The notes under the pieces are model-generated. The model was not told the origin of the DNA. It searched no databases and was given only the letters and a program-made list of their open reading frames with translations. DNA of 64,000 nt, from assembly GCA_028583605.1 (NCBI GenBank), contig CM053333.1, positions 33,067,051 to 33,131,050 of the forward strand. Reading direction: 5' to 3'. The position numbers and the translations under genes were made by a program. Shown one piece after another: positions 1 through 64,000 of the stretch. Position 1 is the first letter of the stretch. Each line of letters begins with the position of its first letter. Origin of the DNA: Dastarcus helophoroides (taxonomy: Eukaryota > Arthropoda > Insecta > Coleoptera > Bothrideridae).

Positions 1-66
1 TTTAATCTTTCTTGGTTTCAGGGGACAAGATTTGTATTTCAATTTTTGAAGATAACCAAGGACCAA
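1..66 (+). repeat. Family S repeat, 3' arm fragment
   Basis: This is the terminal arm of a repeat seen at least eight times in the window, called family S here. It has a pyrimidine-rich run followed by TTGGTTTCAG and GGGACAAG, then an arm ending in GATAACCAAGGACCA. The same block recurs near 26085, 32905, 37580, 38170, 38880, 51750, 63590, 63725 and at the last bases of the window. The copy is cut at about position 66 by an inverted-repeat element. Its counterpart resumes near 300 as AACCAAGGACCAG. Confidence 0.75.
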
Positions 67-273
67 TACAGGATATACTTTTTCCAGGATTGGAACATGT
101 CAAAGAACTACTAAAAGTGTTCGACGTTTCGCCCATTATCGTAGGGGGCTTCTTCAGCAGCAAAATAAGGAAACAATAAATGAAAAGAAAAATATAAGGG
201 AATATGCAAAAATGAAAGTTCAATTTCAGTTCTTTAACACGGTCCAATTCCGGAAGAAGTATATCCTGTACTG
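64..273. mobile_element. 210-bp inverted-repeat element inside family S
   Basis: The terminal inverted repeats run about 64-110 and 228-273 and match at most positions; the outer blocks read CAATACAGGATATAC and, inverted, CAGTACAGGATATAC. No coding capacity is visible. The loop (minus strand 157 to 123) contains CTGAAGA, a GCCC/GGGC stem and GAAACGTC, which resembles a hammerhead core with one extra base after A9. It looks like a small non-autonomous element. The superfamily is not identified. Confidence 0.55.
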
Positions 274-310
274 ACTCTGGCCGTGGAAATCTTCGTTATC
301 AAACCAAGGA

Positions 311-547
311 CCAGCCATTTCCATTAAAATTAATTTTTGAAAATATTGCCTCTTTGTGAAATTTTGATTTCTATTAAAAATTGCCACTTTTTAAAATATT
401 TTTACTTCTTTTTAAATTTCAACCTTTATTTTTCGAAATTTCTACTTTTCTCAAAAATTTTAACTTTTTCCAAAAAATGCTACTTATTTAAAATTGTTGA
501 TACTTTTAAATTATCAGTTTTCTTCAATATTACAATTTTTCTTGTAA
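311..547. repeat. T-rich degenerate array
   Basis: The sequence consists of variants of a TTTTCAAAATTTCTACTTTTT-type motif spaced about 20-25 bases apart. Part of it (about 400-547) recurs at 1688-1830, so it belongs to a larger duplicated block. No gene is seen. Confidence 0.6.
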
Positions 548-722
548 TATTCTTCATGGTGAACTCTTATTGACCCGAAATATTATGTTTATTAATTTTA
601 TTTAACATTTCTTCGGCCCGGTTTGGAAATATTTAAATTTTTATTTTTGTTGACAATAATCTAAACAATTTTTAAAATATGACTACGTGATATTTAAATT
701 CATTTAAAACTGTCATGAGAAA
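548..722 (-). repeat. FB1 dispersed repeat, single arm
   Basis: This is one copy of a dispersed repeat called FB1 here. Key blocks are ACTCTTATTGACC, CTTCGGCC, ACTACGTGATATTT and ACTGTCATGAG. Related copies lie at 1838-2165 (two arms, palindromic), 30246-30380, 44587-44630 (partial) and 45484-45668. It is noncoding and probably the remnant of a foldback or Penelope-like terminal repeat. Confidence 0.65.
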
Positions 723-1837
723 ATTGAACTATTTGGCTATTTTTCGAAATTCTGACTAAAAAGTTTTACAAAAATTTTAATTATTTAATAATTCTACTTT
801 TGCGAATTTGATTTTTTCAAAAAGTTTGTTCTTTTTTGGAGGCATTATCACTGTTTTTCAAAAAGTCCAAATTTTTCGAAAATTCAGCCCTTTCTGGAAT
901 TCCGGATTATTTTTGACAAAATTTATGTAAACATTTCGCTTTTTTTTTAAAAATTTGATTTTTTCAAAAAGTTTGTTCTTTTTTGGAGGCATTATCACTG
1001 TTTTTTAAAAATTTCCAAATTTTTCGAAAATTCAGCCCTTTCTGGAATTTCGGATTATTTTTGATAAAATTTATGTAAACATCTCGCTTTTTTTTTAAAT
1101 TGGATTTTTTTTTAAATTATCTTTTTAAATTATATTTTTTCAAAATTTCACCTTTTGCTCAAAATTTCTACTTAAAAATTTCAACATTTTCAAAAATTTG
1201 GACTTTTAAAAAAAAAAACTTGAGTGTTTTCAAGTCAACTTTTTCTCAAAAGTTCGATTTTTCTAATATTTTTTAGAAAATTTCGACTTTTTTTGTCAAT
1301 TTGGACCAAAAAATTGAAACTATTCAGCTCTTTTTCGAAATTCTGACTGAAAATTTGTACAAATATCTCTAATGCTTAAAAATTTTGACTTTTTAAATGA
1401 AAACTTAAAAATTTGATTCTTTCTAATATTTAGTTTTTTTGGGGACATTTTAAACACTTTTTAAAAGTCTCTAAGTTTTTCAGCTCTTTCTGGAATTTCT
1501 GATTATTTTTGACAACGTTTATGTTAACGTTTCGCCTTTTTTTAAAAATTGGATTTTTTTTTAATTATGTTTTTAAATTATCCCTTTTCAAAATTTTACT
1601 TTTGCTCAAAATTTCTATTTAAAAATTTTAACCTTTTTAAGAATATGGACTTTTTGAAAAATTCGAGTGTTTCAAATCAATTTTCACTTCTTTTTAAATT
1701 TTAACCTTTATTTTTCAAAATTTCTACTTTTCTTAAAAATTTTAACTTTTTCTAAAAAATGCTACTTATTTAAAATTGTTGATACTTTTAAATTATCAGT
1801 TTTCTTCAATATTCCAATTTTTTTGTAATATTCTTCA
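723..1837. repeat. T-rich array with a 146-bp tandem duplication
   Basis: This stretch has the same T-rich degenerate motif as its surroundings. A clearer tandem duplication lies inside it: the block GGAGGCATTATCACTG occurs at 838 and 984, a period of 146 bases, with a weaker third copy near 1441. The segment 1688-1837 repeats 400-547. No coding potential was seen. Confidence 0.6.
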
Positions 1838-2165
1838 TGGTGAACTCTTATTGACCGGAAATATTATGTTTATTAATTTTATTTAACATTTTTTCGGCCC
1901 AGTTTGGAAATATTTACATTTTTATTGTTTCTTGACAATATTCTAAACAGTTTTTAAAATATGACTACGTGATATTTCAAAACATGACTACGTGATATTT
2001 TAATTCATTTAAAACTGTCATGAGGTGACATTTAAAATAAATTTAAATATCACGTAGTCATATTTCAAAAACTGTTTAGAATATTGTCAACAAACAATAA
2101 AAATTTAAATATTTTCAAACTGCGCCGAAGAAATGTTAAATGAAATTAATAAACATTTTCTTGTA
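1838..2165. repeat. FB1 foldback palindrome
   Basis: Two FB1 arms face each other. The left arm holds ACTACGTGATATTT (twice, a short tandem duplication at about 1955-2000). The right arm holds its complement, AAATATCACGTAGT. The arms extend outward to CAAACTG(C/G)GCCGAAGAAATG and its inverse. A transcript of about 300 nt would fold into one long hairpin with a small loop. It could be a foldback MITE or two head-to-head copies. Confidence 0.65.
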
Positions 2166-2519
2166 AAGTTAACTCTTTCTTCAAATTTGATGTTTTTTTC
2201 TACATTTTGTTTTAATTTTTGTGAAAATTGCTAATTTCTATTTTTGTTTTGAAAATATTGACTTACGTTGAAAATTATGACATACATTTTCACTTATTAA
2301 TTTAATGTTTTCAGTTACTTAACTTCAAAATCAAGATTTGTATTTTAATTTTTGAGAAAAAGATTATGTTTCGAATAAAAGTTGAAATTTTTTAAAAAGT
2401 CAATATTTTGAAAAATATAAAGAAGTTTTGAGTAGAAGTTTTCAAAAAGTTCTAGGAATAAAAATTTTCCATAAAGTTGAATTTTGCTGAAGTAGAATTT
2501 TTCAAAAAGTCTAAACAAA
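2166..2519. repeat. AT-rich degenerate DNA
   Basis: This is low-complexity T/A-rich sequence related to the flanking arrays. No gene, promoter or clear tandem unit can be supported. Confidence 0.4.
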
Positions 2520-2800
2520 GATTTTTGACGGGAAATCTACTACGTACTGAGATATGAGTTGGACGAAATGATCGACAGCTGGGGAAAACATGTCGCCCAA
2601 TGGCTTTGGGTAGCTTGTTGCGGCTGATTAATCCCACATACTACAACTTCTACCAGAAGCTTCCATAAGACCTATAATAGAAGCCGTGCATCTTCAAAAT
2701 TAATGTTCAATGCTCGATCATCTGAAATATTTAGTTTCGGAGCATATCTGTCTCCTACTTCTGTTTCACATAAACGATCTCTTAGCTCTTAGTTTTATAA
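2520..2800. other. Island of higher-complexity DNA, unclassified
   Basis: About 280 bases of mixed composition interrupt the T-rich arrays. A 61-codon open frame on the minus strand and an 85-codon frame on the plus strand overlap it, but both run into low-complexity sequence and show no domain. I do not recognise it. It may be an old transposon fragment. Confidence 0.3.
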
Positions 2801-2999
2801 AAATATTAAAATTTCGAGAAAAAGTGAAAATTTCAACTTTTTTAAGATTTAAAAATTCAAAACTGAATTTGAACGATTTTACATTTTACAATTCTTTTAG
2901 AAAATTTGCAAAGTTTTTAAAAAGGTGGCATTATTTTTCAAAGCGTTTGTCTCATTTTAAATTGTGAATATCAAAATTTCGATTTTGAATTTTCAAATT

Positions 3000-4900
3000 T
3001 TTCCAAAATTAAGGAGAAATGTTTCACTTTTGTCGAGAGTTTAATTTCTTTGTAAATAATTTTTAAAAAAATCTACTTATTTAACAATTTTTGATTATTT
3101 CCAAAATATCGTTTTTTCAAGATTACTTTTTTTCCTGTAATTTTTTGAAAAATTTGATTTTAAATTTCATTATTTTTAACAAATTTCTTTTTTAACTCGT
3201 TTTGATTTTGTAAAAATCCCTTTTTAAAAATTACAATTCAAACTTTGAAGTTTTTGTAATTTTGACATTTTTAAAATTCTTTTAAATAACATTCTATTTT
3301 CAATCATTATTTTTTTCAACACTTTTTTTAATTTTAAAATTTTGTGAAATTTCTATTTATTACTTATTTGAAATTTTTGAGATTTCCAAAATATCGGTTT
3401 TTTTAAGATTACTATTTTTTCTTGTAATATTGAATTTTATTTTAAATTTCATTATTTTTTTACATTTTCGTTTTTAACTCGATTTTGATTTTTGTAAAAA
3501 TTTTTTTTTGAAAATTACTAATTCAAACTTTGAAGTTTCTTTTACATTTTACATTTTTACAATTCTTTTAAAAAAAATTCTATTGTTTAAAAGTCGGCAT
3601 TTTTTTTCAAACATTTGTCCCATTTTAAAATTGTGCAATATTCAAAATTTCGATTTTGAATTTTCAAATTTCAAAAAAGGAGAAATGTTCACTTTTTGTC
3701 GAGAGTTTAATTTCTGTGTAAATAATTTTAAAAAAATTCTACCTATTTAAAATTTTTGATATTTCCAAAATATCGGTTTTTTTCAAGATTACTTTTTTTT
3801 CTTGTAATGTTGAATTTTATTTTAAATTTCATTATTTTTTTTTACATTTTGTTTTTTTAACTCGATTTTGATTTTTGTAAAAATTTTTTTTTTTGAAAAT
3901 TACGAATTCAAACTTTGAAGTTTTTTTACATTTTACATTTTTACAATTCTTTTAGAAAAAATTCTATTGTTTAAAAGTCGGCATTTTTTTTCAAACGTTT
4001 GTCCTCATTTTAAAATTGTGCAATATTCAAAATTTCGATTTTGAATTTTCAAATTTCAAAAAAGGAGAAATGTTCACTTTTTGTCGAGAGTTTAATTTCT
4101 TTGTAAATAATTTAAAAAAAATTCTACTTATTTGAAATTTTTGATATTTCCAAAATATCGGTTTTTTTTCAAGATTACTATTTTTTCTTGTAATATTGAA
4201 ATTTATTTTAAATTTCATTAATTTTTTACATTTTCTTTTTTAACTCGATTTTGATTATTGTAAAAATTAATTTTTTGAAAATTACTAATTCAAACTTTGA
4301 AGTTTCTTTTACATTTTACATTTTTACAATTCTTTTAGAAAAAATTCTATTGTTTAAAAGGTCGGCATTTTTTTTCAAACGTTTGTCCCATTTTAAAATT
4401 GTGCAATATTTAAAATTTCGATTTTGAATTTTCAAATTTTAAAAAAGGAGAAATTTTCACTTTTTGTCGAGAGTTTAATTTCTTTGTAAATAATTTAAAA
4501 ATATTCTACTTATTTGAAATTTTTGATAGTTCCAAAATATCGGTTTTTTTTAAGATTACTATTTTTTCTTCTAATAATGAATTTTATTTTAAATTTCATT
4601 ATTTTTTTACATTTTGTTTTTTAACTCGATTTAGATTTTTGTGAATATTTTGTTTTTGAAAATGACAAACTCAAACATTGAAGTTTTTTTACATTTTACA
4701 TTTTTACAATTTTTTTAGAAAAATTCCTATTTTCTAAAAGTCGACATTTTTTTTCAAACTTTTCTCCCATCTTAAATTTATGCAATATTCAAAATTTGAA
4801 TGTTCAAATTTCAAAAAAGGAGACCTTTTCACTTTTTGTCGAGAGTTTAATTTCTTTGTAAATAATTTTTAAAAAATTCTACTTTAGCAAATATTTAAAA
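3000..4900. repeat. T-rich satellite, ~370-385-bp units
   Basis: A conserved block, GGAGAAATGTTCAC followed by TTTTTGTCGAGAGTTTAAT, occurs at about 3012, 3680, 4062, 4447 and 4818. The spacing is about 370-385 bases; the first gap is about twice that and holds a partial unit. Each unit also contains GTCGGCATTTTTTTTCAAAC and AACTCGATTTTGAT. Open frames of 61-85 codons inside it follow the repeat and are not genes. Confidence 0.8.
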
Positions 4901-4999
4901 AAATATTGACATCTCAAAGTTTTAGATTTTTGTTAGTTTCGACTCTTTAAAATTTACTCTTGTTGAATCAAAATTGTTTTTTTTTGGAAACCTAATATT

Positions 5000-6168
5000 C
5001 AGCTTATAAAGAAAAATTAACATTTTTTTAATATTCGATTTAATACCAAATACTGAAGAAGAGTTCCTCAATAAAATGTAAAAATAATTGACAGTTATAA
5101 TTTTACACCCGTACGTTATTTCGATGGTGATAACGCATTTAACCCTCCCCCAATTACCATGCTTATTTGTGTCTTCAGTGGATATTGTTTTTTGGATCGC
5201 CAGATTGTCTAAACGCCCGTTTATGACATTTGCTGCAGGCAGTTGAATAGAGATGGAAAAGTAAATTGAGCATTTGGCAGATGGTGAAGACCACAGCGAG
5301 ACGAAACGATACGAATAACGGGTCGCATTGCCGTCAAAGGGTGTGTGGAATGGCGTTTACGAAGTGAGCAAGTTATGAGATGTGAACTAACTAAATTTTA
5401 TTGGCCTTTTGGATGAAATGTAATTAAAATCTAGATAGAAACGGAATACCAGTCGTTAATGAAACCGTTTTTGCTAAACTTTTACCTAACGATGGCACAC
5501 TGTCGACTCTTTTTAAAAAAATGGCGGATGCGCCAGACCGCACAAGAAGGAATTGTAAAATTCTAGTAGGGATAAAGCAGTTGCTAATGAAATCGTTTTT
5601 ATTAAACTTTTACCTCACGACGGAGCACTGTCGATTTTTTTTTAAATGGCGGATGCGCCCACAAAAAGGAAATCTCTTCACCAATAAAGTTTTGTAAAAT
5701 TCTAGTAGAAATAAAGCAGAGAACGTGGGGGCGTATGAATAATTTAATGCTGTAGTTGAGCAATCTTGCAAAACATCGGTGGCCAGTGGAGATTGTGGAA
5801 ATAGTACAGCAGATAGTCCAGTGCTTGAGGCTACACATCTCCATTTGATGTATGCATTCAGTTTTACGAGATGTGTAGAATTACGCTATAACTACAACTT
5901 CCTAACAAAACTATTCGCCGTGAATTCAGTCTAAGCTATCAGGGCAAGTTAAACTTTCATCATATATAGAATCAGTAAACTATTGAACTTTCGGCAGTTT
6001 AGTTGGCTGTGCAACTAATTTGCTAGCGCAAATTTAACAATATAAGCTCCTAGCTTCTGCTGTTTTGCGGCAATTATTTATCGCCTTGTCTTTGTTACTG
6101 GCGGATCAACAAAAGCTCGGCAACACTGTCGAGGACGCTTATCAAAGCTGCCACCTAAGTATTTTTTG
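5000..6168. other. Low-copy DNA with a short tandem duplication
   Basis: Composition is more balanced here than in the flanking arrays. A ~125-bp tandem duplication is present: 5458-5580 and 5583-5720 share CTTTTACCT, ACTGTCGA, ATGGCGGATGCGCC and AAATTCTAGTAG. The inverse of the GGCGGATGCGCC block reappears near 61319. No gene is supported. Confidence 0.4.
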
Positions 6169-6318
6169 TATAGGAACTTTTTAAACAGGGATTTTAATGC
6201 ATAGATCAATAGGCTTGAATATTTACTACATTTGAAGTTTGGAAACCAAAAACCACAGCGAATTGTTTAAGCCTATTGGTCTCTGCATTAGAATCTTTGT
6301 CTTCTGGGAACTTCCTAG
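6169..6318. repeat. 150-bp imperfect hairpin
   Basis: 6190-6220 pairs with 6265-6295 over about 31 positions with a few mismatches; both arms contain CAATAGGCTT or its complement. Pairing continues more weakly outward (AGGAACT-type ends near 6171 and 6313). The loop is about 44 bases. It could be a decayed MITE or a structured transcript; the sequence alone does not decide. Confidence 0.5.
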
Positions 6319-6589
6319 GGAGCAACCGCTTCGCTAGTTGTTTGTGTTTGAACTGTTGGTTCAGCTACCTATGATTCACTATACACATTTAGAGGGCTGC
6401 ACGACTGTGGTCCAAGTTGCATACTTTTTAGACACTTTAAAAAATATTGGACTAATGGGATATTTTATGAGGCCGAAGATATATACGCAAGAAAACGGTA
6501 AATATGGTTTCCTGATTAGAAAAAAACTCTTGCTCAGGATTTTAAAATGCATCTTAGGCAAATTTTTGAGGATATGTGCAAAACTTTTA

Positions 6590-9500
6590 TCCGATTACCT
6601 TTGTGAGAAAAAAACTCTAAATTTACTGAAGCAACAAATATCAAAGTTCGAAGTAAAATGTGAATTTTTCAGAAAAAGTCGAATTTTGAGAACAATGAAA
6701 AGATTTCGAAAAAATTGAGAAAAAAAAGAGACTTCGAAAAATTGAGAAAAAGAAAGAGATTTCGAAAAAATTGAGAAAAAGGGAGAGATTTCAAAAAAAA
6801 CTAATTTATCAAAATTCTCAAACAAATGTAAAATTTTAGAAAAAAAACGTCGAATTTCGACAATAGATTGAAACCCAGAACAAATTAAAAACCTGAAATT
6901 TTTAGACAAATTTGAATTGTTTGAAAAATTGTGAAATATTAAAAAGAGAAATTGGAAAAATAAACTGGAAGCCTAAAAAAACTGTCGAACTTTAAAAAAG
7001 TCGAAGTTTTTTAGAGAAGAAGAAAAAAGTCAAATTTTAGGAAAAATTTCAAGGAAAACGTCCAAATTTTATGGAAAGCTCGAAATTTCGCCAAAAAATT
7101 TGCAATTTTCCAAAGATATTAAATTGAGGAAAAGAGACTTCAAAAAAATTAAGAAAAAGGAAAAGATTTCGAAAAAATTGAGAAAAAGGAAAAGATTTAA
7201 AAAAAACACTAATCTACCAAATGTTCTCAAAAAAGGTAAAATTTAAAAAGAATACGTCAAATTTTGACAATAAATTGAAACTCAGAGCAAATTAAAAACC
7301 TGAAATTTTTAGACATTGAATTGTTTGAAAAATTGTAAAATATCAAAAGGAGAAATTGCAAAAATGAAAGCTTAAAAAAAATTGTCGAATTTGAATAAAG
7401 GCGAAGTTTTTTAGAAAAGAAGAAAGAAGCCAAATTTTAGGAAAATTTTCAGGAAAAAAGTCAAAATTTTAAGAAGAGTTCGAAATTTTGACAAAAAATT
7501 TGGAATTTTCCAAGAAAATTTAATTTTTGAGAAGAAATTTGAAATTTCGATAACAAGACGATTTAAAAAAAATCAAATTCTGCTGATAAATTCAAATTTT
7601 AAGAAAATTGGTAAAATAATTTCGAATGAAAAGGGAATGTGGATAAAATCTTCAGTTTCGAGAAAAGTTTTAAATTTTAAAAAAAGATTCCAGAGAAGGT
7701 CAAATTTTAAATAAAAAAAATTAAATTTTGAGATTCAAAAATAGATGAATTTAGTTCGAAATAAAAGTTGATATTTTCAAAAAAAACGAATTTTGTAAGA
7801 AATTTCTAAAAATGATTTTGCCAAAGGTTTTTAAAATAGATAAAATTTTAAAAAAACGTCGAATTTTAACAATTAGACTCAAACCCAGAACAAATTTAAA
7901 ACCTGAAATTTTTAGACAAATTTAAATTTTGTGAAAAATTGTAAAATTTCGAAAAGAAAAATTGTAAAAAATTGAAAGCTCAGAAACAATTCTCAAACTT
8001 TTTAAAAGTCGAAGTTTTCCACAGAAGAAGGAAATAAAAAATTGCATTTTTCCAGAGGAAGTTAAATTTTCAGAATAAATTCGAATTTTAATAGAATTGG
8101 TAAATAATTTCGAAAGAAAAGACAATGCTGACACAACTTTCAGTTTCGAGAAAAGTGTTGAACTTGAAAGAAAGGTCAAAGAGGTCAATTTCGACAATAG
8201 ATTGAAACTCAGAACAAATTAAAAACCTGAAATTTTTAGACAAATTTGAATTGTTTGAAAAATTGTGAAATATTAAAAAGAGAAATTGGAAAAATAAACT
8301 GGAAGCTTAAAAAAATTGTCGAACTTTAAAAAAGTCGAAGTTTTTCAGAAAAGAAGAAAAAAGTCAAATTTTAGGAAAAATTTCAAGGAAAAAGTCAAAA
8401 TTTTAAGGAAAGCTCGAAATTTCGACGAAAAATTTGCAATTCTCCAAAGAAATTAAAATTTTAACAAGAAATTTGTAATTTCGATAACAAGACGATTTAA
8501 AAAAAAACCAAATTTTGCTGATAAATTCAAATTTTAAGAAAATTAGAAAAATAATTTTAAAATGAAAGAGAATGTGGATAAAACTTTCAGTTTCAAGAAA
8601 AGTATTGAATTTTAAAAAAGATCAAAATTTTTCAGAGAAAATCAAATTTAAAGAAAAAAAAACAAATTTTGTGATTTGAAGATAGATGAATTTTGTTCAA
8701 AATAAAAGTTGAAATTACCAAAAAAAGCTTAATTTTAAAAAAAGAGATATCGACAAAAATTGTGAAAATTCTCAAACAAACAAAATTTTAGAAAAAGACT
8801 TTGAATTTTGACAACATATTGAAATTCGTAAAGACCTGAAATGTTGGGACGAATTTAAATTTTGTGAAAAATTGTATAATTCCGAAAAGAGGAATTGTAA
8901 AAAATTAAAAGCTTAAAAAAAATTGTCGAACTTCTTTTCAGAAGTCGAAGTTTTCCAGAGAAGAAAACAATAAAAAATTTGCAATTTTCCAGAGAAAGTA
9001 AATTTTAAAAATAAATTGAAATTTCCAGAACAAGACTAATTAAAAAAGAACTTCAAATTTCCAGATAATTCAAATTTTGAGAAAATTGGTAAAATAATTT
9101 CGAAAGAAAAGAAAATGTTGATAAAACTTTCAGTTTAGGGAGAAGAATTTTAAAAGGTCAAAATTTCCCAGAGAAAGTCAAATTTTGAGAAAAAAAAACA
9201 AATTTTGAGATTTGAAAATAGATGAATTTAGTTCGAAATGAAAGCTGAAATTTTCAAAAAAAACCGAATTTTGAAAGAGATTTCGAAAAAAATGAATTTG
9301 TCAAAAGTTCTCAAAAAAGACAAAAAAAGTTACGATTTCAAGAAATATTATTCCGAAATTTTTGATTGATTTCTATTAACATTTAAAAAAAAACACATGA
9401 AAATTCAAATTTTTAGAAAAAGACCAATTTGGAAGTCGAAATTTGAAAAAAAATATTTTTCTCACGATTTTTACTTTTTTATTTGTAAATTTTCTACGGC

Positions 9501-11345
9501 CTTGAAATTTCGTAAAAAAAAGTTAAATTACTTTGTGAGAAAAAAACTCTAAATTTACTGAAACAGCAAATATCAAAGTTCGAAGTAAAAGGTGAATTTT
9601 CCAGAAAAAGTCAAATTTTGAGAAAAAGAAAGAGATTTGGTAAATATTGAATAAAAAAAGAGACTTTAAAAAATTGAGGAAAAGAGACTTCAAAAAAATT
9701 AAGAAAAAGAGACTTATAACAAATTAAGAAAAAGGAAAAGATTTCGAAAAAATTGAGAAAAAGGAAAAGATTAAAAAAAAACGAATCTACCAAATGTTCT
9801 CAAAAAAGGTAAAATTTAAAAAAAAAGCGTCGAATTTTGACAATAGATTGAAACTAAAAACAAATTAAAAACCTGAAATTGTTAGACATTGAATTGTTTG
9901 AAAAATTGTAAAATATCAAAAGGAGAAATTGCAAAAATGGAAGCTTAAAAAAATTTTCGAATTTGAATAAAGGCAACGTTTTTTAGAGAAGAAGGAAGAA
10001 GTCAAATTTTAGGAAAAATTTCAGGGAAAAAGTCAAAAAGAGTTCGAAATTTTGACAAAAAATTTGCAATTTTCCGAAGAAATTTAAATTTTGAGAAGAA
10101 ATTTTAAATTTTGATAACGAGACAATTTAAAAAAAACACATTTTGCTGATTAATTCAAATTTTAAGAAAATTGGTAAAATAATTTCGAATGAAAAGGGAA
10201 TGTGGACAAAACTTTCAGTTTCGAGAAAAGTATTAAATTTAAAAAACAAATCCCAGAGAAAGTCAAATTTAAAAAAAAATCAAATTTTGAGATTTGAAAA
10301 TGGATGAATTTAATTCGAAATAAAAGTTGAAATTTTCAAAAAAAAGGATTTTGTAAGAAATTTCGAAAAATGATTTTGTCAACAGTTTTTAAAGTAGATA
10401 AAATTTAAAAAAAACGTCGAATTTTAACACTTAGACTGAAACCCAGAACAAATTTAAAACCTGAAATTTTTTAGACAAATTTAAATTTTGTAAAAAGTTG
10501 TAAAATTTCAAAAAGAAAAATTGTAAAAAATTGAAAGTTTAGAAAAAATTCTCAAACTTTTAAAAAGTCGAAGTTTTTCAGAGAAGAAGAAAATACAAAA
10601 ATTGCATTTTTCCAAAGGAAGTTAAATTTTCAGAATAAATTCGAATTTTAATAGAATTGGTAAATAATTTCGAAAGAAAAGACAATGCTGACACAACTTT
10701 CAGTTTCGAGAAAAGTGTTGAACTTGAAAGAAAGGTCAAAGAGGTCAATTTCGACAATAGATTGAAACTCAGAACAAATTAAAAACTTGAAATTTTTAGA
10801 CAAATTTGAATTGTTTGAAAAATTGTGAAATAATAAAAAGTGAAATTGGAAAAATAAACTGGAAGCTTAAAAAAATTGTCGAACTTTAAAAAAGTCGAAG
10901 TTTTTCAGAAAAGAAGAAAAAAGTCAAACTTTACAAAAATTTCAAGGAAAAAGTCAAAATTTTAAGGAAAGCTCGAAATTTCGACAAAAAATTTCTCCAA
11001 AGAAATTAAAATTTTAAGAAGAAATTTGTAATTTCGATAAGAAGACGATTTAAAAAAAACCAAATTTTGCTGCTAAATTCAAATTTTAAAAATTGGTAAA
11101 ATAATTTCGAATGAAAAGAGAATGTGGATAAAACTTTTAGTTTCTAGAAAAGTATTGAATTTTAAAATGAGGTCAAAATTTTTCAAAGTCAAGTTTAAAG
11201 AAAAAAAACAAATTTCGTGATTTGAAAATAGATGAATTTTGTTTAAAATAAAAGTTGAAATTTCCAAAAAAGGCTAATTTTGAAAAAAGCGTCATCGACA
11301 AAAATTAATTTGTGAACATTCTCAAAAAAGCAAAATTTTAAAAAA
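6590..11345. repeat. A-rich higher-order array, ~2.6-2.9-kb period
   Basis: The basic unit is a degenerate A-rich motif of the type AAAAAGTCAAATTTTGA. A longer order is visible. The block GTGAGAAAAAAACTCTAAAT occurs at 6602 and 9535. The block AATCTACCAAATGTTCTCAA occurs at about 7211 and 9782. AGAGGTCAATTTCGACAATA occurs at about 8178 and 10739. So 7100-8760 is repeated by 9680-11330 at high similarity. Sub-blocks with GAAACCCAGAACAAATT recur at about 6865, 7867 and 10437. All open frames here are repeat-derived. Confidence 0.8.
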
Positions 11346-11359
11346 AGACTTCGAATTTT

Positions 11360-11578
11360 GACAATATATTGATATATAGATTGACCGATTCTCTCGAAAC
11401 ACTAGAGCACAGGCGCATGGTTGCTGATTTGTCTCTTTTCTACAAGTTCTGTCAAGGAAGATGCTTGCAGGAACTAATAGGATTGATACCTCCAAGGGGA
11501 AAATTCTTGAGGCATACGAGACAGTCGGAAACAGCAAATTCCTGTGCGGTCCAGCTTGACATAGTGAGGACTTCTGTC
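11360..11578 (+). pseudogene. Non-LTR retrotransposon ORF2, C-terminal fragment
   Basis: Reading plus from about 11378, a peptide of about 67 residues contains RRMVADLSLFYK, ELIGLIPPR and CAVQLDIVRTSV. This is the region after the reverse transcriptase in many arthropod non-LTR (jockey/CR1-like) ORF2 proteins. It is closely related to residues of the copy ending at 12426. The upstream end joins A-rich satellite and the downstream end joins T-rich DNA, so nothing catalytic remains. The same fragment with the same satellite junction is present inverted at 44908-45145. Confidence 0.75.
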
Positions 11579-11883
11579 TGTTTCTCAATTTGTCAGCTTC
11601 CTATTTTGAAATCCCATTTTATTCCAAATTTAGACTTTTTCTTAAAATCGTCTTTTTTCGAAATTTCTGTTCCCTTGAAATTCGACATTTTTTCTCAAAA
11701 TTTGGCTTTCTCGGATGTTCTGATTTTTTTGTTGACAAATTGCTGCCTTTCCAGGATTTAACTAATTCAGAATATTTCGATTTTTCTTAAAATTTGGCTT
11801 TATTTTTCAAAATTTCGATTTTATTGTCAAAATTGGCTATTTTTTTAAATTTCAGATTTGTTGTAAAGTTTTTTTTTGGAAAT
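11579..11883. repeat. T-rich degenerate DNA
   Basis: This is T-rich low-complexity sequence of the TTTTCGAAATTTCTG type between two non-LTR fragments. No gene is seen. Confidence 0.5.
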
Positions 11884-12426
11884 CCGCCTCTCAGAAGCTA
11901 GGCTTTCTTTTTAGAGCTTAAAAGTACTTCACATCTCATCAGCTATTAACACTATACAAAGCTCAAGTTAGGGCAACACTAGCCAATACTGTTCTTATGT
12001 TTGGAGTTCAGCCCCAAAGCTCTCTTGAATTCTATTCAAAGAAGAGCGACTCGCCTAATTGATGATGAGAGTCTGACTGATTCTCTCAAAACACTAGAGC
12101 CCAGGCGTATGGTTGGTGACTTGTCTCTTTTCTACAAGTACTATCATGGAAGATGCTTGCAGGAACTAATAGGATTGATCCCCCCAAGGGCAAGATTCTT
12201 GAAGCATACAAGACAGTCGGAGACAGCAAATTCCTGTGCGGTCCAGCTTGACATAGTGAGGACTTCTGTCTACGAAGATTATTTTTTCTATAGAACTTCC
12301 AAGCTATGGAACTCATTACTAAAAGGAACATTCCCCAAAGATTACAACCTATCCTTGTTTAAGAAGGCGGTTCATCGCCATCTATCCTTGTTTTTGCATC
12401 CTACTCACAGTGCTTTGAAGGCATAA
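11884..12426 (+). pseudogene. Non-LTR retrotransposon ORF2, 3' end
   Basis: This is the C-terminal end of a reverse-transcriptase ORF2. The upstream part reads KLGFLFRA, then a nonsense codon (TAA at 11919-11921), then KYFTS and LLTLYKAQVRATL, the thumb-adjacent segment of non-LTR reverse transcriptases. After a frameshift near 11995-12005 the frame at 12001-12426 continues with NSIQRRATRLIDD, FYKYYHGRCLQELIGLIPPR, CAVQLDIVRTSVYED, YRTSKLWNSL and FPKDYNLSLFKKAVHRHL before a natural stop. The palm domain (YADD box) and endonuclease are absent, as in a 5'-truncated insertion. I favour a jockey/CR1-type clade but cannot fix it. It is dead: one stop and one frameshift. Confidence 0.85.
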
Positions 12427-12715
12427 TGGGACTACCCTTTTCGAGTGGATTAAACTTAAAGAAAAGCACAGAATTTTTCGGAAGAAGTTGTAAGGAAAAA
12501 TAGGGTTGATAACTTTTTTTTTAGTGGTTGATTAACTAGTTGATGTAAAGAAAGCCCATGCAGAGTAATTGTTTTGTCTACAGGTCACCAAAATTTTTCT
12601 TGAGCTCCGTCGAAACCAAAAATTGTCGAGACAGTGTGATGACCTTTTTTCGCTCGGTAAAATAAATTTAATATTATTATTATTATAATTATTATTATTT
12701 AACGAGCCAAATAAA
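12427..12715 (+). repeat. 3' UTR of the non-LTR element with (TTA)n tail
   Basis: Sequence after the ORF2 stop runs to an interrupted TTA microsatellite (about 12668-12700). This is a common kind of 3' end for non-LTR elements that end in short repeats instead of poly(A). Confidence 0.5.
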
Positions 12716-12723
12716 TTTTATAT

Positions 12724-12790
12724 TGGCAACACTGGCCCCATATCGCAAATAGCATAGGGCCTAATCAAGTCTAAATCCGGCCCTGTTCAT
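12724..12790 (-). mobile_element. hAT-like MITE end fragment
   Basis: On the minus strand this reads CAGGGCCGGATTTAGACTTG and then a GGCCC-rich stretch ending GGGCCAGTGTTGCC. The same end is found on the plus strand at 50574. CAGGG(C)-type ends with internal GGCCC blocks are typical of hAT-derived MITEs. Only one end is visible here. Confidence 0.45.
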
Positions 12791-13264
12791 TCTCGCCTTC
12801 AACTCCCAGTGCCCCAGAAAGACCTAAGAGGTCTGTCCTTTGGTAATGGATTATACTTAAAAAAAGTTATAATTAGGATATAGATATAATATGCTTTTAC
12901 TTAAGTGATCAATATCAAAGATCATATTAAATTCGATTAGGTAAATGCTTTCAATTATAGTTGTCGCTGTCACATAAATTTCCCATCAATTGTGCTCCTG
13001 TAATTGTGGTAATACACGCAACGAAAATTCGTATTTTCTTTTTTTGTCATTTTTTTATGTCAATATTTTTATCTTTGTAATCGCATTTACCACTGAAATA
13101 TTCAAAATAGAAGTTATATTGACCTCCTAAAATGAATTATGATCCGATTTCACTCTTCCAGTTTGAAGGGTAATGGTAGACTCAACCACTTGAAATAATT
13201 TTATAAATGATACTGCTTACGTTAATGATTTAGAAATTTAATACAATTAAATAAGCAATTCTAC
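12791..13264. other. AT-rich intergenic DNA
   Basis: No open frame, repeat family or RNA signature could be supported in this stretch. Confidence 0.4.
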
Positions 13265-15117
13265 CGGGTGTTTTTTTTAGTTGGGAGGTTACCTTTATAT
13301 GGAATACTACTTACTATAAAGGCAAACTGATTTTGTCGATGGGACTAATCAGGGTTAAACTATCTTCTAAAAATATTTTCAACTTCCCCCCACTACCGAT
13401 TATACCGGAAGTAGACATCAACTTTCTTATTTTAAATAGTAACCCACAAATTTTATGTTTTATTTGGATTTTACGTAAAAAAATAAGGTGAGTTTATGTA
13501 TACATGTTTATCGCTACCTTTGATTGTTTTAAAGATATTTCAATTTTTCGAAAAAAAATGACAGAAAAGAGGGTTACTTTGACTCTTTGTATCTTTTTTA
13601 TTATTTGCACTAAAAACATGAAATTTGGGTTGAAGTCAGCAAATATTATAAAGACTATAATAACTTAAACAGATTTTACATTTATTATACAGAGTGATGG
13701 AAAATTTATAATCTTTGCTGTTTTTGTTTTATTCAAAAAAACTCTGTTTTTTTAAATAGGAACTATATGTTTTTTAATCATTTTTGAATTCTTCACATAA
13801 AAAGAAGAAAAAAGTTTTATTACTTATTTTTTTAAATTTTGTGCCATTACAGAGGTATTTTACATAAATCTCAAAATAAAAAAAATCAAACATTTCTTGT
13901 TTGTTCAAGTAGGAAATTAACTGTGGGCAATAAAAGCTTAAAGAATTAATCATAATAAGTAATAGGAAACAAAAATAATTGACAAAAAATTTACATCAAG
14001 AACAACAAGGGCGATATTCTCTTTCAATACATTTAAAGACATATTTTAAGATTTCGAATTGAGTAACGTTTTTAAGCACATTCGATTGTTCCTAGCAAAA
14101 TGCTTGTCATGCAGTATTCGTAAAAAAAATTACTAAAAAATTTCCATCTTAATTTTCATTGTAAAATTTAACGCTTAAAAATCCTGAGCTCTAATTTAAC
14201 AGCATAACAGTTAAAAGACGAATTTTCTTAAACATTTGTTGTTGATTTTGATTACTTCAAAAATGAGAAGTCTGTTTAACAAACCATTTTTACGAAACTT
14301 ACATTCGTGGCTACCTAAACATTTTTCAGTAAGTATTCTAACAATTAGCCAAAAACTTATTCGTCTTGTGCGGTTATCTTTTAAATGTTATTTAGCCTAA
14401 AATTTGTAAGCCTTGTGGTTGTATTTTTTTTTTTAAATTTTGTTGACTACTACCAAGTTGCCACTAAAAAAAAAGATATATTTTTCTTTTTCATTTTACA
14501 TTATATCTTTGTAAAGGTGCAGAATTTTAAAAAATTAGTAATATAACTTTTTTCTTCTTTTTACGTGAGGAATTTAAAAATGTTTAAAAAACAAATAGTT
14601 TCTATTTAAAAAAACAGAGTTTTTTTGAATAAAACAGAGTTTTTTTGAATAAAACAAAAACAATAAAGATCACAAAATTTCCATCACCCTGTGTAATAAA
14701 TGTAAAACTTGATTACGTTATTACAGTCTCCATAATATTTTATGACTTCAAACCAAATTTCATGTTTTTATTGCAAATAATATAAAAGATACAAAGAATC
14801 AAAATAACCCTCTTTTCTGTCAGTTTTTTCCGAAAAATTGAAATATCTTAAAAACTACCAAAGATAGCAATAAACATGTATACATAAACTCATCTTATTT
14901 TTTTACATAGAATCCAAATAAAATATAAAATTTGGAGGTTGCTATTTAAAATAAGAAAGTTGATGTCTACTTCCGGTATAACCGGAAGTGGGAGAAAGTT
15001 GAAAATATTTTTGAAAGGTAGTTTAGTTTTGATTAGCCATATCGACAAAGTCAGTTTACCTTTATAATGAGTGATACTCCATATAAAGGTAACCTTCCAA
15101 CTAAAAAAAAACACCCG
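13265..15117. mobile_element. Non-autonomous element with ~600-bp inverted arms
   Basis: The ends read CGGGTGTTTTTTTTAGTTGG and its inverse (15101-15117). The left arm (13265 to about 13880) and right arm (about 14510-15117) are imperfect inverted copies; shared landmarks include GGTTACCTTTATATGG, CCGGAAGTAGACATCAACTT, TATGTATACATGTTTA and GAGGGTTA. The central ~600 bases carry no transposase. A 74-codon frame at 14890-15114 is just the right arm. No clear target duplication was found. It behaves like a large foldback MITE; the superfamily is unknown. Confidence 0.7.
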
Positions 15118-16330
15118 ACTAGCACCAAAAAGGACAATTTGTCCAATTTTTAAGTTAGGAACATTTTAGTAGTGAAATTTTAAATTACCAATTAGTTATA
15201 TTCATAACTATTAAATTTTATCAACAATAGTTATGTGGTTTTTTTTATATATAATTTTTTATGTACAAATATATTTATAAAATATTTTTACTATTCTAAA
15301 AATATAATTATAAAAAAAATAAATAATTAAAAAAGCTAAACAGTTAAAAAATATAAAAAAAGAAACATCAACTGAAAACTTTTTGAATATTATATCATTC
15401 ATGTGTAAGTATCTGAAATTATTCATCAATTTCTCGCAATTCGTATTTTTGTTACAAACCTAAAAAGAAAAAGCCGATCAAATATGAATGAAAATAACAC
15501 CACTTCGCAAAGAAAATACAGAAAATAGCCTAAAGGAGTTTAGCTGTGGTCAATAAGTTAGCTCACCATTCCTAATTGATAACATATTCCCAATTGACCG
15601 GTTAAGCGTAATAGAAAGTCCTCAGTTTTACCAGGAGAGTAAATAAGCAGAATTTGGGAAAATGCAACCGAACATGAATCGTTTTAGAATAGTCATAGCC
15701 AAGGCTCTTTCTTTCAGGAAGCTCCGTCCCTTTTATTGGTGCCGTGACCGATCCTTATACAGCCGTTTTGAGAGCATCCTTAGCAGACTAGGGGCCATAT
15801 ATCTCAAAGTACGAGCATTGTTTCTTGCCTGACAGTTTTTGTATTGTTCCCTTAGCTTCTAGGGTGACCGCTTTGTAAATGATACGAAGGCCACAATTCA
15901 TGCCTTTGAGTTTCAGAAGCGGACACTTTTTGTAGCGCTGGATACACAATTAAAGTAGATAACACACTGGAGAGATGACACTAATTAGAGAGAATTTTAA
16001 AAATCGATTTTTTATTTTTCTCGATTTGGCCCTGTAAGTTCAAGACAATGTTTATCTTTAAATATTTTAGTCCAAGTTCGCTTGGAAAAGTGCCAAAATT
16101 TACGCTGAATTTTAAATTTATTTATTAAGGAACAAAGAGGAATTAATTTTATTTCACATTACAGCTTACTAATGCTCTAATAAATATAAGAGTTTCCTAC
16201 GGTTCTAAAATAAACATGCGCCTAATTATAAGATGTACAGCGCCATTTGGGATGCTTTTTAGTTTGCAGACGAAATTATATCTTTCAGTTTTGCGCTGAA
16301 TAAATTGCAAAACACAAAAGAGTACAAACA
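15118..16330. other. Low-copy AT-rich DNA
   Basis: The stretch 15500-15950 has near-balanced composition and could be old host intergenic DNA. No open frame longer than about 60 codons and no recognisable repeat were found. Confidence 0.35.
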
Positions 16331-16518
16331 TAAATGGCTGCACTTAAAATAATATTCTTGTTTTCAAGCCGAAACAAGACAAATTTTTCAGTTGCAAACC
16401 GTCATAACGATAAAATGTTGCTTTCCCCTAAATTCTGCTTGTTCAACTCTAGAGCACATCGCTAATATTTCGTTTTGAATGGTTGCTTAGATGCATATTG
16501 TAGAACTGCATTACACAC
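16331..16518 (+). repeat. Repeat flanking pogo-like ends, copy 1
   Basis: This block (landmarks AAATGGCTGCACTTAAAATA, AACCGTCATAACGATAAAAT, TTAGATGCATATTGTAGAAC) is repeated almost exactly at 26341-26529. In both places it directly precedes a pogo-like terminal sequence. Either the transposon sits in a repeated host sequence or the block is part of the mobile unit. Confidence 0.7.
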
Positions 16519-16800
16519 CAATATCTCAACTTGCGTTGGGGTTACGTTCTAAAAAAATACGACGCAAATTGAAACGACGCAAAGTAAATTAAGATTTTCT
16601 AGAGCAAACCATGTCAAGATCGAAGATAGGTGCCAGGGTTACAAAAATACTACTTTTTTAAAAGAAAATTGAACAAAGTAAACATTTAAAAAACAAAAAT
16701 ATTATAAAATTTTATTACATTCATACAAAAAACAAAAAAAAACGTATTCAAGTAAAACAAAATAAACTATTCAATTAATTTATGAAAAACAAAATTAAAA

Positions 16801-17082
16801 TTAATCGCTCTCTGATGAATCCATAGGGGCTGCTGTCGTAAGTCGGCTTTCTTTCACAAAAAATTGGTCCAATGTTTGCTCAACAGCTTTTCCTTTCAAC
16901 GTAAAATAAATTTCCTTGTAGCAATTGATATTCGTAGCTACCGCCTGGGACACTTTAAAACTCCTTTCGCTGTCAGGATCGCTTTTAAAAAAAAATTCAC
17001 AGATTTCGCAATCCTTGCAACCAACGGAGACATTGGAAATGATAACACCAAATAGAAACATAATTAACACTTTATTTAACAT
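16801..17082 (-). pseudogene. Tigger-like transposase, C-terminal fragment
   Basis: The minus-strand frame carries DPDSERSFKVSQA, NCYKEIYFTLKGKA and EQTLDQFF near its end. This matches the usual tail of Tigger-family transposases, which close with a short basic/aromatic segment of the QTTLDxFF type. The first ~30 residues are hydrophobic and probably not part of the original protein. The body of the same protein lies about 3 kb away at 20030-21723 in the same orientation, so the gene was split by insertion. It is non-functional on its own. Confidence 0.6.
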
Positions 17083-20029
17083 ACAAGGTTATACAGGGTA
17101 TTTACAAATTTCAAAGACAACGTTGGCAGTTGATTCGGAATGATAAATAAATACGAATTACGAAAAAAAATTAATAAAAAATGTTTACTTTTCGAATTGC
17201 AGACTTTCAAAGTTGTTATAAAAAATAATTTAATTAATCATTTCATAACCTCTTTACCGATCGTGTTGAAATATGAAACCTTTATTTATTTAGATTATTA
17301 AGGCTAGAATCTTAGTGACGAAGACCCTTGTTTTATCCGACATCCCTTGTAATTCACCACGACAATTATCTATGTATCTTCGAAGTAGTAAATAATAATA
17401 ATTATATAAAATATGTATTGATTTACAACAATACGTATTACGTTAATTCTGCAATAAACCTTGTGTTATTTATTATTATTATTTTGTTGTTGCTTAATTC
17501 GTGAAGTTTAATATTGTATAATCTTAAGTATAGATTTTATCTGAACATTTTTATATGTAATTATTCAGATTACAAGATGCTCTTTTTCAAAAAGTTTCGG
17601 ACTATAAGGGAGAAGTACTCTATAGTTCGCCAAAATTGATTTTCCGATACCACTTTCCAAACATTTTTAGGCTAGAAATCTGAACTGCCGATGCCGATCA
17701 CTATTCGGGTATTTAAATTGATTGTTGTTAAATATTCGAAGGACCAGTACACTATGAGGCGCCGTTCACAACATAATTATTTTTCATGAATATTTAATAA
17801 ATCGAACAATATATGTAAAATTTTAAATTATATATTGTTTCGTTCTTGAAATATACTTCATTTCTGTAAAAATGAATATTTATATTCTCCTGATAGAAAT
17901 TTTACATCAATCTATTTAAATATTTTATATCAATAAAATCCTAATAATATGATAAATAGCAAACTAATTGCAAGAAATGATCAAAATTACAGATATAAAG
18001 CTTAAATTTATAAAACAGTCTAGAGCAGTAACAATTTCCATTCTACATCCAAAAAATGAGAATTTTCCATCAGAAGGTTTGTTATGATAGCAATTCAAAT
18101 GTATTAAAACCTTGCAGTTGTCAATCACTGATAATTTCTTTGGGATTTACGTTCCTAAAAATTGTTCATTGTCAACTTATTGACTTTTTCATTTGAACGA
18201 AACTCAAAATGTCGAAAATTTGTCAAAAATAGATTTGGAGTACTCTCTCCAAATTTTTACTCTTCTTTACAAAATTATGCGTTTATGCTTTCAAAATAAT
18301 TATAAACACAAATTTTGGACTTTTCCGAAATTTAATAAATTTTTTCCACAATTTCGACTTTTTTAAATTTTTACATCAAACTTGCAATTTTTGTGTTTTT
18401 TCTTAAAACTTCGGATTTCAAACGGATTCAAAATTTGAACATCAGTCTTGCGAGTCTAACCCAAGTTGTTGCATTAAAAAAATAAATATAGCGTATTTTC
18501 TTGAAATTATGACTTTTTCACAAAATTCCTCAACCTTTCAAAATGTCATTTATTTTAATTGAACTGTCAATAAATATTTATGTTTTGTTTAAAATTTTTA
18601 TGTTAAATAATAAATTCTAAATATTTCTAAAGATTTTGACTTATTTTCGAAATTTTGACCTCAGCCTAAAAAATTCTTTAAATTACAAATATATAAAATC
18701 GAAAACTCAAGATTTTTTATCGAAATTTTGAAACGTCAACTTTTTTTTTGAAATTTAAGAACCCATTTTTTATTAAATCATGGGTGATGAGTTTCTTCAA
18801 ATTTTCAAATCCCAAAATTTTTTCTACTCTTATTTCCAACACCAATAAAGGTTTCAACCAGTTTTAAAGCTTTGGTTTTTTATTTTTAAGGTTTTAAATT
18901 TAATCTAAACTCTTTTCTTAAGAACACAAGCCATTTATTTAAAATCTTGACTTTAAATGAAATATTTTAATTTTTTTCCAATAATTTTGATTTAGTTGCA
19001 AAATTTTATCTTCAACCTCAAAATGTTGACATATGTTTTGAAATTTTAGAACATTATTAATTTTTTGAAATCCTGGAATATTTTCTTAAAATTATCTGTT
19101 TTTCCCGAAACTTTTCTGAACTCAAAATGTTGGCCTTATTTAGCTATTTTTTTTTATTTTCGACCTTAATATCGAAGTATTCGACTTGAGATTTCGAGTG
19201 AAAACTTGAATATTCAAATATTTTTCTTTCGAATTTTTTCTATTTTTAAGGTTATTTCTGCAATGTTTATCTTTTCTAAATTTACAGTTTGCATTAGCCA
19301 AGTTTCTTCTGAAAGATTATTTTTTAAATTGAAATATACTCGTATAACCAAATAGACTACGAAATAATTTAAATTAAAATAATATTAAGGCATCTATGCT
19401 CATGGCTCTTGAAAGAAATATTTTAATACAAAGCGAAAACAATGAAATATTAAAATATATTTAATCTACAAGCAAAAATTTGTCAACTTTATTGTAAAAG
19501 TAATTTACATTTATTTGAGCCCTAAAAATTATAAGTGCAGATATTTTACCACATTCGTTTACTGAGTACTTCAAGGTTTTCAAGACAGTACGGGAATTGG
19601 ATTAAGAGTAAGAGTTTACAGCATAATAATGGAATTATAACCCGTCACTTAAGGGCCGCTGACTTGGGTAACCCGTGTAAACTTCAGAACCTTTAAGTTT
19701 GCGCATCTTTACGTGCTCACGATACCGCCTACTGTGTTCAGTTTTTGTTAGTGGTGTTTTCGTACTTAACTCACTAGATTCTCTATTTTCAATCTCTCGT
19801 AAACGTTTTTTACGCTCTCAATATGTCTTACACTTTTAGCTATTTTTCATACTCTTAATATCCATAGCTGATAGCCTTATCCAATGAAACGTCACTGGAT
19901 TAAACGAATATGGTGCACTGCGGTGAACTGTAAACTTAACATTCTCTCATAGTTTTTATGCCGGCCTCTCGACGCCGAGAGCGCTCGACTGGCGATCCGA
20001 ATATATCCGACCGACCGACACCTTGTTCT
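17083..20029. other. Foreign ~3-kb segment splitting the transposase
   Basis: This stretch separates the two parts of the Tigger-like transposase. 18170-19300 is T-rich degenerate repeat of the kind seen elsewhere. 19600-20010 is more balanced, with a GC-richer patch near 19960-20020. Short TTA/TAA runs lie near 17390 and 17470. No coding or terminal-repeat structure explains the insertion. Confidence 0.45.
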
Positions 20030-21723
20030 TCAAGCTTGAACGAAAACCCGAAACTTCACCCCATATCTCAACATAAACATTTCCAATGTTAAAATCTCCA
20101 TAGCTTCGTCAATCAAACACATCGCTTTGGAAATTTGTTTGGAGGTTAAATTTTGTTCTTCGGGGATTTTTATTGAACGGTCACTGTCATCTTCTTCATT
20201 AGCAAATTGCAATTCCAGTTGCAATAGTTCTTCATTAGAGAATTCTTAGTTGTGCGAGGTTAGCAATTCTGTCAGTCTTCTCCATACCTTCAAAATCTTT
20301 TGAGCTAAATTAGAAATTTCATGACGAACATCTGGTGCACCATCAATTTCTACAGCGCATATTCGGTGAACACATTCAGGCCATATTTTGCGCCAAACAC
20401 CATCCATGTAAGATGGTTTAATCTCCTCCCACGAATCGGAAATAATTTCTATGGTTTTCATAATGTTGAACTTTTTCCAAAACATTAGCATGGTAGGCTT
20501 ATCTTGTCCATCAGTCTCACTTAAAAAAAGTTTAAAAGTTCGGCGAAGGTAATGACTTTTAAAAGTCCCTGATCCATCGGCTGAATAACTGGTGTCGTAT
20601 TAGGCGCCAAAAATACAAATTTCACGTTTTCTGACAACTCATCAACATAAACTGGGCGGCCAGGAGCATTGTCTACTAGGACCAAAGCCTTGACGTTTAA
20701 GTGTTCCTTGTTGCAACAAGCTTTAATTTCTGGAATAGCACAAGTTGAAACCCAGTTTTGAAATAATGATGTTGTCATCCATGCTTTTTTGTTTGCTCGC
20801 CAGTGGACAGGAAGCAGACTCTTTGAACAACCTTTCATAGCTCTTGGATTTTCTAATTAATAAATGAGAAATGGTTTTAATTTGAAATCACCATTTGCAT
20901 TACCACCAAGAAGAAGAGTCAGTCTATCCTTGCTAGCTTTAAATTCTGGTGAAGATTTTTCTGTTTTAGATATGAAAGTTCTGTTAGGTAGACGTTTCCA
21001 AAATAACTCAGTCTCGTCAACATTAAAGACTTGTTTCGGATCATAGTCACCTTCATGAATTAATGCTTTTAACTATGTCGGGTAGCTCTGTCGGGTAGCT
21101 CTGTCGGGTAGCTCTGTCGGGTAGCTCTGTCGGGTAGCTCTGTCGGGTAGCTCTGTGGGGTAGATCTGCCGGGTAGCTCTGTCGGGTTAACTCTGTCGGG
21201 CAGCAGTTAAATCAGCGCTAGCTACTTCGCCTTTAAGAGCAATGTTGTGCAGATTTGCTCGAACCTTGAATCTCTCGAACCAGCCCTGACTAGCTTCAAA
21301 TGTTTCGTTCTTGTCTGTATTACTACCACTAGCATTATCATTGGATACTGCTTTACTTTTTGTGTCATAAAATAAGCTTTTTGCTTTCGTCTGAATTACC
21401 ATTTTACTTAATGGTATTCTCGGCGCAATTTGATTATCAATTTAAATAGAAAGCAATGACTCCATTTTGATTATCAAAGCACTCCTTATACGGGTCATCG
21501 TTTTAGCATCTAATGATGTTGCAGATTTTGCAGCCTCTCTCATTTTATCCCCACCTCGATTTCTAATAGTTCTGACAGTTGTTGCAGCCAGACCAACAGC
21601 CTTTGCTATCTCCACAGCCTTCTCTCCCTTATTAAATCGTCGCAGAATATCTAGTTTTGCCTCTAAGTTGATAGTTTATTTTTTATTTTTGGTAATTCTA
21701 CCAGCAGCTCCCTTTTCACTCAT
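20030..21723 (-). pseudogene. Tigger/pogo-family transposase, main body (pseudogene)
   Basis: Read on the minus strand from ATG at 21723. A helix-turn-helix segment holds INLEAKLDILRRFNKGEKA and GLAATTVRTIRN, just after an in-frame TAA (about 21676-21678). A CENPB-type DNA-binding segment follows with QGWFERFKVRANLHNI. The DDE_1 catalytic core follows. Its first Asp is in QVFNVDETELFWKRLP (about 21000), the second in VLVDNAPGRP and the third in PVIQPMDQG (20838-20521). DNAPG and QPMDQG are diagnostic for this family. The C-terminal part (20491-20030) is frame-shifted. A 13-bp minisatellite interrupts the gene at 21075-21195. The element is dead. Confidence 0.85.
21073..21197. repeat. 13-bp minisatellite inside the transposase
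   Basis: About nine tandem copies of GTCGGGTAGCTCT lie between the two DNA-binding-to-catalytic segments of the transposase. Because 13 is not a multiple of 3, each copy shifts the frame. Copies near the right end carry substitutions (GGGGTAGATC, GGGTTAACTC), so the array is not brand new. Confidence 0.9.
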
Positions 21724-21824
21724 TTGGCTTAAAAAATTACAAGTGTATGTAAAAAAAAATAATATAACTCTGCCAATAAATAAATTGGAAAAATATTTAC
21801 CTTTTTTGTAATTAGAAACAACCC

Positions 21825-22268
21825 ATGTAGCAAAAATGTTTGCCTAATAAACAGTTAAAAGTCAGTTACAAGTCACCCGTTGGAGGTTTTCTCTCTTGGA
21901 TACTTATAAGACTGACTAACGGCTTTAAGTTGGAAGTGTATACAACCACCGTACCATGCTGATGAGGCCAAGGAAGGCCGAAACTAGTCTATGGTTGCGG
22001 TTGTACATATTTTCAATTTTAAGCACGTTTAACTGTTTAATTACAGAACATTTAATTGGTCATTTGTCAAAACTAGATGAAAGTAAAGTCACGCCGAGGA
22101 CGTTTGTATCAATGGATGTTGCGATGCAACCCGTGATACAAGCTTTGCCTCATCTACGTGAACTTTGCAATTGCAGTCTAATTTTCATTAGATTCTAATG
22201 AAATTAGATTTCAATTGCATCGTAATAAACTTGTATAAATTCGTATATACAAGGCTTATTATCTCAGT
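21825..22268 (+). mobile_element. 444-bp hammerhead-ribozyme retroelement, copy 1
   Basis: The insertion is bounded by an 11-bp direct repeat, AGAAACAACCC, at 21814-21824 and 22269-22279. It begins ATGTAGCAAAAATG and ends CTTATTATCTCAGT. It contains a hammerhead ribozyme at 21937-22006. A second copy of exactly the same length and ends lies inverted at 26605-27048. There are no terminal inverted repeats. The target duplication and lack of coding capacity fit a non-autonomous retroelement (retrozyme- or Penelope-related). It is inserted inside the pogo-like element, between its transposase and right end. Confidence 0.85.
21937..22006 (+). ncRNA. Type I hammerhead ribozyme
   Basis: The core CTGATGA is at 21959-21965 and GAAA at 21980-21983. 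Stem II is GGCC/GGCC (21966-21969 with 21976-21979) with a six-base loop. Stem III is two pairs (AC at 21983-21984 with GT at 21987-21988) and a two-base loop. The cleavage triplet is GTC, with cleavage expected after C21989. Stem I has an inner helix CCATG/TATGG and an outer helix TACAACC/GGTTGTA. These are separated by unequal internal loops of six and four bases, as expected for loop-loop contacts. All conserved core bases are present. A stem III this short is known from Penelope-type hammerheads, which often work as dimers. Confidence 0.9.
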
Positions 22269-22657
22269 AGAAACAACCCGTAAAAATTTATAAAAAATTA
22301 TTATTCTTTTTTTAAAAAAGCACAACACACTAATTGAAACATTACAAAAAGCACAACACACTACATAAATGAAACTGAACTCTAAAATTAGCAAAACAAA
22401 GTGAAAATAAAACTGTATTAAAATTGCGTTGATTTTCGGTTAGAAAGGGAATCCCCATGGCGCAATTAGAAACAAAAGTGGTGCCACCTTGTGGAAAAAA
22501 AGAATATTTCAAAAAATTTCAAAACAAAAATTAAAGGCTCGAACCTAAAACAACGCAATCTTGAAAATCTATCGACGCACAGTGAAAATTAGTACTAATT
22601 AAGCAGCGACGCAACTTCGAAAAAATGCAAAACGAAACGACGCAAAGCGAGGTACTG

Positions 22658-22874
22658 ATGTATTGTAAAACTACAAACCTTTTTCCAACCCTATAAATTT
22701 AAATAACAATATTTTTTTTTTTAATATTAGATGATCATCTAAGAATTAGTAAGTACTGAACAAAGCGACTACTGCTTCCAATATCAATCAATGTTGCTTA
22801 TAAAAATCCACAATAAAAGTGATATTAAAATAAGTTTTTGTTTTTTTTTCTCCTTTTCGTATTGCTTTACTATA
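22658..22874. other. AT-rich spacer
   Basis: This is sequence between the pogo-like right end and the Tc1/mariner left end. No feature is seen. Confidence 0.4.
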
Positions 22875-24645
22875 CAGGGTGTTACAAAAGTCCGGGCCGC
22901 TACTTCAGGAGCATATTCTACACATTAAAATATGAAAAATGTTGAAATACATTTTTTTCTTTAAATTGCCTCCTAACGGAGATATGACCATTTAAAGATG
23001 GCGCCCCTAAAGTGTTTTTTTTACTACAAAAAGTTAACGGTTAGTAGCAAAGTCATGAAATTGGGCAAGCAGTTAAAGAATTGGATTAGGCATATTCTCA
23101 CGTAACATATTTTTTAAATAAGCAGTAGCGTGGTGTGTAGGGGGTTGCCCGCGATTATTTTTTGCCGTAACTTTTTTGTATTGCAATATTTCGACACAAA
23201 AGTGCCATAATCGTAAAAAGTAACATTTTTTATACAAAAAAGATACTCCTTCTCAAAGTCGCTAAAAGTAACCGTTTCCGAGAAAAAAGCATTTAAACAA
23301 AATTGTTGCATTTATTAGAATTCGTTTTGCAAATTTCTATTTTATCCACTACTAACTGCATTGATATAAAAATAGTATAAAATTAAGAAAAAAAAAATCA
23401 AAGCAAGTGTTCGAAATTACTGCCCCCTGCAGCAATACATTGCTCGGCTCGTCTTCTAAGGGAACTCCTTACTCTTTCGCAAATGCCTGGTGTATTGTGA
23501 ATCTGGTTGAACCCATTTTCAATTCGTTCACGAAGATCATTGATATTGTCAACTGGTGTGGAGTAGACGATCTGCTTTAGATGTCCCCATAAGTAGAAAT
23601 TGAGTGGGTTGAGGTCAGGAGACCTAGCTGGCCATGGTATCGGACCTCCTCGACCTATCCATCGTTGATGATAGTTGTTATTCAAAAATTCCCTAGCAAC
23701 TGCACTAAAATGGGCAGGTGCCCCATCGTGCATTAACCACATTCGCTGTCTTGTTATGAGTGGAACATTTTCAAGTAACACGGGTAACTCTGTTTGCAAA
23801 AAATGTCTATATGATGCTCCTGTTAACCTATGAGGTAAAAAAAATGGTCCAATTATAGAGTCCCCTATTATTCCTCCCCAAATATTAAGCGAAAAATGTT
23901 GCTGATGTCTCGACTGAATAACTGCATTGGGATTTTCAACTTGCCACTGATGCATGTTGTGAAAGTTAAGTATCCCGTTTCTGGTAAAACCCGCTTCGTC
24001 CGTAAATAATATGAGCGATGGAAAGTTCTCATTTTCAGCGATCTTATGCAATAGCCAGTTGCAAAATTCTATTCTTGGAGGATAATCAGCAGCAAGTAAC
24101 CCTTGCACTCTTTGAAAATGATAGGGGTAAAATTGGTAAAATTTCAAAATTCGCCAGATAGTTACGTGATTTACTCCTTCGGCTAAAGCAAGTTGTCTAG
24201 TGCTGACACATGGATCTTCTTCAACTCGCTGAAGCACACGCTCCTCTAAATTAGCAACTTCTGCGTTTGGCCTTCCAACACGTTCGCCTTTGAAAACAAA
24301 ATTTCCTGTTTCACATAAACGAGCATGAATTTTCTGGAACAATTTTTCTCCTGGTAGGTGTCTATTAGGAAAACGTTCAGCATAAAGCCGTCTTGCTTCA
24401 GCACGATTACAATTTGCAAGCCCGTACATTAAATGCATATCGGCCATTTCTTGATTTGAATAGTCCATTTTATCAAAATAATGAAAAGTTAAAAAACTAC
24501 TACACTTACTATTGACAACAAAAACTGCTAAAGTTTACAGCTTACGACCAAATCTTATCAGTGACACAACGTCAATCTCTGGCAGATATTGTCAAGTACA
24601 ATTGTTTTCTCCTGAAGTAGCGGCCCGGACTTTTGTAACACCCTG
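22875..24645 (-). mobile_element. Tc1/mariner-superfamily transposon with intact transposase
   Basis: The ends are CAGGGTGTTACAAAAGTCC on the left and its inverse at 24608-24645, each next to TA (22873-22874 and 24646-24647), the standard target of this superfamily. The inverted repeats match over about 37 bases. The transposase reads from the right end. The left subterminal ~425 bases (22875-23300) are repeated in inverse at 24740-25158, outside the inner right end, so a second terminus lies further out. Confidence 0.85.
23398..24468 (-). CDS. Tc1/mariner-type transposase, DUF4817-like N-terminus
   Basis: This is an uninterrupted 356-residue frame from ATG at 24468. It would bind the element ends and catalyse cut-and-paste transposition in the nucleus. 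Residues 1-60 look like the DUF4817 helical domain of arthropod transposases (EMADMHLMYGLANCNRAEA, RLYAERFPNRHLPGEKLF). A second helix-turn-helix follows (VSTRQLALAEGVNHVTIWRI). The catalytic residues are Asp in LILFTDEAGF, Asp in WLMHDGAPAH and Asp in RSPDLNPLNFYLWG. The third is Asp, not Glu, with 36 residues between the second and third. The PDLNP...WG motif is typical of mariner relatives. The length is normal for the superfamily. No stop or frameshift is present, so it may be active or recently so. Confidence 0.92.
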   Translation of the reverse strand: MDYSNQEMADMHLMYGLANCNRAEARRLYAERFPNRHLPGEKLFQKIHARLCETGNFVFKGERVGRPNAEVANLEERVLQRVEEDPCVSTRQLALAEGVNHVTIWRILKFYQFYPYHFQRVQGLLAADYPPRIEFCNWLLHKIAENENFPSLILFTDEAGFTRNGILNFHNMHQWQVENPNAVIQSRHQQHFSLNIWGGIIGDSIIGPFFLPHRLTGASYRHFLQTELPVLLENVPLITRQRMWLMHDGAPAHFSAVAREFLNNNYHQRWIGRGGPIPWPARSPDLNPLNFYLWGHLKQIVYSTPVDNINDLRERIENGFNQIHNTPGICERVRSSLRRRAEQCIAAGGSNFEHLL

Positions 24646-25158
24646 TATAATTTTTAAGTGTTTCAATCAGTTTGCATGACCAACTTATTTTTTCTTATAC
24701 AAATTAGTTAGAATTTCGAAGACGGGATAGGATTATTTAAACGCCTTTTTCTCGGAAACGGTTACTTTTAGCGACTTTGAGAAAGAGTACCTTTTTTGTA
24801 TAAAAAAGGTTGCTTTTTACGATTATGGCACTTTTGTGTCGAAATATTGCAATACAAAAAAGTTACGGTAAAAAATAATCGCGGGCAACCCCCTACAAAC
24901 CACGCTACTGCTTATTTAAAAAATATGTTACATGAGAATATGCCTTATCCAATTCTTTAACTGCTTGCCCAATTTCATTACTTTGCTACTAACCGTTAAC
25001 TTTTTGTAGTAAAAAAACCACTTTAGGGGCGCCATCTTTAAATGGTCATATCTCCGTTAGGAGGCAATTTAAAGAAAAAAATGCATTTCAACATTTTTCA
25101 TATTTTAATGTGTAGAATATGCTCCTGAAGTAGCGGCCCGGACTTTTGTAACACCCTG
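24646..25158. repeat. Extra inverted copy of the transposon left arm
   Basis: 24740-25158 is the inverse of 22875-23300 at high identity. Shared blocks include GCGGGCAACCCCCTAC, TAACCGTTAACTTTTTGTAG and TGGTCATATCTCCGTTAGG. It ends in a second CACCCTG next to TA (25159-25160). The full 22875-25158 interval therefore has ~420-bp inverted arms plus an inner short end at 24608-24645. Confidence 0.85.
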
Positions 25159-25160
25159 TA

Positions 25161-25975
25161 TATGTATGACCTTAAAGTGCGGTTTTAAGTGAGAATTTCT
25201 TAGGATTCGCGTCAGAGTTTAAGGCTTAAATTTTAGCGGTTCATTCCCTCATAGCGGCCTATGTGAAGAAAATATAATTTCCCGCGAGAATGATTTGGAA
25301 ACACTGGAATATGAGTCTACTTTAAATTCCTTTCTACAGCTTGTGCTCCTTTGAAATACGTATGATATCTTTAAATTCCTTTGTGAGCTTTTTGGACATA
25401 TTTTATGGTGGTTAAGGCATTTTCCTGTTTTATCCTCTTAATGCAATTCTTGCAGCTTTGCACGGGGAGAAGGCAATAAATAAATCACTCTGAGTATTTA
25501 TTGTTCGACGACAAGTCCCAATTTAAAAGCAATTTCATTAAATACGGGAGCAGAACGGTGAAAATTAACGTTTTATGTGAAATGTGTATTGAATTTTATG
25601 TTTTATTGGCCATATCTTTGTGCGCGACAAAATTAGATCAATACGGTGTATGGTTATGCAGAACACTTCCAACAATTTTGGCCGAAAATAGCCGGAATTG
25701 ATACGCCAAAGTTAACCCTTGCAGCCAAATATTCGTGAAATAATTTGAAAACCACGCAACCTGCAAATAACTATATACCACCCTTATTTAATTAAGGTTA
25801 GCTGCATTAGGTACCTTCACGAGAAATTATATTTAGATAACGAAGAATCAAAAATTGATGGTTGGTTAATACTTGGGCGAATCCATTCGAAAACAGCTCT
25901 TATTTATATAAGCGGTCTTAGTTATTATGTCGTGGAATTTAACTAGATATCCTGAAAGGTTAATAAGGACAAAAT
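25161..25975. other. Low-copy DNA, no supported gene
   Basis: A 66-codon plus-strand frame at 25501-25701 starts at a non-ATG codon and has no domain. Nothing else stands out. Confidence 0.35.
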
Positions 25976-25978
25976 TTT

Positions 25979-26120
25979 GGTCCTTGGTTATCTTAAAAAA
26001 TTGAAATACAAATCTAGTTAGTATCGCTCTGAAAATGATAGTTTGGCTATCGAAACGAGTTTGTTGTCTTTTCCAATCTCTCTTGGTTTCAGGGGACAAG
26101 ATTAGTATTTCAAGGACAGA
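25979..26120. repeat. Family S copy, degenerate
   Basis: The left side carries GGTCCTTGGTTATCTT and the right side TCTTGGTTTCAGGGGACAAG. Between them is CTGAAAATGATAG, TTTGGCTATC and GAAACGAGTTTGTTG. This is a diverged version of the hammerhead-like block of family S, in which the CTGAAGA core is mutated. Confidence 0.65.
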
Positions 26121-26340
26121 ATATCGAAAAAAAATCAATTTTTAAAATGAGGAGCAAATTAACCCATAAACTCCCTCTAAATGAACGCTCCTGGTTGGCA
26201 ACAAATTCCCTTATGTAATAAACGTTGTTTGCAGCTGTCCATGCAGCCAATTAAATGTTTATATTAAACTTGGAAAGCGTTTCCCAGCTCTATCTTTAAA
26301 ATTCGTCCTTCCCTTGAAATTTCGAATTTTGTCCTAAGGA

Positions 26341-26603
26341 AAAATGGCTGCACTTAAAATAATACTCTTGTTTTCAAGCCGAAATAAGACAAATTTTTTA
26401 GTTGCAAACCGTCATAACGATAAAATGTGGCTTTCCCCTCAATTCTGCTTGTTCAACTCTAGAGCACATCGCTAATATTTCGTTTTGAATGGTTGCTTAG
26501 ATGCATATTGTAGAACTGCATTATACACAATACCTCACTTTGCGTCGGGGTTTCGTTTTAAAAAAACACGACGCAAAGGAAATTAAGATTTTCTATAGTA
26601 AAC
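26341..26603 (+). repeat. Flanking repeat copy 2 plus pogo-like left end
   Basis: 26341-26529 repeats 16331-16518. It is followed by AATACCTCACTTTGCGTCGG, a better-preserved version of the pogo-like end seen at 16519. Only about 75 bases of that element remain before the hammerhead element begins at 26605. The rest of the transposon is missing. Confidence 0.7.
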
Positions 26604-26604
26604 T

Positions 26605-27048
26605 ACTGAGATAATAAGCCTTGTATATACGAATATATACAAGTTTATTACGATGCAATTGAAATCTAATTTCATTAGAATCTAATGAAAAATAGACTGC
26701 AATTGCAAAGTTCACGTAGATGAGGCAAAGCTTGTATCACGGGTTGCATCGCAACATCCATAGATACAAACGTCCTCGGCGTGACTTTACTTTCATCTAG
26801 TTTTGACAAATGACCAATTAAATGTTCTGTAATTAAACAGTTAAACGTGCTTAAAATTGAAAATATGCACAACCGCAACCATAGACTAGTTTCGGCCTTC
26901 CTTGGCCTCATCAGCATGGTACGGTGGTTGTACACACTTCCAATTTAAAGCCGTTAGTCAGTCGTATAGGTATCCAAGAGCGCAAACCTCCATTGGGTGA
27001 CTTGTAACTGACTTTTAACTGTTTATTACGCAAACATTTTCGCCACAT
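26605..27048 (-). mobile_element. 444-bp hammerhead-ribozyme retroelement, copy 2
   Basis: On the minus strand this has the same ends and the same 444-bp length as the copy at 21825-22268. Divergence is low; the shared 80-codon open frame differs at only a few residues. No matching target duplication was found: the left flank is AGTAAACT and the right flank GCTAATTG. One side may therefore have been rearranged, in line with the truncated pogo end on its left. Confidence 0.85.
26867..26936 (-). ncRNA. Type I hammerhead ribozyme
   Basis: This is the minus-strand copy of the ribozyme at 21937. The core CTGATGA is the inverse of 26908-26914, GAAA the inverse of 26890-26893, and the cleavage triplet GTC the inverse of 26884-26886. 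The region from stem I through stem III is identical to copy 1. The outer stem I helix is slightly longer on the 5' side (GTACAACC). Confidence 0.9.
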
Positions 27049-27076
27049 GCTAATTGAAGCATTACTCTCTGCTGAG

Positions 27077-27179
27077 ATACAAGCTTTGCCTCATCTACGT
27101 GAACTTTGCAATTGCAGTCTATTTTTCATTAGATTCTAATAAAATTAGATCTCAATTGCATCGTAATAGATTTGTATAT
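27077..27179 (+). repeat. Truncated copy of the 444-bp element, 3' part
   Basis: GATACAAGCTTTGCCTCATC through GCATCGTAATAGATTTGTATA matches the 3' third of the hammerhead element (about 22135-22237). It stops exactly where the LTR at 27180 begins. It lacks the ribozyme. Confidence 0.75.
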
Positions 27180-27456
27180 TGTTAGAAAAGAGCCGATTAT
27201 AATAGTTTCATTATTGGATGTTTGTGTTGCTGGAGCCGCCGCCGGTCGCCTGAATTGAAGAGGACAACAACGTTATCGCTGAAGCGTACTTTTGGTACCT
27301 TTTTTTGCAAGCAGATTAAAAAGTTGATGTTGTCATTCAATTCGAGGCTCTCGGATAACACGCTGCTCATATGTTATTTGGCGATATTTCATTAGTTATT
27401 GAAGCGAAATATAATTTGATATCGGTACGCGTGTATTTTCTTATATATTTCTAACA
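27180..27456 (+). repeat. 5' LTR of a Ty3/gypsy element
   Basis: The LTR begins TGTTAGAAAAG and ends TTTCTAACA, a TG...CA pair. A likely primer-binding region follows at once (TCAGAAGTCGGGATCGTAC). It resembles the TCAGAAGTGGGAT segment next to the LTR of the element at 38941-44585. No matching 3' LTR was found downstream. Confidence 0.65.
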
Positions 27457-27581
27457 TCAGAAGTCGGGATCGTACTGACGCCGCGTTTGTGGACTATTGC
27501 CCATTGTGTAGGGCATTATTTTGTGTCGATTTAATAAACAATAAACTGAACGGTTACCTGAATTTGGATTACATTTTAACC

Positions 27582-28200
27582 ATGGCATCATCCGAGAATG
27601 TGAGTGACCCGACTCAAGTGCTTGTAAGTGAATTAGTGAAAGCTTTGCAATCTCAGCGTTCCAATGAAAACGTCGACTTACCATTTTTCCGGCCCGAAGT
27701 GAACGAATCCGCCAAATGGTGATGCAAAAAGATGGTTCAAACAATGGGATCCAGAAATTCGAGTCTGGGCCACTTTTTGCAAGGACTTTCTCGAATTATT
27801 TCCTGCTAAAAGAAATTTAGGCCGTTTGTTTGATGACGCAGCAAGATTTAATAGTTCGCGCGTAAACACGTTTGAAACTTACGTTCATGAAAAACTAACC
27901 AAGTTAAAAAGTTTACGGGCGAAGTGGTCAGAAAGCGATTTAGTCGAACTCATTGTGCATGGTATTTCTGAGCTTAATGTTCGTAATGCCGCGACGAACG
28001 CCAATTGTCAAAGCGTTTCTGAACTTATTTTGTTTTTGTCATCGTTTGTAAAACCATTAGTTAAGAGTATTCAAGATATGCCTAATAAAATAGATGATAT
28101 TTCGATTCGTTAACGAAAGTTTTTCGCCGGCGAGAGACAATTAAACAGTCCGGGAAAATCGAATCAGCAATGTTTTCAGTGTGGTAAATTAGTCAGAGCA
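27582..28200 (+). pseudogene. Ty3/gypsy Gag, frame-broken
   Basis: Gag starts at ATG 27582 in a good context (ACCATGGCA) with MASSENVSDPTQVLVSELVK. It runs to a stop at 27720. A second frame carries the capsid-like part: RVNTFETYVHEKLTKLKSLR, WSESDLVELIVHGI and LFLSSFVKPLV (to 28113). This pattern is typical of Retrotrans_gag. A decayed zinc knuckle, CFQCGKLVRAGC, follows near 28165-28200, with the His position lost. At least one frameshift and several stops make it non-functional. Confidence 0.75.
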
Positions 28201-28424
28201 GGCTGTCGAGTGAAGGGATCCAGATTTCTTCCAGATGCTCCGTCATTATCGGGAAGCAACCACTTGGGTGAGTCATCCTCTCGGCAATTGTCATCTGCTG
28301 TCACCTCGCAAGGGTAAGGTGATGTATGCTCGTTCTGTGCTGAACCAGGCCATAATATTTCGAACTGTCTTGCCAAAGCTGCGGTTGACAAACGCAGAAG
28401 CATCAGTTTTTGCTCTGCATTAAG

Positions 28425-28510
28425 GCCATTTGGAGCCGCTAAAATTTGCATAGATGGACATCCATTTTGGGGACTTGTCGACACCTGCGCAGATAACGGA
28501 ACTGAAAATT
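28425..28510 (+). pseudogene. Ty3/gypsy aspartic protease remnant
   Basis: The plus-strand reading gives AKICIDGHPFWGLVDTCAD. In an active retroviral-type protease the motif would be DTGA(D/S), so the conserved Gly is replaced by Cys. Only about 30 residues are recognisable. No reverse transcriptase is found between this point and the integrase, so most of pol was deleted. Confidence 0.5.
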
Positions 28511-28569
28511 TACAATGGTACGTTCTAAGACAGAATCGTTTGGGAAATTTTGAGGATTTTCCACTACCA

Positions 28570-29634
28570 GCAATGCCATGTAGGAATTGAGAAAACTTGT
28601 GAATCAATAGCCGAACACTTCTGATTCCCTCGTATGAGAAATTTTGTAAAACGCTACAACAAACATTGTGTGGTGTGTGCAGTAAAGAAAACAAGGACAT
28701 GTCCCTTACAAGGATTTATAAATCTCATAGAAAAACCCACTGATCCCTTCGATACATTGCATATGGATTGTCTAGGGCCCCTTCCTCTTTCATCTGATGG
28801 TCACGAGCACATACTGGTAATAGTAGATGCATTTACCAAATATTGCATTCTTTTGCCCATGAAGTCGGTCACAACTTCCGAGACTCGTGAGAAGCTTCAA
28901 AATGTATAAGCCTTGTTCGGTACACCGAAAAGAATAATTATGGATGCTGGGACATCTTTCAAAACACGACATTTCCGAAATATTTGAGTGAGTGGAAAAT
29001 TGAGTATCATTTCGTCACGCCGGATATACACCGTGGTAATGGCCAGGCTGAGAGATACATGAGAACGATAAGAAATCTTTTGAGAATCGAGACAAGAGTT
29101 CAGTCAGAATGGCCAAGTGGACTATGGAAGATTCAGTTAGTTCTGAATACGACAATACAAAAATCTACACAAGCTGCACCTTTGCAACTTTTGTTAGGAA
29201 TCAAGAGCTCGATGCCTTTAATTCAAGCTCTATTGAAGACAGTTAGTTTGAATATGAATCCAGTACGCAGCCGAAAGTTAGACAGGCAGCATGTAGCTGA
29301 GAGGTTATCATCAGCGCCTAGTCTAGAAGGCGTTAATCGGAAGCGAAGGGATACTGTCAGTTACTCTGTTGGCGACTTTGTGCTGATGCACAGAGATTCC
29401 CAAATGCACATAAGCAAGAGCGATTATGAGTTCTTAGGCCCTTACGAAATTGTTAAATGTTTGGCGCAAAGCCGTTATGAGATTAAAAAGGTTGGAACAA
29501 ATGTAGTCACCAAAGCCGCTAAGGAGCAGTTAAGGCCGTCACAGTGGTCACTAACTTGTGATATGAAGAATATTTTAGAGTTTCTGGAAGAGGACAATGA
29601 TGTAACTCAGAATGTATTAGGTGAGTTACAATGA
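28570..29634 (+). pseudogene. Ty3/gypsy integrase, broken
   Basis: This is the integrase part of pol. The N-terminal zinc-binding end is seen as YNKHCVVCAVKKTR. The core begins FDTLHMDCLGPLPL (first Asp) and continues IIMDAGTSFKTRHF (second Asp). After a frameshift near 28975 the frame to 29634 holds HRGNGQAERYMRTIRN, with the catalytic Glu retained. It ends with a GPY/F-type C-terminal module (GDFVLMHR, FLGPYEIVKCL, YEIKKVG). Stops lie at 28907 and near 28983. Reverse transcriptase and RNase H are missing upstream. It cannot be functional. Confidence 0.85.
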
Positions 29635-29636
29635 TG

Positions 29637-29975
29637 AAAATCTTTGTTTGTTTATTTGGTCTCTGTCCCGATAGTGGTAGAGCCAAGTGGATGGCTGCGG
29701 TCTCCACGATGTTTTTTTTATGTAATTGTTTGTTTATTTGGTCTCTGTCCCGATAGTGCTAGAGCCAAGTGGATGGCTGCGGTCTCCACGATGTTTTTTT
29801 TTATGCAATTGTTTATTTATTTGGTCTCTATCCCGATAGTGGTAGAGCCAAGTGGATGGCTGCGGTCTCCACGATGTTTTTTTTTATGCAATTGTTTGTT
29901 TATTTGGTCTCTGTCCCGATAGTGGTAGAGCCAAGTGGATGGCTGCGGTCTCCACGATGTTTTTTTTTATGCAAC
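29637..29975 (+). repeat. ~84-bp minisatellite, four copies
   Basis: Tandem units contain TTTATTTGGTCTCTGTCCCG, ATAGTGGTAGAGCCAAGTGG and CTGCGGTCTCCACGATG. There are four near-identical copies, directly after the integrase stop. Because the period is close to a multiple of three, long open frames run through it; they are not independent genes. Confidence 0.9.
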
Positions 29976-30245
29976 TTTACAACTTAATTTACACATTTTC
30001 TGATACCTCGGTGAAATAGCGTTGGGTCGCTTGTCTCTCTTTGACTGGAGCAGTCTGGAGAAAATGAATATTTAGGCGACTTTTGCTTGAAATTTCGTTT
30101 CTTTTTCAAAATTCGCAATTTTTTACAAATTTTGATTAAATTTGAGCGTTATTGAGAAATTTCGAATTTTAAATATAAATTTCGACCTATTTTTAAAAAT
30201 TTTGATATTTTTTTCAAGATATGGTTTAGTTTATTCTAATTTTTG

Positions 30246-30380
30246 TCAACTGTCATGAGGTGACGTTTTAAATAAATTTAAATATCACGTAGTTATATTT
30301 CAGAAACTATTTATTGTCAACAAACAATAAAAAATTTAAATATTACCAAACTGGTCCGAAGAAATGTTAAATAAAATTAA
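30246..30380 (+). repeat. FB1 repeat copy
   Basis: It contains CAACTGTCATGAGGTGACGT, TATCACGTAGTTATATTTC and GGTCCGAAGAAATG, matching the FB1 family at 1838-2165 and 45484-45668. Single arm only. Confidence 0.7.
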
Positions 30381-30439
30381 AAAACATTGGATTCGTTTCT
30401 CAAAATTTGGATCTCTTTCTTGAAATTTCGATCGTTTTC

Positions 30440-32870
30440 TCATAATTTCCTATTTTTTAGAAATTAGTCGTTTCTATTTTACAACACTTACAACACACAT
30501 ACACTTACAATTTGCTAACAATTAAAATATTATTCTTAAAATTTGTCTTAATTTCGATTTTTTCCCATTAAATTAGCTTTTTCCCTAAAATTTCGAAATT
30601 ATTCTCAAAATTTGTCTTCTTTGGAAACTTCGACTTTATCCTAAATTCCTATCCTTTATATTCCTGGGAACTCAACTTTCTCCTCAAAATTCGTCTTTTG
30701 TTCAAAATTTGGAGTTTTTTTTTCAAAATTTGTTTTTTTCATAAGCAACTGTTCTTCAAATTTGAATAGTTTTTCCAAATTTTGGGTTTCTTTACGTAGT
30801 TTGCATTTTTTCCCGAAATTTTCATTTTCTGAGATTTCGAATTTTAAATATAAGTTTCGACTTTTTCCTACATATTTCGATCTTTTTTTCGAAATTTGGA
30901 TTTGTTTCCCGAAATTCGGATCTTTTTCTTGAATGATCTTTTCCTCAAAATTTCGTATTTTTTGGAAATTAGTCTTCTTTATTTTTTGTTTTATTTATTT
31001 ACCAGGATAATGAAATTAATACACTTACAATTTGATAAACATTAAAATATTATTCTCAAAATTTGTCTTCATTTCGATTTTTTCCCAATAAATTAGCCTT
31101 TTCCTTAAAATTTCAAAATTATTCTCAAAATCTGTCTTCTTTGGAAACTTAGACTTTCTCCTAAATTTCTATCTTTTATATTCCTGGGAACTCAACTTTC
31201 TCCTCAAAATTCGTCTTTTTTTTCAAATTTGGAGTTTTTTTTCAAAATTTGTTTTTTTCATAAGCAACTGTTCTTCAAATTTGAATAGTTTTTCCTAATT
31301 TTGGGTTTCTTTGCGTAGTTTGCATTTTTCCCGAAATTTTCATTTTCTGAGGTTTCGAATTTTAAATATAAGTTTCGATTTTTTCCTAAATATTTCGATC
31401 TTTTTTTTGAAATTTGGATTTGTTTCCCGAAATTCGGATCTTTTTCTTAAATGATCTTTTCCTCAAAATTTCGTATTTTTTGGAAATTAGTCTTCTTTAT
31501 TTTTTGTTTTATTTATTTACCAGGATAATGAAATTAAATCACTTACAATTTGCTAAACATTAAAATATTATTCTCAAAATTTGTCTTCATTTCGATTTTT
31601 TCCCATTAAATTAGCCTTTTCCTTAAAATTTCAAAATTATTCTCAAAATCTGTCTTCTTTGGAAACTTAGACTTTATCCCAAATTTCTATCCTTTATATT
31701 CCTGGGAACTCAACTTTCTCCTCAAAATTCGTCTTTTTTTTCAAATTTGGAGTTTTTTTTTCAAAATTTGTTTTTTTTAAGCGACTATTCTTCAAATTTG
31801 AATAGTTTTTCCAAATTTCTTTGCGTAGTGTGCATTTTTTCCCAAAATTTTCATTCTTCAAATTTGAATAGTTTTTCCAAATTTCTTTGCGTAGTGTGCA
31901 TTTTTTCCCAAAATTTTCATTTTCTGAGATTTCGAATTTTAAATATAAGTTTCGACTTTTTCCTAGATATTTCGATCTTTTTTTCGAAATTTGGATTTGT
32001 TTCCCTTAATCCAGATCTTTTTCTTGAATGAACTTTTCCTCAAAATTTCGTATTTTTTGGAAATTAGTTTTTTTTATTTCTTGTTTTATTTATTTATCAG
32101 GATAATGAAATGAATACACTTACAATTTACTAAACATTAAAATATTATTCTCAAAATTTGTCTTAGTTTCGATTTTTTCCCATTAAATTAGCCTTTTCCT
32201 TAAAATTTCGAAATTATTCTCAAAATCTGTCTTCTTTGGAAACTTAGACTTTGTCCTAAATTTCTATCCTTTATATTCCTGGGAACTCAATTTTCTCCTC
32301 AAAATTCGTCTTTTTTTCAAATTTGGAGTTTTTTTTCAAAATTTGTTTTTTTCATAAGCGACTATTCGTCAAATTTGAATAGCTTTTCCAAATTTTGGGT
32401 TTCTTTGCGTAGTTTGCATTTTATACCGAAATTTTCATTTTCTGAGATTTCGAGTTTTAAATATGTTTCAACTTTTTCCTAGATATTTCGATCTTTTTTT
32501 CGAAATTTGGATTTGTTTCCCTTAGTCCAGATCTTTTTCTTGAATGAACTTTTCCTCAAAATTTCGTATTTTTTGGAAATTAGTCTTCTTTATTTTTTGT
32601 TTTATTTATTTACCAGGATAATGAAATTAATACACTTACAATTTGATAAACATTAAAATATTATTCTCAAAATTTGTCTTTATTTCGATTTTTTCCCATT
32701 AAATTAGCCTTTTCCTTAAAATTTCAAAATTATTCTCAAAATCTGTCTTCTTTGGAAACTTAGACTTTATCCTAAATTCCTATTCTTTATATGCCTGGGA
32801 ACTCAACTTTCTCCTTAAAATTCGTCGTTTTTTCAAAATTTGGAGTTCTTTTTTAAAAAATTTGTTCTTT
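30440..32870. repeat. T-rich satellite, ~518-bp units
   Basis: The block ACCAGGATAATGAAAT starts at 31001, 31519, about 32096 and 32612 (spacings 518, 577, 516). Other constant blocks are CTGTCTTCTTTGGAAACTTA, TATATTCCTGGGAACTCAA and AAATTAGCCTTTTCC. The longer unit contains an extra ~60-bp duplication at about 31790-31920. A diverged first unit starts near 30460. Similarity between units is high. Confidence 0.85.
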
Positions 32871-32873
32871 TGC

Positions 32874-32951
32874 TCACGTTAGAGCAACCTTTGTTGTGTT
32901 TTTAATCTCTCTTGGTTTCAGGGGACAACATTTGTATTTCAATTTTTGAGA
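32874..32951 (+). repeat. Family S 3' fragment
   Basis: It reads GTTAGAGCAACCTTTGTTGT, then CTCTCTTGGTTTCAGGGGAC and ATTTGTATTTCAATTTTTGA. It starts just after the hammerhead-like block, which is absent here. Confidence 0.8.
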
Positions 32952-33451
32952 CAATCTGTACATTTAAAATTCAGAATCTTTTGTCGCTTGGATCGGAGTT
33001 ATCTACAAGGAGGGTAGTTATCGATAAATATCTCACAGGCAGAGTTCCCCTCTCGACAAATGTACTTTTTAAGGCAGCATTCGTATTACGACAGTTAATC
33101 CAGGCGTTCAAGCTAATTAAGCGCTGACAGAATTCCCTATTCCCGCTAATTGCTCCTGAAATTAGAGACGGATGAAAAACGTCATAGGTAAAATATGTCT
33201 AACCTTGCCCGGCTTAATATTGCCTAAAATCACAGAAGTGGACACATGGGCATGATTTATGCCCACTTGAATCTCGTCAGATGATTTCGCTGCTAAAATA
33301 CAAGGGGGAACGCGTAACGTCAGCAGAAAAATTCCATTTTTGATGTCATCATTTCACTTTCTACAGTATATTGTCTGCCAAAGCAAGCTTATTATAAATT
33401 GTGAAAAAGTAACGAATTTGAAAATGTTGAAATCGATTCTGACACCAGTAA

Positions 33452-33592
33452 CAACTCTAAAGTAGAAATTTTGACTCAGGATCGAAATTTTGACTCAGAG
33501 TCGAAGTTTTGACCCAGAGACGAAATCAAAATTTTGTCTTTGAGTCAAAATGTCTACTCTGGAGTTATTACTGGTGTCAGAATCGATTTAAA
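33452..33592. repeat. Hairpin between inverted and forward satellite
   Basis: CACCAGTAACAACTCTAAAG (33443-33462) faces its near-inverse around 33550-33575 (CTCTGGAGTTATTACTGGTG). The loop holds repeated GACTCAG(A/G)-type blocks. It marks the point where the satellite changes orientation. Confidence 0.65.
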
Positions 33593-33599
33593 CATTTTC

Positions 33600-35270
33600 A
33601 AATTCGTTATTTTTTTACAATTTATAATAAAGTTGCTTTGGCAGACCAAATACTGTAGGAAGTGAAATGATGACACCAAATATGGAATTTTTCTGCTGAC
33701 GTTACGCGTTCCCCCTTGTACTTTAGCAACAAAGTTATCTGACGTGTCAGAATCGATTTCAACATTTTCAAATTCGTTACTTTTTCACTATTTATAATAA
33801 GCTTGCTTTGGCAGACAATATACTGTAGAAAGTGAAATGATGATACCAAAAATGGAATTTTTCTGCTGACGTTACGCGTTCTCCCTTGTACTTTGGCAAC
33901 AAAATTATGTGACGTGTCAGAATCGATTTCAACATTTTCAAATTCGTTACTTTTTCACAATTTATAATAAGCTTGCTTTGGCAGACAATATACTGTAGAA
34001 AGTGAAATGATGATACCAAAAATGGAATTTTTCCGCTGACGTTACGCGTTCCCCCTTGTACTTTGGCAACAAAATTATCTAACGTGTCAGAATCGATTTC
34101 AACATTTTCAAATTCGTTACTTTTTTACAATTTATAATAAGCTTGCTTTGGCAGACAATATACTGTAGAAAGTAAAATGACGATACCAAAAATGGAATTT
34201 TTCTGCTGACGTTACGCGTTCCCCCTTGTACTTTGGCTACAAAATTATGTGACATGTCAGAATCGATTTCAACATTTTCAAATTCGTTACTTTTTCACAA
34301 TTTATAATAAGCTTGCTTTGGCAGACAATATACTGTAGAAAGTAAAATGACGATACCAAAAATGGAATTTTTCTGCTGACGTTACGCGTTTCCCCTTGTA
34401 CTTTGGCAACAAAATTATCTGACGTGTCAGAATCGATTTCAACATTTTCAAATTCGTTACTTTTTCACAATTTATAATAAGCTGGCTTTGGCAGACAATA
34501 TACTGTAGAAAGTGAAATGATGATACCAAAAATGGAATTTTTCTGCTGACGTTACGCGTTCTCCCTTGTACTTTGGCAACAAAATTATGTGACGTGTCAG
34601 AATCGATTTCAACATTTTCAAATTCGTTACTTTTTCACTATTTATAATAAGCTTGCTTTGGCAGACAATATACTGTAGAAAGTGAAATGATGATACCAAA
34701 AATGGAATTTTTCTGCTGACGTTACGCGTTCTCCCTTGTACTTTGGCAACAAAATTATGTGACGTGTCAGAATCGATTTCAACATTTTCAAATTCGTTAC
34801 TTTTTCACAATTTATAATAAGCTTGCTTTGGCAGACAATATACTGTAGAAAGTAAAATGACGATACCAAAAATGGAATTTTTTTGCTGACGTTACGCGTT
34901 CCCCCTTGTACTTTGGCAACAAAATTATCTGACGGGTCAGAATCGATTTCAACATTTTCAAATTCGTTACTTTTTCACAATTTATAATAAGCTTGCTTTG
35001 GCAGACAATATACTGTAGAAAGTGAAATGATGATACCAAAAATGGAATTTTTCTGCTGACGTTACGCGTTCCCCCTTGTACTTTGGCAACAAAATTATCT
35101 GACGTGTCAGAATCGATTTCAACATTTTCAAATTCGTTACTTTTTCACAATTTATAATAAGCTTGCTTTGGCAGACAATATACTGTAGAAAGTGAAATGA
35201 TGATACCAAAAATGGAACTTTTCTGCTGACGTTACGCGTCCCCCCTTGTATTTTAGCAACGAGATCATCT
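33600..35270. repeat. 170-bp satellite, ten tandem units
   Basis: The block GCTGACGTTACGCGTT recurs at about 33694, 33864, 34034, 34204, 34374, 34544, 34714, 34884, 35054 and 35224, exactly 170 apart. Each unit also has GTGTCAGAATCGATTTCAAC and AAGCTTGCTTTGGCAGAC. Units differ at only a few positions. 75-codon minus-strand frames recur in most units only because of the repetition. Confidence 0.95.
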
Positions 35271-35398
35271 GACGAGATTCAAGTGGGCATAAATCATTCC
35301 CATGTGTCCACTTCTGTGGTTTTAGGCAATTTTAAGCCGGGCAAGGTTAGATATATTTTACCTATGACGTTTTTCATCGGTCTCTAATTTCAGGAGCA

Positions 35399-36140
35399 AA
35401 AAATTTCGACTCGGAATCAAAATTCGGAATCAAAATTTCAACATTACATGTCCACCATGAAAAATTCAACATAACAGCCGAAATTTTATTATGTGTCAAA
35501 ATTCTAACAAAATATTCGGGTTCAAATCTTTAGGAGTCAAAGTTTTGAAAATTGTCCAAAATTTTTGGTCTAAAGATGGAATCTGAAGTGGTAAATTTAA
35601 GGAGTAAAGTGAAAATTGCTATTGAATTCAGAATTTTGAAAAAAACTAAACATTTGGTAAAAACTTCTTGGTACAATTTTTTTTAAATTATGATTTAATT
35701 TTTTTTAATCTTCTTACAATAATCTTTTAGGGAAAGGTTGAAATTTTGAGAAAAAAAAACAACTCGAAGTTTTAATAAAAATTAAAAAACGGCTGAGAAG
35801 TATTTTAACATTTTGACTTCTCTGGAAATATTTGTAGCAACTTTGATGTTGTAAACTAAAAATTTTACAAAAAAACTAAATTTATTAAAACTTTCTTTCA
35901 AATTTTTAGTTTTATCTATTTTTTGTCAATTTTAAAACGCAGTTGAAATTTCGTCAAAAGTTTTAGAAAAAAATCAAAATCTCTAGAACTTCTTGAGGGA
36001 AAAAGTCGCATTTTAAGAAAATAGCCGTAGACTTTCAAAACGCAGTTGAAATTTCGTCAAAAGTTTTAGAAAAAAATCAAAATCTCTAGAACTTCTTGAG
36101 GGAAAAAGTCGCATTTTAAGAAAATAACCGTAAACTTTTT
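35399..36140. repeat. A-rich DNA with a ~102-bp tandem duplication
   Basis: The general composition matches the A-rich arrays. 35935-36036 is repeated nearly exactly at 36037-36138; the shared blocks are CGCAGTTGAAATTTCGTCAA, TCTAGAACTTCTTGAGGGAA and AAGTCGCATTTTAAG. Confidence 0.75.
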
Positions 36141-37379
36141 CGAAGTATTTTCTTATATAAATATATAAATAAATATAATATATTATTATGTAAAAATTTT
36201 GTTTTTCCAACATTTCGATTTCTCCAATTTTGTTTATAAGCAAATGCAAGGTTAAGTAACAAAGAAGTCATTATTTTACTTTTTTAGACTGTGGGATTGT
36301 CGTGTGTTTTCCTTTTCAAATGATTGGAGAAATTGCTCGCGTAAATGTTAAGTTTGCTCTTGAGGAAATTGTCCAAATTGAAGTGGCTTTATATCATGTC
36401 GTTGATATTAGATAAAAAATGATGTAGTATTTCCTGCTGTTGAGAAAACAAGATGTAAGCAAATAATATGTATAGAAGGCAAAAAGTAAATAAATAAATA
36501 GGGATCGAGGTAAAAGCTTTGTATTTACTTTTCAATATTTACTTGCCTTCTATCCGTTCCTTAAAATTCCATTCGATTTTCCAGATGAAAGGTGCAGAAG
36601 CTATTATATCAGTTAAAGGATACTATTCTATTTGTTTCGTTGGTTTGCTGCTTCAAATAAATTTGGCGATACAAAGCACTCTCCCGAATTAAATTTGATC
36701 GAACTATGGAGCGATAATGAAGTTTTTTTTATATCGGGGGAAATTCAAATTCAAATAATTAATATGTTTTCGTAAGCAAATTCGTTCTGTTGGGAATAAA
36801 AGGGAGGGGGTGGTCTGGTTAAGCGCAGGAAGATGAGGGCAAATTTCCAAGTATGAAAGGCTGTTGGCGACCTATGTCACATTTAGCTCCGATTTGTGAG
36901 ACCAAATTCAGTCTCTGGTATACGGTTGGTAATTTTCAAGCGCTACAGTGCCTTTATTCTTTTGCGGTCGTCGGCCCCTCTATCCCCAGGGAATGAATAA
37001 ATTAATAATGTCCCTCACTCACCCGTTCACTTGCCCCAAATGCGTCTGCATGTATTTGCATTAAACTTTTCTTCTAGAAACTGCATTTTTAATAGAGTTT
37101 TATACGGTTCTTTATTCAGCTTAATCTCTAAATAGACCCGTGCTGCTAATAACATAACTGCTACAGAACAACCATTTGCATATTCATATATATTACAGAT
37201 AATGACCTCTTTTTTAATAGCCTTAACAGCATTTGCATTAGATTTAGATATAAACTATATCGTCTCGTAGCAAAATACGCGTGATTTAAATCTGAATAAA
37301 GACGTTAAAAATCTTCAAAAAAAAACTAATGGCTTCGTTGAAAGATTAAGTTCTCTATACCCAATATATGAATTTTGAT
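36141..37379. other. Low-copy DNA with a small hairpin
   Basis: No gene is supported. A hairpin pairs TATAGAAGGCAAAAAGTAAA (36471-36490) with TTTACTTGCCTTCTAT (about 36537-36552); a transcript could form an ~80-nt stem-loop. The remainder is AT-rich and unrecognised. Confidence 0.4.
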
Positions 37380-37625
37380 GGAACGGACTGGTCCTTGGTT
37401 ATCTTCAAAAATTGAAACACAGAACTTGTCCCCTGAAACCAAGAAAAATTAAAAAACACAACAAAGGTTGCTCTAACGCGTTTCGACAGCCAAGCTGTCA
37501 TCTTCAGAGAGAGAGTTTCTCTCTGAAGATGACAGCTTGGCTGTCGAAACGCGTTAGAGCAACCTTTGTTGTGTTTTTTAATTTTTCTTGGTTTCAGGGG
37601 ACAAGTTCTGTGTTTCAATTTTTCA
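37380..37625. repeat. Near-perfect family S palindrome
   Basis: The left arm (37407-37512) and right arm (37518-37623) are inverse copies with almost no mismatch, separated by about five bases. Each arm has the whole family S sense block: CTGAAGA, a GACAGC/GCTGTC stem, GAAACGCGTT, GCAACCTTTGTTGT, CTTGGTTTCAGGGGACAAG. Because of this the same ~70-residue open frame appears on both strands. The left flank continues with GGAACGGACTGGTCCTTGG. Confidence 0.9.
37513..37570 (+). ncRNA. Hammerhead-like motif (family S), plus arm
   Basis: CTGAAGA is at 37523-37529, fitting the CUGANGA core. Stem II is GACAGC/GCTGTC (37531-37536 with 37540-37545). GAAA is at 37546-37549. A two-pair stem III AC/GT leads to GTT with T37555 at the cleavage position. 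Stem I is CTCT/AGAG (37519-37522 with 37556-37559). One extra base (T37530) lies between A9 and stem II, which is not canonical. The mirror copy is on the minus strand at 37460-37512. Activity is uncertain. Confidence 0.45.
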
Positions 37626-38165
37626 ATATATGAATGTTTTTATTTCCTGAAGCGGAAGAGGATGGAAAGAAGAATTATATAAGCGATAACCTGCAGACAA
37701 ATGCCAGTTTATAATACTTATATTAATACATTTCTTATCTCGTATCAGGAGTTTGCAGGCCCTTCAAATAAAAGTGAAAACCTGTGGAGTTGGATCGAGG
37801 AGGCCGAGTTGACCGATGTCAAGCGTCCACTTCTGTCCTGACGATTACGACAGATCGCTTTAGTGGCCTATCAATCGTCCCGTTAATAGTTTCCTTCAGA
37901 CTTATCGATCTTGTGTATAAAATAAGAAAAGCACCCGTTCATTTTTATCATCTTTATTCTCCTCAAAATAACACGCTCCCAGTTTTTATCGCAAAAAACC
38001 CATTAGAAGCATTCAGTGAAATCACAATTTGATCAATGAGTAATAGTTATGATAAGATTTTTCATAGACTCACCCTTTCTTGACTCTCCTTGGCTTCTGG
38101 TTTTAACTTCTTGGCTCTCAGGATCCGGGGAGGTGATACCGAATGTCCACGACTCACTTGTTCTT
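37626..38165. other. Low-copy DNA, no supported gene
   Basis: An 82-codon frame at 37784-38032 has mixed composition (SVLTITTDRFSGL...) but starts at a non-ATG codon and shows no recognisable domain. I leave it unannotated. Confidence 0.3.
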
Positions 38166-38940
38166 TTTTTATTCTTTCTTGGTTTCAGGGGACAAGATTT
38201 GTATTTCAATTTTTGAAGATAACCAACGACCAGTCCGTTCCACCAAAATTATGGTTTCAAAATTAAAATATTTAATTTTTGTAATAACTTATAACACAAA
38301 ATATCGAAATCTGTGTCGAAATTTTGATCTCTTTGGGGTAATTTCAAATTTCACTTTTTTGCTCAAATTCTGGCGTTGAATTTAAAATTTTGACGTTTTC
38401 TCAAAGATTCGACAATAGTTTTTTAAATAAAGATTTGTCTTAAACAATTTTTTTCCCGAAGTTAAGAAAATAATAAAAATAAACGCGTAAATATAAATTT
38501 TTTCAAATAAAAAAAAAAATCACGAAATACTTTTTAATTTAATTCTATCATTAAGGAGTTGTTTTAATCAAAATTTAAACTTTTCCTCGAAATAAAAGAT
38601 AACACAGTTTTTACAAGTTTATCTAAAATTTTGATTTTAATAGCAACATATAGATTTTTTCCCGAAATTTTATAAACAGTCTTTTGTTATTCGTATTTTA
38701 GTTTCAAAATCATTCCTGAAATGTTGGGTTTTTTATTTATGTATTACTAGCATCGCTTGTGGGGAAATTCGACCAAAATTAAATACATCCCAATTCTTTC
38801 CTCAAACATCAAATTCCATAAATTTGGCGGAACGGACTAGTCCTTGGTTATCTTCAAAAATTGAAATACAGAACTTGTCTTCTGAAACCAAGAAAGATTA
38901 AAAAACACAACAAAGGTTGCTCTAAAGCGTTTCGACAGCC
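38166..38940. repeat. Inverted pair of family S arms with T-rich interior
   Basis: The plus-oriented arm at 38166-38242 reads TTGGTTTCAGGGGACAAG ... CCAGTCCGTTCCACC. The minus-oriented arm at 38826-38940 begins GGAACGGACTAGTCCTTGG and proceeds to AGCGTTTCGACAGCC. There it is cut by the LTR at 38941. Between the arms lies T-rich low-complexity DNA. Confidence 0.8.
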
Positions 38941-39312
38941 TACGGGATTTATCGGTCCGAATTGATTACACGTGAAGGATTATAACCAATTTATTATTGA
39001 ACTTAGCTTTGATCACCACAATTGAACAATTAACTCACTTATTATTAACTTCTACTAACTTACTAATTACACTGACTCTCACTGACTTCTCGAGGGAAAG
39101 CTGACCGCCTTTTATATTTTTGGCCCCCGGCTTCTAGAACTTTTCGGCAGATAAGGCTTATCGCTTGCCGAAATTTCTGGAACGCTTATCTGCCATTTGT
39201 TTCGTTATCGCGGCTGCTTTCCCCTTATCAGATCCTTCTAGAAACTTTTTTTATTTACTAAATTATAAAATTCTATTCTAAATTCTATTCCATCTATTTA
39301 CATTGCGTTACA
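38941..39312 (-). repeat. 3' LTR
   Basis: This is the inverse of TGTAACGCAATG...CCCG, lacking the last three bases (ACA) that the other copies have. It carries a TATA box (inverse of CTTTTATA near 39107-39114). It abuts a truncated family S arm at 38940. Confidence 0.9.
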
Positions 39313-39348
39313 CTGCCTCCCCCTTAGGAATGATCGTCCCGATCAGTT

Positions 39349-39630
39349 TCAATCAATCACTTTGCCACTAAATTTGGATAGTCTGTTCAGGTGTACCGTT
39401 TTCATTTTACTCCTGGAGCTACGCTGGATCCCGTATACCAAGTCGTTGATCCTCTTCAGCACTTTGTACGGCCCTTCCCAAGATGGCGTAAACTTCGGCG
39501 TAACTCCTTTCTTTCGCTGAGGGTTGTATAGCCATACCAATTCGCCTTTACTGAAACCACCATGGTTGGCATTTATGTCATAACTTGTCTTCATCCAGTC
39601 CGTCGCCAAGTTGATCTTTGTCCGCACAAG
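39349..39630 (-). pseudogene. Gypsy pol C-terminus (GPY/F module)
   Basis: The minus-strand frame reads INLATDWMKTSYDINANHGG, GELVWLYNPQRKKGVTPKF, SWEGPYKVLKRINDLVYGI and TVHLNRLSKFSG to a natural stop. This is the integrase tail that helps target and bind DNA in Ty3/gypsy elements. It is separated from the catalytic core by the non-LTR insertion ending at 39641, so the pol frame is disrupted here. Confidence 0.85.
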
Positions 39631-39640
39631 GGCATGTGTC

Positions 39641-40271
39641 GGATCAAAGGACATTCTGGGAAAGAGGGAAACGAACGCGCTGAGAAACTGGCGAGGAAGG
39701 GTTCGGAGGGACAATTCGTTGGACCAGAACCAACCCTTCCCCTGGCAAGATCAACCGTAAGATCCCTACTTAACGAAGAAACTTATCGTAAACACAAAGC
39801 CTTATGGGCATCAATAACAACATGCCGACAAACTCACGCATTCATTAGAATGCCGTGCAGGGAAAGAGCAAAACTATGCCTACAACTCTCAAGGAATAAT
39901 CTCAGGAAACTTGTAGGGATATGGACAGGTCACTGTCGATTAAACAAACACCTCCACAGAATGGGAATCATAAACGACCCGAGCTGCAGAGAGTGCTTAG
40001 AAGAAGATGAGAGTGTCGAGCACGTGATGTGTCACTGCCCGGCACTAGCATCAATCAGAGGATCCACGCTGGGGGACTTCTGGCCTAGTGTGGCCAGTTT
40101 TGAGAGAGGCGCATCCAAGGGACGTTCTTCAGTTTCTCAACAAGGTTGGGTGACTGAATGAATGACCAAGGACACCTCAATCATGGGGATAGCACAATGG
40201 GCCCGGAAAGGGTGGCCTAAGTGCTGGCCTAAATTTTTAGGCAACCCACAACGAATCCAGAATCCAGAAGA
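39641..40271 (+). mobile_element. Truncated non-LTR retrotransposon insertion
   Basis: The insertion is flanked by the 9-bp direct repeat GCATGTGTC (39632-39640 and 40272-40280), so the target duplication is intact. It is 5' truncated and ends in a short GAATCCA repeat tail. The coding part is at 39642-40161. The same 3' end is present inverted at 46084-46250. It lies antisense within the gypsy integrase tail. Confidence 0.9.
39642..40161 (+). pseudogene. Non-LTR ORF2 RNase H and zinc-knuckle tail
   Basis: The frame starts inside an RNase H domain with GHSGKEGNERAEKLARKGS, the conserved C-terminal His/Asp part of non-LTR RNase H. It continues with CLQLSRNNLRKLVGIWTGHC and the zinc-binding segment CRECLEEDESVEHVMCHCP. 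It closes with a natural TGA. Elements of the I, jockey and R1 groups have this arrangement. Everything upstream (endonuclease, RT) is missing through 5' truncation. The retained part has no stop, so insertion is probably fairly recent. Confidence 0.85.
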
Positions 40272-40281
40272 GCATGTGTCT

Positions 40282-41124
40282 CCAATATCGCTTCCCTCAA
40301 GTCGTCTACGAAACCCATCGTCTCCCTGGGGATGTCTCTTGGTGATCCAAACACCAAGTCACACGGAAGCTGCAGTTCCCTCCCGAAGATCACTTTTGCC
40401 GGAGTCTGACTTGTAGTTTCATGAATTGCCGCGCGATAGGCCATCAGAAACAGTGGTAGATGTCGATCCCAGTCTGTCTGATGTTTGGAAACGACCTTCG
40501 AAAGATGTTCCTCTAAGGTCCTGTTAAATCTCTTTACCATTCCGTCAGACTGTGGATGAAGAGGTGTTGTTTTAGTTTTCCTTATTCCAAGAAGACGACA
40601 CACCTCTTGGAAAACCCCCGATTCAAAGTTCCTTCCCTGGTCCGAGTGTAGCTCCAAGGGAACACCAAATCGACAGATGAAGTTATCCACAAGAAGCTTG
40701 CGACTGTGGTGGCTTCCTGGTTTGGGATGGCATATGCTTCAGGCCATTTACTGAAATAATCCATCGCCACCAGGATGTACTTGTTGCCATCGTCTGAAGC
40801 TGGGAATGATCCTGCTACATCGATTGCAATTCTTTCGAATGAAGCTCCCACATTGTATTGCTTCAGGGCCCCTTTGGTTCTTGTACGAGGACCCTTAGAT
40901 GCAGCGCAGGTGACACATTTCCGACAACACCGCTCGACGTCCTCCCGGCAGTTAACCCAATAGAACCGTTTTTGTATCTTCTCCAGGGTCTTGTTCATCC
41001 CTAGATGTCCACCAGAGGTCCCATTGTGCACTTCCCACAAGACCTGTGGAATCTTCTGCTGAGGCACCACCAACTGCAAGTTGACGCGCTTTCCATCCGC
41101 GCTTTCCCATGCTCTCTTCAGCAC
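40282..41124 (-). pseudogene. Gypsy integrase, zinc domain and core
   Basis: The zinc-binding domain shows HNGTSGGHLGMNKTLEKI and CRKCVTCAASKG. The core has FERIAIDVAGSFPASDDGNK (first Asp) and, after a frameshift near 40690, LELHSDQGRNFESG (second Asp). The expected catalytic Glu lies in SDGMVKRFNRTLEEHL, where the family has MVERFNRT; here it is Lys. The frame ends at the non-LTR insertion. The frameshift and the Glu-to-Lys change both inactivate it. Confidence 0.9.
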
Positions 41125-41226
41125 CCCGTCTTCTACCTGGAGGGATCTTCATTGAGCCCACAAATTCTTAAGAGCTGGACTTCTGTCGGAAACCTCTTGC
41201 CATTCAGGTCTATCTCCAGCTTCTTT

Positions 41227-41787
41227 TCATTCCAATATGCGTCCGATATCAGCGTCGCTCTTCTGTAGCTCCCAAAGACCTTCAACAGTCCATTCGTCTT
41301 CTGGCTGAACAGACCTTACCCTTATATTTACCATATCCTCATGGTCCTCAACTCGTTTGCAGCCTTTGTAATCTCCACAAGGTCTTCTGGACAAAGCGTC
41401 AGCGTTGTTATGCTGTCGTCCCGGTCGATGATGCACCTTAAAGTGATACTGCTGAAGCCTTTCTAACCATCTAGCCGTCTGTCCCTCCGCGTTCTTCATT
41501 CGGAGTAACCTGAAAAGTGCCGAATGGTCTGTTCTGATGAGGAATTCTTGCTCGTACAAATACTTGTGAAAGTATTCCACGGCCTTCACTATCGCAACTA
41601 GTTTCTTTCTGGTGGTGCAATAATTCCTCTCCGGCTTCGTCAGGATCTTGCTGTAATATTCGATCACTCCTTCTTCACCGCCTTGAACTTGGGACAGCAC
41701 AGCTCCAATGCCGACGTTGCTGGTACCTGTGTCTAACACAAACTTCCCATTCTGCTGAGGATAAGCCAAGATAGGGCTTGTGCACAA
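41227..41787 (-). pseudogene. Gypsy RNase H domain
   Basis: This is the RNase H region of pol that follows RT. It shows LDTGTSNVGIGAVLSQVQ, EYYSKILTKPERNYCTTRKK, LIRTDHSALFRLL and VHHRPGRQHNNADALSRRP, all hallmarks of the Ty3/gypsy RNase H. It is in the same frame as the RT fragment upstream and the integrase downstream. It is bounded by two nonsense codons that replace Trp codons (TAG at about 41830 and TGA at about 41227). Confidence 0.9.
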
Positions 41788-41829
41788 GGCGGACTTCAGT
41801 TTCCGGAAAGCGGTATTACAATCGGGAGT

Positions 41830-42870
41830 CTAGATGTACGGTCTTCTTCCTTCCATTAGTTGATGTAACGGCGCAGCGATGTTGGCAAAACATTTCACAA
41901 ATCTTCTGTAATAGGAACATGACCCCAGAAAACTCCTCAGTTCATGTTTGTATTTGGGACTTGGCCAGTCACGAATTGCTTGAGTATCCCGTACCACAGT
42001 AACCTTGACTCCTGGGTCCACTGGGTCCACTGTTGCCTGTACATTCCTTCCATCCCCACTGGCTTTCACCACCAAACCCTCCTTGGTCCTTTTTATCTGT
42101 TTGATGGGAAGAATTTTGGGGACTGGTTTCTTCACGTTAACTAGTGAGTTCTCTTTCTCGCCATGTTGTCTTCTTAATGTGGGGCTTGTTGACTTCTTGG
42201 GGGTTGATTTGCAGTTCTTCTTGCCACAGCTGTAACATGTTGTGCTTCTTCTGTTGGGTCTACATTTAAGAGATTCCAGCAGTTCCTTGATGCTCGCGTT
42301 CACATCTTTTATGCTAGCGTTCATGTTCGCCTTTATTCCCTCCATGTTAGCACTTATGTTCGCGTTCGTCTCCTTTATGTTAGCGCTCATGCTCGCAAGA
42401 TCAGGGTTATTCGCAACCCCCTCGATGTTAGCCTTCCTTATTCTCCGTGACGCCTCTGGCTCCGAAACCTTATAAGCAGCTTCTACTTCCAAAGCTCTAA
42501 TCAGTGCCTCCCTTGATGTTCGGAAGTTTGACAAGCGCATCACTCCCTGGACTTCTGAGTCTCGTATTCCTTCTATGAAAATTCTAGCTGTGTAAAGTTC
42601 CAAAAATTCAATTGGTGCTGTTGGATAAGCTGCATGAGCCAGTCTTTTTACGTCAACCTCGAATTTTTGCAGCGTTTCATTACTTTTCTGCTTCCTTACT
42701 AGTAGTTGCTCCTGGGCCACTTGTGGCAAATGATAGTTTCCAAATATTAGCTCTAAAGCCCTAACTAAATCTTCATAGTTAGCTAGTTCGTAGTCAGAGC
42801 TCGAAGTGGTTCCAAAGCTTCTCCGCGCAGGGAAACCACCAATGAGGTCGTCTTTTCGTCTTCGGTCCAT
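41830..42870 (-). pseudogene. Gag fused to RT connection by internal deletion
   Basis: This is a 346-codon open frame. The first part is Gag: YHLPQVAQEQLLVRKQKSN, LYTARIFIEGIRDSEVQGV, then an Asn/Ala/Ile-rich repeat and a partial zinc knuckle, CYSCGKKNC. It then passes directly into the region after the RT palm: QAIRDWPSPKYKHELRSFLG, YYRRFVKCFANIAAPLH. Protease and the RT catalytic palm are therefore deleted, leaving the reading frame open across the junction (about residues 225-290). It ends at a TAG where the family has Trp. Confidence 0.85.
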
Positions 42871-43208
42871 CGATTGGCTCTAGCAGCAGCTTCGAACTGA
42901 ATTTTGTAGGCCTGAAAAGCTGTTTGTCCATCATAGGTCGAAGGTTTCACCTTTTGGGAAAAACTAGCAGGTACACTTTCGGATTCGTGTTGTATGACTT
43001 GTCCACTTAGCAACTTCCCCATGTTTTTTTCGACGCTGCTGATCTTTTTATGTGTTGTATTTTCCAAATTAAGAAGCTTACTGTTGAATTTTTCTTTTAC
43101 TTCTCCAATTTCTTCTTTGATTTCGCCAATCTCTTCTTGTATTTCTTCTCTTATTCCTGTAATTTGTTCTTTCACTTCTTCTTTCATTTTTGTAACGTCG
43201 GCTCCCAT
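42783..43208 (-). pseudogene. Gag N-terminal part, coiled coil
   Basis: This frame overlaps the previous one in another phase. It has an E/K-rich coiled coil (EEVKEQITGIREEIQEEIGE) and then the capsid-like start PSTYDGQTAFQAYKIQFEAA and TTSLVVSLRGEAL. The last motif is typical of gypsy Gag. The switch to the next frame near 42790-42870 is a frameshift within a once continuous Gag. Confidence 0.75.
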
Positions 43209-43255
43209 TTTTTCAGTTATATTTGCTAACAGACTGTGTAACTCTTGATTTTCTG

Positions 43256-44055
43256 CATTCCTTTTCTGATCTTCTTTTTGTTTTTCTTGTCGTCTTGGTT
43301 CTTCCTCCTGTTCTTTTTCTTGTCGTCTTCGTCCTTCATCTTGTTGTCTTCGTTCTTCCTCCTGTTCTTTTTCTTGTCGTCGTCGTTCTTCCTCCTGTTC
43401 TTTTTCTTGTCGTCTTCGTTCTTCATCTTGTCGTCTTCATTCTTCCTCCTGTTCTTTTTCTTGTCGTCGTCGTTTTTCCTTCTGTTTTTTTTCTTGTCGC
43501 CTTCGTTCTTCCTCCTGTTGTTTTTCTTGTCGTCGTCGTTCTTCCTCCTGTTCTTTTTCTTGTCGTCTTCATTCTTCCTCCTGTTCTTTTTCTTGTCGTC
43601 TTTGTTTTTTCTCCTGTTCTTTTTCTTGTCGTCGTCGTTCTTCCTCCTGTTCTCTTTCTTGTCGTCTTCGTTCTTCATCTTGTCGTCTTCGTTCTTCCTC
43701 CTGTTCTTTTTCTTGTCGTCGTCGTTTTTCCTCCTGTTTTTTTTTCTTGTTGCCTTCGTTCTTCCTCCTGTTGTTTTTCTTGTCGTCGTCGTTCTTCCTC
43801 CTGTTCTTTTTCTTGTCGTCTTCGTTCTTCCTCCTGTTCTTTTTCTTGTCGTCTTTGTTTTTTCTCCTGTTCTTTTTCTTGTCGTCGTCGTTCTTCCTCC
43901 TGTTCTTTTTCTTGTCGTCTTCGTTCTTCGTCTTGTTGTCTTCGTTCTTCCTCCTGGTCTTTTTCTTGTCGTCTTTCTTCTGCTTGGTCTTTAAACATTG
44001 TTAATAACGCTTGCATTTGCTGTTCCATTTTGGCCAATTTTAATCTCGTATCCAT
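43256..44055 (-). pseudogene. Gag N-terminus with E/R/Q-rich repeat tract
   Basis: The true start is ATG at 44055 (MDTRLKLAKMEQQMQALLTM). It is followed by a charged tract built from EERRQQEKEQ-type units. The tract is encoded by a minisatellite with a ~30-33-bp basic unit and a 252-bp higher-order unit (for example the TTTTTTTTCTTGT(C/T)GCC block at 43486 and 43738). A frameshift within the repeat puts 43226-43678 in another phase reading KKKNRRKNDDDK. Such charged tracts are predicted to be coiled coil or disordered. Confidence 0.75.
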
Positions 44056-44209
44056 AAAGTGTATTTGAATGTACAAGATTTTACTTGACGCGCCTCGTAT
44101 AACTATTTAACAGTTTAAAACGTCCGAGATAAAGTCAACTGCGGCACCTGGTATGAATTTTTCTGAGTAATAAGCACAATCCACGAATAATCCCACTTCT
44201 GACACCAGA

Positions 44210-44585
44210 TGTTACGGGCTTTATGGGTTCGAATTGATTACACGTGATGGAATATAACCACTTTATTATTAAACTCAACTTTGATCACCACAATTGAACA
44301 GTTAACTCACTTATTATTAACTTTTACTAACTCATTAATTACACTGACTCTAACTGACTCACTCGAGGGAAAGCTGACCGCCTTTTATAGTTTTGGCCCC
44401 CGGCTTCTAGAACTTTTCAGCAGATCAGGCTTATCGTTTGCCGAAATTTCTGGAACGCTTATCTGCCATTTGTTTCGTTATCGTGGCCGCTTTATCCTTA
44501 TCAGATCCTTCTAGAAACTTTTTTTATTTACTACATTATACAATTCTATTCTAAATTCTATTCCATCTATTTACATTGCGTTACA
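44210..44585 (-). repeat. 5' LTR with promoter
   Basis: This is a 376-bp LTR, on the minus strand TGTAACGC...GTAACA. It contains TATAAAAGGCGGTCAGC (inverse near 44373-44390) and a TCAGT-type initiator about 25-30 bases on. Similarity to the other LTR is high, with scattered substitutions, so the insertion is not very recent. The flank ATAT lies beyond 44585. Confidence 0.92.
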
Positions 44586-44770
44586 ATATTTAAATTTATT
44601 TAAAACGTCACCTCATGACAGTTGACAAAATAAGAGGTTAGTTTATTTTACATAGAATAGAAAAAATAAAAAATAAAAAATAGAAGACCAAAATTAGATA
44701 TGAAAAATATTTTGTTTTTTTTGATAAATTATGAAAATTTAAAAATATAAAAAAATACGTAAAAAAGGTA

Positions 44771-44816
44771 GCACTGGAAAAGATGTTTCGCTCTCATTTG
44801 AGCTCGTCAGCAGTGC
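44771..44816 (-). ncRNA. Hammerhead ribozyme, second class, core intact
   Basis: On the minus strand CTGACGA (inverse of 44804-44810), stem II GCTC/GAGC with a six-base loop, and GAAA (inverse of 44786-44789) are all intact. Stem I GCACTG/CAGTGC pairs perfectly (44811-44816 with 44771-44776). Stem III has decayed to one possible pair before the cleavage base. It is probably a weak or dead copy. Confidence 0.65.
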
Positions 44817-44907
44817 ATAACATGGAAAGGGAACAATGAGGAAGAAATTCTTAAAAATAAAAATTTTAAAAAATATAAAATGTTTTTTAACATGAATAGA
44901 CGTTTCA

Positions 44908-45145
44908 TTCCTCACTATGTCAAGCTGGACCGCACAGGAATTTGCTGTCTCCGACTGTCTCGTATGCCTCAAGAATTTTCCCCTTGGAGGGATCAATCCT
45001 ATTAGCTCCTGCAAGCATCTTCCTTAATAGAACTTGTAGAAAAGAGACAAATCAGCAACCATGCGCCTGTGCTCTAGTGTTTCGAGAGAATCGGTCAATC
45101 TATATATCAATATATTGTCAAAATTCGAAGTCTTTTTTTAAAATT
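44908..45145 (-). pseudogene. Non-LTR ORF2 fragment inside the inverted repeat
   Basis: This is the minus-strand copy of 11360-11578, with ELIGLIPPRGKFLRHTRQSE and CAVQLDIVRNE. It includes the same ~35 bases of A-rich satellite at its upstream junction (GACAATATATTGATATATAG). No catalytic domain is present. Confidence 0.8.
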
Positions 45146-45300
45146 TTGAGTAGTTGTTTCTTGTGGATTGGACTTTAAATATTTAAATTTTTAACACAGT
45201 AAATTATTGATAAAACGTCTATTCATGTTAAACATTTTTTATATTTTGTAAAATTTTTATTTTTAGGAATTTCTTCCTCATTGTTCTCTTTCTATATTAT

Positions 45301-45347
45301 GCACTGTTGACGAGCTCAAATGAGAGCGAGACATTGATGTCCAGTGC
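45301..45347 (+). ncRNA. Hammerhead ribozyme, second class, core mutated
   Basis: Stem I GCACTG/CAGTGC (45301-45306 with 45342-45347), stem II GCTC/GAGC, and stem III ACAT/ATGT (45331-45334 with 45337-45340) are all perfect, with C45341 at the cleavage position. Two core bases are changed: C3 to T (45307) and A14 to G (45330). These changes should abolish cleavage. The sister copy at 44771-44816 has both bases intact. Confidence 0.7.
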
Positions 45348-45483
45348 TACAACCTTTTTTATGTATTTTTTATATTTTTATATTTTCATAATTTATCAAA
45401 AAAACAAATTTTTTTTTCATATCTAATTTTGGTTTTCTATTTTTCATTTTTCCTATTCTATGTAAAATAAACTACCCTCTTAT

Positions 45484-45668
45484 TTTGTCAACTGTCAAGA
45501 GGTGACGTTTTAAATAAATTTAAACATCACATAGTCATATTTCAAAAACTATTTTAGCATATTGTCAACAAACAAAAAAAAATTTAAATGTTTCCAAACT
45601 GGGCCGAAGAAATGTTAAATAAAATCAATAAATATAATATTTCCGGTCAATAAGAGTTCACCATGAAA
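45484..45668 (+). repeat. FB1 repeat copy
   Basis: It contains AGGTGACGTTTTAAATAAAT, ACTGGGCCGAAGAAATG, TATTTCCGGTCAATAAGAG and TTCACCATGAAAAATT. The ending block shows where the FB1 consensus stops. Confidence 0.75.
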
Positions 45669-45671
45669 AAT

Positions 45672-45896
45672 TAACGTTGAAATTACGAAATAAATAGGTT
45701 TTCATTTTCTGTTTATGCGTCCCCTAACAAACAAGTTGACACAGGACTCATTCACAAAATAATCAATGTGGGTAAATCTTTCATACATCACTTGTAACCA
45801 AGCGAAACATTTATTTTCTAAAAACTTGATTACTCAAAAAACTGAATGAAAAAGAGATTTTTGAAATGAAAATTTCTTTGGCCTTGAGCGACAAAT
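45672..45896 (+). repeat. Inverted-repeat arm (partner at 51303)
   Basis: Blocks CATTTTCTGTTTATGCGTCC, CCTAACAAACAAGTTGACA and ACTCAAAAAACTGAATGAA recur in inverse at 51303-51515. The ~5.4-kb interval between holds unrelated repeats, so this may be two inverted copies and not one element. Confidence 0.7.
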
Positions 45897-46083
45897 CACT
45901 ATTTTGAAACTTTGTTTTTCATTTTTAATGTTTTTTAATAATCGCCAATTTAATAAAATTTTTGATTCATTTTGAACATTTTGACTGTTCTCAAAATTTT
46001 CATTTTTCTAGTTTTTTGACCATTTTTTAGTATTCTGACTTTTTAAATTTATACCAATTTTGTTCAAAATTTCGACTTTCTGG

Positions 46084-46250
46084 ATTCTGGATTCTAAATT
46101 CGTTGTGGGTTGCCTAAAGTTTAGGCCAGCACTTAGGCCACCCTTTCCGGGCCCATTGTGCTATTATCGTGATTGAGGTGTCCTTGGTTATTCATTCAGC
46201 CACCCAACCTTGTTGAGAAACTGAAGAACGTCCCTTGGTGCGCCTCCCTC
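46084..46250 (-). repeat. Non-LTR 3' end fragment
   Basis: On the minus strand this matches the 3' end of the insertion at 39641-40271 (GGCCCGGAAAGGGTGGCC, GGCAACCCACAACGAAT). It ends in the same GAATCCA-type tail. It carries no domain-length coding sequence. Confidence 0.85.
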
Positions 46251-46254
46251 AAAC

Positions 46255-47905
46255 TTTCGACTTTTTTGAAAATTTTGTTTGCAAATGTCGACTCTTTTTG
46301 AGAATGTTGGTATTTCACAATATTTTGCATTAACATTTTTTTTGAATATTTAACTTTTTTAAAAATCTAAACATTCTTTAAAAATTGATCTATTTTCAAC
46401 ATTTTGAAAATGTTTTCGAATTTTTTGAAAAAATGCACCGTTATTGTTAAGTTTTCGAAAAATTTGAATTTTTTTTCAAATATTCGTATTATTTTAAAAC
46501 TTTCTTTTTTAATTTTCGACCTATTTAAAAACCCTGTTTTTTTTTGAAAATTTCGACATTTTATAAACATTTTGGGATTTGACAAAATTTTACACTAAAA
46601 TTATTATTTTTTTCAAAGTTTCTGATTTTCTTAAATATTTAACTCTTTTAAAAATCTCGACATTGATCTATTTTCAAAATTTTAAAAATGTTTCAAAAAT
46701 TTTTTGAAAAAATGTACTGTTTTTGCTAATTTTTCGAAAAATTTGAAACTTTTGTTCCTATTTTGATTTTTGCAATTTTTTTTTCACATTTTCGTATTAT
46801 TTTCGAACTTTTTCTTTAATTTTCGTATTATCTTAAAACTTTTTTTTTTTAATTTTCGACTTATTTGAAAACCCTGACTTTTTTGAAAATTTCGAGTTTT
46901 TATGAAAATTTTGGTATTTGACAAAATTTTACATTAAAATTATTATTTTTTTCAAAGTTTCGGATTTTTTGAATATTTAAAAATCTCGACATTGATCTAT
47001 TTTAAAAATTTTGAAAATGTTTCGAAATTTTTTTGGAAATATGCACCGTTTTTGTTAAGTTTTCGAAAAATTTAAAACTTTTGTTCCTATTTTGATTTTT
47101 TCAAAATTTGATTTTTTTTCAAAGTTTCGAATTTTTTGAATATTTAAAAATCTCAACATTGATCTATTTTAAAACTTTTGTTCCTATTTTGATTTTTTAA
47201 AATTTGATTTTTTTTTCAAATTTTCGTATTATTTTAGAACTCTGTTTCCATTTTGTAGTATTTTAAAACTTTTTGTTTAATTTTCAACTTATTTGAAAAT
47301 CCTGATTTTTTTGAAAATTTCGAATTTTTATGAAAATTTTGGTCTTCGAAAAATTTGAATTTTTTTAAATATTTGTATTATTTTAAAACTTTTTTTTAAT
47401 TTTCGACTTATTTAAAATTTTAAATTTGAAACTTTTGTTTTTATTTTGATTTTTTTGACAATTTCCATTTTTTTTTATTTTCGTATTATTTTAAGACTTT
47501 TTTATTTTTCGTCTTATTTTAAAACTACTTTTTAATTTTCGACTTATTTGAAAACCCTGACTTTTCTGTAAATTTTTAATTTTTATTAAAATTTTGGCAT
47601 TTGACAAAATTTTACATTAAAATTATTATTTTTTTCAAAGTTTCGAATTTTTTGAATATTTAAAAATCTCAACATTGATCTATTTTAAAACTTTTGTTCC
47701 TATTTTGAGTTTTTCAAAATTTGATTTTTTTTTTCAAATTTTCGTATTATTTTAGAACTTATTTGAAAATCCTGATTTTTCTGAAAATTTCGAATTTTTA
47801 TGAAAATTTTGGTATTTGACAAAATTTTACATTAAAATTATTATTTTTTCAAAGTTTCGAATTTTTTGAATATTTAAAAATTTTGACATTGACCTATTTT
47901 CCAAA
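46255..47905. repeat. T-rich satellite, degenerate, ~340-bp spacing
   Basis: The block GACAAAATTTTACA(C/T)TAAAATT occurs at about 46579, 46919, 47597 and 47818. Other constant parts are ATTGATCTATTTT and TTTCGAAAAATTTGAA. Unit spacing varies (about 340, 680, 220) through internal deletion and duplication. Confidence 0.7.
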
Positions 47906-47907
47906 TT

Positions 47908-47941
47908 TTGAAAATATATATATATATATATATATATATAC
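47908..47941. repeat. (TA)n microsatellite
   Basis: An uninterrupted TA run of about 34 bases directly precedes a Tc1/mariner-like end, which targets TA. Confidence 0.95.
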
Positions 47942-48545
47942 AGCGTGTCCCACTAGTGCGGGAAAGTCCAATATCTATGTTAAAATGAGAAATATATGGA
48001 TTAATCTTTTCACGGTGTTGTCACATTTCTCAAAATGTACAAATTAAAAATATTTTCAACTACACAGGGTGTTCCACTTTTCCTGGCCAGACACCAACTT
48101 TTGTTTTTTAAATAAAAACACACATTTTTTATATTTTTTTCGGATTCTACATCAAAAATAAAGGGTACTTTTTAAAGAATAGTCCTATTTAAATATTCAC
48201 GGTTTTTGAGTTATCTCGCTTGAAAAGTTTTTCTAGTCGATATTGGCTGCTTACATTATTTGATACTAACAGGTTATGCTAAGAGCTGCTATGCCCATTT
48301 TTTTATCAGATGTTAAGTAAGGACGACTCTTCCGAATCGTGCTCCAAAAACTGCCCTGCGTTATACAGGGTGACCAAAATATCATGTCAAAATTGACAAT
48401 TTAAAAATTGAAAAATTTCGAAAATTTTAAATGCAACACCCTGTACATTTTCATACCATGAGATGCAGAATTAAATTTTCTACAACTTTGCTACACCTGC
48501 TTATATACCTAAATTCATTAGTTTCTCATGAAATCTCATTTTTAT
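47942..48545. mobile_element. Cluster of Tc1/mariner-like terminal fragments
   Basis: Three short ends are visible: CAGCGTGTCCCACTAGTGCG at 47941, CAGGGTGTTCCACTTTTCC at 48065, and CAGGGTGACCAAAATATC at 48366 with an inverse CAACACCCTG at 48434-48443. None has a transposase. They look like nested MITE remnants. Confidence 0.5.
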
Positions 48546-48800
48546 GAAAAAATGCGAAAATTTTGAAAATGTTTCGAAAATTTTTTTGACAAATGCGCGG
48601 CCTTTTTTTATGTTTTTGAAAAATTTGAAACTTCTTTTATTTAGATTTTTTGAAAATTTAATTTTTTTTAAATTTTGTGTTATTTCGAAATTTTTTTTTA
48701 ATTTAATTTTCTTCTGAAAATTGCGTCTTTTATTACATTTTTACCTTTTTTTTGGTAGTTTTGACTTTTTTTTGTCAAAATCGGTTTTTAAAGCAGTTAA
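48546..48800. repeat. T-rich degenerate DNA
   Basis: This is the same low-complexity T-rich motif as 46255-47905. No gene is seen. Confidence 0.5.
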
Positions 48801-50437
48801 TTTCCTCAAATTCAACTGATTATCAAAAAAACTAGCACTATATCATTTTCAAAGTAAATAAAATATATGATACATATTATTTTAATATTTCAAAGTTTTG
48901 TCAAGGTGCAAACTCCCTTAGTTATAAAATAAGAGTCTTTTTCGCATTTCTTCTGATAAAATCTAATAACACCGTCCGAGAGTTATTTCAATTTGGTCTA
49001 ACTTTGACGGACTAAAAATTGCACATTTTCTATTCGAGGCAATAAGTTATGTAGACACCTGGGAGATTAAGCAATCAAAACAATAGAATTGGCGAAGATT
49101 AAACAAAGTTTCAAAGGGCCCAGGTCCAATATCTGCAAGTGAAATCCCACACAGAATCTAGTTGTCAGCCATAATTTAGGCCTGCATTTATAGAGGCTGT
49201 TCCCTACAGTGCAGTAACTGATTTATTGCAAAAGCCGCGTCTACCTCCAGATTTACTCGCTGTAATAATCCTGAATTTTTCAATCCGTGTATGTCACCCT
49301 TATTTTACTTTACAAGCAGGCTTATGGAATGCAACATTTTCGATCGTAAATGGGAAATCTCGATATAAATATGATTTTAGATTTCATAGCTTCACCATAA
49401 ACAATGCGTAAGTGTTTTTTCCCTTTTTAATGTCAGAATCCACCGGTATCCTGCTAGGATGAAAAGAAGATATAAACTGGATTCCGTAAAAGCAAGATAA
49501 GTAAATCCAGAAATAAACAAACGAATAGATGGTTGGACGTGTTGAGAGATATAAACTCAGATTTTCCAACCTTCGAGTTTCTCTAGTGAAATATAAACTC
49601 TTGTAAAAAGAAACGAACCAAAAGTTTTACATTATACCGCGTTTAAACTTCACCTTATATTTTTATAAGGTACGTCAAACGAGTCAACAAAATTTATATT
49701 TTGTTTCTTGGTTTCTTCTGATGACTCCGGTTCATAACTGGCAGGCTTATGCGATGGACATTAAAAGTCAGAATTATTGCAGGACGTAAATACACCGTGG
49801 CCGAAATAAAAAGTAAATGGACATCAAAAGGATATTGCTCGTTTTGTTTCGACAATTCTCTAAATATGCCCGCGGATCTATCCGGACTTTTACACCTATA
49901 TACGCTTTAAATTTTATTATTTTTCAAAGGCCGCCGCTAAACCGAATCAATAAACTCCCTGAAACTTTTTTAAATTAACGACGCAGGTGAACCGGCGATT
50001 CGCCACTATTAAAATGCAGAACCAATTCGAACTTTTAGAGGATTTAAATTGCGTACAAAAAATAACCGATTGAGTCCACATGTAAAACATATGAAAACAA
50101 TTTCCGTTGTAAATGGCAGGCGCGTCTGATTTATCCAAAGGTTAACATGATTAATTAACCAAAAAACATTTTTGTTTGCATGTTGTGGATTTGTTGAAAC
50201 TGAACAATACTTAATCCTTACACTAGTTAGAGACGAACAAAAAATGTCACGGGGACTGCCGACCGAAGTGAAAACTTAAAATGAGTTGTTTTTAATTTTG
50301 AAACCAACCGAAAAACGTTAAAATTTGAAAATTAAAATTATTCCCGCTCTTGTACAAACTACTACAACACTCACTGTTACATGGTGACACTAGGCGTATG
50401 TTTAAAGCGAATTAAAATTTATATTTAACTCAAATAG
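48801..50437. other. Low-copy DNA, no supported gene
   Basis: Composition is balanced compared with the flanks. Short open frames (61-63 codons at 49226, 49384 and 49947) have no recognisable domain and no codon-use signal I can defend. This may be intergenic or intronic host DNA. Confidence 0.4.
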
Positions 50438-50530
50438 TATAACGCAGTTGGTTAATAATAATAATAATAAGCCGCCGGCTCCCGCGTAATAGTTCTGATA
50501 GGTCGCGGGTTCAAGCCCCGGCGCCAATTA
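50438..50530 (+). repeat. tRNA-like / SINE-type fragment
   Basis: GCAGTTGGTTAA resembles a tRNA D-arm (A box) and GGGTTCAAGCCCC a T-arm (B box). A TAA-repeat spacer lies between them. The acceptor ends do not pair, and the T-stem has a mismatch, so it is not an intact tRNA gene. It could be a tRNA pseudogene or the head of a SINE. Confidence 0.35.
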
Positions 50531-50573
50531 AGCATTTTTTAATTTTATTATACGTCTCACTCACACCTATATA

Positions 50574-50867
50574 CAGGGCCCGATTTAGACTTGATGGGGC
50601 CCTAAGTTAGCTGAAATAAAGGGCCAGTGTTACAAACAAAACAAAGGTCATTGCATTGCCTAGAGAATTTCTGGTTACCTAAATTTTTTTAACATTTCGA
50701 CGAGACTCGAGAATTTTGATGACCAAAGAAAAAGACTCTTTACAGCAACAATTTTATCGACACACACCGACCATTATTTTTGTTGTCGTCGAATTGGTGG
50801 TTAACCTTATTTGGGGATCTCCTAGATGGTGGGGGCCCTTATAACTTATACGTAAATCCATTACTGG
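50574..50867. mobile_element. hAT-like MITE
   Basis: The left end is CAGGGCCCGATTTAGACTTG and the right end, inverted, CAGTAATGGATTTACG. They share CAG at the tip and GATTTA inside. GGGGCCC blocks lie in from both ends. The left end also matches 12724-12790. No coding sequence and no certain target duplication. Confidence 0.5.
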
Positions 50868-50875
50868 TTAAATAT

Positions 50876-51249
50876 TGTAACGCAATGTAAATAGATGGAA
50901 TAGAATTTAGAATAGAATTGTATAATTCAGTAAATAAAAAAAGTTTCTAGAAGGATTTGATAAGGGGAAAGCAGCCGCGATAACGAAACAAACGGCAGAT
51001 AAGCGTTCCAGAAATTTCGGGAACGATAAGCCTTATCTGCCGAAAAGTTCTAGAAGTCGGGGGCCAAAACTATAAAAGGCGGTCAGCTTTCCCCTTGAGT
51101 CAGTCAGTTAGAATCGGTGTAATTAGTGAGTTAGTAGAAGTTAATAATAAGTGAGTTCATTATCCAGTTGTAGTGATCCAAGTTAAGTTTGGTAATAAAG
51201 TGGTATAACTCACATGTGGTAATTAATTCGAACCGATAAGCCCGTAACA
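50876..51249 (+). repeat. Solo LTR of the gypsy family
   Basis: TGTAACGC...GTAACA matches the LTRs at 38941 and 44210. It is flanked by ATAT on both sides (50872-50875 and 51250-51253), a target duplication. The TATA box TATAAAAGG is at 51071-51079, a TCAGT initiator near 51099, and AATAAA near 51192. It is the usual product of LTR-LTR recombination. Confidence 0.92.
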
Positions 51250-51302
51250 ATATTACTGTTAATATTAGAGCTTGTCAGTAACTGTAATATGTCGCTTTCC
51301 CT

Positions 51303-51515
51303 CGCTCAAAGGAATTTTCATTTCAAAAATCTTTTTCTTCATTCAGTTTTTTGAGTAATCGAGCTTTTGGAAAATGAATGATTCGCTTGGTAACAAGTAT
51401 GAAAGACCTACACACAAAGATCATCTTGTGAATCAGTTCTATGTCAAAACTTGTTTGTTAGGGGACGCATAAACTGAAAATGAAAACTATTTATTTCGAA
51501 ATTTCAACGTTAATC
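51303..51515 (-). repeat. Inverted-repeat arm (partner at 45672)
   Basis: This is the inverse of the 45672-45896 arm, with blocks TTGTTAGGGGACGCATAAAC and CTTCATTCAGTTTTTTGAGT. It ends as A-rich DNA begins. Confidence 0.7.
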
Positions 51516-51715
51516 TCGAAATTTCGAATTTAAAAATTTTCGTAACAGGCAAATTTTCGAAAAGTTAAAATTGCGAAAATTCGAAGTTTAGAGGAAACGG
51601 TCAACACTTTCAAAAAAATGTTGGAAATAAGTTCCCTGAAACTAAAAAAAATTGGTTTCAGGGGACAAGATTTTTATTTTAATTTTTGAAAAATTGAAAC
51701 ACAGAATTTTTTTTG

Positions 51716-51905
51716 ATATAACGGACTGGTCCTTGGTTATCTTCAAAAATTGAAACACAGAACTTGTCCCCTGAAACCAAGAAAAATTAAAAAACACAAC
51801 AAAGGTTGCTCTAACGCGTTTCGACAGCCAAGCTGTCATCTTCAGAGAGAAAACTAACTAATTTTTGAAGATAACCAAGGACCAGTCCATTCCACCAAAA
51901 CTTCT
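51716..51905 (-). repeat. Complete family S element
   Basis: It starts AACGGACTGGTCCTTGG and ends with the inverse, ATAACCAAGGACCAGTCC, so both outer ends are present. In between, on the minus strand, lie CTGAAGATGACAG, GCTGTCGAAACGCGTT and the splice-acceptor-like TTGGTTTCAG block. It is 190 bp long. This is the best guide to the outer limits of family S. Confidence 0.8.
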
Positions 51906-54250
51906 ACCAAAGGTCAAAATTTTGAAAATAAGATTTGAGATTTGGGAATAATATTTTAGAAATATTCAAGTCTGCCACTGCAATATCGATCTATTTAACC
52001 ATAAAAAAAAGTAAAAACTTGTGCTCTTTGTAAATGTTTTTTCTACCAAAACAGATAGAAATTTCGATCTCTGAAAAAAACCATAACTTCGAAAATAGTC
52101 CAAATTTTGATAATAAAAGGTAGAACTATTTAAAAGAGATGATAATTTTGAAAAAAATCAAGTATTTCAAAAGTGGCAATTTTGAAATACTTTTTTATTT
52201 TAAATTTGCAAAAAAGTTGAAAATTTTCGGAAAAAAATCGAATTTATTAAATCTACCACACAAAAGTTGAAAAAAAGACAAAACTGTTGAAAAATAGTCA
52301 AAATTTTCAAATAAAAAAGTTAAAAATTCGAAAAATAGTAAAAACTTTGACATAAGAAAAAATTTTCAAAAAAGTGAATATTTTGAAAAACGGTAAAGGT
52401 TTTAAAAAACACAAAATGTTTCGACATAATCAAAATTTAAAAAAGAACAAAATTTTGCGAAACGGGAAAAATTTTCCAAAAACAATTAAATTCTGAAAAA
52501 AATTATAGCTTTAAGAAGAAGTCAAACTTTTGGAAAAAGATAGAAATTTCAAAAAAATCTTCGAATTCTAAATAAAGCCATAACTTCGAAAATAGTCCAA
52601 ATTTTGATGATAAAAGGTAGACATTTTTTAAAAAAGGTGCTAATTCTGAAAAAATTTAAGAATTTCAAAAGTCGCAGTTTAAAAAAAATCAATTTTTTAC
52701 AAAAGTTGAAAGTTTTCAGAAAAATATCGAATTTATTATACCATACAAAATTACATACATACATTATTACCATACAAAAATTGAAACTCTGAAAAAAAGA
52801 CAAAATTGTTGAAAAAAAGTCAAAATTTTCAAAAAAAGTTAAAATTCGAAAAATAGTAAAAGCTTTGACATAAGAGAAAATTTTCAAAAAAAATTAATAT
52901 TTAGAACAAAGGTAAAGGTTTTTAAAAAAATGCTTCAACATAATCAAAATTTGAAGAAAAATGAAATATTGAGAAAGGGGAGAAATTTTCCAAAATAATT
53001 AACTTCTGAAAAAATATATAGCTTTAAGAAAAAGTCGAATTTTTGGAAAAAGAGAAATTTCGAAATAACTTCGAATTCTAAAATAAGCCATAATTTCGAA
53101 AATAGTCCATATTTTGATGATGAAAGGTAGAAAGCTGATAATTCTGAACAAATTCAAGAATTTCGAACGTCGCAATTTTGAAAAACAAATCAATTTTTTT
53201 AGAAAAATTGAAAATTTTTGGGAAAAGTCGAATTTATTAAATTTACCACACAAAAGTCGAAACTTCGAAAAATGGACAAAATTGTTGAAAAGTCAAAATT
53301 TTTTAAAAAAAGTTAAAAATTCGAAAAATTTCAAAAACTTTGACATGTGAGAAAAGTTTCAAAAAAAATTAATATTTTGAAAAAAGGTAAAGGTTTTCAA
53401 AAAAATGCTTCAACATAATCAAAATTTGAAAAAAATTGAAATTTTGAGAAAGGGGAGAAATTTTCCAAAAAAAATTAATAAATTCTGAACAAATCTATGG
53501 CTTTAAGAAAAAGTCGAACTTTTGAAAAAAGAGAAATTTCGAAAAAACTTCGAATTCTAAAATAAGCCATAACTTCGAAAATAGTCCATATTTTGATGAT
53601 GAAAGGTAGAAAGCTAATAATTCTGAACAAATTCAAGAATTTCACACGTCGCAATTTTGAAAAACAAATCAATTTTTTTAAAAAAATTGAAAATTTTTGA
53701 GAAAAGTCGAATTTATTAAATTTACCACACAGAAGTCGAAACTTTGAGAAAAGGACAAAATTGCAGAAAAAAAGTCAAAATTTTCAAAAAAAGTTAAAAA
53801 TTCGAAAAATGGTAAAAACTTTGACATAAGAGAAAAGTTTCAAAAAAAGCTAATATTTTGAAAAAAGGTAAAGGTTGTCAAAAAAATGCTTCAACATAAT
53901 CAAAATTTGAACAAAATTAAAACTTTGAGAAAGGGGAGACATTTTCCAAAAAAATTAACTTCTGAAAAAATATATAGCTTTAAGAAAAAGTCGAATTTTT
54001 GGAAAAAGAGAAATTTCGAAATAACTTCGAGTTCTAAAATAAGCCATAATTTCGAAAATAGTCCATATTTTGATGATGAAAGGTAGAAAGCTGATAATTC
54101 TGAACATATTCAAGAATTTCAAACGTCGCAATTTTGAAAAACAAATCAATTTTTTTAGAAAAATTGTAAATTTTTGGGAAAAGTCGAATTTATTAAATTT
54201 ACCACATAAAAGTCAAAACTTCGAAAAAAGGACAAAATTGTTAAAAAAAG
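51906..54250. repeat. A-rich satellite, ~480-510-bp units
   Basis: The block CGAAAATAGTCCA(A/T)ATTTTGATGAT recurs at about 52585, 53098, 53577 and 54055. GCTTTAAGAA(A/G)AAGTC follows at a constant distance. It grades into the ~495-bp array on the right. Confidence 0.75.
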
Positions 54251-57200
54251 TCAAAATTTTCAAAAATAAGTTAAAAATGCGAAAAATAGTGGTAACTTTG
54301 TTACAAGAGAAAATGTTCAAAAAAAAGTGAATATTTTGAAAAAGGTTTTTTAAAAAAAATGCTTTAACCTAATTAAAATTTCAAAAAAATCGAAATTCTG
54401 AAAAAAGGGAGAAATTTTCCAAAAACAATTAACTATTGAAAAACGTTATAGCTTTAAGAAAAAGTCAAAATTTTAATAATAAAAGGTCAAAACTTTCAAA
54501 AAAACGTAAAAACATTAAAAAAAGTGCAAACATATTAAAAATGTCTAAATTTTGAGAAAAATTCATTATTTTAAAAAAGTGGAAATTAAATTTAAATCGA
54601 ATTTTTCAAATAAAAGTTCAGTTTACTACATAAAAGTCGAAGCCCCTAGAAAATGTAGAAATTTTAGAAAAAAAATCACATTTATTAAATTTACCACACA
54701 AAAGTCGAAACTTCGAAAAAAAGAAAATTGTTAAAAAAAGTTAAAATTTTCAAAAAAAATATGAAAATGCGAAAAATAGTGAAAACTATGTTATAAGAGA
54801 AAATTTTCAAAAAAAGTGAATATTTTGAAAAAGGTAAAGGTTTTTAAAAAAAATACTTTAACATAATTAAAATTTCAAAAAAATCGAAATTCTGAAAAAA
54901 GGGAGAAATTTTCCAAAAACAATTAACTATTGAAAAACGTTATAGCTTTAAGAAAAAGTCAAAATTTTAATAATAAAAGGTCAAAACTTTCAAAAAAACG
55001 TAAAAACATTGAAAAAAGTGCAAACGTATTAAAAATGTCCAAATTTTGAGAAAAATTCATTATTTTAAAAAAGTGGAAATTAAATTAAAATCGAATTTTT
55101 CAAATAAAAGTTCAGTTTACTACATAAAAGTCGAAGCCTCGAGAAAATGTAGAAATGTTAAAAAAAAATCACATTTATTAAATTTACCACACAAAAGTCT
55201 AAACTTCGAAAAAAAGACAAAATTGTTGTAAAAAAGTTAAAATTTTCAAAAAAAATTTAAAAATGCGAAAAATAGTGAAAACTATGTTATAAGAGAAAAT
55301 TTTCAAAAAAAGTGAATATTTTGAAAAAGTATAGTTTTTAAAATAAATGCTTTAACATAATTAAAGTTTCAAAAAAATCGAAATTCTGAAAAAAGGGAGA
55401 AATATTCCAAAAACAATTAACTATTGAAAAACGTTGTAGCTTTAAGAAAAAGTCAAAATTTTAATAATAAAAGGTCAAAACTTTCAAAAAAACGTAAAAA
55501 CATTAAAAAAAGTGCAAACATATTAAAAATGTCCAAATTTTGAGAAAAATTCATTATTTTAAAAAAGTGGAAATCAAATTAAAATCGAATTTTTCAAATA
55601 AAAGTTCAGTTTACTACATAAAAGTCGAAGCCTCGAGAAAATGTAGAAATTTTAGAAAAAAAATCACATTTATTAAATTTACCACACAAAAGTCGAAACT
55701 TCGAAAAAAAGACAAAATTGTTAAGAGTTAAAATTTTCAAAAAAAAATTAAAAATGCGAAAAATAGTGAAAACTATGTTATAAGAGAAAATTTTCAAAAA
55801 AAGTGAATATTTTGAAACAGTTATAGGTTTTCAAAAAAAAATGCTTTAACATAATTAAAATTTAAAAAAGATCGAAATTCTGAAAAAAGGGAGAAATTTT
55901 CCAAAAACAATTAACTATTGAAAAACGTTATAGCTTTAAGAAAAAGTCAAAATTTTAATAATAAAAGGTCAAAACTTTCAAAAAAACGTAAAAACATTGA
56001 AAAAAGGGCAAACATATTAAAAATGTCCAAATTTTGAGAAAAATTCATTATTTTAAAAAAGTGGAAATTAAATTAATATCGAATTTTTCAAATAAAAGTT
56101 CAGTTTACTACATAAAAGTCGAAGCCTCGAGAAAATGTAGAAATTTTAGAAAAAAAATCACATTTATTAAATTTACCACACAAAAGTCGAAACTTCGAAA
56201 AAAAGACAAAATTGTTAAGAGTTAAAATTTTCAAAAAAAAATTAAAAATGCGAAAAATAGTGAAAACTATGTTATAAGAGAAAATTTTCAAAAAAAGTGA
56301 ATATTTTGAAAAAGGTAAAGGTTTTTAAAAAAATACTTTAACATAATTAAAATTTCAAAAAGATCGAAATTCTGAAAAAAGGGAGAAATTTTCCAAAAAC
56401 AATTAACTATTGAAAAACGTTATAGCTTTAAGAAAAAGTCAAAATTTTATTAATAAAGGTCAGAATTTTCAAAAACACGTAAAAGCATTAAAAAAAGTGC
56501 AAACATATTAAAAATGTCCAAATTTTGAGAAAAATTCATTATTTTAAAAAAGTGGAAATTAAATTAAAATCGAATTTTTCAAATAAAAGTTCAGTTTACT
56601 ACATAAAAGTCGAAGCCTCGAGAAAATGTAGAAATGTTAAAAAAAAATCACATTTATTAAATTTACCACACAAAAGTCTAAACTTCGAAAAAAAGACAAA
56701 ATTGTTGTAAAAAAGTTAAAATTTTCAAAAAAAATATAAAAATGCGAAAAATAGTGAAAACTATGTTATAAGAGAAAATTTTCAAAAAAGGTGAATATTT
56801 TGAAAAAGGTAAAGGTTTTTAAAAAAAATACTTTAACATAATTAAAATTTCAAAAAGATCGAAATTCTGAAAAAAGGGAGAAATTTTCCAAAAACAATTA
56901 ACTATTGAAAAACGTTATAGCTTTAAGAAAAAGTCAAAATTTTAATAATAAAAGGTCAAAACTTTCAAAAAAACGTAAAAACATTGAAAAAAGTGCAAAC
57001 GTATTAAAAATGTCCAAATTTTGAGAAAAATTCATTATTTTAAAAAAGTGGAAATTAAATTAAAATCGAATTTTTCAAATAAAAGTTCAGTTTACTACAT
57101 AAAAGTCGAAGCCTCGAGAAAATGTAGAAATGTTAAAAAAAAATCACATTTATTAAATTTACCACACAAAAGTCTAAACTTCGAAAAAAAGACAAAATTG

Positions 57201-60010
57201 TTGTAAAAAAGTTAAAATTTTCAAAAAAAATATAAAAATGCGAAAAATAGTGAAAACTATGTTATAAGAGAAAATTTTCAAAAAAGGTAAATATTTTGAA
57301 AAAGGTAAAGGTTTTTAAAAAAAATACTTTAACATAATTAAAATTTCAAAAAGATCGAAATTCTGAAAAAAGGGAGAAATTTTCCAAAAACAATTAACTA
57401 TTGAAAAACGTTATAGCTTTAAGAAAAAGTCAAAACTTTGATAATAAAAGGTGAAAACTTTCAAAAAAACGTAAAAACATTAAAAAAAGTGCAAACATAT
57501 TAAAAATGTCCAAATTTTGAGAAAAATTCATTATTTTAAAAAAGTGGAAATTAAATTAAAATCGAATTTTTCAAATAAAAGTTCAGTTTTCTACATAAAA
57601 GTCGAAGCCTCGAGAAAATGTAGAAATGTTAGAAAAAAAATCACATTTATTAAATTTACCACACAAAAGTCTAAACTGCGGAAAAAAGACAAAATTGTTA
57701 ATAAAGTTAAAATTTTCAAAAAAAATTTAAAAATGCGAAAAATAGTGAAAACTATGTTATAAGAGAAAATTTTCAAAAAAAGTGAATATTTTGAAAAAGG
57801 TATAGGTTTTCAAAAAAAAATGCTTTAACATAATTAAAATTTCAAAAAAATCGAAATTCTGAAAAAGGGAGAAATTTTCCAAAAGCAATTAACTGTTGAA
57901 AAACGTTATAGCTTTAAGAAAAAGTCAAAATTTTAATAATAAAAGGTCAAAACTTTCAAAAAAACGTAAAAACATTGAAAAAAGTGCAAACATATTAAAA
58001 ATGTCCAAATTTTGAGAAAAATTCATTATTTTAAAAAAGTGGAAATTAAATTAATATCGAATTTTTCAAATAAAAGTTCAGTTTACTACATAAAAGTCGA
58101 AGCCTCGAGGAAATGTAGAAATGTTAAAAAAAATCACATTTATTAAATTTACCACACAAAAGTCTAAACTTCGAAAAAAAGACAAAATTGTTGTAAAAAA
58201 GTTAAAATTTTCAAAAAAAATATAAAAATGCGAAAAATAGTGAAAACTATGTTATAAGAGAAAATTTTCAAAAAAAGTGAATATTTTGAAAAAGGTAAAG
58301 GTTTTTAAAAAAAATACTTTAACATAATTAAAATATCAAAAAGATCGAAATTCTGAAAAAAGGGATAAATTTTCCAAAAACAATTAACTATTGAAAAACG
58401 TTATAGCTTTAAGAAAAAGTCAAAATTTTAATAATAAAAGGTCAAAACTTTCAAAAAAACGTAAAAACATTGAAAAAAGTGCAAACATATTAAAAATGTC
58501 CAAATTTTGAGAAAAATTCATTATTTTAAAAAAGTGGAAATTAAATTAAAATCGAATTTTTCAAATAGAAGTTCAGTTTACTACATAAAAGTCGAAGCCT
58601 CGAGAAAATGTAGAAATGTTAGAAAAAAAATCACATTTATTAAATTTACCACACAAAAGTCTAAACTGCGAAAAAAAGACAAAATTGTTAATAAAGTTAA
58701 AATTTTCAAAAAAAAATTAAAAATGCGAAAAATAGTGAAAACTATGTTATAAGAGAAAGTTTTCAGAAAAAGTGAATATTTTGAAACAGTTATAGGTTTT
58801 CAAAAAGAAATGCTTTAACATAATTAAAATTTAAAAAAATTGAAATTCTGAAAAAAGCGAGAAATTTTCCAACAAAAATTAACTTTTGAAAAACGTTATA
58901 GCTTTAAGAAAAAATCAAAATTTTAATAATAAAAGATCGAAACTTTCAAAAAAACGTAAAAACATTGAAAAAAGTACAAACATATTAAAAATGTCCAAAT
59001 TTTGAGAAAAATTCATTATTTTAAAAAAGTGGTTATTAAATTAAAATCTAATTTTTCAAATAAAAGTTCAGTTTACTACATAAAAGTCGAAACCTTGAGA
59101 AAATGTAGAAATTTTAGAAAAAAATCACATTTATTAAATCTACCACACAAAAGTCGAAACTTCGAAAAAAAAGAAAATTGTTAAAAAAAAGTTAAAATTT
59201 TAAAAAAACATTTAAAAATGCGAAAAATAGTGAAAACTATGTTACAAGAGAAAATTTTCAAAAAAAGTGAATATTTTGGAAAAGGTATAGGTTTTCAAAA
59301 AAATGCTTCAACATAATTAAAATTTTAAAAAATCAAAATTCTGAAAAAAGGGAGAAATTTTCCAAAAAGAATTAAATTCTGGTGAAAGTTATGGCTGCAA
59401 GAAAAAGTCGAAATTTTGATGATAAAAGGTCGAAACTTTCAATAAAAAAACGTGAAAACATTGAAAAAAGTGAAAAAATATTAAAAATGTCGAAATTTTG
59501 AAAAAAACTCATTATTTTAAAAAAGTGGAAATTAAACAAAAATCGAATTTCTCAAATAGAAGTTCAGTTTACTACATAAAAATCGAAGCCTCAAGAAAAT
59601 GTAGAAATTTTAGAAAAAAAATCACATTTATTGTACCACACAAAAGTCGAAACTTCGAAAAAGAGACAAAATTGTTAAAAAAAAGTCAAAATTTTCAAAA
59701 AAAAAGTCAAAAATTCGAAAAATAGTAAAAACTTTGACATAGGAGAAAATTCTCAAGAAAAGTTAATATTTTAAAAAAGGTAAAGGTTTTCAAAAAACAT
59801 GCTTAAAAAAATCGAAATTTTGAAAACAGGGAGAAATTTTCCAAAAAAAAAAATAAATTCTGGAGAAAGTTATGGCTGTAAGAAAAAGTCGAAATTTTGA
59901 TCATAAAAGGTCGAAATTTTCAAAAAACAAATGTGAAAACATTGAAAAAAGTGCAAAAATATTAAAAATGTCGAAATTTTGAGAAAAATTCATTATCTTA
60001 AAAAAATGAT
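54251..60010. repeat. A-rich satellite, ~495-bp units, about twelve copies
   Basis: The block AATTCATTATTTTAAAAAAG starts near 54560, 55054, 55548, 56042, 56533, 57029, 57525, 58020, 58515, 59010 and 59505, with a final partial near 59990. Constant blocks are AAAAGTTCAGTTTACTACAT, AAGTCGAAGCCTCGAGAAAA and AACGTTATAGCTTTAAGAAA. Middle units are nearly identical; outer units are more diverged, as expected for unequal exchange. Lysine-rich open frames recur in every unit and are not genes. Confidence 0.95.
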
Positions 60011-62100
60011 TAACTAAATTTTACGTATTATTTCGTTGTAAAATAATGATTAATACAAATAGGAAAATAATTGCATCTAATTTTTCATTTTTAGTTTCTT
60101 TAATTAACCGATCTGACCACTTTATAAAATAGAAATTCCAAAAAAGTAAAAACTGTACGAAAATAGTAAACCATTGAGGCAAAATTATATCCAGAAATTG
60201 AATGCTGAAATAGTCGAAAATTGCATCACAATGGTGGAAAAAGTGAAAAGCGAAAATTAAATTAACAAATTAAATATTAGTGTGTGAAGTGCAGCGGCAG
60301 GTACAACTGCTGGCCCATAAGTTGTGACTGGAGGAGTCAGTCTTCCGCAGATGGTGAATACAGCATTTGGTCTTGTCCGACACCGCCCTGCCGCCATTTA
60401 AAACAGGCTTAACGTGGAAATACGGCCGGAGCATTTCAGCTGACAAAACCTTTCACCCATATATCATAATGCGTCTTATTTTTGAACGCCTTTATTACTG
60501 GCTTCACATCACAATTTATTCTAATTGATTGTTCCGCTTCGGTTCGAAGAATATGCGATCTGCAGCATTTTTAAGTTAACAAGCGAAAGCCCTTTCTAAG
60601 TTATGTTTCTAATCCTTTGGCAGGCCGTAAAGAGAAAGCAATGCATATAAATGTATTTTTAAGCGTTATCGATATGTTAGAAATGATTTGTACTCGAAGC
60701 CACTGTCACAAATTTATAAATGGCGCCCATTTACATTCGGCACTGGATGTACTTCGTAATAACGTATTGGTTTCTTATTTCCTTTCAAAATAACAAAGTG
60801 GAGAACTTTATATAAAGAATGAGATTCTCCTAAATTGCCTAACTCGCACGTGTTAGTAATTATTAGATATTTTCGTTTTCACTCATTTTATCCCTATCAT
60901 AATGATTTTTACATCAAAAGACATCCCAGAAAAAGTCCCTAGTAACATTAGTGTCAATGGTGTTTTGTAAACTTCTTTGTTCTTAAAACAGGGTTGTTCT
61001 TATCGACCCTTTTCAATGTTCTCATTACAAAGGGGGAAACTCCACCCCTTTCATTTCTTCCGGCTAATCCATTTTTCTTTGCTCGCTATTTAATTTGGCA
61101 ATTTAAAGATTTTTATCGGCTTTCACTAAGGTGCGATGCTCGTTTGGTTTTTAACATGGCCAATTAACGGGACCCTTCTTAGCTTTATTTGGGTCTGGCA
61201 CCAAAATGAGCCCCCCACTAGTCATTAAATAAACATTAAAAACGGAATCGTTTTTTCAGTTCGGTAACTTAAAAAAAAAACGAAATCGTTTTCTCAGTTT
61301 GGTAACTTAAAAAAATCCGGCGCATCCGCCACGGTGAAATGCTAAGTAAATTCTGATTTCGTTCCCGCATTTTCCCATTTTTGGTAAGATACGGATTATG
61401 TCTTCAAGAGTTGGCTTATCACGATTCATAGGACATTACCCATAACCCCGGGAAAATGCAAATTTAGTGCGTTAACAATCGCGTACTGTTTTGAGGATGC
61501 TTTGGTTTGATTTCAATTTCTTAGGCATCGTGATGTAACTAGAAAATTCCCATCACAATTTTTGTATAACTTGCGTGAAGTATGAGGCAATTTAAATAAT
61601 AAAATATTTTGCCAGCAAGCGAATCAAATAAATAGTGCTTTTCTTGGCACAGGAAAGTAATGAAACACAAATAGTAACTTTTATTCACTTAAATTATTAA
61701 GAAATATCCCAACAAACTTCTCAAGGAATATAAAAAATGAATAAAACTTCGGTTTGTGCGCGCTTTTGCTTCTAAAGTTTGTAAATTTTGGACTACATTA
61801 ATCAATATTTCATTTGATAATTTAAATGCTAGTCAGGTTACTTTATAACTCAAAAATGTAACTAAACTCTATAAAATATTTAGCCGTATTCCAGAACTTC
61901 GCTTCGTTACCTCGAGTTAACTTAGTCTGGTACAAAATCCATATATGTACAAACGTAGTAGTGAGTGTTCCAATGAAAAAGTCATCAAGTGTGCTATGAT
62001 TTGTGCTAGAAGCGAGGATGTAGCGAAAAAGGCATGTCAGTACTTATTGATCAAGTCAAGTGTCACTTGCGCCTCTTATTTATGCAAAGACGTTCAAATT
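60011..62100. other. Low-copy DNA, no supported gene
   Basis: The sequence is of mixed composition with no open frame over 60 codons. A patch near 60290-60420 is more GC-rich. 61245-61330 has a short duplication (CGAAATCGTTTT, CAGTTTGGTAACTTAAAAAA) ending in GGCGCATCCGCC, the inverse of the block repeated near 5530 and 5650. Confidence 0.4.
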
Positions 62101-63535
62101 TTCTAAGCCTAACTTTTAAATCTTCGGTTGTTTAATCAAATTTGGACTTTGTCTCAAAATAACTTGAAATATTTTTCGTCTGTTTCTAAAATTTCGAGTT
62201 TAAAATAAAAATTTTATGCCCTATTGTACGTGGGGCCTTCAAAGATAGGGGAATACAGCTTTCCTTAATTTTTTTTTTTGGTAAATTCGAATTTTTCTAC
62301 AAATTTTAACTTTTTTCAGAAAACCTCATACTGACTTTCTTACCTAAATTTTGATTTTTCCCTTTATAATCTGATATCCATTTTTTGAAGTTATTGGTCA
62401 AAATTTCGATTTCACTAAATTATTTCTTCAAATTCCACTTTAATTTTAATATTTCAGTTTTTTTTTAAATTTTAGTCATTTTTGATGATGCCAACTTGCT
62501 AACATTTCTTATTTTAGGTTTTGATTTTTTTTCTCAAAATTTATGCCGAAATCTCGCCCTTTCGAATTTTTTCTTGAAAATTGGAATTTTAGTCAATACA
62601 ATACAAATAAAACATCACTGTATTCCAATTTAAAACCGGGATTTTAAAGTTGATATCAATATTTTGACAGTAAACTTGAAATGATCTTGGAAATGTCAAA
62701 TTTAAATTTTCAATTTTTTTGCGTGGTTTTATTTACGCTAAAATTTCGGAAAGCTTTGACTTTTTTTTCAGGTTGTGGTTTTAACCTTGAAGCTGTGTTT
62801 TTTTCAGATTGTTTTGAATTTAGAAGTCAAAATTAAGTATTTTCTTGAATAATAATTTATTGTTTTCAAGATACCCTGGTCTCACCTCGAAAGTTCATCC
62901 TGTTGTTCCTTGAACTTTTGTGTGAAAAATTGATTTTTATATGTTTTTTTTTAAATTTGGGTTTCTTCACAAGATTTTTAGGTACTGCTGAAATTTTTCC
63001 TTAAATTTCTTCTTTAAAGTTAAAATTTCGCGTCTCTTTCTTAAAAAATTTGTCGTTGATCCTGAAATTCCAATTTCTTTGTAGAGAATTTGAGTTTAAA
63101 AATAAAATAATATTTTTTTATATTAATTTTTACTCTTACTGTGAAAATATACTTTTTCATCAAAAGCTTCGAGTTTCTGTTAAATAGGTGAGCAACAATT
63201 CTATATCAAATGCAAAAGTCCTTGTTATTATTCTTTTATTTTAAATTTCAATTCAAAACCTTGAAAAGATGCTCAAAAATCGGGAAAAAAATTCAACATT
63301 TTTAGAAAAAGTCTAAATTTTGAGTAAAAACAAACCAAATTTAAGAATAACAATTTTTTTATAATATTTAAATTTAATCTCACAATCTAGTCCTGCAAAT
63401 GTTGATTTTTTTATCAATAAGTTGAATATTCGAGTTATTAGGAAAATTCCGAGGTTAAATTTACAATTTTAAATTTCCTTTAATTCGCGTTTCAACTTGA
63501 CAAAAATGCCCATATTTAGAGATTTTTTTTTATTT
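62101..63535. repeat. T-rich degenerate DNA
   Basis: This is a loose T-rich array of TTTTCAAAATTTCGA-type motifs with no clear long-range period, ending in a TTTA run near 63525-63550. Confidence 0.5.
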
Positions 63536-63549
63536 ATTTATTTATTTTT

Positions 63550-63765
63550 TTGATGGAACGGACTGGTCCTTGGTTATCTTCAAAAATTGAAATACAGAAC
63601 TTGTACCCCTGAAGCTAAGAAAGATAAAAAAACACAACAAAGGTTGCTTTAACACGCTTCGACAGCCAAGCTGTCATCTTCAGAGAGAAAACTCAGTTTT
63701 CCTTTGTTGTGTTTTTTAATCTTTCTCGATTTCAGGGGACAAGTTCTGTATTTCAATTTTTCATT
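63550..63765. repeat. Family S palindromic copy
   Basis: The left half starts GATGGAACGGACTGGTCC and holds, on the minus strand, CTGAAGATGACAG with GCTGTCGAAGCGTG; GAAA has become GAAG, so the core is broken. The right half carries CTTTGTTGTGTTTTTTAATC and the TTTCAGGGGACAAG block in the plus sense. Part of the second hammerhead-like block is missing. Confidence 0.75.
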
Positions 63766-63881
63766 TTTAGAGAATAAAGACATGTCGGGAAAATTGTTAG
63801 GTTACGTTGTTACAACACTTGCCAAAAATAGCTAAATTTTGTCCAAAGTCGAAATAAAAAAATACCTATAAAAAGTACAAA

Positions 63882-64000
63882 AAATACAACAACCAACGCG
63901 TTTTGGTAGCCAATCAACTGGTATCTCTCCGAAGAAAGCTTGGCTAGCAAAACGCGTTCGAGCAACTGTTGTTGTATTTTTTATTATTTCTTGGTTTCAG
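63882..64000. repeat. Diverged family S copy, cut by the window end
   Basis: ACAACAACCAACGCGTTTTGGTAGCC faces CTTGGCTAGCAAAACGCGTT and ACTGTTGTTGTATTTTTT. The hammerhead-like block has drifted (CCGAAGA, AAAACG). The window ends exactly at TTGGTTTCAG. Confidence 0.65.

Follow-up and report, generated by a model that had tools for sequence, protein, structure and literature searches.

The element at positions 21825 to 22267 (plus strand) of the window, the 64,000-nucleotide stretch of Dastarcus helophoroides DNA analyzed here, is, judged by its sequence, one copy of a new family of animal non-LTR retrozyme that is common, small, and non-coding. We think it likely that this is a non-autonomous retrozyme whose unit measures 466 nt and whose mover is a Penelope-like enzyme that starts copying from two sites, A and B, of one RNA. 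The scars left by its insertions suggest that an enzyme of the Penelope type begins copying the retrozyme RNA at two fixed points, each of which serves one end of the cut host DNA. Animal retrozymes and the insertion anatomy of Penelope-like elements (PLEs) are already known.

The borders of the window copy are marked by a target duplication, TAGAAACAACCC, found by direct-repeat comparison in both flanks, at 21813 to 21824 on the left and at 22268 to 22279 on the right. The original prediction had recognized the flanking direct repeats but gave them 11 bp; since the full duplication is 12 bp, the insert measures 443 bp and not the 444 bp then proposed, while the family unit is 466 bp and tandem at many loci. 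We numbered this unit q1 to q466 after the copy at locus L004, with the ribozyme cut after q165. Added to the 443 bp of the window copy, CAGAGAGTAATGCTTCAATTAGC completes the unit, so the window copy (q1 to q443) falls 23 nt short of one turn, lacking q444 to q466. A repeat search of the window copy found no terminal repeats. Adjoining the element downstream there is an exact 18-bp direct repeat, AAAAAGCACAACACACTA, at 22315 to 22363, with its copies 31 bp apart.

A type I hammerhead ribozyme was identified at 21940 to 22012 (plus strand) both by an Rfam match and by a scan for the type I layout. The CTGATGA core begins at 21959 and the predicted cut falls after C21989 (q165). The best Rfam match, to HH9, has an E value of 5.6e-4 (701 bases scanned) and 25.5 bits, below the gathering score of 52. 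The layout scan gave two matches in the whole 64-kb window, one in this copy and one in a second copy, and none in 200 dinucleotide shuffles of the window. The core is intact but helix III is weak, as its hexamer, ACTAGT, can pair over about 2 bp at most in a monomer, and for that reason the description of a complete type I hammerhead with three stems holds for the hammerhead and its core and was generous for the stems. The hexamer is self-complementary, and two ribozymes could share it as a common helix III; ribozymes with a weak helix III that cut as dimers are known (PMC7761336). In young loci that had not been selected by ribozyme, the core is intact in 62 of 63 units, and no exact match to the 31-nt ribozyme core was found in viral contigs. 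The RNA of the 444-nt stretch is more stable than its shuffles (z of −8.05), none of 100 shuffles being equally stable.

The host genome (G000, 538.9 Mb) contains 1,728 ribozyme cores at one mismatch or fewer, a count of units and not of loci, and no match to a reversed control pattern of the core. Searching it with a full-length copy returned at least 124 matches (40 scored of 1,981 candidates), arrays included. The further genome copies anticipated by the original prediction are therefore many, and they occur as tandem arrays of the 466-bp unit, often as several laps. Its proposal of a new monomeric type with an internal ribozyme had to be rejected, since the sister copies are tandem. The window copy instead represents a single lap, begun at site B and broken off 23 nt before the turn was complete, and the ribozyme lies inside the copy because copying starts 278 nt downstream of the ribozyme cut. 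The unit has a GC content of 36%, and its longest frame, of 80 codons, shows 149, 166, and 140 substitutions at the three codon positions, 107 of 455 being synonymous, as well as 16 stops and 35 frame-shifting gaps across copies. On this pattern of neutral change the unit is non-coding, as originally predicted, and a reverse transcriptase (RT) or GIY-YIG frame is absent from the retrozyme.

To describe the insertions we assembled a final set of 67 entries from the one genome examined. L001 to L008 are the best matches of the full-length search, from which L005 was dropped as its array is that of L004. L009 to L048 are 40 stretches around the first places of a ribozyme-core list (100 places listed), selected by an intact core with layout disregarded; L022 and L023 are two halves of one locus, separated by a later insertion. 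L049 to L067 are 19 loci found on both strands in the full-length search table and picked as inverted-looking, and L068 is direct. The rule of two ends described below was first noticed in the table that yielded L049 to L067, so L009 to L048 form an independent sample.

The 67 mapped entries have 105 outer 3′ ends, of which 92 cluster at two points of the unit, site A (q241 to q254; 48 ends) and site B (q438 to q457; 44 ends), with 13 lying elsewhere. The 5′ ends, counted after leaving out eight old or interrupted entries, are scattered over the unit (13, 12, 9, 9, 13, 4, 9, 10, 10, and 3 per successive tenth; n = 92). Copies with different boundaries had been named beforehand as a finding that would speak against the element; the 5′ boundaries do differ, but the 3′ boundaries are fixed, and this combination is what target-primed reverse transcription predicts. 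Minimum-energy folds of 35 to 36 nt place both sites within predicted hairpin loops; the hairpin at A has 7 bp, and the one at B is longer and interrupted. By 3′-end count and local fold, the putative hairpin with start site A in its loop (q245 = 22069) lies at 22060 to 22080 of the window, and the 5′ side of the site B hairpin at 22251 to 22267, where the window copy ends at q443 (both on the plus strand). Exact genome matches, counted to gauge read-through beyond the two sites, number 1,265 for the core of A (608 with 10 nt beyond) and 1,138 for B (454 with 10 nt beyond), with 983 for a control 29-mer alone, and carry no weight.

Target duplications accompany many of these insertions. Flank strings of at least 10 bp are held in common in 29 of the 67 entries compared to none of 596 controls, in which flank pairs were swapped between entries of the same end type. 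The lengths center on 12 to 13 bp, 20 of the 29 strings having one of these two values, so that duplications of a common length do occur at other loci as foreseen. They are rarer in direct entries (at least 9 bp in 6 of 29) than in inverted ones (24 of 38), and the second side of many direct copies therefore seems to be closed by a different route. It could be argued that the family is a satellite that recombination has spread with no part played by reverse transcription, given its tandem units and the first discovery of hammerheads in animals within satellite DNA (PMC7229834). Dispersed short insertions with duplicated targets, 3′ ends fixed at two points, and unconstrained 5′ ends do not fit such an origin, which is already contradicted by the end statistics and to which we attach practically no credence. 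The earlier description of a non-autonomous, RNA-mobilized hammerhead element, on the other hand, is supported by the fixed 3′ ends, the scattered 5′ ends, the duplications, and the tandem laps.

More than half of the entries (38 of 67) are head-to-head, with a minus arm followed by a plus arm and both 3′ ends facing outward. Of these 38, 31 combine an outer end at A with an outer end at B (13 of 19 in L009 to L048 and 18 of 19 in L049 to L067), and none is A/A or B/B. If ends were independent they would be unlike in about 48% of cases, and the chance of 31 out of 31 would be near 1e-10. Three further cases (L009, L022 with L023, and L037) are also A/B if later insertions are bridged by eye, while in L029, L036, L045, and L067 at least one end lies elsewhere. 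Another exception is the second retrozyme copy in the window, at 26603 to 27179 on the minus strand, which was overlooked originally and emerged from the hammerhead scan and unit mapping; it is of the inverted type, with a minus arm (q1 to q446), further unit sequence, and a short plus arm (q311 to q414), its left end being at B and its right end, q414, outside both usual sites. Direct entries end at A in 14 cases, at B in 9, and elsewhere in 5 (L023 left out).

These end pairs bear on the identity of the mover. A LINE-type enzyme could also leave 5′-truncated copies and duplications of some 12 bp, and ordinary twin priming would then account for the inverted copies. In LINE-1, twin priming combines a start at the RNA 3′ end with one free internal start and yields inversions; the retrozyme resembles it in target-primed copying with inversions, but here both outer ends lie at fixed internal sites, one of each kind. 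Reviews do name LINEs beside PLEs as possible movers (PMC7229834; PMC11722881). Even so we find a LINE-type mover improbable, as a PLE of the host genome (PLE2, described below) has the same layout and duplication length, in a comparison that covered the PLEs of this genome.

An inverted arm could also form if a single cDNA were made and its end folded back on itself, and self-priming on an antisense template was proposed by the authors of the rotifer PLE work for palindromic PLE copies (PMC3846280). The identity of the arms within a locus would agree with this, as would a strong palindrome at about q341 to q395 with a minor cluster of 3′ ends beside it (q406 to q426; L011, L021, L029, L067, and the second window copy). 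Folding back would, however, repeat the same outer end on both sides, whereas the two ends differ in 31 of the 38 inverted entries, and no entry pairs A with A or B with B. The idea is contradicted for the main class, and as a general explanation we hold it to be very improbable, although it may still fit the few entries ending at q406 to q426. The latter ends adjoin the palindromic hairpin, none of the four mapped loci that have them (L011, L021, L029, and L067) shows a clear duplication, and they are perhaps fold-back products.

We then compared the two arms of each inverted locus in 18 of the 19 loci L049 to L067 (L063 had no usable minus segment), dropping segments shorter than 60 nt or below 95% identity and trimming the ends by 10 nt. 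Minus and plus arms of the same locus differ at 26 of 18,219 positions and arms of different loci at 3,312 of 283,982. Re-pairing the arms 20,000 times never gave a match as close as that of the true pairs. At L049, nine segments from both arms differ at 0 or 1 positions. An older sample gave a weak contrast, with inverted arms differing by 5.0% within and 5.6% between loci and tandem units by 2.0% within. Arms longer than one unit are frequent (44 of 92), ten exceed two units, and the longest, of 2,082 nt, corresponds to up to 4.5 laps; in 33 inverted entries the unexplained sequence between the arms does not exceed 11 nt. Taken together, arm identity, laps, and these short junctions mean that in young loci both arms come from the same template sequence, often copied more than once round without entry into flanking DNA. 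A linear monomer cut by the ribozyme is unfit as the usual template because its copies would stop at q166, and only 1 of 92 5′ ends lies within q163 to q169.

The simplest template with these properties, and most likely the real one, is a circular RNA. An uncut linear multimer transcript could nevertheless take its place, with a PLE enzyme still copying from A and B. Tandem source loci are present in the genome, and in vitro the ribozyme mutants of an Anolis PLE insert as well as the wild type, uncut RNA being the main substrate (PMC11167929), a result that speaks against a need for circle or cutting. This reading is harder to reconcile with long arms whose units are identical or nearly so within young loci, and with arm junctions too short to have carried source flank along, and we regard it as rather unlikely.

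GIY-YIG domains are frequent in the host genome, with at least 91 matches (150 scored of 1,070 candidates), and loci examined near them have Penelope-type RT and GIY-YIG frames that are mostly incomplete. In one family, PLE2, the frames examined are mostly broken, and its ribozyme is one that we take to be of the Penelope kind. In the window and L009 to L048 (264,530 bases), matches to the 252-nt 3′ region of PLE2 number 71; their 3′ ends gather in two clusters separated by about 30 nt, and the matches form 25 head-to-head pairs and 1 tail-to-tail pair. Both ends are assignable in 14 pairs, being unlike in 10 and alike in 4, with three of the four alike-ended pairs inside two satellite-like arrays; of the other pairs, 9 have one end elsewhere and 2 are cut off. 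Duplications of 10 to 15 bp were seen in 7 of 18 hand-picked pairs (arrays and cut pairs out, one PLE locus, L076, added) versus 2 of 306 swapped controls. In the window itself, PLE2 3′ regions lie head-to-head with unlike ends at 37375 to 37630, where a 12-bp duplication makes this a candidate for the scar of the enzyme family itself, and at 63550 to 63761, with no clear duplication (6 bp).

Head-to-head PLE2 pairs are also present in the window at 25977 to 26113 and at 51713 to 51898, the latter with site 2 at both ends. A second PLE family (L070 and L072 to L075) has a degenerate-looking hammerhead core and ends at one of two points about 35 nt apart, corresponding to the PLE tail. Besides these elements, the window contains an intact frame of 356 codons at 23398 to 24468 (minus strand) that resembles a mariner-type transposase, with the closest database protein 72% identical; broken frames at 40229 to 42870 (minus strand) resembling, by eye, a Ty3/gypsy-type polyprotein; and a long low-complexity tract at 43223 to 44068 with several frames open on both strands.

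No sequence motif common to the PLE and retrozyme start sites holds up. The motif TCA(A/G) occurs six times per unit and both retrozyme starts lie at one, with PLE2 site 1 ending about 5 nt past it when duplications are trimmed; we make no claim for it. PLE2 sequence stands beside the retrozyme in 4 of the 67 entries (L002, L017, L018, and L057). At L002 the retrozyme is young, whereas the PLE2 pieces match the query at 84% and 90%, and L057 has the appearance of a retrozyme that landed within a PLE2 copy. Older PLE copies may thus equally well have served as insertion targets, and we do not claim template switching between PLE2 and retrozyme. At L018, a satellite-like array of inverted PLE2 3′ regions (527 to 2375; repeat of roughly 390 to 450 bp) is followed by a retrozyme copy (2377 to 2651) that starts 1 bp after it.

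Animal non-LTR retrozymes have been described as non-coding tandem repeats of 150 to 450 bp with a type I hammerhead, a GC content below 50%, highly self-paired RNA, and target duplications that, when present, exceed 4 bp (PMC7229834). The class is further marked by the lack of an LTR, a PBS, and a PPT, and by self-cleavage with abundant circular RNA. The D. helophoroides family shares the type I hammerhead, the small tandem repeats, the lack of coding capacity, the GC content, the self-paired RNA, and duplications of this size, and differs in a unit of 466 bp, just above the stated range (PMC7229834). Plant LTR retrozymes are likewise non-autonomous, carry a hammerhead, and have a proposed circular RNA intermediate, but their hammerhead is of type III and placed in LTRs, and they have a PBS, a PPT, and 4-bp duplications (PMC7761336). 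Assignment to that group failed on the type I hammerhead, the lack of terminal repeats, and duplications of mostly 12 to 13 bp. In the parts of the open-licence literature available to us, including PMC7229834, PMC7761336, and PMC11722881, we found no account of head-to-head, two-start retrozyme insertions.

In its insertion anatomy the retrozyme resembles PLEs. Both strands are cleaved and extended by the Anolis PLE protein, which begins at two adjacent sites within its own RNA, the tail being the stretch between them; the protein is predicted to form a dimer (PMC11167929). Rotifer PLEs have inverted head-to-head pLTRs, one of which may carry a tail, and duplications of 8 to 10 bp (PMC3846280). 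The retrozyme shares with PLEs the head-to-head copies, the two alternative 3′ ends with one per side, the internal starts, duplications of about 8 to 12 bp, and the extension of both strands (PMC11167929; PMC3846280). In both, the hammerhead lies upstream of the starts, by 63 to 100 nt in our comparison, by 80 nt for retrozyme site A, and by about 85 to 92 nt in Anolis (computed from PMC11167929). The duplications of the retrozyme, mostly 12 to 13 bp, agree in length with the 10 to 15 bp of PLE2. Unlike PLEs, which encode an RT and, in canonical members, a GIY-YIG endonuclease, the retrozyme lacks such a frame, its hammerhead is classical rather than minimal, and its starts are about 198 nt apart on the unit compared to about 30 to 40 nt in PLEs.

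Based on these data we propose a mechanism in which the circle, the dimer, the identity of the enzyme, and the order of events are what we infer. Tandem transcripts would be cut by their own hammerheads and a host ligase would close the 466-nt circle. A Penelope-like RT with a GIY-YIG endonuclease, probably a dimer, would bind one circle at the two hairpins and make a staggered break of about 12 bp, after which each target 3′ end would prime copying, one in loop A and the other in loop B. Each enzyme could stop within the first lap or continue for several, and head-to-head joining of the two cDNA ends would follow; where a single end was copied, a direct, 5′-truncated copy such as that in the window would result. 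We give an even chance to a more specific version, two-ended rolling-circle target-primed reverse transcription, in which the circle offers two distant loading sites to a dimeric Penelope-type enzyme and serves both ends of the break while two enzymes chase each other round it; the A/B ends would be the fossil of this process and the one-sided tail of PLEs its small version.

In 2020 PLEs were called "a strong candidate" for the mover of animal retrozymes from the type I hammerheads in common, the tandem copies, and the co-existence of the two (PMC7229834). In D. helophoroides, whose genome holds both, the insertion scars themselves bear the PLE signature, and they mark where copying starts on the RNA. 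A single purified protein and a 466-nt RNA would thus be enough to put the question of the mover to the test. The same scheme would give a simple account of the head-to-head copies and one-sided tail of PLEs, in which one RNA would offer a separate priming site to each end of a single break.
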